From: Balneolaceae bacterium
GTDB lineage: Bacteria > Bacteroidota > Rhodothermia > Balneolales > Balneolaceae
DNA length: 64,000 nucleotides
Assembly: GCA_034521495.1 (NCBI GenBank)
Contig: JAXHMK010000014.1
Span: 62,001 to 126,000 of the forward strand
Reading direction: 5' to 3'
Below the pieces are notes generated by a model that saw only the letters and a program-made list of their open reading frames with translations, was not told the origin of the DNA and searched no databases. This document shows, piece after piece, positions 1 through 64,000 of this stretch. Positions within the stretch are counted from its first letter, which is position 1, and each line of letters begins with the position of its first letter. The position numbers and the translations under genes were made by a program.

Positions 1-2
1 AC

Positions 3-308
3 TCAGGGCGGACACTTTGGGAGGAACTGGTTCACAAATATTATAAAGGTGTGGAACAGGTTCGGTGGATGCAGGAGCAGTGGAATTTAATGGAAGGATT
101 GATTGATCAGCAGCGGTTTGAGCATGTAAAGGCGTTGCTCGAAATACAAGAAAAAGATGCTGTGAGATGGAGAGATTCCTGTGTGCTCTATTTTCAAACC
201 TTTTCTGATATGCCCATTCCCGATCAGTACGAAAAACCGGATCACAATCTGGAGTATTATAGATCACTTGAGGACTCTCTTTACATTCCGTCTCCAAGGT
301 ATGATTAA
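3..308 (+). CDS. Alpha-glucuronidase GH67, C-terminal end (partial)
   Basis: The reading frame is open from the left edge of the window, so only the last ~101 residues are present. The visible start ([19 protein letters not shown]) and the motifs [16 protein letters not shown] and [18 protein letters not shown] followed by a YEKP..LEYY segment match, from memory, the C-terminal domain of family 67 alpha-glucuronidases. Those enzymes remove 4-O-methylglucuronic acid from xylo-oligosaccharides. The catalytic barrel lies upstream of the window. It ends in TAA and is followed 70 bp later by the TolB-like gene. Function of the fragment is well supported; whether the full gene is intact cannot be seen. 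Confidence 0.85.
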
Positions 309-378
309 TTTTAATGTTCAAAAATTGTATACTGCTTTTATAAGAATGTTTGTCTAAAATTTCTAAATAAAAAAAACT

Positions 379-1914
379 ATGTCTTCACCCATTTTTCGCT
401 ACTCTTTGCCCGTTTTAATCAGCCTGGTTATTGGATTCTCCGCCTCGCTTAACGAACACGAAACAAATAACCTCGGAATCTTTGAAAACACACTGGATAT
501 CGGGGATGTAAAACATGAAGGTAAAGTTTCATATGATGAACGCACGGGAGAATATACTCTGACCGGTTCCGGTGAGAATATGTGGTTTGACAACGATGAA
601 TTCAGGTATCTTTGGACACCTGTTCAAGGCGATTTTATTCTGCGGGCTGAAGTTGAATTTCTTGGTGAAGGAGTTGATCCTCATCGAAAAATTGGATGGA
701 CCGTACGGAATACACTGAGCTCGAATTCAGCAATGGTAAATGCAGCCATTCACGGAGACGGGCTTACATCACTTCAATATCGAAAAACAGAAGGCTCGGA
801 AACATTGGAAAGTGTGTCATCTGACAGCCTCCCAAATGTAGTTGAACTTTCCCGGATTGACGGAACCTATATCATGAAAACAGCCAAAAAGGGAGAGCCG
901 TTTACAGCGGTTGAGGTTACGGATGTAGAGTTGAATAACGAACTCTTTGCCGGAATTTATATCAGTGCTCATAATGAGGATGTTGTGGAAACGGCCGTGT
1001 TTAAAAATGTAAGAATTACAAAACCCGCTCCGTCTGACCTTGTTCAGTATCAACAATACCTTGGAAGCCGTTTAGAGGTGCTGGAGATCGAATCGGGAAC
1101 TCAGAAAGTGCTTCATACAACGGAGCACTCTATACAAGCTCCAAACTGGACCGTAGACGGCGAGCGCCTCATCTTTAACTCCAATGGCTATCTCTATAAC
1201 TACTGGCTTGATGAGGGCAAAATTACGCATCTGAACACCGGCTTTGCGACCAGCAACAACAACGATCATGTTCTCTCATTTGATGGTACTATGCTGGCGA
1301 TTAGTCATCATAATCCTGAAGATGATGGAAACTCAACGATTTATACACTTCCGGTTGAAGGAAGTGACAATCCAAAACAGGTGACGCAATCCGGTTTGGG
1401 GGCGTCTTATCTTCATGGAATTTCACCCGACAATCAAACTGTACTTTTTACGGGAAACAGAAACGGTCAGTATGACATTTACGCCGCCGATGTGAATACA
1501 ATGGAAGAGACGCAGCTAACGGACACCCCAACATTGGATGATGGCTCGGAATATTCACCGGATGGAAAGTACATCTACTTTAATTCCGAACGAACCGGTA
1601 CCATGCAGATCTGGCGAATGGATGCGGATGGAAGCAATAAAACTCAATTGACCTTTGATGAGAACTTTAACGACTGGTTTCCACATATCTCTCCCGATGG
1701 TGAGAAGATGGTGTTCATCAGCTACGGAACAGATGTGGCCTCAGGAGATCACCCGTTCTACAAAAATGTGACTCTTCGCATGATGCCGGTTGATGGAGGT
1801 GAACCAGAAATTATTGCTTACTTGTACGGCGGACAGGGAACTATCAACGTACCAAGCTGGTCACCCGATAGTAAAAAAATTGCGTTTGTAAGCAACACAG
1901 GCAGGTTTTATTGA
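379..1914 (+). CDS. Secreted TolB-like (PD40 beta-propeller) protein
   Basis: This 511-residue protein starts with a hydrophobic stretch (about residues 8-24) that looks like a signal peptide, so it probably works in the periplasm or at the surface. Residues ~30-215 resemble a DUF1349-like beta-sandwich. Residues ~225-511 carry repeated PD40 motifs typical of TolB propellers: WTVDGERLIFNS, ISPDNQTVLFTGNRNG, YSPDGKYIYFNSERTG, ISPDGEKMVFISYG and WSPDSKKIAFVS. Such proteins are often found next to carbohydrate-degradation genes, which fits the GH67 end just upstream. The enzymatic role, if any, is unknown; a binding or scaffold role is an inference. A perfect 16-bp palindrome follows the stop at 1923-1938. 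Confidence 0.8.
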   Translation: MSSPIFRYSLPVLISLVIGFSASLNEHETNNLGIFENTLDIGDVKHEGKVSYDERTGEYTLTGSGENMWFDNDEFRYLWTPVQGDFILRAEVEFLGEGVDPHRKIGWTVRNTLSSNSAMVNAAIHGDGLTSLQYRKTEGSETLESVSSDSLPNVVELSRIDGTYIMKTAKKGEPFTAVEVTDVELNNELFAGIYISAHNEDVVETAVFKNVRITKPAPSDLVQYQQYLGSRLEVLEIESGTQKVLHTTEHSIQAPNWTVDGERLIFNSNGYLYNYWLDEGKITHLNTGFATSNNNDHVLSFDGTMLAISHHNPEDDGNSTIYTLPVEGSDNPKQVTQSGLGASYLHGISPDNQTVLFTGNRNGQYDIYAADVNTMEETQLTDTPTLDDGSEYSPDGKYIYFNSERTGTMQIWRMDADGSNKTQLTFDENFNDWFPHISPDGEKMVFISYGTDVASGDHPFYKNVTLRMMPVDGGEPEIIAYLYGGQGTINVPSWSPDSKKIAFVSNTGRFY

Positions 1915-1941
1915 TTTGTACTCCCGAAAGCTTTCGGGGTT

Positions 1942-2209
1942 GTCCGGCACTGCAATTTGTTGGTAGGGCGAAGACCGGGAGGTTTTGTTTTTTGAACGAT
2001 ATTCAGGTGTTCTGATTCACACGCATCCGTAGATTTGAGTTAATCAGTAACGGGCAAGCTGCCCGTTGTACGCCGGACAGCTTGTCCGGCACCACAATTT
2101 GTTGGTGTGGCAAAACGGGTGGTTGGGTTTTTGAACGATATTCAGGCATCCTGTTTCACACGCATCCGTAGATTTGAGTTAATCAGTAACGGGCAAGCTG
2201 CCCGTTGTA
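1942..2209. repeat. Imperfect tandem duplication (two ~126-bp units) with hairpins
   Basis: The 317-bp gap between the TolB-like gene and the glycosyltransferase holds two diverged copies of one unit, at about 1942-2071 and 2083-2209. Each ends in the same perfect hairpin, with 7-bp arms acgggca/tgcccgt (2050-2066 and 2189-2205). Another hairpin with 8-bp arms gccggaca/tgtccggc sits at the junction (2072-2090). No open frame is convincing here. It looks like intergenic palindromic repeat material, possibly acting as a terminator or processing site. Confidence 0.7.
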
Positions 2210-2231
2210 CATATCAAGAAAAAGTTAAATC

Positions 2232-3473
2232 ATGCCAAATAATCTAAAACTATTAATCATCGGCAAAGTTTGGCCGGAGCCAAAATCCTCGGCGGCCGGC
2301 AGCCGAATGGTTCAGTTAATTCAGCTCTTTCTTGATGATGGCTGGCAGATTACCTTTTCCAGTTCTGCCTCGAAAAGTGAGTATTCATTTGCTCTTGAGG
2401 AGATCGGCGTGCGAGAAGAACCGATTAAAATGAATGATTCATCATTTGATGAGTTCGTTCGGGAGTTAAATCCGGATATAGTTCTGTTTGATCGCTTTAT
2501 GATTGAGGAACAGTTCGGCTGGAGAGTGGCTGAAAATTGCCCGGATGCCGTTCGAATTCTTGATACGATAGATCTGCACAGTTTACGAATTGCTCGTCAA
2601 AATGCATTCAAAAAGGAACACGAATTCAACATACAGGATCTGTTGCTTGAAGATACTGCAAAAAGAGAGATCGCCAGTATGTTAAGATGCGATCTCTCAC
2701 TGATCATATCTGATGCAGAGATGAAAATTCTGAAAGAGATTTTTCAAATAGATGAGGATCTTCTTTTTTACTTACCCTATTTATTGGATTTCGACTCGGA
2801 CCCAATTCCGAAAGATACCCCCGGCTTTGAAGATCGGAACGGGTTTGTGTCGATCGGGAATTTTAAACATGAACCGAACTGGAATGCCGTTCTTTGGATG
2901 AAAGAGGAGATCTGGCCTTTGATCCGAAAGCAGTTACCGGAAGCCAAATTGTATCTTTACGGCTCATATCCATCCAAAAAAGTATTTCAACTGAGTAATT
3001 CGGATGATGGATTTTTGATTAAAGGCCGGGCGAATGATGCGTTGTCTGTTGTCAGCAAAGCCAGGGTATTAGTAGCACCATTGAGATTTGGTGCTGGTTT
3101 AAAAGGAAAATTAGTGGATGCTGCATTGAGTGGTACACCGAGTGTGACAACATCCATCGGATCGGAGGGAATCGAACTTGGATGTAAATGGAACGGCGTT
3201 ATCAGCAATGATCCCGAACAGTTCGCAAATGCGGCTGTTCAACTTTACCAGAACAAAGAGTTCTGGGAGAGATCACAAAAAACCGGATATGAATTACTCA
3301 AAGATCGGTTTGATCTGAAAAAATTTGACACCTTTCTACTCAAAAGAATCAAAGAGCTTCGTCAAAACCTGGATGGCCATCGCCGGCAAAATTTTATCGG
3401 CGCTATGTTAAGACATCACACTATGAACAGCACCAAGTTCATGAGCCGATGGATTGAAGAGAAGAACAAGTAG
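2232..3473 (+). CDS. Glycosyltransferase family 4-like protein
   Basis: This 413-residue protein has the two-Rossmann layout of GT-B enzymes. The N-terminal half begins KLLIIGKVWPEPKSSAAG, typical of the acceptor-side loop. The C-terminal half has FVSIGNFKHEPNWNAVLWM, LYLYGSYPS and the donor-site segment VLVAPLRFGAGLKGKLVDAALSGTPSVTT, which includes the G-x-G-x-K pattern seen in many GT4 enzymes. It would transfer a sugar from a nucleotide donor to a growing glycan in the cytoplasm. It is intact and stands apart from the main polysaccharide cluster. Donor and acceptor cannot be told from sequence. Confidence 0.8.
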   Translation: MPNNLKLLIIGKVWPEPKSSAAGSRMVQLIQLFLDDGWQITFSSSASKSEYSFALEEIGVREEPIKMNDSSFDEFVRELNPDIVLFDRFMIEEQFGWRVAENCPDAVRILDTIDLHSLRIARQNAFKKEHEFNIQDLLLEDTAKREIASMLRCDLSLIISDAEMKILKEIFQIDEDLLFYLPYLLDFDSDPIPKDTPGFEDRNGFVSIGNFKHEPNWNAVLWMKEEIWPLIRKQLPEAKLYLYGSYPSKKVFQLSNSDDGFLIKGRANDALSVVSKARVLVAPLRFGAGLKGKLVDAALSGTPSVTTSIGSEGIELGCKWNGVISNDPEQFANAAVQLYQNKEFWERSQKTGYELLKDRFDLKKFDTFLLKRIKELRQNLDGHRRQNFIGAMLRHHTMNSTKFMSRWIEEKNK

Positions 3474-3830
3474 CAGGGTACAAGACACAAGGCACAAGTT
3501 TCAGGATACAGACAGTGTCAATCCAGGGACACCGGACTGTGAGGACCCACCCCTTGGTCCCCTCCCTATGCCGAAAAAGAACGGCACAAGGAGGGGAGAT
3601 CCATTGATTACCCATGGGCAAACCAACCCCGAAGGGGTGTAAAATCAATAGCCCCGGGTGGAGGACACATGAAGAGCGCTGCTCTGAATAGAGTCCGCAA
3701 CTCGGGGGACAGAGACGCCCCCAAACCCAGATGCCCCGAGGCGATAAACGTGAATTGGTAATGATAAATGAATTCGAGGGGCTTCGCATTGGTTCAAAGT
3801 CTAATGTTTAAGGTTCAAGGTTTGTCAAAT
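3474..3830. repeat. Composite intergenic repeat: R4 hairpin, R1 unit, heptad tract
   Basis: Directly after the glycosyltransferase lies the full order of modules seen many times in this window. An R4 hairpin is at about 3541-3598 (CCCCTCC arm pairing with GGAGGGG, inner gccg/cggc). An R1 unit is at about 3604-3787 (ccccgaagggg hairpin, distal gccccga/tcgaggggc pairing). A 7-bp periodic tract of the type taaggttcaaggtt follows. Open frames called across R1 on either strand (PFGVGLPMG-type peptides) recur at every R1 copy with indels and no shared start, so I treat them as spurious. Confidence 0.75.
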
Positions 3831-3979
3831 ACAGTGAGCAGTTTGACAAAATCTGAAATCTGGATCTTGCATTCTAAAACCCGGAACCAGCAAATTTGTA
3901 TAAATCAGAATAAGTGGTAAATCATATTTTGTATATTATAGAACCTTTAAAAATCACGTTTGACTAAATTATTGGAATT

Positions 3980-4147
3980 ATGGTAACAACTATTAAAAAA
4001 GGTGCCTCTGAAGAATCTGTTAAGCAGAAATATGAAAAGCTCACAAAGGCATCAAAAAAAAATAATCTTCGAAAATATTGCGGAGTCATTTCTTTGAAAA
4101 AAGATCCTGTTGAACTCCAAAGAAAGTGGCGGGATGAGTGGAAGTAG
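3980..4147 (+). CDS. VapB-type antitoxin (small)
   Basis: ATG at 3980 opens a 55-codon frame, MVTTIKKGASEESVKQKYEK... ending KDPVELQRKWRDEW-K. The Lys-rich N-terminus and the C-terminal 'CGV..LKKDP.ELQ..WRDEW' pattern resemble short antitoxins paired with PIN toxins in Bacteroidota. Its last 14 bases overlap the start of the PIN-domain frame at 4134, the usual arrangement of a coupled toxin-antitoxin pair. It would bind and neutralise the toxin and repress the shared promoter. The family assignment is by resemblance and context only. Confidence 0.65.
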   Translation: MVTTIKKGASEESVKQKYEKLTKASKKNNLRKYCGVISLKKDPVELQRKWRDEWK

Positions 4148-4510
4148 TTTGCTTCTTGATACGAATATCATCCTTTATTTTTAAATGGAGATGATACGAT
4201 TTTACCGCTTCTTGAAGAACGAAATCTGATTATATCTATAATTACAGAAATAGAATTGTTAGGATATGAAGGATTCAATAAAAGAGAGCTGTCTGTTACC
4301 AAAGATTTTCTTAAAAAATGTACAATTATCAATTTAAATACAGATATAAAGAATAAAGCAATTGCTATCAGAAGAAAATATAAGATGAAACTTCCGGATA
4401 CGGTGATTATGGCCACAGCCAAAAGTTTAGAAATCCCCTTGATAACAGCCGATCATGACTTCAAAAAAGTTAAATCTGCCACTATTATCTTCTATGACAG
4501 TACTTTATAG
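4134..4510 (+). pseudogene. PIN-domain toxin (VapC), frameshifted
   Basis: ATG at 4134 gives MSGSSLLLDTNIILYF and then hits TAA. Shifting by one base at the T-run near 4178 restores LNGDDTILPLLEERNLIISIITEIELLGYEGF, continuing to 4510. The PIN-domain acidic residues are visible in the combined frame: D in LLLDTN, E in ITEIELLG, and D in KLPDTVIMATA and ITADHDF. Adding a single T rebuilds a full ~125-residue VapC ribonuclease. The gene is therefore either recently inactivated or carries a homopolymer sequencing error. Without the shift the product is 16 residues long. Confidence 0.75.
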
Positions 4511-4878
4511 TTTGCTAATGATTCAGTTGACAATAAACAAGTAACAAATTGTCAATCCAGGGATTGACAGTATGAATGATTGCCCATGGGCAATCCAACC
4601 CCGAAGGGGTACAAAATCAATAGCCCATGGCAAAAAACACGAGCGTTGCGATGTGTTTGCAGCCGTGGGTTGAACAGTTCCCAAACCCAGATGCCCCGAG
4701 TCGATAGGCGCGAATTGGTAATGATGAATGGATTCGGGGGGCTTCGCATTGGTCAAAGTCTAATGTTTAATGTTCAAGGTTGAAATAGAACTTTAAACCG
4801 TAGACTTGAAACCTTAAACCCATAGAGGGGCTGCATTGATAGACGTTGACAGGGTTCTTCCCTGAATCGCGGAGATCC
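4511..4878. repeat. R1 unit plus heptad tract and IS110 target repeat
   Basis: An R1 unit occupies about 4573-4745: first hairpin tgccc/gggca, ccccgaagggg, and a long-range cccatggc...gccgtggg stem containing one G-U pair. A heptad-type tract follows (about 4755-4825). The segment ends in the repeat text 'cctgaatcgcggagatccct' (to 4880), whose continuation was displaced by the neighbouring IS110 element. No gene is seen. Confidence 0.7.
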
Positions 4879-4880
4879 CT

Positions 4881-5224
4881 GTTATGTTAAATCGCAAGTT
4901 TTTTACTAAAGCCTCCCTTTAAAGGACATACCTTATCTACCCAGGTTCTATTGGTTTTTACCTGTTCGGTCATGCCCGGTTTTTACATGGTTTTTGTTGT
5001 AGAGAATTACCTTTGTTTTTCGGTTCTTTTCTTTGCCATCTGACAATCTGTTATAAACAATCTTGCTGCCCCCTCATCGGGGTGGCCTTCAAGCTGCAAG
5101 GTTTCTTTCAGTTCAGGATAAAGTGGGGCGGACAGAACCTCCAGATAGCATGAACGGTACGGCCGAGGGCCGTCGCGCAGGGATCTCGAACTGCCGCCCC
5201 GAATTGAACGTTGCAGATGGGTAA
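4881..5224 (-). ncRNA. Candidate bridge RNA region of the IS110 element
   Basis: Known biology: IS110-family elements encode a bridge RNA in a long non-coding end; in IS1111-type members this lies 3' of the transposase, as here. Seen: a 7-bp stem ggggcgg/ccgcccc (5125-5131 with 5194-5200) encloses a 6-bp hairpin (5159-5173). The internal loop contains a 9-nt match (5179-5187) to the complement of the left target flank including the CT core (4872-4880). A second stretch, ctgttat at 5048, matches the element end at 4879-4885. The boundaries and the choice of strand for the RNA are inferred. Confidence 0.45.
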
Positions 5225-6361
5225 TCAAAGAACGTGATTATTGGTTTTGTGGAGTTGCTGCTGAGTGTTCGGCGGCAACGGATCCAACTCTATCCATACT
5301 TTTCGCATCCGCAAAGCCAGTTTTCGGGCAATGCGAATAATTGCTTTTTGTTTGGACATCCGGCGGATGTACCCTCGCCAACAGCTATGCAGCTCCTCAT
5401 CCTGGCGAGCCGCCACCCATGCCGCCTCAATCAGCAAGCGCCGCAGTCGCTGGTTGCATCGGCTGGTTACTCCTTTGTACTGCTCATAGTCCCCGCTGCC
5501 GTGCACATCCGGGACCAAGCCCAGATAACTGCTCAGCCGGTCGCCGTTGGCAAAACGATGAATGTCCATCAGTTCACAACAATAGCCAATCGCAGTGATC
5601 CATCCCACGCCCCGAAAGCGTGAACGCAACGCCTCAATCACTTCCCATATACCATGAGCCTTGCATTGCTCACGCAACAACCGGTTGACCTGCAACAGCT
5701 GCTGGCCGAGGGTGGCCAGTCGTTCCAGATGCTGATCCAGCACGAGCCGGGCTGCCGGTTGATCGAATTCCAGGGAGCGCAAATACTCCACAAACCGCCG
5801 CGACCAGCGGGGTAATTCATCAGCAGCAGGCACCGTCATTCCCCATTTGTCTAAAAAGGACCAGATGCGGTTTTTCATCCGGGTTTGCTCGTTTACCAGC
5901 TGATCGCGAAGCCGGAACACATCGCGTAACGCTTCTGCCCCGGCCGGAGGGACCCAGACCGGGGTAATCCGGCTTTCGGTATACGGGTCCGGATTGCGGC
6001 AATACTCCTCCAAAAACCGCGCCAGTTTGCGACAGTCCACCTTATCGGTCTTGCGGCGCTTTTCCTTGTCGGTCGTTGGCACATCAGCCGGATGGATCAC
6101 CAGATTTTCAAATCCCTGATCGGTCAGATCGCGATGGGTCGAAAAACCAGTAAATCCCGCCTCATATACCGTCACAAACCGCCCTTGCCCATAGTGTCTG
6201 TTGACAAAATGCCGCAACTGCTCAGCAGACGGATCCATGCTGAGCCTGCGTAATTCCTGTCCGTTAAACCGAATGGCCAGTTTCCAGGATGGCTTGTGCA
6301 CGTCGATACCTATACAATATGTATCGTAGATTTCGTAATTTGATGCTTGTATATTTTTCAT
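5225..6361 (-). CDS. IS110-family transposase (DEDD recombinase)
   Basis: The 378-residue protein has the N-terminal RuvC-like DEDD domain: GIDVHKPSWKLAI with the first Asp, VTVYEAGFTGF with Glu, and KTDKVDCRKLARFL with the later Asp residues. The C-terminal Transposase_20 domain contains FRGVGWITAIGYCCELMDIHRF, LSSYLGLVPDVHGSGDY and CNQRLRRLLIEAAWVA, with the serine typical of the catalytic region. The length matches the family. It would cut and rejoin DNA guided by a bridge RNA. The frame is uninterrupted, so the element may be active. The start at 6361 follows a short leader. Confidence 0.92.
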   Translation of the reverse strand: MKNIQASNYEIYDTYCIGIDVHKPSWKLAIRFNGQELRRLSMDPSAEQLRHFVNRHYGQGRFVTVYEAGFTGFSTHRDLTDQGFENLVIHPADVPTTDKEKRRKTDKVDCRKLARFLEEYCRNPDPYTESRITPVWVPPAGAEALRDVFRLRDQLVNEQTRMKNRIWSFLDKWGMTVPAADELPRWSRRFVEYLRSLEFDQPAARLVLDQHLERLATLGQQLLQVNRLLREQCKAHGIWEVIEALRSRFRGVGWITAIGYCCELMDIHRFANGDRLSSYLGLVPDVHGSGDYEQYKGVTSRCNQRLRRLLIEAAWVAARQDEELHSCWRGYIRRMSKQKAIIRIARKLALRMRKVWIELDPLPPNTQQQLHKTNNHVL

Positions 6362-6488
6362 AAGGGCTCCTTAAGTTTGGTTTTAGGGTACTTGGGGAGC
6401 CTTTAGTTTAGCCAAAGGCAACAATGATTTAAACATAATACCTCGGTTCCGCCTCGAAAAACACTCAGCTTCACTACCGGTGACAGTT

Positions 6489-8299
6489 TCATTCATTGAG
6501 TTCGACTAAGCCATATCCAAGCTGTGACGCATGTTTGTGCAGCATATGCAATCGCCGCTCCTGGTACTGTTTTTCATAGGCCTCGATACCTTGTTCCACG
6601 TAATCCATTCCCTGGGTCATCGCCCGGTAATAGAGAATAGCCAGTTTGCGGGCAACCGCTTTGACTGCAACGCCAGGGCCTCGCCGTGCGCGTATCCGGC
6701 GGCCAAAGGCGCCAAGGGCGTGGTTTTTACTTTCCAGCAGGCTTTGCGCGGCTTGTTTAAAAATCTCAGCAGCCCGCGGAGCAGATTTGTATTTATGTTT
6801 CCGGATATGTTTGTCGGATTGTTTCTTGCCGGGAGCCAGTTTCAGCCAGCTGGATGCTGGCAGCTATTGCGCACCCCCGTTTCATCGGCCCAGTGGATCT
6901 CGGCATCCTCCCGCTGAGCTTGCTTTCTGATGGCCGGGTAGGTGTTGTCCAACCACTGTTTGACTTCGGCCGGGCGTTGCTCATAGGCTCGTTTGGCCGG
7001 CTTTTGGGGAGTAAATCCCCATTTTCTCAAATAATCGCCCATCGTGTTAATCGCCAGCGAAACATCAAATTCACGCTTTACCAGCTCCTGAACGGCTTTA
7101 CGAGTCCATAAAGCGTAGTCCAGCTTAAGCTGATCGGGCATCGTATCGATCAGCATCTTCTGAATAGCTTTTTCCTGAGAAGCACTTAGTAGTTTTTCGC
7201 TTCAGAGGGGGCGCCTCGCTTTTTTTCGGTCAACCCGGCGGTTCCCCGGGCAGTGTAACTTTTCCACCAGTTGCTGACCGTATTCTTGTTGACACCAAGC
7301 AGTTGGGCTACGTCGCCTTTTTTGATCCCCTGTTTAATCATGCGGATCCCGCGCTTGCGCAAAACCGGTGCGCTCGGCTTTGGTTAAGGTTCTTAAATCT
7401 TGGTTTTCCATACCCAAAATATACCACTTTTTCCCATCATAATTATGAATATTTTATCGCCGGGTTAATAAAATGACCTTCCTTTGGGAATGGGGACAAA
7501 TCCACTCCGATTTCACCCATCAGGCGAAGCGCTGAATAATCGGTAATCCCCGGCAATTCGTTCACATTGATTCCGCGGCCGCCTCGAACCATTTTCTGGT
7601 GAAGCTGGTTGATAGCGGGTTTATGGTGGCGAATCGGTTTGGCTTTTCCGTACTCGTTCGGAATGGGTTGTCGGTCGGCCAACTGGGTTAACTCCCCGTC
7701 GATCTGCTGGTCACACTCGTATAATTTGCCCTGGTAGAACTCATAGCAATCGATCGCATCGGCCAGCTCATACAGATACTCCGGGCGGTAGTGTCCCTCC
7801 AGGGAGGCAACCACCTGATCGTGTTTGTTAGTCTGAATTCGTTTATCACAAAGAGCAACCAGTGCTTCAGGATCCCGCTCCCCATCCAGAATCGCCCGTA
7901 GCACTCGCATGCCGCTGGCTCCATGGACCTGGGAAATCACCTGGTGAAGGCGGATATTCATCAGCGTCAGGTTTTTTGCATGTGCAGAACGGCTTTGGCC
8001 GATTCACTGATGTAACGTTCGCGCAGCCGCAGGTACGCCCTCAAGGCTTTAATGGCCGGATCGGGAAGGAAACTATTAGCCAGCAGCCCGTAGCTGTGAA
8101 GCTGCTGAAGCCACTGGCAATCCGCTACATCACTCTTGCGGCCGGGCACATAGCGAAGGTGAGCAGCTCGATGGCGACACGAAATTCACAGGTAAATGTG
8201 CCAAATTGATGGACCGAATCATCCTCAAGGCCAATAAATATATGTTCACTGCCGATATCGATACCAGCGGTATGGTTCCGGATTTTTGTTATTTTCATG
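6489..8299 (-). pseudogene. Second IS110-family transposase, broken and interrupted by IS630 remnant
   Basis: Reading leftward from ATG near 8299, MKNPMKITKIRNHTAGIDIGSEHIFIGL starts an IS110 transposase. It breaks near 8150, where codons between the N-terminal strand region and PGRKSDVADCQWLQQL appear to be missing, and shifts frame again near 7964. It then runs to FPKEGHF at about 7480. After an IS630-type insertion it resumes at 6855 with SSWLKLAPGKKQSD and ends VELNE-stop at 6489. The two halves join without obvious loss if the insertion is removed. The ~210 bp 5' of the gene (8300-8512) is where IS110-group elements carry their bridge RNA. The gene is dead. Confidence 0.8.
6856..7445 (-). 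pseudogene. IS630-family element remnant inside the IS110 gene
   Basis: The segment is nearly identical to the 5' part of the IS630 element at 10520-11646. It keeps the right terminal inverted repeat (gaatattttatcgccgggttaa) and the start of the transposase (MENQDLRTLT...). A frame break follows near 7200 and 7370, then MLIDTMPDQLKLDYALWTRKAVQ through DAEIHWADETGVRNSCQH. After NSCQH it stops abruptly and is replaced by the IS110 gene. The left terminal repeat and the last two catalytic residues are gone. It entered at a TA dinucleotide and later suffered a deletion. Confidence 0.75.
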
Positions 8300-8517
8300 G
8301 GTTTTTCATTAGGATTGATAAATGGGCAGTCTCACCCAGGCCTGCACTGAGAAGTAGTAAAAACTACCGGCCGGGGTTCCCGAAGGACCACCAAAGCAAA
8401 AGACTCAAGGTGCAGAGTAAGGCTCAGGATCAGGTATGGATAACACTAATGGAAGATCTACTAAGTGCAAGGGTAAGCTGCTTTTTATATATCGGATGAT
8501 ATCAACTTTCTGTCACC

Positions 8518-8986
8518 TTTTAAATAGTGTTGCCCGACTTTTTGGGCAAAATTAGTGGCTCAGGATGACAAGTGCGGGATGGTAACAACGGCGGGCACAA
8601 CGTGCTGATATTAAACACCGTTTCGACCCGCCCGCCGGGACAAGGTTCAACTTCTAAAGTTTAAAGTTTTGGTTGATTGACAAAACCACAAACCTTCAAC
8701 CAAACCCCCATCCATTCTGCAATTCTTAAGAGGTGAGAGGAATTAAAACCAGTTGGATGTGATAATTGATAATAAATTTACAGGCGCCATTAAATCGAAA
8801 TTGAAAAAAGCTCAACGAACTAAAACTCATGATTGACCTTGACCCCGTTTGTTTATTCGTCTACTTTTTTACTCTGATATAAGAAACCATTGATCATCAT
8901 TACCAGGAATTCCAAGATACAGGGAGTCGGGACTGCCTGAGAATTGAAAGGGCCGGCAGTTGTTATCATTGAATATTAGGCGCATC
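8518..8986. repeat. UpxY leader region, homologous to 38108-38570
   Basis: This 469-bp non-coding stretch matches the region before the third UpxY copy almost end to end, down to the shared 'ccgtttgtttattcgtct' and the text just before the ATG. It contains a ttgccc/gggcaa hairpin (about 8526-8546) and an R2 repeat (about 8598-8640, cggcgggc pairing with gcccgccg). It may hold the promoter and leader on which the UpxY antiterminator acts, but I see no defined promoter. Confidence 0.6.
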
Positions 8987-9388
8987 ATGAACACAGATTT
9001 ACCAGGAAACTCCTTTTCCCAAAAATCAGATTTATCAGAAGGGCCAAACGGACATTGGTACGCCTTCTAACTGAAACCCCGACACGAAAAAAAGCCTCCG
9101 CACGACTGGACGAGCAGCATGATTTTGAAATCTTTTGTCCCCTGAAAGAGGAGCGTGTGCGCTGGAGCGACCGCTGGAAAACCGTTACCAAGCCGTACAT
9201 TCCCGGGTACCTGTTTGCGCGGGTGACAGAGCATGAACGATTCACAGTCTTGAACGACCACTCCATAGTTCGAACTGTCTGCTGGAAAGGAAAGCCGGCG
9301 GTGATAAGGGAAGAAGAGATTGAAACAGTCAAACGAGTTATCGGCCACCCGGATGTGGAGGATATTCAATTAGAACAAATCTCACCTA

Positions 9389-10509
9389 GTGTAACTACCA
9401 CTTAATTCGTTAAGTATTCTTCACCATAGGTCCAGTTGAACGGTTTGGCGCCGGTTTCGTTATACTCCCTAATGTAGCTCATCAACTGATCGACCAGATC
9501 TTTTTTGGAATGCCAAACTCCATCTTTGAGTATTTTCCGGCTCATAATGCTAAACCAGATTTCAATCTGATTGAGCCACGAGGAGTAGGTGGGGGTAAAA
9601 TGAAGGTGAAATTTTCTTTTTTTAGCCAGCCACTCCTTGACAGCCTTGTTTTTGTGGATTGACAAATTATCCAAAATAATATGGATCTGAACATTGCGGT
9701 ATTTGCGGTCCAGGTGTTTGAGAAATTTCAGAAAATTTTCGGAGTTGTTGCGGTCGATCTGCCGTGCGGTGATTTCTCCTGTGTGCACGGCAAGAGCGGC
9801 CATCAGGTTTACGGTACCATTGCGTTTGTACGTAGTGGTAAGCCTGCGAGGGTTCCCTGTCCGTAAAGGCAGCTCCGGCTGGGTACGATCCAGGGCCTGA
9901 ATCTGGGTTTTCTCATCTACCGATAGCACCAATGCGTGTTCAGGGGGATTCAGATACAGACCAACAATATCAATCATCTTGGATTCAAATTCCGGATCCG
10001 GGCTTTTCCCACACCAATAGTCGGTTTTGTGTGGCTTGAGGTCAGCCTCTCGCAGGATCTGTGAAACCCAGCTCTGGCTCATCTGGCACATTTCGGCAAT
10101 CTGGTGTTGGCTGTAGCGCGGCGTTCGGCTTTCGGTGCGCTGGCAGGCCAGGTGGATCACCCGGTTGCGGTCTGCCTCCGTAAAGATCGATGGTGTGCCG
10201 GGGCGCTGGGCATCGACCAACCCTGCGAGTCCATCCCGTTCAAACCGCTTGCGCCATTTGGCAATGGAAGGTTCACTGATCCGATTCTTTTTGCTGGATT
10301 CTTTATAGGTCAATCCACCGAGCCAGTCTAAAATAATCTGAGCGCGCAGGCTCAGGCGCCGTTCTATCTTATGAGATCGTGCGTAGGTAATGAGTTGGCC
10401 TTTAACCTTATCTGAGACCGTGATTGTCGTACGTTTAGCCATCGGTTTTTCTTCTCAAGATACGGAATCAGTAAATATTTTACTTAACTTATTTAACGGT
10501 AGCTACACT
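9389..10509 (-). mobile_element. IS630-family element A
   Basis: Terminal inverted repeats begin TAGTGTAACTACC at the left (about 9388) and end GGTAGCTACACTA at the right (about 10508). Removing the element and one TA joins the UpxY codons correctly (ISPS/DRV), giving the TA target duplication expected for the IS630/Tc1-mariner group. It contains one complete transposase. It lies only about 9 bp from a second, different IS630-family element. Confidence 0.8.
9402..10442 (-). CDS. IS630-family transposase
   Basis: The 346-residue protein has an N-terminal helix-turn-helix region (SLRAQIILDWLGGLTYKES, KWRKRFERDGLAGLVDAQRPG) and a second HTH (YSQHQIAEMCQMSQSWVSQIL). The DDE catalytic core follows: LVLSVDEKTQIQAL (first Asp), IHIILDNLSIHK (second Asp) and SWLNQIEIWFSIMSRK (Glu). 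This is the standard layout of IS630-type enzymes, which cut and paste at TA. The frame is intact, so it may be active. It uses start ATG at 10442. Confidence 0.93.
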   Translation of the reverse strand: MAKRTTITVSDKVKGQLITYARSHKIERRLSLRAQIILDWLGGLTYKESSKKNRISEPSIAKWRKRFERDGLAGLVDAQRPGTPSIFTEADRNRVIHLACQRTESRTPRYSQHQIAEMCQMSQSWVSQILREADLKPHKTDYWCGKSPDPEFESKMIDIVGLYLNPPEHALVLSVDEKTQIQALDRTQPELPLRTGNPRRLTTTYKRNGTVNLMAALAVHTGEITARQIDRNNSENFLKFLKHLDRKYRNVQIHIILDNLSIHKNKAVKEWLAKKRKFHLHFTPTYSSWLNQIEIWFSIMSRKILKDGVWHSKKDLVDQLMSYIREYNETGAKPFNWTYGEEYLTN

Positions 10510-10519
10510 AGTGACCGTG

Positions 10520-11646
10520 TTATTAACCCGACGGGTAAATACCTATAATTAATCAGCTGCATATTGGATTTCGGGATGTTTAAAATATTTCTTAATGCGT
10601 TGGGGCGTTTGGGCCAACATACTCATATAAGAGCGTAGATTTTCGGTTAACGTTGGCTTGTCTTTGGGAGCCGGAGTTTGAGACATACCCTGTTTGAGGT
10701 CACAGTTTAAATATTCATCGGGATTTTTTTCCGGGGAGTAAGCCGGTAAAAAGAATAGGGCAATTTGGTCTTCATGAGCCTGCACCCATTCGGTGACCGG
10801 GCGGCTGTGGTGAACCCGCAGATTATCGGCAATCACATAGAGTTTCCTGGAGTTGGTTTTGATCAGTTGTTGCTAAAAATTCAATAAACCGCTCTGAATT
10901 CATCGTATCTGAATAGATCATGAATTGAACTTTGCCCTGATTGGTGACCGTAGAGATCATATTAACCGACAATCGTTTGGCCATGCTCTTTCGGACCGGT
11001 GTTTGACCTTTGGGGGCGTATGAGCGCCCATGCTGGCAGCTATTGCGCACCCCCGTTTCATCGGCCCAGTGGATCTCGGCATCCTCCCGCTGAGCTTGCT
11101 TTTTGATGGCCGGGTAGGTGTTGTCCAACCACTGTTTGACTTCGGCCGGGCGTTGCTCATAGGCTCGTTTGGCCGGCTTTTGGGGAGTAAATCCCCATTT
11201 TCTTAAATAATCGCCCATCGTGTTAATGGCCAGCGAAATATTAAATTCACGCTTTACCAGCTCCTGGACGGCTTTGCGTGTCCATAAGGCGTAGTCCAGC
11301 TTAAGCTGATCGGGCATGGTATCAATCAGCATCTTCTGAATAGTTTTTTCCTGAGAGGCACTTAGTAGTTTTTTTGCTTCAGAGGGGGCGCCTCGCTTTT
11401 TTTCGGTTAATCCAGCGGTTCCCCGGGCAGTGTAACTTTTCCACCAGTTGCTGACCGTGTTTTTGTTGACGCCAAGCAATTGGGCCACTTCGCCTTTTTT
11501 GATCCCCTGTTTTATCATGCGGATCCCGCGCTTGCGCAACACCGTACGCTCGGCTTCTGTTAAGGTTCTTAAATCTTGGTTTTCCATACCCAAAATATAC
11601 CACTTTCCCACATCATAATTATGAATATTTTACCGCCGAGTTAATA
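10520..11646 (-). mobile_element. IS630-family element B
   Basis: The left end reads ttaacccgacgggtaaatac and the right end gaatattttaccgccgagttaa, an imperfect ~20-bp inverted repeat. It is flanked by TA on both sides (TA at 10518-10519 and after 11646). Deleting it with one TA restores the UpxY sequence GDRV-KIESGELRDMNG, as in the uninterrupted copy at 38970. The same element, truncated, is present at 6856-7445. Confidence 0.8.
10549..11611 (-). pseudogene. IS630-family transposase in two frames
   Basis: The first frame (from 11611, or more likely ATG at 11587, MENQDLRTLTEAERTV) carries the HTH (GEVAQLLGVNKNTVSNWWKSY) and the first catalytic Asp (AEIHWADETGVRN), and ends near 10823. The second frame overlaps it (10836-10549) and carries the second Asp (VIADNLRVHHSRP) and the Glu region (YSPEKNPDEYLNCDLK). 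One shift near 10865, next to a run of T/A bases, joins both into a full ~345-residue enzyme. Some IS630 relatives use programmed frameshifting, so this could be natural; a simple indel is equally possible. Confidence 0.75.
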
Positions 11647-11785
11647 AAATCGAATCAGGCGAACTGCGGGACATGAACGGTGTAGTTGTACATATAAAAG
11701 GAGATCGGGCCTGTGTTTTGCTTGAGTCGCTGCATAGTAATATGACATTCACAGTGAGGAGATCTGTCTTGAATCTTGTATCGTG

Positions 11786-12424
11786 ACCGTAAGGTTCAAG
11801 ATCTAAGGTTGAAAACTTAGATCGTGAAGCTCAGCAATGGGACTGAGGGAAGCGAAGCTGTACGAGGTTCAGGATACAGGGAAAGATTGCCCTCGGGCAA
11901 TCCAACCCCGAAGGGGTGGCAGACAGTAGCCCCGGTTGGAGGCCGCATGAAGAGCATAGCTCTGAAGCGAGGCCGCAACCCGGGGTTAGACACTAAAATC
12001 CAGATGCCCCGAGGCGGGAAACGTAAATTGGAAATGAGGAATGAATTCGAGGGACAATAAAGACGAACGTTGACAGGGTCATCGCCCTAAACGATGAGCT
12101 CCCTCATATTCGTTCGGGATGACAGGGGCGGGGGTTGGATTCGGCGGGCACAACGTTTTGACATTGAATCCGGTTTTGTCTCGCCCGCCGGATATGGCTT
12201 TTTTACCCGTCTGACCGCTTAGAGCGTTCTGACGGGTATCTGTGGCAATTACCAAAAGAAGAAGAGCTTCAGGCTGGCGAACCGAAGGAAGACCTTCGGA
12301 ACGAGTAAAACACAAAACCACTCCAACGTCATCCCGCAACCCGATGCGGGATCTCCACTTGTTGTTCAGGGACGGCCGGCACCAACGGCAGGGAATCCCT
12401 GGCACGTTCGGAGATCAGTCAGCA
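11786..12424. repeat. Composite repeat block (heptads, R1, R2)
   Basis: No gene is seen in this ~640-bp stretch. It holds a heptad-type tract (about 11790-11830), an R1 unit (11884-12057), and the 'acgttgacagggtcatcgcc' linker with 'gagctccctc'. An R2 repeat follows (12146-12190). Then comes a segment with 'acccgtctgaccgcttagag' that also occurs at about 36040. It ends at the left terminal repeat of the IS1182-family element. Confidence 0.65.
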
Positions 12425-14161
12425 GTGTCTGTTGCACAACGCAGATCTGAATTAATTGTGTTGAGTTTTTATTTTTTATGCATGATTTACAGAGCGGAAA
12501 AAATAATCATATCTTAAATAATAACAGTAATATAGATAGATTTAGTTTACCCTTTTTCATATCTTAATCCATGCAAGGAAAAAAACAACGTACCTCTAAA
12601 CTCTTTTACCAGTTTTCTCTGGAAGATGCCGTTCCGGCCGATCATATGTACCGCCGAATCGATCAAGCTCTGAATCTGCGGTTTTTATACAGGCGCACCC
12701 GGACCTATTACGGCAAAGACGGCCAGCAGAGCATTGATCCGGTTGTCTTTTTCAAGATGTGTCTGATCGGCTATCTCAATAACATCGCCGGAGACCGTGC
12801 GCTGTGCCGGTTCTGCTCGGATTCGCTGGGGTGCCGGTGGTTTTTAGGCTATGACATTGACGAGGCTCTGCCGGTCCATAGTACCCTCTCGCGAACCCGG
12901 GCCTTGTTTGGGGAGTCGCTTTTTTTGGATGTATTTGGCCAGGTGCTGGGCTTATGTGTGGATGCCGGTATGGTGAGCGGCAAACGTCAGGCGGTCGACA
13001 GCGCCCTGATCAAAGCCAATGCCAGTGTGGACTCGATGAGCCGGGATGTGATTATGAGTGACGCCAGCGAATATTGCCGGCAGGTGGTCGAAGAGAATTC
13101 TGACCAAGAGGAGGCCACAGATATTCCCTCACAAAAGAGGACGGAACAGCCCTCGCCCTCCGGCTGCTTAACCCCAGTAGATATTCCAGCCCCGGACAAC
13201 CCCGTCAAACGCACACGTTCCAATAAAACTCACCGTTCGACCAGCGACCCGGATGCCCGAATCGCCCGTAAGCCCAACAAGCCCACCGAGATGTATTATC
13301 ACGGGCAGATTAGCGTGGATGCCGCCCAAGGGGTGATTGTAGCAGCCCTGGCCGATTACGCCGATTTGAATGATCACGAAAGCCTGCCGGACCTGCTTAA
13401 TCAGAGTCTTGCGAATTTAGCCCCCTACGATCTGCAGCTGAGCGAAGTACTGGCAGATTCCAAATACAATACCCATCATAGCCTCCGGGTTTGTGAAGCC
13501 GCCGGGATTATTCCGTACATGAATAATCCTTCAGGATATAAAGCAGAGCGGGAAGGCTTCCTCTACGATCCGCTCAGCGATAGTTACCGCTGCTCGCAGG
13601 GGGCGGAACTATCCTTTCAGGGATTGAGAAAAAGCCACGGGAAATACATCAACCGAGCCTATACCTCGCGTGTGGGCGATTGCGCAGATTGTCCGTTACG
13701 TGGGGACTGCCTGTCGGGTGAAAAAACCTACAAAACCCTTTATCACAGCAGCGGAAAAGAGTTCTATGATCGCATGGACGCACGCTTGCAAACCGATAAA
13801 GGCCGATGGATGCTGGCCAAACGAAAGGGGATTGTGGAGCCGGTTTTTGGCACTCTTGTCCATCACAATGCCATGAGAAAAACCTTCGCGCGTGGCAAAG
13901 CGGCCGCCACCAAGCACGTGATGATGGCCTCGGCGGCCTTTAATTTGAGGAAATGGCTCAAACAAGCGGGCAAATCACCACAGGGCGGGGCCTGTTCGAT
14001 GGTGAGGTCTGTTTTCGACCTTTTGGGGCTTGTAACCTTCACAAGAATGCCCTGTGGAGTTTTTTAACAGGAAAACCGGTCCTGGGCCTGACACATTCAT
14101 AAGTATGGCAACCCATCATGGAAATCAGCAAAAATTCAACCCAGTGTTGTGCAACAGACAC
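12425..14161 (+). mobile_element. IS1182-family insertion sequence
   Basis: Perfect 16-bp terminal inverted repeats gtgtctgttgcacaac (12425-12440) and gttgtgcaacagacac (14146-14161) bound the element. The flanks are gtcagca on the left and agctgac on the right, an inverted GTCAGC/GCTGAC pair. This fits the preference of IS1182-like elements for palindromic targets. It carries one intact transposase. Confidence 0.85.
12571..14067 (+). CDS. IS1182-family transposase
   Basis: The 498-residue protein has the N-terminal DUF772-type region (LFYQFSLEDAVPADHMYRRID, YYGKDGQQSIDPVVFFKMCLIGYLNNI) and a DDE core. First Asp: AVDSALIKANAS. Second Asp: EVLADSKYNTHHSLR. Glu: GIVEPVFGTLVHHNAMRKTFARG. A cysteine cluster (RVGDCADCPLRGDCLSG) lies between the last two, as is usual in this family. 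The reading frame is intact. It catalyses transposition of the surrounding element. Confidence 0.93.
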   Translation: MQGKKQRTSKLFYQFSLEDAVPADHMYRRIDQALNLRFLYRRTRTYYGKDGQQSIDPVVFFKMCLIGYLNNIAGDRALCRFCSDSLGCRWFLGYDIDEALPVHSTLSRTRALFGESLFLDVFGQVLGLCVDAGMVSGKRQAVDSALIKANASVDSMSRDVIMSDASEYCRQVVEENSDQEEATDIPSQKRTEQPSPSGCLTPVDIPAPDNPVKRTRSNKTHRSTSDPDARIARKPNKPTEMYYHGQISVDAAQGVIVAALADYADLNDHESLPDLLNQSLANLAPYDLQLSEVLADSKYNTHHSLRVCEAAGIIPYMNNPSGYKAEREGFLYDPLSDSYRCSQGAELSFQGLRKSHGKYINRAYTSRVGDCADCPLRGDCLSGEKTYKTLYHSSGKEFYDRMDARLQTDKGRWMLAKRKGIVEPVFGTLVHHNAMRKTFARGKAAATKHVMMASAAFNLRKWLKQAGKSPQGGACSMVRSVFDLLGLVTFTRMPCGVF

Positions 14162-15571
<1,410 letters not shown>

Positions 15572-15720
15572 AAAACCGGAAGGATTGGTTCATCCGAGTA
15601 TTGAGAAAATGAAGAGTTGATTAGTTTTTTAAATCATTCGTTTAATTGAGTTTCTTTGATATTTCTGTGTTTATTGCTATAGATGAGCTTTGATTGAATG
15701 TGTAAATACAAATCTAAAAT

Positions 15721-16455
15721 ATGAGCAAAGTTAGTATCCACAAATCTGCTTACATCGACGAGCCGGTTTCTATTGGGAAGCGGGACAAAAAATCTGGCAT
15801 TTCTGTCATATTTCTAAAAATGTCAATATTGGCAGTGATTGTGTTTTCGGGCAAAATGTGTTTGTGGCTAATGATGTGAAGATCGGTAATCGAGTAAAAG
15901 TGCAAAACAATGTATCCATCTACACTGGATGCGAACTGGAAGATGAAGTTTTTCTAGGGCCGAGTTGTGTACTGACCAATGTTACCAACCCGCGAAGCCA
16001 GGTGAACCGCCATTCGCTGTACGAAAAAACGCTGTTCAGGCGAGGTGCTACTGTCGGAGCCAATGCAACAATTACACCGGGTATCACCCTCGGCAGATAT
16101 TGTTTTATCGGGGCTGGGGCGGTGGTAACTAAAGATGTTCCCGATTATGCGTTGATTCTCGGTAATCCCGGGAAAGCAAAAAGGGTGGATGAGCCGGCAT
16201 GGGCATGTTCTTTCGAAGAAGGATTCAGATGGAAACCTGGTCTGTCCCAAGTCGGAGTTTCGGTACCAGTTACTGGATGTATCAGGATGCAAGATGCCCC
16301 GAGGTGTCGGGACTGTGGAAAGCACACAGCAGGATACAGGTGGCAGGATACAAGATGAAAGTAAAGTGTTGCGATGCCTGGACCTGGATGAGGAGGAGCC
16401 GCTGCCGGAGGAGTTGGCGAAAGGCGCAAAATCTTATAACGAATTTAAAGAATAA
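15721..16455 (+). pseudogene. wlbB: Sugar N-acetyltransferase (WlbB/WbpD type), frameshifted and invaded by repeat
   Basis: ATG at 15721 gives MSKVSIHKSAYIDEPVSIG. After a one-base break near 15785 the left-handed beta-helix hexapeptides follow: DVKIGNRVKVQNNVSIYTGCELEDEVFLGP, GATVGANATITPGITLGRYCFIGAGAVVTKDVP and ILGNPGKAKRVDEPAW. A second break near 16195 leads to MSRHGHVLSKK and CPKSEFRYQL. About 30 extra codons of repeat-like sequence come next (16275-16370), and then the proper end CLDLDEEEPLPEELAKGAKSYNEF. It would N-acetylate the 3-amino sugar using acetyl-CoA. The order wlbA-wlbB-wlbC supports the assignment. Confidence 0.8.
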
Positions 16456-16530
16456 AAGGTAACCGCAGAGAACGCAGGGTTGCGCAGAGAAAAACTTAGT
16501 GTTGCTCGGCGGCCACAGCGGTTAATAGAT

Positions 16531-16677
16531 ATGGTATTTATTGATTTGAAAACACAAACTGAAGGACCCACCCCCGGGCCCCTCCCTCCGGCGAAAAGCA
16601 CGCCGCAAGGAGGGGAGGCTCAGCGTTCCTTCGCGTCCTCCGCGGTTTACCAGTCGAACTTTTAATTACGATCAAAT
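16531..16677 (+). repeat. Duplicated aminotransferase start plus R4 hairpin
   Basis: At 16531 the sequence encodes MVFIDLKTQT, nearly the same as the start of the downstream aminotransferase (MEFIDLKTQY at 16678). It is then interrupted by an R4 hairpin (about 16562-16620; ccggcg/cgccg inner stem). Sequences on either side (aaccgcagagaacgc and ctccgcggtttacc) are roughly inverted. It looks as if a repeat unit entered the 5' end of the gene, leaving a partial duplicate of the start. Confidence 0.5.
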
Positions 16678-17772
16678 ATGGAATTCATAGATCTTAAGAC
16701 TCAATACCAACGCTACAAAGACGAGATTGATTCTCGGATGCAGAAGGTTCTGGAGCATGGTCAGTATATCATGGGGCCGGAGGTGGAGGAGCTGGAAACC
16801 ACGCTTGCGGATTTTGTGGGGGTGAACCATTGTATCACCACTTCGAGCGGAACCCACTCCCTCGAGATTGCTCTGCGCGCGCTGGGTATTGGGCCGGGGG
16901 ATGAGGTGATTACCGTTCCGTTTTCGTGGATCAGTTCGGCGGAGGTGATCATGCTGGTGGGGGCTACTCCCGTATTTGTGGATATTGAGTACGACACATT
17001 TAATATGGATGCCTCCAAACTGGAAGAGGCAATTACAGAAAACACCAAAGCGATTATCCCGATCAGCCTGTTTGGGCAGATGCCCGACATGGAAGCCATC
17101 AACAGCATTGCGGAGAAAAACAACATTGCCGTGATTGAAGACGGCGCCCAGAGTTTTGGAGCGTCTCGAAACGGAACACGAAGCTGCGGAGCCTCATTGA
17201 TTGGCAGCACCTCCTTTTTCCCGGCAAAACCGCTGGGTTGCTACGGCGACGGCGGTGCCCTATTTACAGATGACAATGATCTCGCCGATACTATCCGTGC
17301 CATCCGAACGCACGGCGGTTCAAAACGCCACCACCATACCCATGTGGGAACCAACGGACGATTCGATTCCCTGCAGGCCGCCGTCATCCTGGGTAAATGG
17401 CCGGAGTTCGAAAAAGAGGTAAAAGCACGTGCTAAAAACGGTGCCCGGTATAGTGAACTTTTAAATGACACCGTAGTGACCCCCAATGTAACAGAAGGCA
17501 ATACCCATGTCTATGCACAATACACCATTCGGGTCAAACCGGATCAACGTGAGTACATTCGAAAAAATCTTAAAGATTCCGGCATCCCAACCGGTGTATA
17601 CTACCCGACTTGTTTTCATGAGCAACCTGTGTTTGAGCATTTGGGATATGAATACGGTGATTTTCCTGAATCTGAAAAAGCATCTAAAGAAGTACTGAGC
17701 CTACCGATGCATCCTTTTTTGACAAATAGTGAACAAAACAAAATTGCAGCTCAGCTCATTAATTCAATATGA
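16678..17772 (+). CDS. wlbC: DegT/DnrJ/EryC1/StrS sugar aminotransferase (WlbC/WbpE type)
   Basis: This intact 364-residue PLP enzyme has the family landmarks: TSSGTHSLEIALRALGIGPGDEVITVPF near residues 55-80, AVIEDGAQSFGAS with the Asp that binds the PLP nitrogen, and STSFFPAKPLGCYGDGGA with the Schiff-base Lys. The C-terminal acceptor-specificity segment is IPTGVYYPTCFHEQPVF. It would transfer an amino group from glutamate to the 3-keto UDP-sugar made by WlbA. It is the only undamaged gene of the wlbABC set, so as sequenced the pathway is incomplete. Confidence 0.88.
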   Translation: MEFIDLKTQYQRYKDEIDSRMQKVLEHGQYIMGPEVEELETTLADFVGVNHCITTSSGTHSLEIALRALGIGPGDEVITVPFSWISSAEVIMLVGATPVFVDIEYDTFNMDASKLEEAITENTKAIIPISLFGQMPDMEAINSIAEKNNIAVIEDGAQSFGASRNGTRSCGASLIGSTSFFPAKPLGCYGDGGALFTDDNDLADTIRAIRTHGGSKRHHHTHVGTNGRFDSLQAAVILGKWPEFEKEVKARAKNGARYSELLNDTVVTPNVTEGNTHVYAQYTIRVKPDQREYIRKNLKDSGIPTGVYYPTCFHEQPVFEHLGYEYGDFPESEKASKEVLSLPMHPFLTNSEQNKIAAQLINSI

Positions 17773-18107
17773 AAATAGTTACTGACCTGAGTTCGATTGC
17801 TAAATTTGGATTATTGAGTTCCCCTCCTTTGTAAGTGGGAGAGGGGTCAGGGGAGGTAGTCTCAGGTTACTGATATATGGAATACTGTTTCCTGCCGAAC
17901 TTTAAAGATGCACCTATTTTTAAAACCAGGGGAACAAAAAAATTTCAAACTTTCTTTATGCAATAATCAGAAATTGAAATGAATTGTGAACCTGTTTAGA
18001 AATAGATAAGTTTGAATATCATCTGCAAAGAGAAACAGGTAATAAAGAAAGCTCAACATTTGTAAGAAGGCAAAATTGGTAAAATTTTTAGGATTCGTTG
18101 ATTTATC

Positions 18108-18629
18108 ATGAAGAAAGGATCTGCCTCTGTTCATTCCAATAGAGATAAAGCCTGGTATGCTTTTTATGTAAAACCCAGGCACGAAAAGAAAGCTTCTGCT
18201 CGTCTGAAAGATCATTATGAAATCTATTGTCCGATCCGTGAACAGCGAGTACGATGGAGCGACAGGTGGAAAACCGTGAAGAAACCACTTATTCCGGGAT
18301 ACCTTTTTGCAAATGTTAATGAAAAATCCCGCATACAAATTTTAAACGATCCATCGATATTTCGAACAGTCTGCTGGAAGGGCAAACCAGCAAAAATTCG
18401 GCAGGATGAGATTGACACCATGAAAAAGATAACCGGACATCCTGATGTTGTGGATCTTTCTTTAGAACCATTTCAGCCCGGTGACTGGGTAACCATTAAA
18501 GGTGGAGAACTGGTTGACCTGGATGGCACCATTGTTAGAGTGAAGGGCGGTAAGGCCAAGCTTCGTTTAGATTCTTTGCATAGTAATCTTACGTTCACGG
18601 TAGATCAAAGACTTTTACAGGCAGTCTGA
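18108..18629 (+). CDS. UpxY-family transcription antiterminator (intact)
   Basis: The 173-residue protein has the NusG N-terminal fold (WYAFYVKPRHEKKASARL, VRWSDRWKTVKKPLIPGYLFANV, RTVCWKGKPAKIRQDEIDTMKK) and a C-terminal KOW segment (FQPGDWVTIKGGELVDLDGTIVRVKGGKAKLRLDSL in two parts). UpxY proteins are NusG paralogues that prevent premature termination in the polysaccharide operon they head. It sits directly before the Wzc gene. It is the only intact one of three copies in this window; the others (8987, 38575) are broken. Acting on this locus is an inference from position. Confidence 0.88.
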   Translation: MKKGSASVHSNRDKAWYAFYVKPRHEKKASARLKDHYEIYCPIREQRVRWSDRWKTVKKPLIPGYLFANVNEKSRIQILNDPSIFRTVCWKGKPAKIRQDEIDTMKKITGHPDVVDLSLEPFQPGDWVTIKGGELVDLDGTIVRVKGGKAKLRLDSLHSNLTFTVDQRLLQAV

Positions 18630-19378
18630 TACATTTTTTGAACGAATTTAACGGTTGAGAATACCCATTTAATACTTCTTATTTTTGAGTTGAAATGGGA
18701 CTCAGGCTGGCGAAGCCGTATCCGGTTGAGTCTGTCATGTTTGAATTTTTAACCGTACCTGTTTAGTGCGTACAGAGAACCGGACAGAGCTTGATCCCGA
18801 CAGGCTTGTCGGGACACTCTCAGGTCGCTAAACACGTACTTTTAAACTGAGTTCGATGTAATGACGTTTAAACGATGAATACGATACATTGAAGATAACC
18901 CAAAACCGTCGGTAAGTCGAAATGTGTTTTCGTTTCTGTTCCCTCAAAAGAAGATTGATACTGCCAGATAGTGTTACAACCTTTAAAAAACTATGTCCGG
19001 CAGGTAACCACAAAAACACGAAATCACAAAATATTTAATGTTTTCGTTCTTACATAAGTGATCAGGTTTACATTTATTAACGTCACGGCGTTAAATCACA
19101 TAGAAATCAGAAGAAAATTTAATTGTGAGAAGTTTTTCTTTCAATGTGATTATCTTATTTTAGTTATTCAATCCATCTGGTTTTATTGCTCTAAGAGGGC
19201 TTTGAAATACCGGATCGACTTTAATAGAACGTCAGTTTGAGCGCCCCATTGGAATCCCTTACGGGACAATGATGAGGTGCGATGAATGAAGTCGAAAACA
19301 AATGATTGCTTCTGCAAAGCCCTCTCTAACAAATCAGACAGGTTATCTAAAAAATATCAAGTATTCTAACACGTAATT
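18630..19378. other. Long intergenic region before wzc (possible UpxY-responsive leader)
   Basis: About 750 bp without a convincing gene separate the antiterminator from the tyrosine kinase. A hairpin cccgacag gct tgtcggg lies at about 18799-18817, within a stretch flanked by 'gtttagtgcg' and 'cgctaaac'. That arrangement also occurs around 59450-59590. The region may be the leader at which UpxY acts, but no specific signal could be defined. Confidence 0.4.
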
Positions 19379-21811
19379 TTGATGAACGAAGAGAATCTTG
19401 ACAATCCATACGCTTCCAATGGGAACGCGTCCAAAAACGGCCGGCCGTATAACGGTGCTGAACATTATTCAGGAGAGAACATTCCAAACAGCACGCAAGA
19501 AAAAGAAGAGATCGATCTGAAGCATCTGATTGCCACTGCCATTCGTTATAAATGGTGGGTCATTTCAATAACATTTGTTTGTACTGCTGTCGCCTTTTTT
19601 TATGCACGTTCACTCGATCCTGTTTATACCAGCAGCGGTACAATTGTCATTGAGGAGCAGAGAAATACATATACATACAGAAACTCGGATATCTCGAGCA
19701 TTGTTTCCAACTCCTTTGGCGTGGGATCGGGAAGCCGGCTTGTGAACGAAATACAGGTTTTTAAATCCAGGAGGCTGGCCGGTGAAATAGCCCGTAAAGT
19801 TCTCGAGGAAGAAACAATGGTTACCGGCGAGCAGTTCCCAATTACCTGGTACTCTTACCCGGAAGATTCCACGATGGTAGGCCGGGAAGTACTTACGCGG
19901 CGAATTCAAAACAGGATGCAGGTTCAGCGGGTGGATATGGATACAGATATTATCCGGGTTAGCTATAACAGTATCTCACCCCATGAGGCGGAATACCTGG
20001 TAAATACTACACTCGATACCTATACTGAAGTATCAGCAAATCAGCGGCGAATGGCCGCAAACTCGGCATTAGATTTCCTGGAGGAGGAACAGCAGGAAGC
20101 GAAACAGCAGCTGGAAAACTCTGAAGAAAATTTGAGAGAGTATATGAGCCGAACCAACCTGATTGAGGTGGACGGACAGACTAACGCTGTAATTAACCGC
20201 ATAGCTGAACTTGAATCGCAGCTTCAGCAGGTGCAGGTAGAAAGGGTTTCTATAAACTCATCCATTGACGCCTATGAAAATCAGTTGGATCAGATTCGGC
20301 CCGGGCTTGCAGAGCAGTTTGCCGACAATGTGAGCTCAACGATGGAGCGAAGACAGTTCCGCCTTGCCGAACTGGAAACGGAGAGAGACCTGATATTACA
20401 GCGAAACCCGGCTCTGCGTAATAATCCTGAACAGGAACCGCAGCTTGTGCAGCTTAACGAAGAGATTAAAGCACTAAAAAATGATATCAACCAGCTTGCC
20501 GCTGAACTGATTGGGGACGAATCGGATGTGTTTATCGGATTTTTAAACAGTGAAGACGGCGGAATTACAAACCGTATCATTGATCTGAGACAGCAACTGA
20601 TTGAGCTGAGAATTCAGGAATCTCAACTGAATGCCAAAGAAAACGTTCTGAACGAGCGACTGGAAGAGGAGAATGAGTTTTTCGATAATCTTCCCGAAAA
20701 TATGATTGATCTTGCCCGACTTCGCAGAGACAACCAGGTGAATGAGCGGCTCTACACTACAATTTCGGAGAATTTTACACAGACGCAGCTCTGGAAACAA
20801 ACACAATTTGGAGCCGGCCGGCCGCTGGATTACGGCATTGTACCCGATGCACCCTCGGGGCCAAACCGAACCCGGTACATTATGATCGGTTTTCTTTTGG
20901 GTGGTATGTTGAGTGTGGGTTTTGTGTTTGTACGTGAAAACCTGAATCACAGGATAGACGGGACGGAAAAAATTCGAAAAATGGGATACCCGCTGCTGGC
21001 TGTTATCCCCGACATCAAAGAACATGTTTCTGAACGGTTCAGTAAAAAACAATTTATAACTCTTGAAAACCGGAAAATATCCACCTCCTGGACGGCTATT
21101 ATTGATACGATTAACCCGATAGCGGAATCATACAGAAGGCTGCATAATAACATTATCTACTCCGACCCGGACCAGACATTTAATACTATTGTTATTACGA
21201 GTTCAAAGAAGGGAGAGGGTAAAACCACGATCGCCATCAATCTTGCGGTGACGCTTGCAGAATCGGGTAAAAAAGTATTGGTGATTGACTGCGACCTGCG
21301 AAGGCCCAATGTGCATAAATTTACGGGGGAAGACAGAGAACCCGGTGTTGGAGAACTCTTCTACGACGACGAGAAACTTGAAAATGCCATACGCGCTACC
21401 GTTGCGCCCGGCGTGGACGTTCTAACAGCCGGCCGTAAAATTCCAAACCCTTCGGCTGTGATGCAGAGTAAAAAGATGAAAAAGCTCCTTGAAACGGTTC
21501 ACGGTATGTACGATCACGTGATTATAGATACGCCCCCGTTTGGCGTGATAACAGATGCGGCCCCTGTATTAAAACAGGCTGATACGGTTGTTTTGATTTC
21601 AAAGTTCAATATCACGCAAACCAACGAGCTGAACCATACCATTGAAAACCTGGAGCGGATTCGGGCAAACATTGCCGGAACGGTCATTACCGCTTTTGAT
21701 CATAAAGAAAGCGCCGACTACTACTATTCGGGGAAATACTCCTTACTACAACAGCTACAAAGCCTACGAAGAATACCAGGAAAAGAGTTAGATTTTGTCA
21801 GTTGCAGTTAA
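19379..21811 (+). CDS. Wzc-type polysaccharide co-polymerase / tyrosine autokinase
   Basis: The ~805-residue inner-membrane protein has a first TM (about residues 58-80), a Wzz-type periplasmic domain with a long coiled coil (about 205-430), and a second TM (about 505-525). The cytoplasmic BY-kinase domain shows Walker A SSKKGEGKTTIAINLA, Walker A' VLVIDCDLRRPNV and Walker B HVIIDTPPFGV. It controls polymer length and export, normally through phosphorylation of a C-terminal tyrosine cluster. Here the frame shifts one base near 21742. The other frame reads YYNSYKAYEEYQEKS and stops at 21791, so the Tyr-rich tail is lost in the frame as written. An indel error or phase variation would explain it. 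Confidence 0.9.
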   Translation: MMNEENLDNPYASNGNASKNGRPYNGAEHYSGENIPNSTQEKEEIDLKHLIATAIRYKWWVISITFVCTAVAFFYARSLDPVYTSSGTIVIEEQRNTYTYRNSDISSIVSNSFGVGSGSRLVNEIQVFKSRRLAGEIARKVLEEETMVTGEQFPITWYSYPEDSTMVGREVLTRRIQNRMQVQRVDMDTDIIRVSYNSISPHEAEYLVNTTLDTYTEVSANQRRMAANSALDFLEEEQQEAKQQLENSEENLREYMSRTNLIEVDGQTNAVINRIAELESQLQQVQVERVSINSSIDAYENQLDQIRPGLAEQFADNVSSTMERRQFRLAELETERDLILQRNPALRNNPEQEPQLVQLNEEIKALKNDINQLAAELIGDESDVFIGFLNSEDGGITNRIIDLRQQLIELRIQESQLNAKENVLNERLEEENEFFDNLPENMIDLARLRRDNQVNERLYTTISENFTQTQLWKQTQFGAGRPLDYGIVPDAPSGPNRTRYIMIGFLLGGMLSVGFVFVRENLNHRIDGTEKIRKMGYPLLAVIPDIKEHVSERFSKKQFITLENRKISTSWTAIIDTINPIAESYRRLHNNIIYSDPDQTFNTIVITSSKKGEGKTTIAINLAVTLAESGKKVLVIDCDLRRPNVHKFTGEDREPGVGELFYDDEKLENAIRATVAPGVDVLTAGRKIPNPSAVMQSKKMKKLLETVHGMYDHVIIDTPPFGVITDAAPVLKQADTVVLISKFNITQTNELNHTIENLERIRANIAGTVITAFDHKESADYYYSGKYSLLQQLQSLRRIPGKELDFVSCS

Positions 21812-22002
21812 ACAGTTGACAAAAAAATAGAAAACAAAATAACATTTATCCGCAATCCGCAATCCGCAACCAGAACTCTGAACCCGAAAAAAACGGCACA
21901 TACTTTTTCGTGAATAATTTGGGTTAATACCAGGAAGGAAGATATTTTTTTGAAATATTTTTCCTTACATTTTTACAATTCAATACTCTAAACCCATTTT
22001 TT

Positions 22003-22197
22003 ATGGAATTGACGATCAACAAAAAACGGATGCTAAAGGCTATTGATGAGCTGCCAGAGGATGCAACCATTGAGGAAGGAATAGAGAGACTGGTATTTTT
22101 ACATAAAATTCAGAAAGGATTAAGAGAAAAAGGGGGCAAAACACAAGCTCAGATCGAAGAACACTTTCGCCAGCGAAGGGAAAGCCGAAAAAAATAA
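22003..22197 (+). CDS. Small antitoxin of a ParDE/RelBE-type pair
   Basis: The 64-residue protein MELTINKKRMLKAIDELPEDATIEEGIERLVFLHKIQKGL... is helical and charged. It ends 3 bp before the ATG of a ParE/RelE-like toxin gene. The 'LPEDATIEEAIERL' type sequence is common among antitoxins paired with this toxin family. It would neutralise the toxin and autoregulate the operon. The call is mainly from context. Confidence 0.7.
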   Translation: MELTINKKRMLKAIDELPEDATIEEGIERLVFLHKIQKGLREKGGKTQAQIEEHFRQRRESRKK

Positions 22198-22200
22198 CGT

Positions 22201-22494
22201 ATGCAAGTCGTCTGGACACCTCAGGCAGAAAAAGATCTGGAGGCGATTGAAGATTATTTTTTAAAAGTTGCTCCTGACTTTACAGAAATTATTGTTGATG
22301 AAATACAATCCAGGGTTAAACAATTAGAAAATTTCCCTCAGATTGGCCGAATGGTTCCGGACATATACGATCACAACATCCGGGAAATTTTATACAGAAA
22401 TTATCGCATAGTTTATTATCTGCCGGAAACAGAAACAGATCCAATTGAAATTATAACTGTTTTTCATTCATCAAAGCAGTTTGGGGAAATATGA
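22201..22494 (+). CDS. ParE/RelE-superfamily toxin
   Basis: The 97-residue protein MQVVWTPQAEKDLEAIEDYF... has the family pattern. It shows VVWTPQAEKDLEAI at the N-terminus, LENFPQIGRMVPD in the middle and IREILYRNYRIVYYLP followed by IITVFHSSKQF at the C-terminus. These correspond to the helix-hairpin and the beta-sheet with the conserved Arg-Tyr residues. ParE members poison gyrase and RelE members cut mRNA; sequence alone does not separate them here. It is intact and directly follows its antitoxin. Confidence 0.85.
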   Translation: MQVVWTPQAEKDLEAIEDYFLKVAPDFTEIIVDEIQSRVKQLENFPQIGRMVPDIYDHNIREILYRNYRIVYYLPETETDPIEIITVFHSSKQFGEI

Positions 22495-22570
22495 AAGAAT
22501 CCAAATGGCTGAAGAAGAGGACAAAAGAAAGTTAACAGTTGACAATAAACAAGTATCAAATAACATTTAT

Positions 22571-22618
22571 CAGCAATCAGCAATCAGCAATCAGCAATCA
22601 GCAATCAGCAATCAGCAA
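22571..22618. repeat. Heptamer tandem array (cagcaat)n
   Basis: About seven perfect copies of the 7-bp unit cagcaat lie between the ParE toxin and the SLBB gene. The same unit is tandemly repeated at 36263-36319. Tracts with other heptamers occur elsewhere in the window. Confidence 0.9.
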
Positions 22619-22701
22619 CCAGTTGTCACAAACCACAAACCCCAAACCCCAACCACAAACCTTCACCTGAAACCTGCATCTTGAATCCTGAACCCTGCAT
22701 C

Positions 22702-23241
22702 ATGCAAAAGAATTTCCTATCCATCCTCTTCATCTCTCTTCTCATTTTTTCTTTTAAAACCGAAACTGTTCAGTCTCAAAATTTAGGCCGGGCGATGTTC
22801 CAAATGGCGGAGGGATTTGTGCGAATTGCCGAACCGGGACAGTTGGCGGATACAGTAACCGTTTGGGGGGATATCAGTTCAGCAGGTCGGTATATCATTC
22901 CGCGTGGAACCAAACCTCATGAATTGATTTCGTATGCGAGGGGGCCGCAGACGAGAATGTCTGGCGGCGGGCAGGAAGTGGCACTCGACTGGAGTAAGCT
23001 TCGGCTTGAGCTTAGTATCTCTACATATCATCCTGAAAGAGGGAGGACCGTTCAGAGTTACGAATTTCGATACAGCGATCCCTATCCGGCAGAGCTCAGG
23101 AACTACAGGCTTCAGAATGACCAAATTGTAAGTTTGCAGGTCAAACGCCGCCCGGGACTTACAGACTATCTGCGTGTGTTAGGACCGGTTCTTTCGGTAA
23201 CCACAACTACAATATTGTTGATAGACCGGCTGCAGAATTAG
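22702..23241 (+). CDS. SLBB-type polysaccharide export protein (Wza-related, short)
   Basis: I chose ATG 22702 (MQKNFLSILFISLLIFSF) because it gives a clean signal peptide; an earlier in-frame start at 22681 lies in repeat DNA. After the signal sequence comes VTVWGDISSAGRYIIPRGTKPHELISYARGP, an SLBB-like beta-grasp segment in which a ligand-binding loop follows V-x-G-x-V/I. Residues near the C-terminus (YLRVLGPVLSVTTTTILLID) form a probable membrane segment. It lies 0.9 kb after Wzc and probably helps form the export channel. It lacks a visible full Poly_export domain, so it is shorter than a normal Wza. Confidence 0.7.
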   Translation: MQKNFLSILFISLLIFSFKTETVQSQNLGRAMFQMAEGFVRIAEPGQLADTVTVWGDISSAGRYIIPRGTKPHELISYARGPQTRMSGGGQEVALDWSKLRLELSISTYHPERGRTVQSYEFRYSDPYPAELRNYRLQNDQIVSLQVKRRPGLTDYLRVLGPVLSVTTTTILLIDRLQN

Positions 23242-23910
23242 AGGTGGAGTAGGCAGTAAGCAGTTGACAATTAACAGTAGGCAGTAAGACAGTTGGCAAT
23301 AAGGACAAGTAACAAATTGTCAATTCAGGGATTGACAGTATGAATGATTGCCCTTGGGCAATCCTACTCCGAAGGGGTATAAAATCAATAGCCTCAACTA
23401 CGCCATCCACTATACAAAGGCTTTGTAGATCAGGAAGTCTTCGTTGATCATGAGTTCAAGGATTGAGGATTGAGGATTGAGGATTGAGGATTGAGGATTG
23501 AGGATTGAGGATTGAGGATTGAGGATTGAGGATTGAGATTTGAGATTTGAGATTTGAGATTTGAGATTTGAGATTTTGTATATTGATTGCCCTTGGGCAA
23601 TCCAAACCCCGAAGGGGTGTCAGTCAGTAGCCCACGGCAAAAAACAAGCGAAGCAACGTTTTGCAGCCGTGGGACAGAGACTACAAGGAACGTTGATAGG
23701 GTTGTTGCCGGAAACAATGAGATTCTTCACTACGGCTCGCAGTGGCTCGTCTCCGTTCTGAATGACAAAATGAGTGGTTTGAATCGGCGGGCACGGCGTA
23801 CTGATGTTGAATACGGTTTTGTCTTGCCCGCCGGGTTGGGCTGGGAAAATATGAGAGCTTCAGGCTGGCGTTCTGAAGGGGCCTTGGGAACGAGTAACGT
23901 TATATGATGA
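23242..23910. repeat. Repeat block: R1 fragments, two heptamer arrays, R2
   Basis: No gene is seen. The region contains a truncated R1 unit (23343-23395) and about eleven copies of ggattga (23460-23537), followed without a break by about six copies of gatttga (23536-23575). A second R1 unit follows (23584-23675; cccacggc pairing perfectly with gccgtggg), then an R2 repeat (23789-23833). The switch from ggattga to gatttga keeps the 7-bp register. Confidence 0.85.
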
Positions 23911-24197
23911 ATGAAATGTAAAGAGATTATATACAGCGAACATGCGATTACACAGATGTTTGCGCGTACTATAAAAAAACCAGATGTGGAGATCGTTATA
24001 GATACAGGTGAAGAAATTGAAACATATCCCGATGACCGGCCTTTACCCAGTAAATTATTACTTGGTTTTGTCGGTGAGAGGCCTATCCATATTGTTGTTG
24101 CGTATGATGAAAATGAAAAAGATGTATTTTAATAACTGCTTATGAACCTGATCTTGAGATTTGGGATTCTGATTTCAAAAAACGGAGGAGAAAATGA
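23911..24197 (+). pseudogene. DUF4258 protein no. 1, frameshifted near C-terminus
   Basis: The frame MKCKEIIYSEHAITQMFARTIKKPDVEIVIDTGEEIETYPDDRPLPSK... ends prematurely at 24132. Shifting by one base at the T-run near 24128 gives ITAYEPDLEIWDSDFKKRRRK and a stop at 24197 that overlaps the next ATG. The S-x-HA...M/R pattern and the 'IITAYEPD' ending are typical of DUF4258, usually the toxin-like partner of a YgiT-type zinc-finger protein. The paralogue at 26643 is intact. Confidence 0.75.
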
Positions 24198-24418
24198 ACT
24201 GTGTAATTTGTAAAAACGGAACGACCAGCGAAGGTTTGGTTACGGTAACCCTTCAGCGCGGATCCAGTATCATCATTATCAAAAGTGTACCAGCCCAGGT
24301 TTGTGACAACTGTGGTGAGTATTATTTGAGTGATGAGGTTGCAGAATCTGTTTTGCGGATTGCAGAAAAAGCTACAGAGAACAATCCGGAAGTTGAAATC
24401 CTGCAGTATGCTGCGTGA
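24194..24418 (+). CDS. YgiT-type zinc-finger antitoxin-like protein no. 1
   Basis: The 74-residue protein has two CxxC pairs (CVICKNG and CDNCGEYYL) framing a short beta region (LVTVTLQRGSSIIIIKSVPAQV). This is the N-terminal zinc domain of MqsA/YgiT antitoxins without the HTH half. Its ATG overlaps the (restored) stop of the DUF4258 frame, showing translational coupling. A likely antitoxin or regulator; the function of this pair is not settled. It is followed 60 bp later by MITE copy 1. Confidence 0.8.
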   Translation: MNCVICKNGTTSEGLVTVTLQRGSSIIIIKSVPAQVCDNCGEYYLSDEVAESVLRIAEKATENNPEVEILQYAA

Positions 24419-24478
24419 ACACCGAGTTTCGTTGGTTTCGTCCTACCCGCCGGGTTGGGAGGACCCACCCCTTGGTCC

Positions 24479-24997
24479 CTGACATTACCCATAAAATCTC
24501 AATTTTTGAGATGATATCTTTATCAAGGTTTATTGGAAAGGTTGAATATCATTCATAATAATAGGCTATCAACCGTAACGTTCACCTTGTTCATTTTGTC
24601 TTGAAACAAAAGAACCAAAAATTCAAGGCGGTGAAAGAATTGGCGGCGGTCACTGAATCTCTGCTACCTTTTATCAATGGTCCACCGCGTTTATAGCTTG
24701 TTAACATCGTTAAGAGCCGGTATGATAAAAGGTCTCCGCAGATCTTCAGGCTCCCTCAATCCGCCAATTCTTTCGAGGCCGGAGTTGTTCTGACCCTAAA
24801 ATAAATCAACTCTAAAACGGCAATGAATAGATGTTGAAGCACCTATTATTCTTCTTTCAAAAAGCGTATTGCAAATCTATTTTTAAAATGATAAACAGAT
24901 ATTTTTCGAAAATATACCTAACAGCTTTAAGTCAATCATTACCAATACTTTACATAGACTAAATTAGTCATATTTGAAATTACATGGGTAATGTCAG
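24479..24997 (+). mobile_element. MITE-like element, copy 1
   Basis: The element is bounded by 14-bp inverted repeats ctgacattacccat and atgggtaatgtcag and flanked by a 10-bp direct repeat cccttggtcc, its target duplication. It has no open frame of note. Inside, gaaagaattggcgg (24633-24646) pairs perfectly with ccgccaattctttc (24771-24784), and accttttatca (24666-24676) pairs with tgataaaaggt (24723-24733). It is inserted in an R4 hairpin repeat. Confidence 0.9.
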
Positions 24998-25406
24998 CCC
25001 TTGGTCCCCTCCCTATGCCGAAAAAGAACGGCACAAGGAGGGGAGAATCATGGATTGCCCGGGCAATCCAACCCTGAAGGGGGTGTAAAGTGAATAGCCC
25101 GCGGCAAAAAACAAGCACAGCGTCGTTTTGTAGCCGTGGGAAAAAGACACCCCAAACCCAGATGCCCCGAGGCGGGAAACGTAAATTGATAATGATGAAT
25201 ATTTTCGAGGGGCTGCGCAGGGGTTTAATGTCTAAGGTTTAACGTTCAAGGTTGACAAATACAGAACTTTAAACTTTAGACTTGAAACCTTAAACCCCTG
25301 ACTTGGTGAGAAGTTTTTATCAAAACTCAATTATTTTTACCCAATATATTTTTGAATTTATTTGTTATCATAGAAGCAGGTATTATTTCAAAAAAATAAA
25401 AGAGTT
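24998..25406. repeat. R4 remainder, R1 unit and heptad tract
   Basis: The right half of the R4 hairpin split by the MITE (25000-25047) is followed by an R1 unit (25050-25212). A 7-bp periodic tract (about 25220-25305) comes next. No gene is seen; the promoter for the DUF433 gene should lie in 25310-25400. Confidence 0.7.
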
Positions 25407-25679
25407 ATGGCCACTGACACTGTTCATCCATATATCATGAAAGATGAGAATGTTGCGCGGGGAAAACCTGTCGTTACAGGAACCCGAACCCGAGTTATAA
25501 ATATTGCAGCTTATTATAAATTGGGATATTCCCCGGAAGAGCTGGCCCGGGAATTTCCACATCTTTCCTTGGCACAGATCTATGATGTATTGTCGTATTA
25601 TCACGAGAATGCGGATGAAATTGATAGAGAAATCGAAAATGAAAAAGAGGAAAACTTAATCAGTACTCATATTCAATAA
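25407..25679 (+). CDS. DUF433 antitoxin
   Basis: The 90-residue protein has the DUF433 pattern: PYIMKDENVARGKPVVTGTRTRVINIAAYYKLGYSPEELAREFPHLSLAQIYDVLSYYHEN in sequence, an HTH-like fold in which G-K-P-V-V-x-G-T-R is the hallmark. DUF433 proteins are commonly paired with DUF5615 PIN-like toxins, as here, where the stop codon overlaps the toxin ATG by one base. It likely binds DNA and the toxin. Confidence 0.85.
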   Translation: MATDTVHPYIMKDENVARGKPVVTGTRTRVINIAAYYKLGYSPEELAREFPHLSLAQIYDVLSYYHENADEIDREIENEKEENLISTHIQ

Positions 25680-26005
25680 TGCGAGTCAGATTATATCTTG
25701 ATGAAGACGTTCCTTTATCATTTTCGGAGGCTTTGGCTAACCGGGGAGTGGATGTTTTAACTACGCAAAAGAGCGGCAATAAAGGGAATTCTGATCAGGA
25801 TCAATTGAGTTTTGCAATAGCTGGGAAGAGAGTTCTTTTTACCCATAATAAAGTGGATTTTATAAAACTTCACGATCATTATTCAAAAAACAATCGCACA
25901 CACTACGGAATGATTGTATCCGACCAAATACCGATTGGAATGCTTCTGAGAAGGACGATGAAACTTTGGTTTTCTATGGATGCTGCGCATGGGTTCAACG
26001 TCTAA
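25679..26005 (+). CDS. DUF5615 PIN-like toxin, C-terminus replaced by repeat
   Basis: The protein begins MRVRLYLDEDVPLSFSEALANRGVDVLTT with the conserved acidic pair (LDED) of PIN-like nucleases. It has DQDQLSFAIAGKRVLFTHNKVDF with the second acidic region. The last residues (AAHGFNV) are read from repeat DNA: the sequence 'gcgcatgggttcaacgtctaatg' is the same heptad text found elsewhere. The normal end, about 15-20 residues further, is therefore missing. Whether the product is still toxic is unknown. Confidence 0.75.
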   Translation: MRVRLYLDEDVPLSFSEALANRGVDVLTTQKSGNKGNSDQDQLSFAIAGKRVLFTHNKVDFIKLHDHYSKNNRTHYGMIVSDQIPIGMLLRRTMKLWFSMDAAHGFNV

Positions 26006-26642
26006 TGTTTAAGGTTCAAGGTTGACTACAACAGTACACAGTTGACAATAAACAGTTGACAAAATATGATTTATCAGCAATCAGGTATCAGCAAACAGTT
26101 GACAGTAGGCAATTGGCCCCGAAGGGTCGGGACTGCGAAAAGCGCGCAGCAGTTGACAAACGGTTAACAGTATGCAATTGACAATAAGCAAGTAACTAAA
26201 TAATGTTTATCCACAATCCACAATTCAAAAACCCCAGAACTTTAAACCTTAGACCTGAAACCTTAAACCCACTGCGAGGGGCTGCGCAGGGGTTTGATGT
26301 CTAAAGTTCAAGGTTTAACGTTCAAGGTTGAACATGAAACATTAAACTTTGAACCTGAATCGATGAGATGCCTCACATTCGTTCGGGATGACAGGGCTGG
26401 GGTTAAAACGGCGGGCACAACGTACTGATGTTGAATACGGTTTTGTCTTGCCCGCCGGGAAAATGTTTTTGGCTGATTCATAACAAAAAAGAAGCGGTCA
26501 ACTTCGCCGAGGCTTCGATGACTGTAGAGCTTCAGACTGGCGTTCCGCCCCGGAGGGATGGCGATGCCAAAGGAGGACAACTACGCTAAAAGATTCTATT
26601 ACCGTGAATCTTTAGGACGAGTAAAAAAATACTCATTACGTA
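26006..26642. repeat. Heptad tracts and R2 repeat
   Basis: From 26020 to about 26220 nearly all of the DNA can be cut into 7-mers of related sequence (cagttga, caataaa, tcagcaa). A second tract lies at 26235-26360. An R2 repeat with cggcgggc/gcccgccg arms is at about 26410-26459. No gene is seen. Confidence 0.75.
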
Positions 26643-26951
26643 ATGAAAAAATTCATTTCAAATGCCGCACTACAAGGCCGTATTATTTGGAAGCGACATG
26701 CGTTGCAAAGAATGATGGAACGAAATATTTCCAGAAGTGATGTAAAGAAAGTACTTATAAATGGTAAAATAATTGAGCATTATTCAACAGATCATCCATT
26801 TCCGAGTGTGCTAATGTTTGATTATTTGAAGAATGATGAACCACTTCATGTTGTTGCGGCATTAGATAAGCAGGCAGATAGGTGCTATATTATCACTGCA
26901 TATAAACCAGACCTCCGGCATTTCAAAGAAGACTTTAAAACCAGAAGATGA
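26643..26951 (+). CDS. DUF4258 protein no. 2 (toxin-like)
   Basis: The intact 102-residue protein reads MKKFISNAALQGRIIWKRHALQRMMERNISRSDV with the W-x-x-HA-x-x-R/M-x-x-R pattern. It has IEHYSTDHPFPSVLMF and ends with the DUF4258 signature YIITAYKPD. It overlaps the next gene by 4 bp (ATGA). It probably forms a two-gene module with the YgiT-type protein. A ribonuclease-like activity has been suggested for related folds, but nothing here proves it. Confidence 0.8.
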   Translation: MKKFISNAALQGRIIWKRHALQRMMERNISRSDVKKVLINGKIIEHYSTDHPFPSVLMFDYLKNDEPLHVVAALDKQADRCYIITAYKPDLRHFKEDFKTRR

Positions 26952-27193
26952 TGAAAAAAGATAAACAGACAGATCTTTGTGCCACTTGTGGTTCCCAGAT
27001 GGAACAAGGTAAAACTACATTTACGGTTGATTATGGTTCCGGTGTGGTGGTTGTGCGTAATGTACCGGCTATGATTTGTACCCATTGCGGAAGTGAGTGG
27101 ATCGATGACCAGCAAGCCGAAAAAATTGAGAAAATTGTGGATGAAGCAAAATCCCAAAAACGAGAACTGGAAGTGATGTCGCTTTCTGCATAA
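26948..27193 (+). CDS. YgiT-type zinc-finger antitoxin-like protein no. 2
   Basis: The 81-residue protein has CATCGSQMEQGKTTFTVDYG and CTHCGSEWIDDQQAEKIEKI, that is, two CxxC zinc ligands around a short beta-hairpin, followed by a charged helix. It is paralogous to 24194-24418 and has the same position behind a DUF4258 gene. It is also followed 52 bp later by a MITE copy, so the whole module with its 3' flank appears duplicated. Confidence 0.82.
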   Translation: MMKKDKQTDLCATCGSQMEQGKTTFTVDYGSGVVVVRNVPAMICTHCGSEWIDDQQAEKIEKIVDEAKSQKRELEVMSLSA

Positions 27194-27244
27194 GTGTATT
27201 GTTTTGTACCGTTCACGGTTTGGGAGGACCCACCCCTTAGTCCC

Positions 27245-27766
27245 CTGACATTACCCATAAAATCTCAATTTTTGAGATGATATCTTTATCAAGGTTTATT
27301 GGAAAGGTTGAATATCATTCATAATAATAGGCTATCAACCGTAACGTTCACCTTGTTCATTTTGACGCTTCGAGACAAAAGAACCAAAAATTCAAGGCGG
27401 TGAAACAATTGGCGGCGGTCACTGAATCTCTGCTACCTTTTATCAATGGTCCACCGCGTTTATAGCTTGTTAACATCGTTAAGAGCCGGTATGATAAAAG
27501 GTCTCCGCAGATCTTCAGGCTCCCTCAATCCGCCAATTCTTTCGAGGCCGGAGTTGTTCTGACCCTAAAATAAATCAACTCTAAAACAGCAATGAATGGA
27601 TGTTGAAATACCTATTATTCATCTTTCAAAAAGCGTATTGCAAATCTATTTTTAAAATGATAAACAGATATTTTTCGAAAATATACCTAACAGCTTTAAG
27701 TCAATCATTACCAATACTTTACATAGACTAAATTAGTCATATTTGAAATTACATGGGTAATGTCAG
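27245..27766 (+). mobile_element. MITE-like element, copy 2
   Basis: It shares the 14-bp terminal inverted repeats of the family and is flanked by the 10-bp direct repeat ccttagtccc. The sequence is almost identical to copy 1. The left arm of the long internal inverted repeat has one mismatch (gaaacaattggcgg). It is inserted in an R4 hairpin whose right half continues at 27767-27823. Confidence 0.9.
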
Positions 27767-27917
27767 CCTTAGTCCCCTCCCTATCCCCGACACAAAAATA
27801 CGTGCCGGGGACAAGGAGGGGAGAATCATCGATTGTCTCTTGGACAATCTGAACCTGCTACATTTCAGTGGACACTAAGTTAAGGTATATTGTGGTGTTC
27901 AAATAATTAAAGAAGTA

Positions 27918-28223
27918 ATGGGTAAAAAGAAAACACGAAAAAGTTATAGTAAGCAGTACAAACTGGATGTGATCCAACAGAGTTATCTACGAGATAATAT
28001 CAGTGAACTGGCCTCAGAGCTGGGATTACGTCCTGCCCTGATTTACAAATGGAGAGCTGCCTATGGCGGGGGATCCCCGAATGCGTTTCCAGGAAAGGGT
28101 GTGGAGAAGCTATCCGCTGAACAAGCCGAACTACAGCGAATCAAAGCAGAGAATGCCGAGCTTCGCATGGAACGCGATATTTTAAAAAAGGCCATTGGCA
28201 TCTTCGGCAAGACAAATGGATAA
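27918..28223 (+). CDS. IS3-family transposase OrfA
   Basis: The 101-residue protein has an N-terminal HTH_Tnp_1 motif (YSKQYKLDVIQQSYLRDNISELASELGLRPALIYKWRAAYG). A leucine-zipper-like helix follows (ELQRIKAENAELRMERDILKKAIGIF). The codons TTA AAA AAG at 28182-28190 form the slippery heptamer A AAA AAG in the zero frame. A -1 shift there leads directly into the orfB frame with no stop, producing the OrfAB fusion that is the active transposase in this family. Confidence 0.9.
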   Translation: MGKKKTRKSYSKQYKLDVIQQSYLRDNISELASELGLRPALIYKWRAAYGGGSPNAFPGKGVEKLSAEQAELQRIKAENAELRMERDILKKAIGIFGKTNG

Positions 28224-29095
28224 TCTTTGAGTTTATGGCAGATCACGCACACAACTTTTCCATTACGAAGATGTCGCAGGTATTTCAAGTAAGCCGAAGT
28301 GGCTACTACAGCTGGCTGGGGCGTAGCCCCTCCAGGCGAGCTGCTGAGAACGGGCGGCTACGCAAGCAGATCCGGCGGATATGGAAGTCCTCAAAGCGAA
28401 AGTACGGCTCCCCGCGTATTCATCGGCAGCTGGTCGCTGAAGGCTGGACCGTTTCCCGGCAGCGTATTGCCCGGCTAATGAGAAAGATGGGTATTGCCAG
28501 CAACATCCGTAAAAAATGGGTTAAAACCACCGATTCCAATCACCGCTGGCCAGTGGCAGCTAACCTGTTGGATCGAAATTTTACTCCTGATGGATTGTCA
28601 CAGGTGTGGGTGAGTGATATTACCTATATCCCTACTCGGCAGGGTTGGTTGTATTTAACCACGGTGATGGATCTTGGTGATCGTCAGATCCTTGGATGGT
28701 CCCTGAGTGATGGGATGAGCGCCCGGCAAACCAGCATGGCCGCTTTTAAGCAGGCTGTGGTACGGCGCAAACCCAAAAAAGATATGCTCTATCATTCCGA
28801 CCAGGGAGTTCAGTACGCCTGTGAAGATTTTACGAAGATGTTGAGCAAATACAGCATCACGCAAAGTATGAGCCGAAAAGGGAACTGTTGGGATAATGCC
28901 CCGGCGGAAAGCTTTTTTAAAACACTCAAATACGAACTGGACATGCCCGATCGCTACGAGAGCTATCAGCAGGCCAGAACAGCTATTTTTGAGTTTATTG
29001 AGATCTGGTACAATAGAAAACGACTGCACTCGGCACTTAACTATCAAAGCCCGGTACAGGCTGAACAAAAACTAAAACACAAACAAGCTGCATGA
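28190..29095 (+). CDS. IS3-family transposase OrfB (frameshift product domain)
   Basis: The frame is open from the slippery site at 28184-28190; an internal ATG lies at 28235. The rve-type integrase core has all three DDE residues: WVSDITYIPTRQGW (Asp), MLYHSDQGVQYACEDF (Asp) and CWDNAPAESFFKTLKYE (Glu). It also has HTH_21-type YGSPRIHRQL upstream. The enzyme catalyses the copy-out-paste-in transposition known for IS3. No inactivating change is visible. Confidence 0.92.
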   Translation, partial: GHWHLRQDKWIIFEFMADHAHNFSITKMSQVFQVSRSGYYSWLGRSPSRRAAENGRLRKQIRRIWKSSKRKYGSPRIHRQLVAEGWTVSRQRIARLMRKMGIASNIRKKWVKTTDSNHRWPVAANLLDRNFTPDGLSQVWVSDITYIPTRQGWLYLTTVMDLGDRQILGWSLSDGMSARQTSMAAFKQAVVRRKPKKDMLYHSDQGVQYACEDFTKMLSKYSITQSMSRKGNCWDNAPAESFFKTLKYELDMPDRYESYQQARTAIFEFIEIWYNRKRLHSALNYQSPVQAEQKLKHKQAA

Positions 29096-29128
29096 GTCTC
29101 TTAACTAACTGTCCACTTTTTTGTAGCA

Positions 29129-30112
29129 ATCTTACCCCGAAGGGGTGGTCAGTCAGTAGCCCGCGGCAAAAACACGAGCGTTGCGATGTGTTTGCAGCCG
29201 TGGGACAGAGACGCCCACACCACCAGATGCCCCGAGGCTGGAAACGTGAATTGATAATGACAAATGAATTCGAGGGGCTGCGTATTGGTTCAATGTCTAA
29301 CGTTTAAGGTTCAAGGTTGACCAAAATACAGAACTTTAAACCTTAGACCTGAAACCTGAAACCTTAAACCTATTGAGAGGCTGCATTGACAAACGTTGAC
29401 AGGATTCTTCCCTGAATCGCGGAGATCCCTCACATCCGTTCGGGATGACAGGGACGGGGGTTGGATTCGGCGGGCACAACGTTCTGATGTTGAACCCGGT
29501 TTCGACCCGCCCGCCGGGAAGATGTTTAAGGTCTAAAGTTCAAGGTTTAAGGTTTGAAAAATTTAAAACTTAAACCTTACCCGCAGTTGAGATCTCCACA
29601 CCGTTGTTCAGGGATGGGCGGTACCAACGGCAGGGAATCACTGGCACGTTTGGAGATTCCGGCTCGGAGGCCGGAATGAGAAACTTCTTAGATCTAAAAT
29701 CTGCATTCAAAACTCTTCATTCATGTCTACCCCAACTCCGGGTTTGCTCCGTACCAACTCCGCAAAATTAGAGAGTTGGTCCATCTTTGATGGATCGTTG
29801 TTTAAGTTCGATGCTCATATAAGATTAGATCCCTGTGCATGTACATTATTTAGGCATTTCCTTAAAAGTAATTATAACAGAAGAGACAGGAGCCGCTATA
29901 AGAATTTAACTGATAGCAGTTGAACAGCTTACTTCATCAATAGCTCTGGAAGAAACCGGCAAAAACCGGAATGAAGTGGAAAGAACCGGAGATCGGCCTC
30001 TGCAGAGTTTGCGGGGCTTGTTTTTGATTTTAGATTGGCCGCTGAACTCACGGGAGCAGGGTGTTAACTCATCCGGTTTTCGTGTAACCCTTTAATTCAA
30101 ACCATATATATT
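29129..30112. repeat. Composite repeat block before DUF6266 gene
   Basis: The remainder of the IS3-interrupted R1 unit (to 29282) is followed by heptad tracts (29292-29375 and 29521-29582) and an R2 repeat (29468-29518). A segment 'gatctccacaccgttgttcaggg' also found at 36710 comes next. The short frame at 29723-29923 has no domain and I do not believe it is a gene. The last ~180 bp, before 30113, should contain the DUF6266 promoter. Confidence 0.6.
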
Positions 30113-30754
30113 ATGGCTAAACTTAGTTCTGGTATCCTGGGAGGAATCTCAGGCACAGTAGGAAATGTAGTCGGTGGACGCTGGCGCGGAATCGACTACA
30201 TACGATCGAAACCGGCAACGGTGAATAATCCAAACACGGTAGCGCAGAAAACCCAACGGCTTAAATTTAAGCTGGTAGGGCAATTTCTGAAAAGTATCCG
30301 CCCGTTTGTAAATATTGGCTTCAAGAATTCGGCCAATAAGCGAACGGCGATGAATGCTGCAATGTCAGTCAACCTTAAGCAAGCCATCACAGGCGACTAC
30401 CCGGACCTGGGAATCGCCCCAGAACAGGTAGAGGTTGCCACCGGTGATCTCTATGGTGCGGATACGTTTGACATGGATTTGTCAACTGCTGGATCGGTAA
30501 CGATCACGTGGAGTAATAATGCCGGTATCGGCAGGGCTGCCAATACCGATGCAGCGATGATTCTCCTGTACAACACAGATACAGGAGCGGTTACCTATAA
30601 CCTTCACGGGGCTTCTCGTGAAGATGGAACCCTGGAACTCACCATTCCCAGCGGATGGAGTGGGGCAAACATTGCCGGTTACCTGGCCTTTCGGTCGGAG
30701 ACGAACCGCGATGTTTCCAATGGGATCTTTATCGGGGAGGATACCGCTGCCTGA
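30113..30754 (+). CDS. DUF6266 family protein
   Basis: The 213-residue protein starts MAKLSSGILGGISGTVGNVVGGRWRGIDYIRS, then NPNTVAQKTQRLKFKLVGQFLKSI. This is the hallmark N-terminus of the DUF6266 proteins common in Bacteroidota. A C-terminal beta-rich half follows (VTITWSNNAGIGRAANTDAAMILLYN). The function of the family is not known to me; it has no signal peptide here. It stands alone and is followed by a strong intrinsic terminator, so it is a single-gene transcript. Confidence 0.85.
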   Translation: MAKLSSGILGGISGTVGNVVGGRWRGIDYIRSKPATVNNPNTVAQKTQRLKFKLVGQFLKSIRPFVNIGFKNSANKRTAMNAAMSVNLKQAITGDYPDLGIAPEQVEVATGDLYGADTFDMDLSTAGSVTITWSNNAGIGRAANTDAAMILLYNTDTGAVTYNLHGASREDGTLELTIPSGWSGANIAGYLAFRSETNRDVSNGIFIGEDTAA

Positions 30755-30803
30755 TCGATATCGATATCTTTATTCTGATTTCGATTTCGACAACAGGTAA
30801 AGG

Positions 30804-30835
30804 CGGCTTCAGTTAATTCTGAAGCCGTTTTTTTT
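30804..30835 (+). terminator. Rho-independent terminator of the DUF6266 gene
   Basis: A perfect 9-bp stem cggcttcag/ctgaagccg with a 6-nt loop is followed by eight T residues, about 50 bp after the stop codon. Confidence 0.92.
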
Positions 30836-30925
30836 ATCTTATTCATTTCTATTTACGTGCCAAACATCATTCAGAATCGTTGATTTGTCGCGGTTGGGAC
30901 CAACGGAATTGGTCCCCCTTGGTCC

Positions 30926-31444
30926 CTGACATTACCCATAAAATCTCACTTTTTGAGATGATATCTTTATCAAGGTTTATTGGAAAGGTTGAGAATCATT
31001 CATAAAAATAAGTTATCAACCTTAACGGTCACCTTGTTCATCCCGACGCTTCGGGACGAACCAAAAATTCAAGGCGGCGAAACAATTGGCGGCGGTCACT
31101 GAATCTCTGCTACCTTTTATCAATGGTCCACCGCGTTTATCGCTTGTTAACATCGTTAAGAGCCGGTATGATAAAAGGTCCCCGCAGATCTTCAGGCTCC
31201 CTCAATCCGCCAATTCTTTCGAGGCCGGACTTGTTTAACACTAAAATAAATGTCAACTTTATACGGCAATAAACAGATATTGAAGTACCTATTATTCCTC
31301 TTTCAAAAAAGCTTACTGTGCATCTCTTTTCAAAATATTAAACGGATATTTTGTTAAAAAAACCATAACAGTTTTAAGTCAAACATTACCAATATTTTAA
31401 GTAGCATGAATTGGTCATATAAAAAATTACATGGGTAATGTCAG
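30926..31444 (+). mobile_element. MITE-like element, copy 3 (most diverged)
   Basis: It shares the 14-bp terminal inverted repeats, has the 10-bp direct repeat cccttggtcc on both sides, and sits upstream of the Argonaute operon. Its 3' third differs from the other copies at many positions. The central ~150 nt, with the nested inverted repeats, differs at only a few. Confidence 0.88.
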
Positions 31445-32005
31445 CCCTTGGTCCCCTTCCGTCAGTGGACGGATAAAATGAATGTAGACAGAGCTGTTCC
31501 CTGAATCGACGAGATCCCTCGGTTCCGCCTCGAAAAACACTCGGCTTCACTCCCCGATAAAAAACATCGGGGCAGGCGGGATGACAGGGCGGGGGTTGGA
31601 TTCGGCGGGCACAACGTACTGATGTTGAGCATTGTTTTGTCTTGCCCGCCGTGATACGTTTTTTGATTGATTCATACCAAATAAGAAGCTGAGCTTCAGG
31701 CTACCGTTTCGAAGGAAGATCTTCGGAACGAGTAACGAGTAAGTCAAGGATGTCACTTGTGCCCACGTAAAGGGGCACAAGTGACGCTTCGCTCAACACT
31801 TGCGCCAGTAGGGGGTTATACTGTGGTTAGGATTCACAACAATAATACCCCCAAAAACTGGCACAAGTGACGCTTTGCTATCGGTTACCTCTCCCCGAGG
31901 TGTCGGTGTCGGGACACGCGAGAGGGGAGGTAATCAACTCACATTTTCGATAAAAATTCATTATTCTATTCGGGGAGACGGCTTTTTAAGAGACGAAATG
32001 TAAAT
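31445..32005. repeat. R2 repeat and REP-like double hairpin upstream of the Argonaute operon
   Basis: After an R2 unit (31603-31651) come two hairpins. The first has a perfect 12-bp stem, tcacttgtgccc/gggcacaagtga (31753-31764 with 31773-31784). The second has a 13-bp stem with one mismatch (31797-31809 with 31857-31869) that encloses ggggg/ccccc. Each is followed by nearly the same text, gtgacgcttcgct (31781) and gtgacgctttgct (31867). This resembles REP/BIME doublets. The operon promoter should lie in 31900-32000; no clear boxes were found. Confidence 0.7.
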
Positions 32006-33355
32006 ATGGAATACGAGGAGATATACGCGAACGGGGTTCGGAAACTCTTGTTTGGAGAGTACCGCCCGGAACATCTTTTGAGACGGTATCGCAAAGAGGA
32101 GGGGCAGCTTTTTCACCGACTTTTAACGAAACCGGATATCCCATCGGCCTACCTGAAATTTACGCCAGCTGTGAACATACGTTGGCTACATGCGGAAATG
32201 AATAATCAGACAGAACAATGGCCGTCTGATTATTTCCATATCCCCGATACTTATCCTGAGCCGGGTCATATCCTCTCGACGTTCTACCGGGCCTACATTT
32301 GGTGTGAGCTTCGAATGGTGATTCTTGCGTTGTCGGCGAAGCAATCTGATACATCTGTTCCGGTAGAAGTGCTCAGATATGAACTGATTACTCTTCTTGA
32401 GTCCTGGCAGGATTTATTGATTGAGTGTCATGAACGCCTTCAGTTACGGAAGGCGGGAACTCATAATGAGAGTTTTGAGTCTGGTAAGCTGATAGAACAC
32501 CTACAGATCTATCTCTGGAAACGGTTATTTGTAAGTCTCGAAATATCCATTTATGAACTTCAGATACGGTTTCCGCTGATTCCGAATGACAGAATGCTGA
32601 CTCGTGAAGAACTCTACCTGCAACAGCTTGAGCAACCGGTTCCGGATGAAACTCCTTATGTACAAACCGTTGCCCGAACCCGGATGGAGCTGCAACATCT
32701 CATTCACAAAGAGAATGCCCCGGAGCAGATCGATTCACTTATTGCTGATATTCAGTCTGAGCTTTCTGTCCACTCTGATAAAGAGTTGCGACATGTACTC
32801 TGCGAATCCATGCGGCTGTTGGAAAATGCAAGGCTTTGTGCCGGACTGATCCAAGAAAATAATAAAACAGGTCTCTCGGATATCCTCAACGAGAAGAAAA
32901 ATGGTGACCGGATCTCACATCTGATTGGAATTCTGCAGGAGGGCAGAACACAATCGTCAAAAGAGAAAGCAGATCTGCACAAAGTGATGCGGTCTATGAA
33001 TGAATACAGGGTTCTTTTTGCAACCGGGAAATCTGAACATGACGAGATCCAATCGGAAGCGGTGCAGTTGATACGGATGATTGACAACTATTTTACGGAG
33101 CCGCATTCAACAGCCTATTCTCAAGACAGAACTCTTCAGATAAGCCCGAAACATGCAAAAGAGAATTTGCTGGACCGGTATGTGGATGTGGACGAGATCA
33201 GAAAGAAGATTGGAGTGCATCATAAAACGATGAAAAAATACCTGGGTAAAAGCGGTGCAGAGGTGATAGAATTTTCACCGCAGCGGCAACTGATCCATGA
33301 AGATGAAGTAGAGAAATTTCTAAACTATCACAAGAAGATCAAACAAACACAATGA
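32006..33355 (+). CDS. Unrecognised helical protein with C-terminal HTH-like segment, pAgo partner
   Basis: This 449-residue protein matches no family I know. It appears almost entirely helical, soluble, with no signal peptide or TM and no TIR, Sir2 or nuclease motif of the known short-pAgo effectors. Residues ~110-190 and ~215-370 look like helical bundles rich in Glu/Leu/Arg. Residues ~388-445 (DRYVDVDEIRKKIGVHHKTM, KKYLGKSGAEVIEF, LIHEDEVEKFLNYHKK) resemble an excisionase/HTH_17-type DNA-binding module: 'D-V-x-E-I-x-x-x-x-G-V-x-x-x-T-x-x-x-Y' then 'I-x-E-x-x-V-x-x-F'. It overlaps the Argonaute gene by 4 bp (ATGA), so the two are translationally coupled and probably interact. Effector or guide-loading roles are speculation. 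Confidence 0.7.
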   Translation: MEYEEIYANGVRKLLFGEYRPEHLLRRYRKEEGQLFHRLLTKPDIPSAYLKFTPAVNIRWLHAEMNNQTEQWPSDYFHIPDTYPEPGHILSTFYRAYIWCELRMVILALSAKQSDTSVPVEVLRYELITLLESWQDLLIECHERLQLRKAGTHNESFESGKLIEHLQIYLWKRLFVSLEISIYELQIRFPLIPNDRMLTREELYLQQLEQPVPDETPYVQTVARTRMELQHLIHKENAPEQIDSLIADIQSELSVHSDKELRHVLCESMRLLENARLCAGLIQENNKTGLSDILNEKKNGDRISHLIGILQEGRTQSSKEKADLHKVMRSMNEYRVLFATGKSEHDEIQSEAVQLIRMIDNYFTEPHSTAYSQDRTLQISPKHAKENLLDRYVDVDEIRKKIGVHHKTMKKYLGKSGAEVIEFSPQRQLIHEDEVEKFLNYHKKIKQTQ

Positions 33356-35424
33356 GTCAATCATCAGGCCTTACATTAAACCTCATCCCTCTGCAGGGCG
33401 ATTCGAAAAAAGTCTTTCAATTTTATAAAGAGAAAAGGAGTGATGGTGATGTTCCTCTTGAACCGAATGAATTTCCCGAAATGATTGATAAGAGGCACGG
33501 AGACTCCAGATTGTATACGGATTTTTCGGACGAGGATGCTGATATTACATTTGAATTGAGTTTTAAAGACGCACCCTTTTTCGCCAAGCATTACCTGAAT
33601 TACAGGTTCTTTGAGTGGTTTCGGAAACGGGAGGAGGTGCGGATGATTCGAACGGACTTCGTGGGAAACCTGGAGCTCTATTTTTTGATCAAAAAAGGAA
33701 AGGAAAAGAATGTTGGGGTTTTTGACTGTTTTAAAGTGCGGGGAGGATACGGGCGATGTACAGACGGATTTGAGTGTACGGTTATCTACGATGGGATGAA
33801 ACAGGTGTGGCTTCGGCCGGTTTATGAGTATCCCGGTGAGACGACCGATATTAAGACAGTTGCTTACGACAGATCCCTTCACTCCTACAAGCGTTTGATG
33901 GAGAGCGGAACGGCAGATACCAAAGAGGTTTATCCGGTGATTAACTACAAGATCAGGGAAATATTAGAGCTGCCCGGTTATCGGAAGAAAACAGGCAACA
34001 AAATTCGCCATTATACGGAAAAGATCGACTGGTTTTACAATCGCTTCATTGAATCGGAATTATTTCGGGATGAGTTTCAGCCGGACAGCAGCGGGTACTG
34101 GACCGTGCCGGAGAACAGAGTGCAACGGCTTCCCTTGTCATCGGCTGATCTTGAGTTTGGGAAAGGAGTTGTAGATCGTAATCCGTTCCAGGGATTGAAA
34201 GAGGGCGGACCTTATCAGCCGCCGGCAGTTGCTCATATGGAGTTGTTTATGATTGTACATGAATCGAGTACAAAAACGTTGGGAAATCGACTCTACATGG
34301 ATCTGAAAAAAGGCCGAGCATCTTTTCCCGGCTTGTCTGCCTTTGCCAAGATGCCTCTTCATATCCGTGACAAGAATATCACCTTCAAAAATGAAGATGA
34401 TCCTCTGCCGGAGATTCGAAAAGCATTGCGTGAGATGGAATTGAAAGAGCATATTCGATATGGTGCTATCTATATCAGCCCGATTGCCAAAGATGATCCC
34501 GACCCGGCCAGGCATGCGGTGTACTACCGTATGAAGGAGGAACTACTGAAATATGGTATTACCTCACAGACAATCTTCCGTGGGTCGATAATGGATTCTT
34601 CGTTTAACTTGTATCTGCCAAATATTGCCACAGCATTGGTGGCCAAGATGGGAGGGAGGCCCTGGTCGCTCAAACAGGAGACATCCAAAGAACTTGTGAT
34701 TGGGATTGGTGCATACAGACCTAACAAACTTCGAAAACGGTACCTGGGAAGTGCTTTTTGTTTTACACGGAACGGTGAGTTCAGGGGATTCGACTCTTTT
34801 ACGGCCGATGATGACATTAAACTGACCGGCTCAATACTGAAGGCAGTGAGAGATTTTCATAAAAAGAATGAGAATATGGAGCGCGTTATCATTCATTTTT
34901 ACAAGCAGATGAAACGGAGGGAGGCAAAAGAACTGCACCGCAAAATTAGGGAGCTGAACCTCGACGTACCCCTGGTTATTTTGACAATCCATAAGAGTGC
35001 TTCGCGCGACTTGATTCTATCCGACCGATCTGTTTCTCATCGGCTGCCGTTAAGTGGTACGTGGACCCGAATCGGAGATCGCCAGTTTCTTCTCTACAAT
35101 AACACCCGGTACGGTTTGCCGAATGACAAGATGAAATCCTATCACTATCCATTGAAGGTGAGGATAGACATTGCGGACAATTACAATAAAGAGGAGAAAT
35201 GGGAGGAGTATATCGAACGGTTAGATCAGAAATTAGAAGAGGAGGGATGGGTGGAAGAGCTGCTGCGGCAGGTGTATCAGTTCAGCCGCCTGGACTGGCA
35301 ATCCGTCAGCGTAACGACCACCCCGGTCACGGTGAAATACCCGGAGATGGTTGCCCGGCGGTTCCCATATTTTAAGAGCGAGACACTGCCGGAGTTCGGG
35401 AAACGGAATTTGTGGTTTTTGTGA
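33352..35424 (+). CDS. Prokaryotic Argonaute (MID-PIWI), catalytically degenerate
   Basis: The 690-residue protein has an N-terminal region (about 1-290) resembling the N/linker part of pAgos, with FGKGVVDRNPFQGLKEGGPY as the L2-like end. The MID domain (about 295-435) has YYRMKEELLKYGITSQ and NIATALVAKMGGRPW, which supply the Tyr-Lys...Gln...Lys set used to hold a 5'-phosphorylated guide. The PIWI domain (about 450-690) has IGIGAYR where active enzymes have G-x-D, and IIHFYKQMKRREAKEL where they have H-x-D. It ends QVYQFSRLDWQS, VTVKYPEMVARRFPYF, LWFL. The DEDX tetrad is therefore absent. It should bind guide and target without slicing and act through its partner. Confidence 0.88.
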   Translation: MSQSSGLTLNLIPLQGDSKKVFQFYKEKRSDGDVPLEPNEFPEMIDKRHGDSRLYTDFSDEDADITFELSFKDAPFFAKHYLNYRFFEWFRKREEVRMIRTDFVGNLELYFLIKKGKEKNVGVFDCFKVRGGYGRCTDGFECTVIYDGMKQVWLRPVYEYPGETTDIKTVAYDRSLHSYKRLMESGTADTKEVYPVINYKIREILELPGYRKKTGNKIRHYTEKIDWFYNRFIESELFRDEFQPDSSGYWTVPENRVQRLPLSSADLEFGKGVVDRNPFQGLKEGGPYQPPAVAHMELFMIVHESSTKTLGNRLYMDLKKGRASFPGLSAFAKMPLHIRDKNITFKNEDDPLPEIRKALREMELKEHIRYGAIYISPIAKDDPDPARHAVYYRMKEELLKYGITSQTIFRGSIMDSSFNLYLPNIATALVAKMGGRPWSLKQETSKELVIGIGAYRPNKLRKRYLGSAFCFTRNGEFRGFDSFTADDDIKLTGSILKAVRDFHKKNENMERVIIHFYKQMKRREAKELHRKIRELNLDVPLVILTIHKSASRDLILSDRSVSHRLPLSGTWTRIGDRQFLLYNNTRYGLPNDKMKSYHYPLKVRIDIADNYNKEEKWEEYIERLDQKLEEEGWVEELLRQVYQFSRLDWQSVSVTTTPVTVKYPEMVARRFPYFKSETLPEFGKRNLWFL

Positions 35425-35443
35425 GAACCCACCCCTTGGTCCC

Positions 35444-35965
35444 CTGACATTACCCATAAAATCTCAATTTTTAAGATGATATCTTTATCAAGGTTTATTG
35501 GAAAGGTTGAATATCATTCATAATAATAGGCTATCAACCGTAACGTTCACCTTGTTCATCCTGATGCTTCGGAACAAAAGAACCAAAAATTCAAGGCGGT
35601 GAAAGAATTGGCGGCGGTCACTGAATCTCTGCTACCTTTTATCAATGGTCCACCGCGTTTATAGCTTGTTAACATCGTTAAGAGCCGGTATGATAAAAGG
35701 TCTCCGCAGATCTTCAGGCTCCCTCAATCCGCCAATTCTTTCGAGGCCGGAGTTGTTCTGACCCTAAAATAAATCAACTCTAAAACGGCAATGAATGGAT
35801 GTTGAAGCACCTATTATTCTTCTTTCAAAAAGCGTATTGCAAATCTATTTTTAAAATGATAAACGGATATTTTTCGAAAATATACCTAACAGCTTTAAGT
35901 CAAGCATTACCAATACTTTACATAGACTAAATTAGTCATATTTGAAATTACATGGGTAATGTCAG
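35444..35965 (+). mobile_element. MITE-like element, copy 4
   Basis: It begins 19 bp after the Argonaute stop codon. It has 14-bp terminal inverted repeats and a 10-bp direct repeat ccttggtccc on both sides, with the perfect 14-bp internal inverted repeat as in copy 1. It is again inserted into an R4 hairpin, whose right half continues at 35966-36022. Together with copy 3 it brackets the Argonaute operon in the same orientation. Confidence 0.9.
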
Positions 35966-36869
35966 CCTTGGTCCCCTCCCTATTCCCGACACAAAATACG
36001 TGTCGTGAACAAGGAGGGGAGATGTGTTGAAAGTTTACCCGTCTGACCGCTTAGAGCGTTCTGACGGGTATCCGTGGCAATTTCCCAAAGATTGCCCCGG
36101 CAATCCAACCCCGAAGGGGTGGTCAGACAGTAGCCCGCGGCAAAAACACGAGCGTTGCGATGTGAGCGGTTCAATGTTTAAGGTTTAATGTTCAAGGTTG
36201 ACAACAACAGTATACAGTTGACAATAAACAGTTGACAAAAAACAGTTGACAAAATATGATTTATCAGCAATCAGCAATCAGCAATCAGCAATCAGCAATC
36301 AGCAATCAGCAATCAGCAAACAGTTGACAGTAGGCAAAAAGCAGTTGACAAACGGTTAACAGTATGCAATTGACAATAAGCAAGTAACTAAATAATGTTT
36401 ATCCACAATCCACAATTCACAAACCCCAAACTTTAAACTTTAGACTTGAAACCTTAAACCCACTGCGAGGGGCTGCGGTGATGAACGTTGTCAAGGATTC
36501 TGCCCATATTGATGAGATCCCTCGGTTCCGCCTCGAAAAAACACTCGGCTTCACTCGGGATGACAGGGACGGGGGTTGGATTCGGCGGGCACAACGTTTT
36601 GATATTGAACCCGGTTTTGTCTTGCCCGCCGGGAACATGTTTAAGGTCTAAAGTTCAAGGTTTAAGGTTTGAAACATTAAACCTTGAACCTTAGACGCAG
36701 TTGAGATCTCCACACATTGTTCAGGAGTGGTCGGTATCAATGGCACGGATCCCTGGTTCAAGCCTGCCCCGGGAATGCGGGGTCCGGAAGAACGGTAATG
36801 ATGTTTTGTGCAATACATATTGAAATAGTACATTATAAAAGTGTTGATAATTACAGTTAATACTCCTCT
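35966..36869. repeat. Composite repeat block with heptamer array
   Basis: The stretch contains the right half of R4, a truncated R1 unit (36089-36165), and a heptad tract built on cagttga (36200-36260). Eight copies of tcagcaa follow (36263-36319). Further heptads come next, then the intact IS110 target text gagatccctcggttcc (36514-36529) and an R2 repeat (36582-36632). No gene is seen before 36870. Confidence 0.8.
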
Positions 36870-37046
36870 ATGGAAACGAAGAAAAAATCTGAACAAACAG
36901 GCAGCCAAAAATTTACGTCTGGTACATCACTAACCGAAGAAGAGTTTAAAAAAGGTATAGAGGATGCTGAAAAGGGTCCCTTCTACAGTGTACAGGAATC
37001 GATGAATCAGTTTGAATCATGGCTGAAAAAGAGAGAAAACAAGTAA
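36870..37046 (+). CDS. Small antitoxin of a ParE-type pair
   Basis: The 58-residue protein METKKKSEQTGSQKF... contains LTEEEFKKGIEDAEKGPFYS, VQESMNQFESWLKKREN. This is the pattern of short antitoxins that accompany ParE-like toxins in Bacteroidota. Its 3' end overlaps the start of a toxin frame at 37019 by 28 bp in another frame. The assignment rests on motif resemblance and on that overlap. Confidence 0.6.
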   Translation: METKKKSEQTGSQKFTSGTSLTEEEFKKGIEDAEKGPFYSVQESMNQFESWLKKRENK

Positions 37047-37147
37047 GGGTCTCGTCCCAATTTAGTGAGGATATCCAGTCGGTTTTTGAATATGGTGAAG
37101 AGATGTTCGGAATAGCTTCGGCAAAAAGCTCAATGTCTAAAGTTTAA
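37019..37147 (+). pseudogene. ParE-type toxin, truncated by repeat insertion
   Basis: ATG at 37019 gives MAEKERKQVRVSSQFSEDIQ, then SVFEYGEEMFGIASAKS, a normal ParE/RelE N-terminus (V-x-x-S..F..D...V..YG...FG). After AKS the reading runs into the heptad repeat text (caatgtctaaagtttaag) and stops. About half of the toxin is missing. The antitoxin is therefore an orphan. Confidence 0.65.
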
Positions 37148-38570
37148 GATTTTTATGAAAGATTGCACTTGTGCAATCTCACCCCGTTAGGGGTATAAAG
37201 TGAGTAGCCCGCGGCAAAAAGCAAGCGAAGCAAGGTTTTGCAGCCGTGGGGATAGTAACACCACAAACAAGATGCCCCGAGGCGGGAAATGTAAATTGAT
37301 AATGATGAATATTTTCGAGGGGCTATATTGATGGCCTGCGCTACCAGTGACAGATTCATAAAAATACGTCTTGATACAACATAAAAGCCTCATACCATTT
37401 CTTCCCTATTCCTTTTGGACCGCCAAAAGGAATCAAAAACTCCCGGCTATGATTGCTTCCGGGGCATGGTTTGCCCGCACGGGTACACTCTGCGAATGCT
37501 CACAAGGCGAGCGCGCAGAGCGATTTCTCCCGTGCTGTGTTGCAAACCATGCAATCCCTCCACCAATCAAGGCCGAAGGATGAGAGATCTTCCTTATACT
37601 TGAAAGTTGGAACTACGGGTAAATTTTCTGTCTCTTCCTCAATGGTGTTGCCCCGCTTTTGGGCAAAATTAGTTGCTACCGGTGACAGATTTAAAAATAA
37701 GCCTTAAAACAGCATAAACGCCCTTATTCAGTTCTGTCTTGATACTTTTGAACCGTCAAAAGTATCCAAAACCTCTCGGCTGTGATGGCTTCCGGGCATG
37801 GTTTGCACGCACGGGTACACTCTGCGAATGCTCACAAGGTGAGCACGCAGAGCGATTTCTCCCGTGCTGTGGCGCAACCCATGCCACTCCTCCACCCATC
37901 AAGGCCGAATTTAATGGACCTATAATTGATCATCAGGTTTTGCGGGAATAGCGGGAAAACCGATGGAAACGGCAAGAAAGAACTGAAAGCAAATCATAGT
38001 TTAAAACTATAGAATGTGAACATCTCTATTCCCGATGCGTTTTTCGTCCCTTTTTTCGCATTAAAAAGGGACTAACACAAAACTTGATACATATCAATGT
38101 TATCACTTCAATGGTGTTGCCCCGCAGTTGGGCAAAATTAGTGGCTCAGGATGACAGGGGTGGGTGATTTGAATCAGCGGGCACCACATACTGATGTTGA
38201 ACATGGTTTCGTCCCGCCCGCCGGGAAAAGGTTCAACGTCTAAAGTTTAAAGTTTTGGTTGACAAAACCACAAACCTTAAACTAAATTCCACATCTATTC
38301 TGCAATCCTAAAAAGATGAGAGGAATTAAGACCTGTTGGATATGAGAATTGATATACAGACGCCATTAAATCGAAATTAGAAAAAAGCTCAACGTACGAA
38401 AACTCATGATTGACCTTGACCCCGTTTGTTTATTCGTCTATCTTTTTAATTCTGATAATAGAAACCACTGATCATCATTGCCAGGAATGCCAAGATACAG
38501 GGAGTCGGACTGCCTAGAATTGAAAGGACCGGCAGTTGTTATCATTGAATATTAGACGCATCATGAACAC
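37148..38570. repeat. R1 unit, two R3 structured repeats and UpxY leader
   Basis: An R1 unit lies at 37160-37324 (first hairpin gcac/gtgc). Two R3 units follow at about 37340-37590 and 37680-37925. Each has a strong hairpin and a long three-part nested stem (see findings). A ttgccc/gggcaa hairpin follows at 38115 and an R2 repeat at 38178-38224. From 38108 on, the sequence matches the leader of the first UpxY copy. The frames at 37371-37951 run through the structured repeats and are probably not genes. Confidence 0.65.
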
Positions 38571-38574
38571 AGAT

Positions 38575-39118
38575 TTACCAGGAAACTCCTTTTCCCAAAA
38601 ATCAGATTCACCAGAAGGGCCAAACCGAGATTGGTACGCATGTTACCCGGAACCCCGCCATGAAAAAAAGGCCTCCGAACGGCTGGATGAGAACCATCTT
38701 TTTGAAATTTTTTATCCCCTGAAGGAGGAGCGCGTGAAGTGGAGCGACCGCTGGAAGACGGTGGTGAAGCCCTGGATACCGGGGTACCTGCTTGCAAAGG
38801 TAACCGAAAAAGAAAGGCTGAACCTCTTGCAGTATCCCTCGGTGTTTCGATCTGTTTGCTGGAAAGGAAAACTCGCCGTAATCCGGGAGGAGGAAATTGA
38901 AACGGTAAAACGGATTACCGGCCATCCGGATGTGGAGGATATTCAGTTAGAACAGATCTCCCCCGGCGACCGCGTGAAAATCGATTCCGGCGAACTGCGG
39001 GATATGAACGGTGTAGTTGTACATATAAAAGGGATCGGGCGTGTGTACTGCTCGAGTCTCTGCATAGTAATATGACGTTTATACGGTAAAGAGGTCTGTG
39101 CTCAAACTTGTGTCGTGA
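38575..39118 (+). pseudogene. UpxY-like antiterminator no. 3, frameshifted near C-terminus
   Basis: The protein starts MNTDLPGNSFSQKSD at about 38563 and has WYACYPEPRHEKKASERL, KEERVKWSDRWKTVVKPWIPGY, SVCWKGKLAVIREEEIETVKR and SPGDRVKIDSGELRDMNGVVVHIKG. At about 39032 one base is missing relative to the other copies. The KOW end (LLESLHSNMTF in the correct frame) is lost, and the frame runs to VYCSSLCIVI and a stop at 39075. About 20 C-terminal residues are replaced. It is close to the copy at 8987, including 470 bp upstream. Confidence 0.8.
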
Positions 39119-40027
39119 TCGTCAGGTTCAGAGTCTAAGGGTTGACAATCCTTAAACGGCGAAGCTCAGCAATGGGACTGAGGGAAGCGAAGCTGTACGA
39201 GGTTCAGAGTACAGGATGCAGGATATAGGATACAGGATGCAGGGAATGTCCTGAGGTGGGCATCACATACTCATATTGAACATTTTTTGTCCCGTACGGC
39301 GGTTTGGAGGACCCACCCCTTGGTCCCCTCCCTATCCCCGACACAAAAACACGTGTCGGGGACAAGGAGGGGAGATCTATTGATTGCCCTCGGGCAATCT
39401 TACCCCGAAGGGGTACAAAATCAATAGCCCACGGCAAAAACAGGAACGAAGTAAACTGTTTGCAGCCGTGGGAATGGGTAACACCACACACCGAATGCCC
39501 CGAGGCGGTGGGCGTGAATTGATAATGATAAATGACTTCGAGGGGCTGCGCGCGGTTCAATGTTTAAGGTTTAATGTTCAAGGTTGACAAACACAGAAAC
39601 TTTAAACCTTAGACTTGAAACCTTAAACCCACTGCGAGGGGTTACATTGATGAACGTTGACAGGGCTACTGCCGGAATCACGGAGATCCCTCGATTCCGC
39701 CTCGAAAAAACACTCGGCTTCACTCGGGATGACAGGGTGGGGGTTGGAATCGGCGGGCACAACGTTCTGGTGTTGAACACGGTTTCGTCCCGCCCGCCGG
39801 GAAAAGGTTCAAGGTCTAAAGTTTAAGGTTTTAGGTTTGACTTTAAACCTTGGATCATGAACCTTATGAACCTGAACCCTGAAACCTATTATTCTTCCAT
39901 ATTTGCAGACAGGTTGGACAATCGTATTGAATATGATTAAAATACATTCGAAATTGAATCAATTTAAAGGTTATCAATAGAGTAGAGTACGGTTTAAATG
40001 ATAACATTCAGAATGTATAGGTGATTT
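39119..40027. repeat. Composite repeat block (R4, R1, heptads, R2)
   Basis: This is the best-preserved composite unit. An intact R4 hairpin (39307-39374; ccccgacac pairing with gtgtcgggg) is followed by an R1 unit (39381-39548; cccacggc/gccgtggg perfect). A heptad tract (39555-39635), the 'gagatccctcgattccgcc' linker, R2 (39751-39800) and a second heptad tract come after. No gene is seen. Confidence 0.8.
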
Positions 40028-40264
40028 TTGATGAGTAAAAAAAATGATGTATTGACATATGAAGATTATGTAGAAGGAATAGGCAATCTTAAACCTGAGC
40101 AGCAACTACATTTAGTTGAATTATTAACTGCTACGTTAAAAAAACAGATTGGCAGAACATCCGGTAAACGAAAGATTACAGAACTGGATGGTTTAGGTGC
40201 AGAGGTTTGGAAAAACATTGAAATACAAGATTATATTCAAAAGGAGAGAAATTCCTGGGATTAA
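40028..40264 (+). CDS. VapB-like antitoxin
   Basis: The 78-residue protein reads MSKKNDVLTYEDYVEGIGNLKPEQQLHLVELLTATLKK and ends IELDGLGAEVWK-like (ITELDGLGAEVWKNIEIQDYIQKERNSWD in two parts). This is the usual antitoxin 'E-L-x-G-L-G-x-E-x-W...Y-x-x-x-E-R-x-S-W' ending paired with PIN toxins. The toxin gene lies 255 bp downstream rather than overlapping, so something was inserted between them. Confidence 0.7.
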   Translation: MMSKKNDVLTYEDYVEGIGNLKPEQQLHLVELLTATLKKQIGRTSGKRKITELDGLGAEVWKNIEIQDYIQKERNSWD

Positions 40265-40519
40265 AGGAGAAGCTCATATTCCGAATTATTCACGAAATAG
40301 TATAAAATTGAAGTTAAGTCACAGAAATTATTCTATACCTCGGAAAATGAGCATAGCTCAAATTTGAATGTTGTGGTAAATGGCTGCGAAATTTGCCCGT
40401 GCACTGCGTTGAATTTGAAATGCTTTACTCAGGGTACTCAGGTACTCTTCCGTCACCATTTCCTCTTCGCCTTGTGCACAACCAAATTTCTTGGTGAATA
40501 ATCCGGAATAAATAAAAAA
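40265..40519. other. Insert separating antitoxin and PIN toxin
   Basis: In related pairs the toxin start follows the antitoxin stop within a few bases. Here 255 bp intervene. On the minus strand the frame ending at 40358 reads FGCAQGEEEMVTEEYLSTLS, KAFQIQRSARANFAAIYHN, which might be the end of a gene fragment, but I recognise no family. The upstream half is AT-rich without clear features. Confidence 0.35.
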
Positions 40520-40921
40520 GTGTGTATTGACACCGCTCCATTTATCTATTTTATGGAGGCACACCCGCATTATGGAAAGATTGTAAAGAAGATCTTTAAT
40601 GATATTGAAAGGGGAGAAGTTGAAGCTATAACAACAAATATAACCCTATTGGAAGTTCTGGTTCATCCATACAGAACGGGTAATGAAAAATTAGCCGCAC
40701 AATACAGAGATATTTTATTGAATTCTGAAGGTTTGACCACGTTTGAAGTGAATCATGAAATTTCAGACCAAGCTGCAAAATTAAGAGCTGCATATGCAAT
40801 ACGAACACCGGATGCTATACAAATATCCACTGCTGTCATTCATAATGCAGATGTTTTTTTAACCAACGATGAAGCTTTAAAAAAGATTTCAGAAATAAAC
40901 GTTGTATGCCTCAATGATTAA
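40520..40921 (+). CDS. PIN-domain toxin (VapC-like)
   Basis: The ~133-residue protein begins CIDTAPFIYFMEAHPHYG (first Asp and the F-I-Y-F strand). It has TNITLLEVLVHPYRTGN (conserved Glu), IRTPDAIQISTAVIHNADVFLTNDEAL (the two later Asp residues) and KISEINVVCLND. All four acidic PIN positions are present, so the ribonuclease core seems complete. The start used is GTG. An original ATG a few codons upstream was probably lost with the insertion between antitoxin and toxin. Confidence 0.82.
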   Translation: MCIDTAPFIYFMEAHPHYGKIVKKIFNDIERGEVEAITTNITLLEVLVHPYRTGNEKLAAQYRDILLNSEGLTTFEVNHEISDQAAKLRAAYAIRTPDAIQISTAVIHNADVFLTNDEALKKISEINVVCLND

Positions 40922-41374
40922 AAAGTGCAATGTCTAACGTTTAAGATTCAATGTTTGAATACTGAGAACATTAAACATTGGACATGGAACCTTGAATCCT
41001 TCCCGCCCGCCGGAAATAAGTTCAATGTCTAAAGTTTAAGGTTTTAGGTTTGACTTTAAACCTTGGATCTTGAACCTTAAACATAGTTGAGAAACCTGAA
41101 ACCTGAAACCTGAAACCTGAAACCTGAAACCTGAAACCTGAAACCTGAAACCTGAAACCTGAAACCTGAAACCTGAAACCTGAAACCTGAAACGCTGAAA
41201 CCTGCAATACAACTGAAACACTGACAGTTGACCATAAGCAAGTACCTGAATAACGCTTATCGACAATCCACAATGCACAAACCGGCAAATCACAAATCGC
41301 AAACCTGAAACCTTCGAATCTTCTCCAACATCAAGTACTACCTGAGCGTCTACCGCCGATACCTGGGGCGAAGA
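40922..41374. repeat. Heptad tracts with (gaaacct)n tandem array
   Basis: The array at 41091-41192 has about 14 copies of gaaacct. It is flanked by degenerate heptads of the type ttaaggttttaggtt (41030-41085). The 3' end of the region runs into codons NIKYYLSVYRRYLGRR (about 41327-41374), which look like the true N-terminus of the ABC transporter whose start codon was overwritten. Confidence 0.85.
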
Positions 41375-43064
41375 ATGTACATCATTTTTGCTTTGACTCT
41401 TCTTACGGCCCTGGCTGAAGGCCTCGGCATCTCCCTTCTGCTGCCGCTCATTGAAGCCGCGGACTCTGCCACAGCCGATTACGACAACCTGGCCATGCAG
41501 GCGATTAACGCTGTTCTCTCTTTTTTTGGAGCCTCAGATTCCATCAGTACCATTCTCATCTTTATCGGGATTGTATTTGTCGGGAAAGGGCTTCTGAAAT
41601 TTGCCGAAGGCGGATATAAAGGATACCTGGAATCTCAGCTCATGCGGGAGTTGAAAACCAAAATGTATGACGCTTACAACAGCATGGACTACCGCTACTT
41701 TATCCAGCGAAACACCGGGCATTTTATTAATGTGATTAACGGACAGATTCAGCAATCCATCGGCTCTTTTAATAAGTTTTTGACGTTTCTCACCCAGGTA
41801 ATTATGGCTGCCAGTTACCTGGTGTTTGCTTTCTTTATCACCTGGAATTTTGCACTCATGGCGATAGGTGTGGGTGCGATTCTTTTAATTCTTTTCAAAA
41901 CGCTGAATGTTTATGTGACCAAACTGTCCAGGAAAACGGCCAGGGAAGCTTCCAACCTGAACAAGTTCCTGGTGCAGACGCTCCAGGCGTTCAAGTATAT
42001 CACCTCCACCGGGCAGAACGATCACCTGCGGGAAAGTGTGATTGAGAGCGTTCATAAACTGGCCGGGTACCGGATGCGCCAGCAGATTGCCAATGCCTTT
42101 ACCACGGCGATTAAAGAGCCGGTATCCATTGTGTTTATGATCGGCATTGTGGCGATCCAGGTGTTCTGGCTGGGGGCATCCATCGGGCCGATAGCCGTGG
42201 CGCTTCTGCTCTTTCACCGGGGGATGCGTGCCACGATTACCGTGCAGGAGAGCTGGCAGGGGACGATGAATGTGATCGGCTCGCTGGAGATGGTGGAGGA
42301 GGAGTTTACAGCTACATCTGAAAGTGTAGAGATAGACGGCGAAGTGGATATCGGCCCGCTTTCGAAGGAGATTCGGTTTGAGAGCGTTAATTTTGCGTAT
42401 GATATGAAGGAAGAAACGGTGATTCAGGATCTCTCTCTCACCATTCCGGTCAATCAAACGGTTGCCCTGGTGGGAGAATCGGGAGCCGGTAAAACGACAC
42501 TGGCCGATCTGTTAACACTGATGCTGAGGCCGCAATCGGGCGATATTTATATAGACGGCGTTTCTGGTAGAGATATTCAGAGATTGTCCTGGCGGAAACA
42601 GATCGGGTACGTTTCCCAGGAAACGGTAGTTTTTGACGATACGATTGCCAACAATATCTCCCTCTGGAAAGGCGATTACGCTAATGATCCGGAGATGCGA
42701 AAACGTGTTGAGGAAGCGGCCCGAAAAGCATACGCGGATATTTTTATTCAAGATCTGCCGGACGGATTTGAAACGGTTGTGGGAGATCGCGGCGTCAGGC
42801 TCTCAGGTGGCCAACGGCAACGCTTGTTTATAGCACGCGAACTCTTTAAGGAACCCAATCTTTTAATTTTGGACGAAGCCACCAGTGCACTTGATTCCGA
42901 ATCGGAGCAGTATATCCAGGAAGGGATTGACGGACTGAAAGGATCGCTGACTGTGGTGATGATTGCACACCGGTTTGTCTACAATCCAGAATGCGGATAT
43001 CATTTATGTATTAGATCACGGAAAGTTGATTGAAGAGGGTTCTTATAACGAATTGACGAAGTAG
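41375..43064 (+). CDS. MsbA-like ABC exporter (TM domain fused to ATPase)
   Basis: Half-transporter with about six TM helices in residues 1-290, followed by an ATPase. Walker A is LVGESGAGKTTLADLL, the signature is RLSGGQRQRLFIARELF, and Walker B is LLILDEATSALDSES. It probably flips lipid-linked glycan across the inner membrane for this locus. Two blemishes are visible. Conserved-looking codons upstream of the ATG at 41375 have no start because repeat DNA precedes them. An extra T near 42975 moves the H-loop region (AHRF) out of frame, ending the frame as sequenced at 43033. The correct frame reads QNADIIYVLDHGKLIEEGSY and ends at 43064. Confidence 0.85.
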
Positions 43065-43688
43065 ACTAGATAAAAACCCGGTTCAGCCGTATGGCGGAAG
43101 TTCAAAATTTATAATTGAAATTGAATATCTAATATCGAACAGAGAAACAGATGAACAGATGTTAGGTTGAGAATGATCCTGATTATGAAATAAATAACAA
43201 ATTTCCCTCATTTTTTTTTGTGGAACGAACCTCAGCCTTGAAAGGGTACTCACATGACAGCCAAGAGTAAAGTGAGTATTGGCAAATATAACTTAGGATA
43301 GAAGAACATACATCAGATCCCCACAAGACGTGGACCTCGTTGTAAAAGCAAGTATAGGATCGAAGGAGATTAAAATGGTTTTTTTACAAATTAGTTCTCA
43401 CAAAGAGTTAAATGTGGATGAGCAAACTCGATTCAGTAATTTGTTAGATATTCAAAAATTTTTTATTAGCAGATTGTTCATGGAAATTAGATGTTTTGAA
43501 AAATCTTATGATAAAGGCTCTATTCATGTACGCAAGAAAAACAAAAATTTTTCAAAAACACCAAATGTAAGAAAGTATTACATAAAAAGTCAATTATACT
43601 CGGTGGATGTGGGCGCTTTGGGGCAACACTTTTGCTCTCCTTTACTTTCCTGCCATCCTAAAATATTTAAAATCAAATAAATTATGAA
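43065..43688 (+). other. Unrecognised stretch, possible degraded gene
   Basis: A 116-residue frame at 43330-43680 (FLQISSHKELNVDEQTRFSN, LLDIQKFFISRLFMEIRCFE) has no family I recognise. Its codon use is AT-rich like the neighbouring degraded genes. The preceding part (SKVSIGKYNLG at about 43266) faintly recalls an acyltransferase beta-helix. I cannot assign a product. Confidence 0.25.
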
Positions 43689-44312
43689 ATGAGATTTGTT
43701 TTATGCACCGGCAGAACAGGATCGCCAGCTTTGGCAAAGGCCTGTAAATACATGAAAAATTATTCTGTCGCTCACTGAAAGCCGATGTAATATGGTAGGT
43801 AATTCGAGGTTTGAATATCCGAAAAATCACATTGAGATCGACAGCAGGCTTGCATTTCATCTTGGTGACACTTGATAAGATATATGGTAGTAAAGCAAAA
43901 TACATTCCATCTCAATAGAGATCGGGATAAAACGGCTTGAAAGTTTTTTGAAAAGAATTGAAGCGTAACGGTCCCAGAATAACGTATGCGTATATAAATC
44001 ATATCAAATACCCCCCTAAATATGAAAATGAGATTGAGAAGAGAGAAAATGGAACGTAAACTCGCATATGAATTTATCGATACACAAAACAACAATATTG
44101 AGTTGCTCCGAAAAGATAAAAAATATATAAATATACAAGTTGAAAGTTTTGAAAATGACTTTGTGAATTTTTGGAAATTTATTGGCGCTGAAGGTGATAT
44201 TGAAAATGCAAGAGAGGAATTAAAAATTAAATATCATGAAAGTATTGATTTAAAGACTAAAAAGAATACAAATAATAAAAGAAATTTTAAAAAAATAACT
44301 AGTAAAAATTAA
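43689..44312 (+). pseudogene. Sulfotransferase-like protein, multiply frameshifted
   Basis: Joining frames gives MRFVLCTGRTGSPALAKACK, a sulfotransferase-like PAPS-binding P-loop (C-T-G-R-T-G-S). IHLNRDRDKTA then corresponds to the second PAPS-binding strand (xxxRxxR/D). The last frame (44022-44312) contains FENDFVNFWKFIGAEGDIENAREELKIKY, typical of the C-terminal region with the 'FIG' element. It would sulfate the polysaccharide using PAPS. At least four breaks are present, so no protein can be made as sequenced. Confidence 0.6.
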
Positions 44313-44382
44313 TTTAAGATCGGTAATTAACAAGTTTTTTTTAGGTCATGCAAAAAACACTGTTATAAGTTAAGATTAAACT

Positions 44383-44780
44383 ATGATACGAAGCAACTGG
44401 CTATTATCCGATGTTAAATCCAGATATATTGGGAAGGTTACTCAAATTTGGCAGTATTGTGTAGCGTTTTCAGACGGCAACTACTCGGCAGGAATGGCAA
44501 TATCAATTGTCATGTCATTATTCAGCATGATGAGAATGAAAACAATAGACATTACACAACAACAAATCATATCTGATAACAAATATTAGGAATGGATTAA
44601 ATAAACTGAGATCAATAAAGATCAAATGTTTAATAAGAGTAGTAGTAAAATTTTGATTGTTAAAGCAGATCTATCTTCTTTGCAATAAATTAGAAGTTTA
44701 AATTGACAAAATTAAAAAGTATAAAAATTGCTAGGTCTTCTGTTTGCCGAGGCTTCTTACTTAGAAAATCCAAAACGTGA
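44383..44780 (+). pseudogene. Possible hexapeptide acyltransferase fragment
   Basis: The frame at 44383 reads VKSRYIGKVTQIWQYCVAFSD; after a shift it continues GRNGNINCHVIIQHDEN. This recalls the start of left-handed beta-helix acetyltransferases (I-G-x-G-T-x-I-W-x-x-x-V, then N-I-x-x-H-v-x-I). Only a short part remains. The rest up to 44780 shows nothing recognisable. Confidence 0.35.
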
Positions 44781-45660
44781 ATGACAAACGTCTGATAAAT
44801 AAAAAAATATTTTTTCTCACTTCGATATTTACATTTGTAAAAGCATCAATATCATTTCTTTTTGTTCTGAGATAGTTTCCAATTTTACTGTCATTTATTA
44901 TTTATGTTTTGATCCTGAATGGATTGATGGTTTATGTTTATAATTTGTACTATAAATTTAATAATAAACTACAAGGGCTTCGAAGATAGATTTTGGATAA
45001 ATCAGCATTTGAGTATAGCTTTAACACCTTTTCACAATTGGAGGCACTAATCTCCTTGTATCAGTTTATATCTCCCGCATATCCTCTTGAGAAAACAAGA
45101 AAATGGGCCGCTTCTCCTGATTTTTTAAATCTAATATATAAAATTATGAAAGATCACAGACCGAAATGATTGTAGAAGCTGGGAGTGGAGTATCAACTGT
45201 TATTGCCGGTTATAGTGTTGAAAAATTAAACGTGAAAAACGCAAAAATATTTTCATTAGATCATGACGAAGTATATGCTGAAAAAACTGAAAAATGGTAA
45301 AAAAACATAATCTTAGCAATAATATAGAAATTATTCATGCACCTTTGAAAAAATACAGAAATGGTAATTCTAAATTTAAATGTTACAGCATAGATGAATC
45401 GGATAAACTTAAAAGTATACGTGATATAGATCTGTTAATTCATTGATGGACCACCGGCTCATCTTTTTGATATATCTGAAGAAACCCACAATCCACGTTA
45501 TGGTGTGTTGCCATTGCTTTTCGATAAATTATCAGAAGATTCAATTATTTTGTTGGATGATGGTGCGGAGAGAAACGGAGAAACGTATGATTGAACAATG
45601 GCAAGAGAAATATGAAGGATTTACTTTCTGATATATATACCCGAAAAGGGTGCTTTCATC
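44780..45660 (+). pseudogene. Class I SAM methyltransferase (Methyltransf_24-like), frameshifted
   Basis: The joined frames give a hydrophobic N-terminus (IFFLTSIFTFVKASISFLF) and then EMIVEAGSGVSTVIAGYSVE, with the SAM-binding G-x-G-x-S pattern. AKIFSLDHDEVYAEKT (acidic residue for the ribose), DLLIIDGPPAHLF and SIILLDDGAERNGE follow. These are characteristic of Methyltransf_24 enzymes found in glycan clusters. Breaks occur near 45000, 45290, 45450 and 45590. It may methylate a sugar or a lipid-linked glycan; the substrate is unknown. Confidence 0.6.
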
Positions 45661-45686
45661 ATTAGGGTTCAAGAAATGATTTATAA

Positions 45687-46640
45687 TGAACATCAAAAGT
45701 GGTCTTGTCTCTGTTATAGTTCCTCTGTACAATAGAGAAAATTAATATCTGAAACTATAGATTCTGTAAGGAATCAAATTTATCAAGATTGGGAGCTTAT
45801 TGTTGTTGATGATGGTTCCACAGATGCGTCGCTTAAGAAGCTAAAAAAATATTTACGCTACCGATAGTCGTATCAAATTGTATAAAAGAAATACATTACC
45901 AAAAGGTGCTCCGACTTGTAGGAATATTGGTATAGATAAGGCAGAAGGAGAATTTATAATTTTTTTGGATTCAGATGATCTGTTAACTACCTGATTGTAT
46001 ATAAATAGAGTATCATATATGAGAAAAAATAACGGATTAAATTTCTCTGTTTTTTTACACGACTTTTTTATAAAAAACCAGGTGATACTAAAATTTTATG
46101 GAATGTAAAAAATGATGAACCTGATATATTTCGTTTTTTGAAAGCTGGATCCTCCTGGCGCCACATTCAGTGATTTGGAGAACGGAATCAATAAAGAAAC
46201 ATGATCTTTACTATGATGAAAAACTATTAAGTTTCCAGGATTGGGACTATCATATACGAGCTTTACAAGTGAATTTGAGTTATAGTTTTATTAATAATCC
46301 AGATTGTTACTTGGAGGTTACCCTTAGCACACGAAACAATTGGTAGTAACTCATTGAGTTTAGAGCATATGAAAGTCTCGATGAGTATTTGTTTGAAAAG
46401 ACTCAAAATTCATTTACCAAATCTGGAAACTATTGCCTCAAAGATGTGAAGATTTATATGTCTTCTCATCATTTTGGCTTATTCAACAATATTGAAGGCT
46501 AATAAAAAAATAGTGCCATGAGAGTATGGAGAAGGTTAAATGTAATAACAGAGAAATGGGTGTCCTATTTGTTGTTGATTTATATTTTTTTGTACAAGGT
46601 TAAAGGGTTTCATTATTATGAAAAACTGCTTAAAAAATAA
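45687..46640 (+). pseudogene. Glycosyltransferase family 2, frameshifted
   Basis: The start reads [18 protein letters not shown] and, after a break, [27 protein letters not shown]. This is the classic GT2 nucleotide-sugar binding fold with the D-D-G-S motif. FLDSDDL (the DXD-like metal site) appears near 45970. Further frame changes follow, and the 3' half is hard to read. It would add one sugar to the repeat unit in the cytoplasm. Confidence 0.7.
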
Positions 46641-46699
46641 TGAGGCCTGTGTTTTTTAATCATTTCCATTATTCATTTAGAAAAAGAAATCAGTTTCTA

Positions 46700-47968
46700 T
46701 TCCATCGAATAATGTGTTGAGAGTTGTGCATATATCCACTTCCTCTAAACAAGGAGGTGCTGCGATAGCTATGCAAACTCAAAAAGGCTTACTTGAGAAA
46801 GGCATTCAATCTTCCATTTTCTCTATGGATGGTTCTGATAACATTAAGCATGAAACCTGTTTCATGCCAGACAAGAGTTTGGCAGGAAACTGAAACGAAT
46901 GTATTGGAAAATAAAAGGATCAAAAAAGATTTTTCTAAATACCCAGAGGCAAAGATACAGAACTCTTTACCCATCACAGATCACAGTATCAAAACGACTT
47001 ACTGAAACAGCTGCCCGAAGCAGATATCTACCACCTTCACTGGGTTTCAAGATTTATAGATATTCCTACTTTTTTCAAAACGTAGGAAAACCTATAGTAT
47101 GGACTTTATGATATGAATCCATTTACAGGCGGCTGCCACTACGATGAGCACTGTGGAAAATTCAGGTCGTGCTGTGGTGCTTGTCCCCAGTTACAATCTA
47201 ACAATGAGAACGACTTATCTCGATTAACTTTTACTGAAAAAAAAGAGCTTTAAAAAATATCAATGCAAAAAATATAGTAATTGCAGGAAATAAGTCACTG
47301 GACTACAGCTGTAGCTGGTGAAAGTGAATGTTCGAAGGGATAAGATTGTAACTGTTCACTTGGGCGTGGATCATAAATTATTTAAACCCAGAGATAAAAA
47401 AAGTATTCGTACTTTGTTGGGTATTCCGGACAGTAAAAAAGTAATTCTTTTTGGAGCTCCCAGTGTTTTAAACCGCCGGAAAGGTTACCTGGAGTTGGAA
47501 AACGCAATACAGATATTAAAAGAACAAGAAGCGATCTGTTCCTTCTCTCATTTGGTTCGGGGAATCTACCGGTTACATCGTAAACCAGATCATCTTCATC
47601 TTGGAAATATCAATAACGATCTATTTTTATCTTGGATCTATAGCTGCAGCCGATGTTTTTGTAATCCCCTCACTGGCAGGAAACATTTGGGCAAACCTGC
47701 CTGGAAGCGATGGCGTGCTGGAGTTCCGTGCGGCCGGTTTTGATACGGGTGGCATTCCGGATATGATTAAAGACGGGGAAACCGTATACGGTATCTGTCC
47801 TGAAACCGGTAATGCAAGCCGAACTGTGCTAATGCAAATTCAAAAAAGTACTATCTGAAAAAGAATTACTTAGCAAGAATTGCAAGAAGTATGGTCGAGG
47901 AAAAGTTTTGCATTATCTCATCAGGCGGTAAACTATATTGAAATTTATAAACAATTAACTGTTCATTA
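46700..47968 (+). pseudogene. Glycosyltransferase family 4, frameshifted
   Basis: The joined frames read RVVHISTSSKQGGAAIAMQT, ADIYHLHWVSRFIDIPTFFK, GKPIVWTLYDMNPFTGGCHY with a cysteine-rich segment, KIVTVHLGVDHKLFKPRDKKS and ILFGAPSVLNRRKGYLEL. VFVIPSLAGNIWANLPG in the 3' frame resembles the donor-site loop. 'TL-D-MNPFTGGCHY...C...C..C' is typical of one GT4 group in exopolysaccharide clusters. Several one-base breaks disrupt it. Confidence 0.7.
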
Positions 47969-47969
47969 A

Positions 47970-48922
47970 TGCAGGATAAAGGGTTCATAACGATTGCCGT
48001 TGGGGACTGCTACAAATACCTGGCCATTAATCTTGTGCAAACTTACAGGCTGAACGGAGGTAATGGCTACTTGTTTGTAGTGGTAACAGACAAACCGGAC
48101 GAGAATCTATCCCGCCATTTTGACCAGGTGGATTATTGAGCATGATAAGCTGGAGGATGGGTACCGTTTATAAGTTAAAATTGCCTGAATACAGCCCATT
48201 CGAGGAAACGATTTTTGTAGATGCTGATTGTTTGGTTATAAAAGATATTGATTCGGTACTGGCGATTTTCTAAAGAATTACGGACTTTGGTGTCTTCGGG
48301 AGAAATGCTTCAATCAGATGCGATGAAGGAGTGCCGCCTTTTTCCGACAAAAAAGACGTTTTGAAAGAGATATTCTTTGGATAATGTGCCTCGGTTCAAC
48401 GGCGGTATCTGCTATTTACAAAAAAAATGAAACAGGGCTTAAAAAATATTTAGAGATGCAGCAGATCTCACAAAAGAGTATGATGACTTGGGCATGCCTC
48501 GATTTACAAATATCAAAACAGGTACTCAAAAAATGGGAGATGAGCCGCTTCGGTGGCCTGGCGATGGCTTCGCAACAACATACCTGCTGTTGAACCAGTT
48601 AAACGAAGGCACGCGGAACATCAACGGTGCCACGGAATTTGAAATTGATGTAATGAACAGATGGTGCAACTATAAAAAATATGGAATGGATGTGTGGCCA
48701 TCTATGGTACATTTTGGCACCGATAATACAAAGCGGTATCATTACAGAAAAGAAATTATAAAAATGGAAATGGCTGAAAAGGGCTGGCTTGGTAGGATTG
48801 TCAATCACACTAAAAAAATAACGTTAAAATACTTGTATGCCACAAAGGTATTTCTATCCCGGTTACTGCTCCTAAATTTCAAACACTATCACGAGTTTAC
48901 CCGGTGCATGACGCTTCACTGA
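47970..48922 (+). pseudogene. Glycosyltransferase-like (GT8-type), frameshifted
   Basis: ATG at 47970 gives MQDKGFITIAVGDCYKYLAI, NLVQTYRLNGG. After a break follow LPEYSPFEETIFVDADCLVI with a D-A-D metal-binding triad, as in GT8-like enzymes, then FNGGICYLQKK in a shifted frame. The last frame (48488-48922) carries DMNRW-type C-terminal sequence and a helical end. The assignment to GT8 is by the DAD motif and layout only. Confidence 0.5.
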
Positions 48923-48958
48923 AACGGTTCCAGGTTATTTAAAAAAGGTGGGCTTTTA

Positions 48959-49880
48959 ATGGCACATAAAAGTGTACAAAGCAAAACAGAAAGTTGGCCC
49001 TGGATAGAAGTCAAACAAACTGATAATATTGATATTGGCCCGGAAAAGTGGCCGAAGATTACCATCGTAACGCCCAGCTATAACCAGGGAGAATTCCTGG
49101 AAGAGACAATTCTCTCTGTGCTCAATCAAAATTATCCGAACCTGGAGTATATCATTATTGATGGTGGGAGTACTGACAACAGTGTGGAGATTGTCAAACA
49201 GTATGAGCAATGAGATTGAATTACTGGGTCGAGCGAGCCGGACCGGGGGCAGAGCCACGCCATCAACAAAGGATTTGAGCAGGCCACCGGTGAATGGGGG
49301 AACTGGATTAACAGCGACGACCTGCTGGCAGAAGGGGCGTTATTGAAATGTGTTGAGTACTTGAAAAAGGCTGATGAAAAGACGCTAATAGTTGGCCATT
49401 TAATACATACAAATAAAGATAGAAGCAGGGAATACACAAGTATCAGTAACATAAATAACTTTAAGGAATATATTGACATAGCAAATTATTGGAGGAAGGG
49501 AAATGGCTTTCAGCAAAGTGCGCTATTCAATATAAAAGAGTATAAAAAGATAGGCGGGTTGAATAAAGATAATCACTTTACGATGGATACGAACTATGGG
49601 TGAGTTCTCGTGACGAGGGCATAAAATAAAACATGTAGATTTTCCCGTTGGTATTTTTCGTTTATACGATGGACAAAAAATTTCAGATCGGTTAAAAACC
49701 ACTGACGAATTGAATTCGATCCGCAATATCCCTTGTTGATAAAAGCGACAGTTTATCAAACTCAGAGAAACTAAAAGCAAAATGGTCTATAAAGTTATAT
49801 GGATTACGTTTTAGATATGGGTTATTTCGAAGTAAAATTGGCATTAGAAGAAGGCTGAAGAATTTAATGATTGCACCTTG
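48959..49880 (+). pseudogene. Glycosyltransferase family 2, frameshifted
   Basis: The N-terminal frame (84 residues) reads [51 protein letters not shown]. The next frames supply WVSEPDRGQSHAINKGFEQA and GEWGNWINSDDLLAEGAL, including the DD of the metal site. YWRKGNGFQQSALFNIKEY follows. This is a typical GT2 'WcaA-like' enzyme. Breaks lie near 49212, 49260 and 49600. Confidence 0.75.
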
Positions 49881-49924
49881 ATACTTACAGTTGTAAAAAC
49901 ATGAAGCAGCAATAAAAAATATAG

Positions 49925-50664
49925 ATGGACAAGAATTTTTTTCTGAAAAAGCTAAGTAAGAATAACATAGATAGATTTTATGCACGTAGTTCAATTCTTA
50001 AAGCATTAAAGCAATGCCTGCCGTTATTAAATGGCCATCTTCTGGATGCAGGCTGCGGGAAAATGCCTATAAAGAGTTCATTATGATGAATTCAGAAGTT
50101 TCCAAGTATTCAGGACTTGATATCGAAGGTGCAATAAATTACGATGATTCAGTGAAACCAGACTATACCTGGGATGGTTTGAAAATGCCCTTCCAGAGTA
50201 ATCTATTTGACTGTGCAATTGCAACAGAAGTTCTTGAGCATTGCCCAGATCCTGACATTATTTTGAATGAAGTTTTCAGGGTTTTAAAAAATCAATCGCA
50301 CCTGTTTTTAACTATACCGTTTTTGTGGCCGTTACACGAAGTGCCAAATGATCAGTACAGATATACACCTTTTTCATTGCAAAAGCATTTAGAAGAGGCA
50401 GGTTTTGCTGAAATAAAAATACGCCCTCTTGGTGGCTGGCATGCAGCAATGGCACAAATGTTAGGTTTATGGGTTATAAGAGCTCCTTTCAGTCTGATGC
50501 AGAGAAGATTTTTGAAATTATTAGCAATTCCTTTTTACAAATATCTGGTCAAAATAGATACCAAGCCCAAAACTTTTACAGAAGGTAGTATGATTACGGG
50601 ATTGGCGGCAGTTGCCTACAAAAATGATTACACTATAAAAGTAGATGAAGTATCTAAACAATAA
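49925..50664 (+). pseudogene. Class I SAM methyltransferase (Methyltransf_11-like), one frameshift
   Basis: ATG 49925 begins MDKNFFLKKLSKNNIDRFYA. A one-base loss near 50062 separates LNGHLLDAGCGKMPY (motif I, D-A-G-C-G) from the rest. The rest is SKYSGLDIEGA, FDCAIATEVLEHCPDPDIIL (motif IV, T-E-V-L-E-H) and NQSHLFLTIPFLWPLHEVPN. It is otherwise complete to 50664. The substrate is unknown, presumably a sugar of the glycan. Its 3' end overlaps the next gene by 20 bp. Confidence 0.75.
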
Positions 50665-51913
50665 AAAAATATTACTATTTACTGAGGAATTTCCATTCGG
50701 AAAAACCGAAACATTTCTCGAAACTGAGATTTCGTATCTTTCTGAAGAATTTACCAACGTGATCATTTTACCTGGCAGGAAATTGAATGATAAAAGATTA
50801 TTACCCGACAATGTAGTTGTTGATGATTCATATGCTGAATATCTGCAAGGAAAACCAACAGGAAGCAAACACTACCTGTGGAAAGGATTGCTTCCGGCAT
50901 TTGACAGCAATAGGCCTCTATATACCAATTTGTTCAAAAACCACAGCGATACTTCCATCCCACAGGATTAAAACGTGTGTTTGGGTGGTCGGGCATGGCA
51001 GAGGACAGAGCGAGTTTTTTGAAAGCTTATATTAACTCTCATGAACTTGACAGAGATGATGTGTTGTTCTATACGTATTGGTTTCATATTACAACCGTAG
51101 CATTGGGAAGAATATTAAAAAATACAAAACTGGTAAGCCGTGCCCACCGATTTGATCTTTATGATGAGGAACTCCCATCGCCACATAGCTCCTGGAAGTG
51201 CCTCGGGGTTCGAATAGGTTGTCTGAGCTTATTTCTATTTCCGAAAGATGGGTATCACTATTTATCTGAAAACTATCCCGGCTATAAAGAAAAGGTATAG
51301 TATTTCCCGACTGGGTGTAAAAGATCTGGGATTCAGATCGAAAGCGTCAGAAGGTAATGGGTTTAGAATTGTCTCCGTTTCTGGAATTCGGGAAGTTAAA
51401 CGGGTAGATTTGATAGCAAGAGCGATAGCACAGACAGCGTCATAAATCTACCTGAATATCAAAATATTCTGGGACCATTTTGGTGACGGGCCTTTAATGG
51501 ATGATCTGAAAAAGGTCATTACCGAAAAGATATATGATAAGGCAATCGTGAAACTTCACGGAATTATACCCAATAAAGAAGTGATGGAACACTATCGAAC
51601 GATGCCGGTGGACTTGTTTGTGAATGTAAGCAGTTCCGAGGGAATCCCGGTCTCTATTATGGAAGCTCAGTCTGCGGGAGTTCCGGTTCTTGCTACAGAT
51701 GTGGGGGGAACTTCTGAAATTGTAAATGAAGAAAACGGGTGGCTGATTTCAAAGGATGCAAGGCCAGATGAGATTTCCAACATTTTGAGAGAAATTATCT
51801 CCAACAGGAGCATTCTCTCTAAAAAAAGGCTGGCCGCAAAGAGAAACTGGGAAGAAAATTTTAATGCAGATACGAACTACCGGGAATTTGCGAAAACCCT
51901 GACAGAGCTGTAG
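50645..51913 (+). pseudogene. Glycosyltransferase family 4, frameshifted
   Basis: The pieces read MKYLNNKKILLFTEEFPFGKTETFL (in two parts), FYTYWFHITTVALGRILKNT, LVSRAHRFDLYDEEL, FRIVSVSGIREVKRVDLIARAI, VKLHGIIPNKEVMEHYR and VDLFVNVSSSEGIPVSIMEAQSAGVPVLAT. The last is the GT4 donor-site motif with the E-G-x-P-x-x-x-x-E pattern. Breaks occur near 50965, 51210-51290 and 51445. With three small corrections the enzyme would be about 420 residues, the normal length. Confidence 0.78.
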
Positions 51914-53007
51914 ATGGAAAAACTACTCATCGTTCTAAGTACGGCTGATTTTGATAATTTTACCCGGCGGGCTACAGTTGAAGCTATTTGCAGGGAACAT
52001 AAAGAGACAAGTCTTCTTTTTTTGAGTGGGGTGAAAGCATTTTCCAATTAAAAAACCGGGTAATGCAGCGCTGAAATGGAAATCTTTTTACAGCTTCACA
52101 CTTGGGAAGCTAAGAATACCCATTCAGATCCGCTGAGACTATTTTAAAAAAAATGTATTGGGCTCAATTTTTTAAAAAATTTGACACTGTTTTCTTAACA
52201 GATCCAAACCAAGAACTGTTTTTGAATTATATAAATGAATCTCAGAAGGTTATTTATTTAATACGTGATCCGAATATTTCTGCAGTATGAAAAAAATCAT
52301 TCTAAAGAAATAGCACTCGTTGGGAGAGCTGATATTGTGTTAGCTACGAGTAAAAATCTTGCTGAGAGATATCTTCCAAAATATTTCGGTATTGAGCATG
52401 AGAACATTCGTTATTGGCCTAATACTGCAGACCTGGAATTATGGAATCATGAATCAATGGCTAATCACGCTTTTAGTAATGATAAATATATCGCAGGTAT
52501 GGCTGGGAATTTGAATGACAGATCCGACATGCAACTACTTGATTCCATCACGGATGTAGCTTCTGTTTATTATGAAATTTGCAGGAAAATTACAGATGAA
52601 ATTCGAGCAAGTTCACTTTTTACAAAAATATTTCAAAAACCGAATGTCAAACACCTTGGGTTTATTTCCATTTGATAAATTAACGGAAGTTGTTTGAGAG
52701 ATGGAATGTCGGTTTAACTATAGAAAAAAGATGTGAATACACACTTTATACTCACCACAACAAGATATACCAGTATTTAGGGTTAGGTAAACCGGTAATT
52801 GTTAATAAAATACATGATGATTACGATGATTTTGGGGAACCGGTTTTTGTCTGTAATACAAAAGAAGAATATGCCCAAAAACTTAAAGAACTTATGTTAT
52901 CAGAAAAAAAAGAAATGGAGTGGATTGAAAATGCCCAACGTATCGCAAAAGAGAATTCGGCAGAGATAAGAGCGGAAGATTTTTTGAAGTGGGTTCAAAT
53001 TAAATAA
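51914..53007 (+). pseudogene. Glycosyltransferase-like protein, heavily frameshifted
   Basis: The ATG directly follows the previous stop (MEKLLIVLSTADFDNFTRRA). Later frames read ALVGRADIVLATSKNLAERYLPKYF, ENIRYWPNTADLELWNHES and YIAGMAGNLNDRSDMQLLDS. The final frame is TLYTHHNKIYQYLGLGKPVI, NKIHDDYDDFGEPVFVCN. The 'SxxLxxRY', 'PNGxD'-like and 'K-x-x-x-Y-L-x-x-G-K-P-V' elements are those of GT1/GT4-like enzymes. At least five breaks are visible. Confidence 0.55.
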
Positions 53008-53148
53008 TTATCAATCCCATACTAATTCATTTAAGATGTCTTAGGTTCATTGGAAATGATTGATTATCTGTTTATGCGAAAAAGTTTTTTATAATTAGTT
53101 TATATGGGAGAATATATAAAAGTTTAAAAAAAGGGATAAGTTCTGAAT

Positions 53149-54172
53149 ATGAAATATTTTAGTTATTTGAAAAATTTAAACTGGTATGCAAGACCAGGAT
53201 ACACTATTCCATTTTATGATCGTCTACATTTTGAAAAGCAACTGCCTTTAAAAAACACGAGTGGAATTCAGGTTATTTGGCCGAAAAAATATTCCAGAAA
53301 AACCTACAGGGTTGAGCCAATTAAAAAAGCAATTAAAAGATATTTGCCTCTTACATACTTTGATGCATCTCATGAGTTCGATTATTTTATACATGGAGGC
53401 TTTCCAGTTTCCGAGAGGGAAATTCAAAATATTGGTGATAAATTAAAACCCCAAAATAGACATGATATTTATGGAGAGGTTATAAAGTTTTAGTATAAAG
53501 ATAAAATTGTATTAGCTGCTCTGGACTGTTCTGATTTTACAGTTGTTTCAGAAGAAAATGATGCAGAAGACTGATCTATACTTTAAGTTGATGGCTCCTG
53601 AAAATTTAAGTTCTGATAAAATAACGCCTCTTTGTTTGGGGGTGAAAAATACAAAACTCCTTGGGAAGGCAAGGAAAATTTATTTAGATGGTAAAGTTAA
53701 AAAAGATATAGATGTATACGGTAGATATGGCAATCAAACTCATAGCCAGCCATACAGAGAAAAAGTAGTTAATATTTTAAATGGCGCTGATTTTGGATTT
53801 GTAGGAGGTTTCAATAAAGTAATTACACCTGAGTACTTAAAAGAATTACAACGGTCAAAAATATCTGTTGAAGTACCAGGTTTTGGTGTATTGTCGTATC
53901 GATTATTCGAATCGATGGCCCTTGGTGCAGTTGTTATATGCAAAAAAATTCCAATAACATTTCCTAATCCAATGATTGATGGAGTTCACTTTGTTCAAAT
54001 AAAACCGGATTTGTCAGATCTGGTAAAGAAGTGTAATATGTTATTGGAAGATGAATCACTTCGTCATTTCATATCTGTAAATGCCATGAAATTTTATGAT
54101 GTGAACTTTTCTCCTGACAGTGTAGCAAGGCGTATTATAAATACAGTAATCGAATTTTTAAAAAATGAGTAG
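53149..54172 (+). pseudogene. Glycosyltransferase-like protein in two frames
   Basis: The first frame (53149-53493) encodes MKYFSYLKNLNWYARPGYTI, FYDRLHFEKQL and HEFDYFIHGGFPV. The second (53543-54172) encodes ENLSSDKITPLCLGVKNTKL, LNGADFGFVGGFNKVITPEYL and PGFGVLSYRLFESMALGAVVICKKIP. The S-Y-R-x-F-E-x-M-A-x-G-x-V-x-I element resembles a GT donor loop. A break near 53490 and a TGA at 53570 separate them. No closer family could be named. Confidence 0.5.
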
Positions 54173-54341
54173 CTTAATTCTATTGAATATTATTAATATT
54201 ATATTTTTGAAATAATGAATTGTATTAATTTTTACACTTTTGGATAGTAAAATAAAAAGTTCAAAGGGGCCTTAATTATTCTACTTCATCAGATTTATAA
54301 TTTGTAGAAATATTTTATAAACCCTTCTCAAAATAATTTAT

Positions 54342-55434
54342 ATGAAAAGTTCTCCAACTATTTAATTCATTTGATATCGGGGGTGCAGAAGTTTTAACAT
54401 ATGATCTTCTTAGAAATGATAATTCTGTAAAAAATAATTATCATTTACTGGTTTCAAAGGGTGGGCAATTAGAGGAACTCATGAGGCAGGAAGGATTTGA
54501 AAAAATTATTAAGATACGAAGAGATAATTTCAAAGTTGGTTTTTTGAATAAACTTCATCATTTAATAAAAAGTAATCGCTATCAGATCATACATGTACAT
54601 AGTCCACTGGATGTGCTTTACACAAAATTGGCTACTATTAACTGTAAAATCAAAGTGGTTTATACTGTTCATAGTTTTCATTTTAAAAGTAATATTTGGT
54701 CAGACCTGTTAAAGAGGACTGCATTGAATTTGTGTGATTACCTGCTGTTCAGTTTCAAAGGAGGTAAAAAAAAACTATGAAACAAATTTCAATGTAAAAA
54801 AACCAAATGCAGTACTATATAATGGTATAGACAATAGAAAATTTGAGATGAAAAGGATACGCTTAGACAAGAACTGAAGTTGTTGAATGATGAAATAATG
54901 GGCGGTATGATTGGTAATTTTAATGATGTAAGAGATCAGATAACAGTCTGTAAAGCACTTGCTTTAGTTATTCGTAACAATCCGAATTTTCATTTTGTGT
55001 TTACTGGCGCTGCACAGGGGTATCATTTTCAAGATGAATGTATTTCATATTGTAAATCCAGAAGACTACTGGATAATATTCATTTTTTGGGTAAAAGAAC
55101 CGATGTGCCATCTATTTTATCCTCCTTGGATATATTTATCTATTCGTCAAATAAAGATACTTTCGGCATCGCTGTTGTGGAAGCAATGATGAGTTCTACT
55201 GCTGTTATTGTGAATAATCTTCCGGTTTTTAAAGAGATAACGAACGGGGGCAGCTATGCACAACTTTACAAAACAAAAAATGAAGAGGATTTGGCAGAAA
55301 AAATAGAGTATTATATCCATAACACGGAAGAGCGCAAAGAACTGGGTGAAAAAGGAAAAAAATGGGCGCTGGAGAATTTTACCATCGAGAAGCACATCGA
55401 AAAACTGTACAAAATCTATAAAGAGGTACTATAA
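54342..55434 (+). pseudogene. Glycosyltransferase family 4, frameshifted
   Basis: Pieces: ATG 54342, then FNSFDIGGAEVLTYDLLRND (acceptor loop G-G-A-E), IIHVHSPLDVLYTKLATINC, KVVYTVHSFHFKSN, LYNGIDNRKFE, GMIGNFNDVRDQITVCKAL, NIHFLGKRTDVPSILSSLDI and YSSNKDTFGIAVVEAMMSST. The last is the donor motif with E-A-M. Breaks are at about 54360, 54770 and 54860; the 3' 555 bp are intact. The length with corrections (~365) is normal. Confidence 0.78.
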
Positions 55435-55440
55435 CAGAAC

Positions 55441-56877
55441 AGTGTTGAAGAACCAATACTCACCGGTTTACTGGCCTGCAAACTATTCCTATACAGCTAT
55501 TGGGGCTGCTTTAATTATCAATATTGTATTGGTTGTTTTTTTTGGAACCCGCATGATTTCACCGGTTTGGTTATTTGCCAATTTGATTTTCCTGGCATTC
55601 TATTTTGTGATTGTGAACATCGTAAGTGTCAGATCCGGTAAAAATTACTTCAACCGATTATGGCCGGCAGATCTTCTGGATGGCGTGGGGTACAAGGCTG
55701 TTGTTCATGGCCGCCATTGTGATGGTTGCAGAACTCACCTGGGACCGGCCGTTTTATGTGGGAGCAGTAGATGCAACCCGATATCACAGGGTAGCTTCTG
55801 AAATTTCACAACTGTTGGCAGCCGGCAACTTTCAACAGGTTTTCCCGCATCTGGCTGGTGAATATTTGGAACATACCGACAACTATGGTGTCCCGTTTGT
55901 ATTGGGTTTCGTTTATACGTTTACCGGGTCATCAGTCATTGTCGCTAAAGTGTTTATGACGTTGATGGGAGCGGGAACAGCCTTTTTTTCTTATAAAACG
56001 GCCAAATTAATAACCGATGAATCTACTGCGAGACTTGCCGGAATACTGATCGCCTTTTTCCCCTTATCACTATTTTACAGCTCCGTAATTCTGAAAGAGG
56101 AATTTGTGGTCTTTCTCTCCATGGTGGGTATTTTTCTGCTGACGAAAAGCGTTGTGAAGGGCAGGATCAAACTCTGGGAACTTGCTGTTTTGATCTCCTC
56201 TGTCTCCATTCTGTTTCTGTTTCGAACGGCTGCCGGGGCGCTGATGGTCTCGCTCGTGGTGGGGATATATTTCATGAATCGCATAAAGGGCAGTGTACTG
56301 ATCTCTTTAAGTATGAGTACAATTATCATATTGGGTTTTTTCTACTTCATCGATGCGTTTGGGGAAGTTGATTACTACGTAGAACGTGTTTCGGGTGTTT
56401 TTGACTACTCAGAAGCCCGAATCAGGAGTATTGCTCAAGAGAATACAATGGCCTCCATTGTGGGCATTCCAACCTTTGTGGTTCTCTCTTTTATAGCCCC
56501 TTTTCCATCCATGGTCTATTTGCCGCTTGGGAACCCTTCCACATGACGATACCTACTACTGGATTGCAGGTTTAATGATCTGGAATTTCTTGATCTATTT
56601 CGGTCTGGTCGGTTTTTGGAAGGTGATGAAACAGAACATGAGTGAGAGTTTGGCGGTCTGGGGATTTGCAGTTGGCTATACGCTCATTTTAGGTGTTACT
56701 GCACTTTTTACAGCGGTTCGGTTTGGATATAATGCCATGCCTGCTTTCTTTATTTTAATTGCCATCGGCATCAAACACCGGAATGAATTTCCCTGGTGGA
56801 AATTGTACTTGATAGGTGCAGTCGGGCTGATTTTAGCCTGGAACTACTTCAGGCTGGCGGGACGCGGAATGATGTAA
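55441..56877 (+). pseudogene. Polytopic membrane protein (GT39/polymerase-like), frameshifted
   Basis: The combined frames give about 470 residues with 10 or more hydrophobic helices. Pieces: YTAIGAALIINIVLVVFFGT, FANLIFLAFYFVIVNIVSV, VGAVDATRYHRVASE (a D-x-x-x-Y/H loop like GT39), GVPFVLGFVYTFTGSSVIVA, LAGILIAFFPLSLFYSSVIL and WNFLIYFGLVGFWKVMK. Breaks occur near 55640 and 56535. The layout fits a sugar transferase of the ArnT/PMT type or an O-antigen polymerase. The loop DATRYH favours a GT-C enzyme; I cannot decide. Confidence 0.6.
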
Positions 56878-56889
56878 ATCCATATAGGT

Positions 56890-58000
56890 ATGCCAAAACT
56901 TTTTCTAACCGGTGATATTCTTCCTGCCGACCGCCAGCATACATTGGGAATTGGCACCGGCAGTAAATTCCGACAAACCGGGGGCGAGCATTGGTACACT
57001 TTTTTTGAACAGTTCGATAAAAATGATTCCATTCTGTTTGGCAACCTCGAGGCTCCCCTGGTCAGCTCAACTATAAAAAATCAATGTAATAAAGATTTTT
57101 TTGCAGGGGATGAAACTTTCAGCAAGTGGTTGTCCAGGGCCGGGTTTGATGTTGTTTCTGTTGCCAACAATCACATCCTGGAATTTGGAGAAGCCGGTTT
57201 TCATCATACCGTTCAGGCATTACAAAACGATGGGATTGAAACAGTCGGCATTTTTGATGATCTCCATGGATCGAACCTTTCCATTATAAAAAAAGAGAAT
57301 TGTACTTTTGGATTTGCAGCGTTTAATGCTGTACATGATATTCAAAATGATGACTGTTATGCCTCACTTTCAGAAAAGGCCGTTAAACATGCTATTGACG
57401 GTTTGAGAAAACGTGAGGTCGATTTAATTTGCCTCAGTTTCCATTGGGGTAATGAGTATATCCATATTCCCTCATGGGAACAGGTTCAGCTTGCCCGGAA
57501 AGCGATTGATTGGGGCGCGGACCTGATTATTGGCCACCATCCGCATGTTGTTCAGCCCGTAGAACAGTATAAACAGGGATGGATCCTGTACAGCCTTGGA
57601 AATTTTATTTTTGACATGAACTGGTCCCGAAACGTTTAAACTGGAATGTGTGCTGGTTGTTGAAGCTGACGGCGCAGGAATCCAATCGTTGCACAGCGCA
57701 TGCGGTTGAAGATTCAGGAGGATTACCGGCCGTTACTCAAAGAAAGCACTGGCTCATCGGTTGAATCGCATACACTCCACAGAAAATCACAACCTGATGG
57801 AACAGCTACTGTCAGGAAGGAAAACAGAATATGCGAAGACGATTACTACAAGCAGGTTAAAGCCAGAAACGGAGAAAGGCCCAAGAATTGGAATGAAGAT
57901 TCTGAATTGTTGAAAGAATGGCACGGGTTTCGACAAATGGGAAACGGAAAAGAAAGTTATTAGAATACTACTTCGGAAAGCTCTTGATAAAATCAGGTGA
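56890..58000 (+). pseudogene. CapA-family protein, C-terminal frameshift
   Basis: The frame to 57639 has the CapA/metallophosphatase-like pattern: KLFLTGDILPADR, SILFGNLEAPLVSS, GFDVVSVANNHILEFGEAGF, ICLSFHWGNEYIHIPSWEQV, LIIGHHPHVVQPVEQYKQGW and YSLGNFIFD. These supply the conserved D, N-E, N-H, H-W-G and G-H-H-P-H residues. CapA proteins take part in capsule (for example poly-glutamate) production. A break at about 57635 leads to frames carrying a helical extension to about 58000. The core domain is complete. Confidence 0.75.
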
Positions 58001-58004
58001 TGGC

Positions 58005-59181
58005 ATTTAATCAAAAAGATTAACAAATACGCAAGATCGAATGCCATAGTTCGTTATGGTTGGCCGATTGGGGAAAAGCCTAACGTGTCACGAAACGATT
58101 CCAATCTTACGACAAACCGAGGTATTTAAAAAGGTTATGATATTTTCGAGGGAAGAATCAGGGATTTTCGATCGAAGGAGCCAGAATGTTACGCTGCCTA
58201 ATTGGGTTTTAACAATTCTGGCCAAAGATTCTGAACAACATCTTGTAAGGATTCTTATGGAACCAACTGTAAGCTACTCTTCTATTCGCTAAAATTAAAA
58301 CCGGACATCGCTTAATGGTGTATTTACTCTTCCAAAAGGTTTGAATAGTGTAATTGTTGCAAAAATTAACTCGATACAAAATCAGATTGGTATCCGTGAT
58401 TGGGGGTACGATTGAAATCACAACACGATTACCATTTCACATCTTCTGGAAACTGGTTTAATATTCATGAATGCTTAGGAAGACTAATGCTGTTACAACC
58501 ACAGGGTGCAAAGGTGAGAAGAATATCTAATCGATAATGGGATTGATTCAGAAAAAGCAGTATATATTCCTAACGGTTGTATTGATATTACAGAAGTTTC
58601 ATGTACCCGGATCAAAACATTCAGAAAGATATCAATATTGTTTGTTGGTACATTTCAGAAAGCTAAAAGGGCCAGATCAGAATTACTTGATGTTATTTCG
58701 AGACCTTATTGATGAGGGAATTAATATTAAAGCGTCATTTCTTAGGTACAGGATGCACTTGTTTGAAGAAATCAAAAGACTAATGTCAGAGCGAATAGAT
58801 CTCTAACAGACCATGTTACGTTGACATGGCTATGTTGATAACCCGGTTCACTTTTTTCAACGAGCTAAAATGCTCATGATGCCCTCGACAAGTGAAGGAT
58901 TGCCAACTTCCATGATCGAGGCGATGGCCTGCGGATGTGTGCCGGTCGTTTCCGATGTGGGTAATATTACCGATGCGGCGCACCACGAGCGAAACGCTAT
59001 GGTTATTGAAGACTGGCAGGATATCGCAGGATTTACCCGCGCGGCATCCCGGTTACTGGATGACCCGGCATTCCGCGAACAGTTATCGGCCGCCGGGAGA
59101 GAAACCGTCGTCGAAAATTACAGTCCGGAGAAACAAGCCGAAATTGTCGGTAACCTCTTACAGTATCTGAAACTGGCCTGA
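58005..59181 (+). pseudogene. Glycosyltransferase family 4, heavily frameshifted
   Basis: The N-terminal text ARSNAIVRYGWPIGEKP and the C-terminal frame (58870-59181) LMMPSTSEGLPTSMIEAMACGCVPVVSDVGNI mark a GT4 enzyme. The donor-site E-G-x-P-x-x-x-x-E is intact, and the final helix (SPEKQAEIVGNLLQYLKLA) is present. The middle is scattered over several frames with many breaks. Base composition changes to GC-rich for the last 300 bp, unlike the AT-rich middle. Confidence 0.65.
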
Positions 59182-61316
59182 ATAATGAACCATCAAAAAT
59201 AGGTAAAACCCGCAAAGTGTCTTTGTTTTTATCGTCCAGATTTTCTGGTCCCGATCACTTTTGGGGTGTATCAGAGACAAAAGGAGATCCTTTCAGCCGG
59301 TAGTCGGATCCCTTTTGGGACCTCATTCCGTCAGAAAAACGCTATACATGTTTAGCGTGAAAGATGCGCGGTTTTTGACTATTCATTGTTTCGCCCTCTC
59401 CCAACCCCTCTCCCGCCGGGAGTCGGACAGGCGCCGCGGGAGAGTATATGTTTAGCGGTTTGAGTCAAACAACCTGACAGAGCACCGTGCTTTTCGGTTC
59501 CTGTCAGAGTTGTGGAATAAGGGCATTCCCCTCGAAAACCGACCCACGCGACTCTGGCAGGAGCTATCGCACTCTGCCAGGACGCTAAACAGATACGCGG
59601 AGAGGGCAATGGGGCTGACATTACCCATAAAATCTCAATTTTTGAGATGATATCTTTATCAAGGTTTATTGGAAAGGTTGAGTATCATTCATAATAATAG
59701 GCTATCAACCGTAACGTTCACCTTGTTCATTTTGTCTTGAAACAAAAGAACCAAAAATTCAAGGCGGTGAAACAATTGGCGGCGGTCACTGAATCTCTGC
59801 TACCTTTTATCAATGGTCCACCGCGTTTATAGCTTGTTAACATCGTTAAGAGCCGGTATGATAAAAGGTCTCCGCAGATCTTCAGGCTCCCTCAATCCGC
59901 CAATTCTTTCGAGGCCGGAGTTGTTCTGACCCTAAAATAAATCAACTCTAAAACAGCAATGAATAGATGTTGAAGCACCTATTATTCATCTTTCAAAAAG
60001 CGTATTGCAAATCTATTTATAAAATGATAAACAGATATTTTTCGAAAATATACCTAACAGCTTTAAGTCAATCATTACCAATACTTTACATAGACTAAAT
60101 TAGTCATATTTGAAATTACATGGGTAATGTCAGGGCAAAGGGGTGAGGGTGACACACCGGTTTTGCCAGTGCTTCGTGTTTTTTTTACTACCAAATCGCT
60201 AAACAGGCAGATAACGCTGGCGGAATTCGTCCCGAGTGAGTCGGGACAGGCAGGGTGACATGGTTGTATGTAGACAGAGAAAGGGATTTCGCTTCAAAGG
60301 AGTGTTTCGCTGCAACCCCTCGGTGGCGTTCTCTGGCTTACCCACATGGATTGCCTCGGGGTTCTGTTGTTTGCGCTTCTACTACCCAGGCGACGTTCCT
60401 TCAGGCTTCGCCGAAAAGTCACTCTGCCCGGGGCTGTGTGATTTCGCTCTTTCAGAGCTTATTTTTAATCGATTGGATCCTCGAACACAGATCGAAAATT
60501 CACTTTTTTTACAGACTGTCATCGGTAGCAACTAATTTTGCCCAAAAGCCTGCTCTACGAAGTTTTAACGTAGTTGAGCGGGCAACACCATTTCAGAGTT
60601 GATATTGTGATATATTTCGATTTGAGGTAGTCCCTTTTTTTAATGCGAAAAAAGGACTACTACGCTAAAGCTTCGAAGACCAGGTGACGATCCCGAAGCC
60701 TCAGGACCCGCTATTCCCGCAAAACCTGATGATCGATGATCAGGTCAATTAAAATCGGCCTTGATTGGTGAAGGAGTAGCGTGGTTTGCAACACAGCACG
60801 GGAGAAATCGCTCTGCGCGCTCACTTTGTGGGCATTCGCAGAGTGTAACCGTGCGGGCAAACCATGCCCCGAAAGCAATCACAGCCGGGAGTTTTTGGAT
60901 ACTTTTGACGGTTCAAAAGTATCAAGACAAAACTCGATAAGGTCGTTTATGCTGTTATAAGGCGTATTTTGAAGAACTGTCATTGAGTAGACCCAAACAG
61001 CGTTTTTGTGTCGGGAGTCGAAGAATCTCCAGTCAATAGTGAAAAATGCAATCAACGATCAAATGGTTACTGTTTAAAAAATGTATCCACATGATTGGAT
61101 TACCCGGGGCTTTTCCGGGTTTCTGTATGGTGTTAGAAACTTTTTTGAAAAGGATGAACATAGGGCGATCTTCTAACAAAACACAACGCTGTCAGATCCC
61201 CCATAGTCGAGGATCCCCTTCGGGGCAGTGGGTGCTGTCAGGTTTCTACCGACACTTCATCATTGAATTTACATTAGCACGAATAATGAACCATCAAAAA
61301 TAGACGAGTCAGTACG
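59182..61316. repeat. Two-kilobase non-coding island with MITE copy 5 and inverted R3
   Basis: No believable gene lies in this 2.1-kb stretch. It starts and ends with the same 23-bp sequence (59180-59202 and 61281-61303). Inside are 'gtttagcg...cgctaaac' palindromic repeats (59450-59595), MITE copy 5 (59615-60133) and a ttgccc/gggcaa-type hairpin in reverse (60535-60590). An R3 structured repeat in reverse orientation follows (about 60720-60990). GC content is higher than in the degraded genes to the left. Confidence 0.65.
59615..60133 (+). mobile_element. MITE-like element, copy 5
   Basis: It has the same 14-bp terminal inverted repeats. The flanking 10 bp are ggcaatgggg on the left and ggcaaagggg on the right, a 9/10 match. 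Unlike the other four copies it is not in an R4 repeat, which shows that the element can use other targets and that the TIR/TSD boundaries are real. Confidence 0.88.
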
Positions 61317-62670
61317 TTGGGATTCTACAATTCTATTAATCGCAACCTCATTGCACCGGCAAGCGACCTGCTGTTTCGGCGCTCCATATTTCAAAAACTG
61401 AAATTTCTTGAAGAGAGTCAGTGGTGGGACAGGGACCAGCTGCTCGCCTATCAAAACGAGAGGCTGAGAAAAATCATCCGGTACGCCTACGGTGAAATTC
61501 CGTTTTACAGGACATTATATGACAGGCATGGGATAAAGCCGGATGATATTGAAACGGTGGATGATTTAACGAAACTTCCCGTTATCCAAAAAAAAGATAT
61601 CCGGACCATAGCGTCACAACGAAATGACAGAAATGTGCGTGCTGTAAAGGGAATTTCGAGCGGCTCAACGGGGAAACCGCTCCAGTACACCAAGAGTATG
61701 GAAGCATACAGCATGCATACGGCGGCCGGTATCAGGGGGTGGCAGTGGATGGGGTTCAGCCTTGGTGATAAATACATGAAAATTTCCCAGAATTCCCGCA
61801 GCGGGCTCATAAAAAGAATGCAAGACAAGGTGAACCGCTCCCGGTATATCTTTCTGAAAGAGATTAATGATGATGAGTTTGCACGGCTTTTTGAAACGAT
61901 TCAAATCTACGGGCCGGATTATTTGCGCTGCTATCCCGATCCTCTCTATTTTTTTGCCCGCTACCTTCAAAAGAACGACCTGCAACTTCCTGCAATAAAA
62001 GCGATCAATACAACGGGGAATATTCTCTACCCGGAAGCGAGAGCATTGATCGAAGAACAATTAAATGCACCTATACACGATGCATATAGTTGCGAGGGTG
62101 GTGCAGTATTCTACCAAACATCGCCAGGCTCTCCCTATTATGGCGCGGATGAGTATGCGATTACGGAGGTAATGGATGCGGGTGGGAATCGTGTGAAGGC
62201 GGGCGAAAATGGGAGGCTGGTAACCACAGACCTTTGGAACAGGGAAGTTCCCTTTATTCGGTACGATACCCAGGACGTTGTGACACTTGCTTCTGATAAA
62301 TCAAATTCTTCACAAAAAAGAATCCCGTGACCTTACGGCACTGAGCCGGATTGACGGGCGGGACTGTGATATATTAGTGACACCGGAAGGGAAACTGGTG
62401 ATTGTTCACATCTTTACGATCTTTTTCGAGTGGTATGCCTCTGTCGATCAGTTTCAGGCTATTCAGGAATCGGAAACGGATTTTCGAATACGGTTGGTGG
62501 TGAACGATCAGTTTACGGAATCCCACAGAGAGGAAATTCTGGACTATTGGCAAAACTATTTGGGTAAAAAAGCCAATCTGAAGATTGAAATTACGGACAA
62601 GATCTCGCACCGTTCATCCGGTAAGCGTAAATTCCTGGAACGAAATCAAAACATACCGCTGCCCCTGTAA
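61317..62670 (+). pseudogene. PaaK/CapK-like adenylate-forming ligase, one frameshift
   Basis: The first frame (337 residues, TTG start) has LRKIIRYAYGEIPFYRTLYD, DDLTKLPVIQKKDIRT, the AMP-binding loop GISSGSTGKPLQYTKSMEAY, AINTTGNILYPEARALIEE and GRLVTTDLWNREVPFIRYDT. After one break near 62310 the second frame gives LTALSRIDGRDCDILVTPEG and ends at 62670. CapK-type proteins occur in capsule clusters and are thought to activate an acid for transfer. The start is uncertain because repeat DNA precedes it. Confidence 0.8.
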
Positions 62671-63685
62671 TGAAAATCTTTATCGATATCGGCCATCCGG
62701 CGCATGTGCATTATTTTAAGCATTTGATTCATGAGCTTACGTCCGGGGGGCATCAGGTCGTGATTACGGCCCGGGATAAGGAGATGGCCCACTATTTGCT
62801 CAAAAAAGAAGGGCTTGACTATATATCGAGAGGGCGCGGCTCCGACAATCTTGCCGGAAAACTTTTTTATCTTGTAAAAGCGGATTGGGCCTTATTCAGA
62901 ATTGCAAAAAAAGAGAACCCGGATCTTTTTCTGAGTTTTGCTTCTCCCTATTGCGCCCAGGTTGCATGGTTGATGAGAAAACCATGTATTACATTAGACG
63001 ACACGGAAACCGCTTCCCTTAATCATTTTTTATATAAACCCTTCTCAACCAGAATATTAACCCCGGAGTCCTTCCGGAAGAATCTTGGAAGCAAACAGGT
63101 TCGCTTTCCTTCCTTCATTGAACTGGCTTATCTACACCCAAATCGATTTCAGCCCGATCCATCCATATTCAATGAACTGGGGCTTAGCCAGGGTGAAAAG
63201 TATGTTATATTGCGATTTGTGAGCCTTCACGCAAACCACGATGTAGGTCTAAAGGGGATATCATTTGAAAACAAGGTAAAGGCCGTACAGTCCTTTCGTG
63301 AATTTGGAAAGGTATTTATTAGTTCTGAATCAGAGCTGCCGGAAGAGCTGAAAAAATACAGGTTGAATATTGAACCGGACCGGATTCATCATGTGCTTGC
63401 GTTTGCCTCCTTAATGTATGGTGAGAGTGCAACAATGGCATCAGAGTCCGCGGCTTTAGGCACACCAGCAATTTTTGTCAATAATTTCGTGAGAAAGTTG
63501 GGAACAATTATGGAACAGGCTGAAAAAGATGCTCGTTTTTATTTTCCTTTTGTTGAAACTAAGGAGGAGCAGATAAAATCAATTGAAAAAGGTATTTTTG
63601 TTTTAAATGGGACAGGAGGAATGGCAGAGGGATGATCAAAAGAAATTAATTAGTGAAAATTTTAGATGTCACAGCGACTATTAAA
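62670..63685 (+). CDS. DUF354 glycosyltransferase-like protein
   Basis: It overlaps the previous stop by one base (TAATG). The frame gives MKIFIDIGHPAHVHYFKHLI, ITARDKEMAHYLLKKEGLDY, CITLDDTETASLNHFLY and LMYGESATMASESAALGTPAIFVNN, all hallmarks of DUF354, a GT-B-like family common in polysaccharide loci. The frame as sequenced stops at 63635 after GGMAEG. The next frame reads WQRDDQKKLISENF to 63685, so a one-base indel near 63615 is likely. Activity is not established for the family. Confidence 0.75.
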
Positions 63686-64000
63686 AGATGTAATAGATCA
63701 ATACTTAAAATAAAAGTTTTAATGATCAAGAGAGGAGATCTACCTTTAAGTCGTCTCCAAGTATTATGAACTTTAAAGGAATTAATTACTTCATCAGTAT
63801 ATCGTTCTGAAATCCAATCAAAGAGCTGGAAATATTCCTGGTTTAGGATTTATAATTTTTCCCAATAATTCCTCCCACCTTTGTAAAGAGAACTTCTCCC
63901 AATTCATTATACTTTTCCCTTGTATAATGTCTATTGTGAATTGAGGTAGTTGTATGATCTTTAGAATAAATAATGTTTCTTATATCTAATCAGTAACAAT
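63686..64000. other. Right edge without recognised gene
   Basis: No frame over ~40 residues with a known motif was found on either strand in these 315 bp. It is AT-rich. It may be the degraded start of the next gene in the cluster. Confidence 0.4.

Follow-up and report, generated by a model that had tools for sequence, protein, structure and literature searches.

Two layouts described for the IS110 superfamily bear on the locus studied here. For the IS1111 family, Siddiquee et al. (PMC11187229) reported a seekRNA located 3′ of the transposase gene (tnp), sub-terminal inverted repeats, and a top-strand target match that comes first. The same paper reports a promoter at the junction of the ISEc21 circle, the location of ISPa11 at a REP sequence of P. 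aeruginosa, and exceptions within the IS110 group in which the non-coding region (NCR) is located downstream. The layout and the loops of the IS621-type elements were described by Durrant et al. (PMC11208160).

The window (the whole stretch of DNA that was analysed, 64 kb) contains an element which, judging by its sequence, is a new example of these recently discovered RNA-guided mobile elements, with dozens of relatives showing the same guide–target pairing. Very probably, it is an RNA-guided member of the IS110 superfamily with a bridge/seekRNA-type RNA, and the copy sits at a half-matched site. It agrees with the IS1111 family (IS4321, ISEc11, ISKpn4, and ISPa11) in that the predicted RNA follows tnp on its 3′ side, the inverted repeats are sub-terminal and about 11 bp long, and the top-strand match is located 5′ of the bottom-strand one; however, its transposase has 378 aa vs. 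330–350 aa in that family. With IS621/ISCro4 (IS110 group) it shares the recombinase of the superfamily, the CT core, and separate target and donor loops, whereas the RNA of IS621-type elements lies 5′ of tnp and carries the bottom-strand guide first. The window element lacks this combination of a long upstream NCR and a leading bottom-strand guide that marks the IS110 group (IS621, ISEc21 type). Its layout does not contradict Siddiquee et al., because exceptions in the IS110 group are noted there.

In an unrooted tree of 33 transposases (22 rows in the window clade), which has long branches and few references, the window clade groups with ISEc45 and ISSso6, and a split with support of 99/97 separates this group from IS621/ISCro4 and the IS4321 type. 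The window clade is placed outside the IS4321/IS5708/ISShdy1 clade, i.e., the transposase does not cluster with IS1111. Because the tree places the clade apart, we file the element as an IS110-superfamily member with an IS1111-like layout, not as IS1111. The presence of this layout outside the IS4321-type branch of the tree means that the rule assigning it to the IS1111 family needs checking.

ISEc45 (L198), on the sister branch with ISSso6, was delimited by an empty-site comparison as an IS of 1446 bp with a left NCR of 60 nt and a 3′ NCR of 253 nt. Its 9-bp sub-terminal repeats (TATGACCTT/AAGGTCATA) resemble those of the window clade in kind, and candidate guides appear in the same order as in the window: the T-type at NCR offset 38 (7.5 of 9) and the B-type at offset 75 (8 of 8, two bases inside the IS end). 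These guides rest on one insertion, and the T-type match is weak, not surpassing another one in the same NCR. Unlike the window element, ISEc45 has a remote transposase, and the RNA model described below gives no match in its locus.

Insertion, transposase, and relatives

The insertion and the sites related to it are located as follows.

4881-6443, minus strand: IS110-superfamily insertion, delimited by comparison of the flanks with empty sites; the interval includes the 2-bp core once (6442-6443)
5225-6361, minus strand: transposase of 378 aa, DEDD_Tnp_IS110 + Transposase_20 (Pfam, NCBIfam, alignment of relatives)
4872-4880, minus strand: right target half and core, AGGGATCTC (sequence read)
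6442-6450, minus strand: left target half and core, GGAACCG-AG (sequence read)
31511-31526, plus strand: uninterrupted target (sequence read)
36514-36529, plus strand: uninterrupted target (sequence read)

A previous sequence-only reading had proposed that the flanks rebuild an uninterrupted repeat, and this is borne out: they read gagatccct (4872-4880) and cctcggttcc (6441-6450), and gagatccctcggttcc is found uninterrupted at 31511 and at 36514; a further copy, at 39683, carries one mismatch. On the minus strand, GGAACCG-AG is followed by GTAT-TATGTTTAAATC and tnp at the left end; the right end consists of the 3′ NCR and GATTTAACATA-AC, followed by AG-GGATCTC. Taking the insert out restores GGAACCGAGGGATCTC. 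The host sequence of the insertion is a dispersed repeat of about 140 bp: with the insert omitted, the joined flanks can be aligned with 39598-39735 (84% identity) and 36429-36566 (81%), in both cases over about 140 bp, and with 31484-31554 (89%) over 71 bp, all in the window. The genome search revealed one copy of the element in the host, which is apparently intact and single-copy.

The 378-aa product scores above the cut-off in Pfam (DEDD_Tnp_IS110 and Transposase_20) and with the NCBIfam model of the IS110 RNA-guided transposase. Residues D20, E67, D106, and D109 are invariant among 12 aligned relatives and are taken for the catalytic DEDD residues, while GLVPDVHGSG represents the expected G--P----SG motif. 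The DEDD RuvC domain and Transposase_20 with its motif, which define the IS110/IS1111 superfamily, are both present, and the profile built from the relatives matches the IS621 and ISCro4 chains in PDB.

Other transposase pieces adjoin the insertion at 6842-7156 and 7443-8149 (both on the minus strand), an HTH_33 winged-helix piece (E 1.7e-21) being one of them. The piece 7967-8149 (minus strand) gives a sub-threshold match to DEDD_Tnp_IS110 (E 0.0018), and 7443-7961 (minus strand) gave no match in the Pfam search.

The window protein alone as a query found no relatives in the scans of genome contigs and viral contigs. Among the 58 nearest genomes, one relative with 41% identity was detected, the other matches being remote. 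Three of the matches (L021, L022, and L024), all in one genome and equal in score, are to a different, distant transposase of the IS110 type (20% identity) and may represent several insertion sites of a single element. In the search of 395 genomes of the phylum, proteins with 30–41% identity at E<=1e-30 were revealed in 17 genomes in addition to that of the window. An alignment of 12 sequences used as a query provided the best 80 of 328 loci in genome contigs and 3 in viral contigs. Tblastn against plasmids matched 3194 records, with up to ~31% identity among the matches listed, which were the source of the reference names; phages gave 4 records with up to ~27% identity. Record titles place the resulting clade of DEDD elements with a compact, putative 3′ bridge-type RNA largely in Bacteroidota, Ignavibacteria, and their neighbours. 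No paper on this clade was recognised in the literature consulted, which consisted mostly of titles and the beginnings of abstracts with few subscription journals.

Ends were sought in 84 loci, i.e., 82 of the 83 scan loci, the window, and L030. A script set both ends in 41 of them; of the 43 loci that failed, several leave the contig or have a differing end. Ends of L031, L038, and L040 were added by hand, giving 44 elements, and removal of the near-duplicates L083, L053, L119, and L104 left 40, the window included. Rows with a cut flank drop from single tests, which gives n=38.

Element ends and the predicted circle junction

Both ends of the window element carry sub-terminal inverted repeats, as is typical of the IS1111 family, and each end has a promoter-like box.

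6426-6437, minus strand: TATGTTTAAATC, sub-terminal inverted repeat of the left end, separated from the core by 4 nt
4883-4893, minus strand: GATTTAACATA, sub-terminal inverted repeat of the right end, separated from the core by 2 nt
4892-4897, minus strand: TTGCGA, -35-like box, 17 nt before the -10-like box in the predicted circle
6432-6437, minus strand: TATGTT, -10-like box of the predicted circle junction

The repeats share TATGTT(T)AAATC with one single-base offset, in keeping with the near-perfect repeats, mostly 11–13 bp long, of the IS1111 family. In the clade, the left end usually has an AG core, 4 nt, and then TATGTT(T)AAA or TATGTTTGTAA, and the right end has the complement of the left repeat, 2 nt, and the core. 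The CT core proposed earlier (AG on the transposase strand) is supported: bases at the core position of the two sides in 41 elements are AG/AG in 32, AG/AA in 5, GG/GG in 2, and AG/GG in 1, with 1 cut by the contig end. The window element has terminal extensions of 6/2 or 4/4 nt, according to how the core is assigned, and the published values for IS1111 are 7/3 or 6/3. From the stop codon to the end of the right repeat there are 342 nt and from the left repeat to the start codon 77 nt, so that the long NCR lies downstream of tnp, as in the IS1111 family.

In the predicted circle junction, TTG precedes TATGTT by exactly 17 nt in 39 of the 41 elements, while each alternative spacing from 13 to 21 occurs in two elements at most. 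A promoter formed at the junction would require such a spacing of 17 nt.

Predicted RNA and its guides

The 3′ regions of 44 elements could be aligned and revealed a common pattern, from which the following features of the window were derived.

5022-5219, minus strand: predicted RNA of the bridge/seekRNA type, comprising a target-binding and a donor-binding loop (alignment, consensus structure, model without the window)
5194-5200, minus strand: outer stem closing the target loop, 5′ arm GGGGCGG (fold, consensus structure)
5125-5131, minus strand: 3′ arm CCGCCCC of the same stem (fold, consensus structure)
5179-5187, minus strand: GAGAUCCCU, the top-strand target guide, a perfect match to 7 nt of the right target and the core
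5139-5145, minus strand: slot of the bottom-strand target guide, UCUGG-AG (alignment; also placed by the model without the window)
5048-5054, minus strand: AUAACAG, bottom-strand donor guide with the same sequence as the right end, ATAAC-AG
5099-5104, minus strand: possible top-strand donor guide AAACCU, found by eye; the left end predicts ATACCT and the match is weak

The first half of the pattern comprises a stem, GACYGUU, a variable stretch ending in CU, UGCRGC, and a hairpin of variable length; the second half comprises CYGYUU, a variable stretch ending in AG, and the closing stem. A second similar loop follows, mostly ending in AUAACAG or AUAGAAG. RNAalifold applied to 28 sequences gave 16 consensus pairs, 13 of them with compensatory changes; both loops are closed, and the variable stretches are left unpaired between two helices. 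The statement of the sequence-only reading that agggatctc (5179-5187) lies in an internal loop is correct, the loop being closed by the 7-bp stem 5125-5131/5194-5200.

Of 48 loci outside its training, a model of this RNA (R1) recognised 42 at E<=0.01, missing L035, L046, L099, L109, L114, and L124. In the second batch it recovered 12 of 15 and missed L032, L037, and L041; L035 belongs to both batches and passes in the second at 0.007, L003 and L064 are the same in sequence, and L029 and L071 have identical scores and probably the same sequence. The RNA match starts between -6 and 56 nt from the first in-frame stop codon of the transposase in 39 of the 44 loci measured, and three of the five farther starts occur in loci with a shortened transposase frame. 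With a model from which the window was left out (R2), the window RNA ranks first in 64 kb (5023-5220, 24.1 bits, E 0.0019; next match 1.1), a modest score for the window RNA once the window is left out, and GAGAUCCCU and UCUGGAG fall into the two guide slots. The fold of the window RNA alone has ordinary stability (z -0.83 and -1.32). The RNA model gave no match at E<=10 in nine reference stretches with other IS110-type transposases, and the Rfam search of 4500-6900 gave no family at E<=1. A 73-aa open frame (5007-5228, minus strand) covers the whole predicted RNA; it has no Pfam match and is taken as chance.

The guide slots were taken from an NCR alignment built without target data for 40 elements, and offsets of 0–2 were allowed for every element and every shuffle. 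The top-strand target guide fits its own target at 5.70 of 7 positions vs. 3.06 for other targets (n=38), the bottom-strand target guide at 4.12 of 5 vs. 1.60 (n=38), and the bottom-strand donor guide fits its own end at 4.85 of 5 vs. 3.83 (n=40). For each of the three guides, 0 of 5000 shuffles reached the observed fit, a count which is not a strict probability because related elements are not independent. Outward from the core, the first, second, and third bases of the bottom-strand guide are identical to the target in 38/40, 37/40, and 34/40 elements, respectively. A free scan of the whole NCR separated own from other targets for the top-strand guide with a Fisher p of 1.2e-16 (n=39); for a 9-nt bottom-strand guide it was weak (p 0.0008, n=39), whereas the fixed 5-nt slot gave a clear result. 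In five of 38 elements (L090, L098, L115, L084, and L116) the fixed top-guide slot scored below 4 of 7. The slot is probably misplaced in L090, L098, and L115, because a guide match of 9.5–10/10 is found elsewhere in their NCR; the low scores of L084 and L116 are without explanation.

In the clade, the top-strand guide is thus located 5′ of the bottom-strand guide, as in the IS1111 family, and the donor loop is recognisable by the covariation of its bottom-strand guide with the element ends. The proposal of a bridge-RNA target loop is supported by the homologous slot in relatives, the guide–target covariation, the covarying helices, and the second loop matching the element end. Since the guide positions are directly readable, targets of these elements should be predictable, and the enzymes may be tried as programmable recombinases.

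In the window copy, the top-strand guide matches 7/7 and the core, and none of the 37 other targets is fitted as well. This match had been assigned to the left target; the match itself stands, but in the transposase orientation it belongs to the right target (top strand). The donor guide matches 5/5, although matches of this kind are common: the guide fits 14 of 39 other ends equally. The bottom-strand target guide is different: UCUGG vs. the left target AACCG gives one identity and one wobble in five positions, and this score of 1.5 is the worst of 38, with 25 of 37 other targets scoring equally or higher. A second guide, for what was then called the right target, had not been found in the sequence-only reading. 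Its slot does exist (5139-5145, minus strand) and its mismatch to the target is confirmed; it was missed because its sequence mismatches the insertion site, which is a real property of this copy. Placing the left guide on the site with a shift was rejected, as by eye no register keeps the core.

Half-matched site and possible mechanism

By analogy with the published mechanism of IS621, ISEc11, and their relatives, the circle, its transcription, RNA binding, and recombination may be outlined as follows. The ends would join in a circle, forming a promoter with the -35 box from the right end and the -10 box from the left end, which would drive the transposase and the structured RNA downstream of it. 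The second loop would pair with the joined ends, and the recombinase would swap strands at the core. The right target half would be read perfectly and the left half not, placing the copy at a secondary site akin to the TGG-AG-GGATCTC repeats, which the loop fits better; alternatively, the left guide may have changed after insertion.

The host genome contains AGGGATCTC 51 times (0 for the reversed control), one occurrence being the guide itself. Among the 50 other sites, the commonest triplet before the core is TGG (11/50), and seven of the 11 TGG sites end the repeat GTCATCCCGAC...GAACGC. The inner UGG of the guide corresponds to the TGG of the TGG-AG-GGATCTC class; in this post hoc test, 1.6% of random guides match equally. 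The site GCTGG-AG-GGATCTC fits the left guide 4 of 5, a fit that 40% of random 5-mers also achieve. The loop may therefore be adapted to the TGG class, whereas the copy itself occupies the CCG class.

We give an even chance to the reading in which the perfect right half mainly guided the insertion and the left mismatch was tolerated, as at a secondary or off-target site. The contrast of 7/7 plus the core on the right with 1.5/5 on the left speaks for it, while IS621 reportedly tolerates mismatches poorly, and the three core-adjacent left bases are each matched in 34 to 38 of 40 elements of the clade. An extension of this reading, namely that in this lineage a perfect right-half guide and the core can suffice, so that a TGG-tuned element spills into sibling repeats sharing the right half, seems to us rather unlikely. 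If true, sufficiency of the right half would represent a natural retargeting route, seen here in one copy. How much of the guide is required can be tested directly at the half-matched site.

It is also quite conceivable, though we lean slightly against it, that both guides matched at an earlier move and that the left guide has since drifted or been exchanged, i.e., underwent decay or natural reprogramming. Natural redirection of guides is published for ISXne4 vs. ISEc11 and for ISMch6 (PMC11187229), and the inner UGG repeats the commonest context of AGGGATCTC. However, the order of events is unreadable in a single copy, and no single site fits significantly, the best reaching 4 of 5. The empty sites share the left half of the occupied site, so the site at least is unchanged; for the same reason, mutation of the site after insertion was rejected.

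It is scarcely credible that the 9-mer is a chance match, the target being picked by the protein or by repeat homology and the NCR being merely a hairpin: the previously estimated frequency of ~0.3% for the 9-mer alone proved accurate (0.26% for any 9-mer in 344 nt, both strands), and the mismatch of the other guide and the ordinary fold z-scores would suit this explanation, but the match occupies the homologous guide slot, where its chance on one strand is ~1e-5 (3 offsets / 4^9), the guides of the clade follow their targets beyond all shuffles, and most consensus pairs show compensatory changes.

The AGGGATCTC sites of the host genome form four inverted pairs (L126/L127, L139/L140, L187, and L189) with members 185–206 bp apart and GTCATCCCGAC...GAACGCATGGAGGGATCTC on one side, a REP/BIME-like family. 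Some relatives, such as L030 and L096, are also located in apparent dispersed intergenic repeats (...GTCCGG|GGATGACA... and ...GTTTATAGTT..., respectively), and their flanks suggest that the clade prefers repeats as sites.
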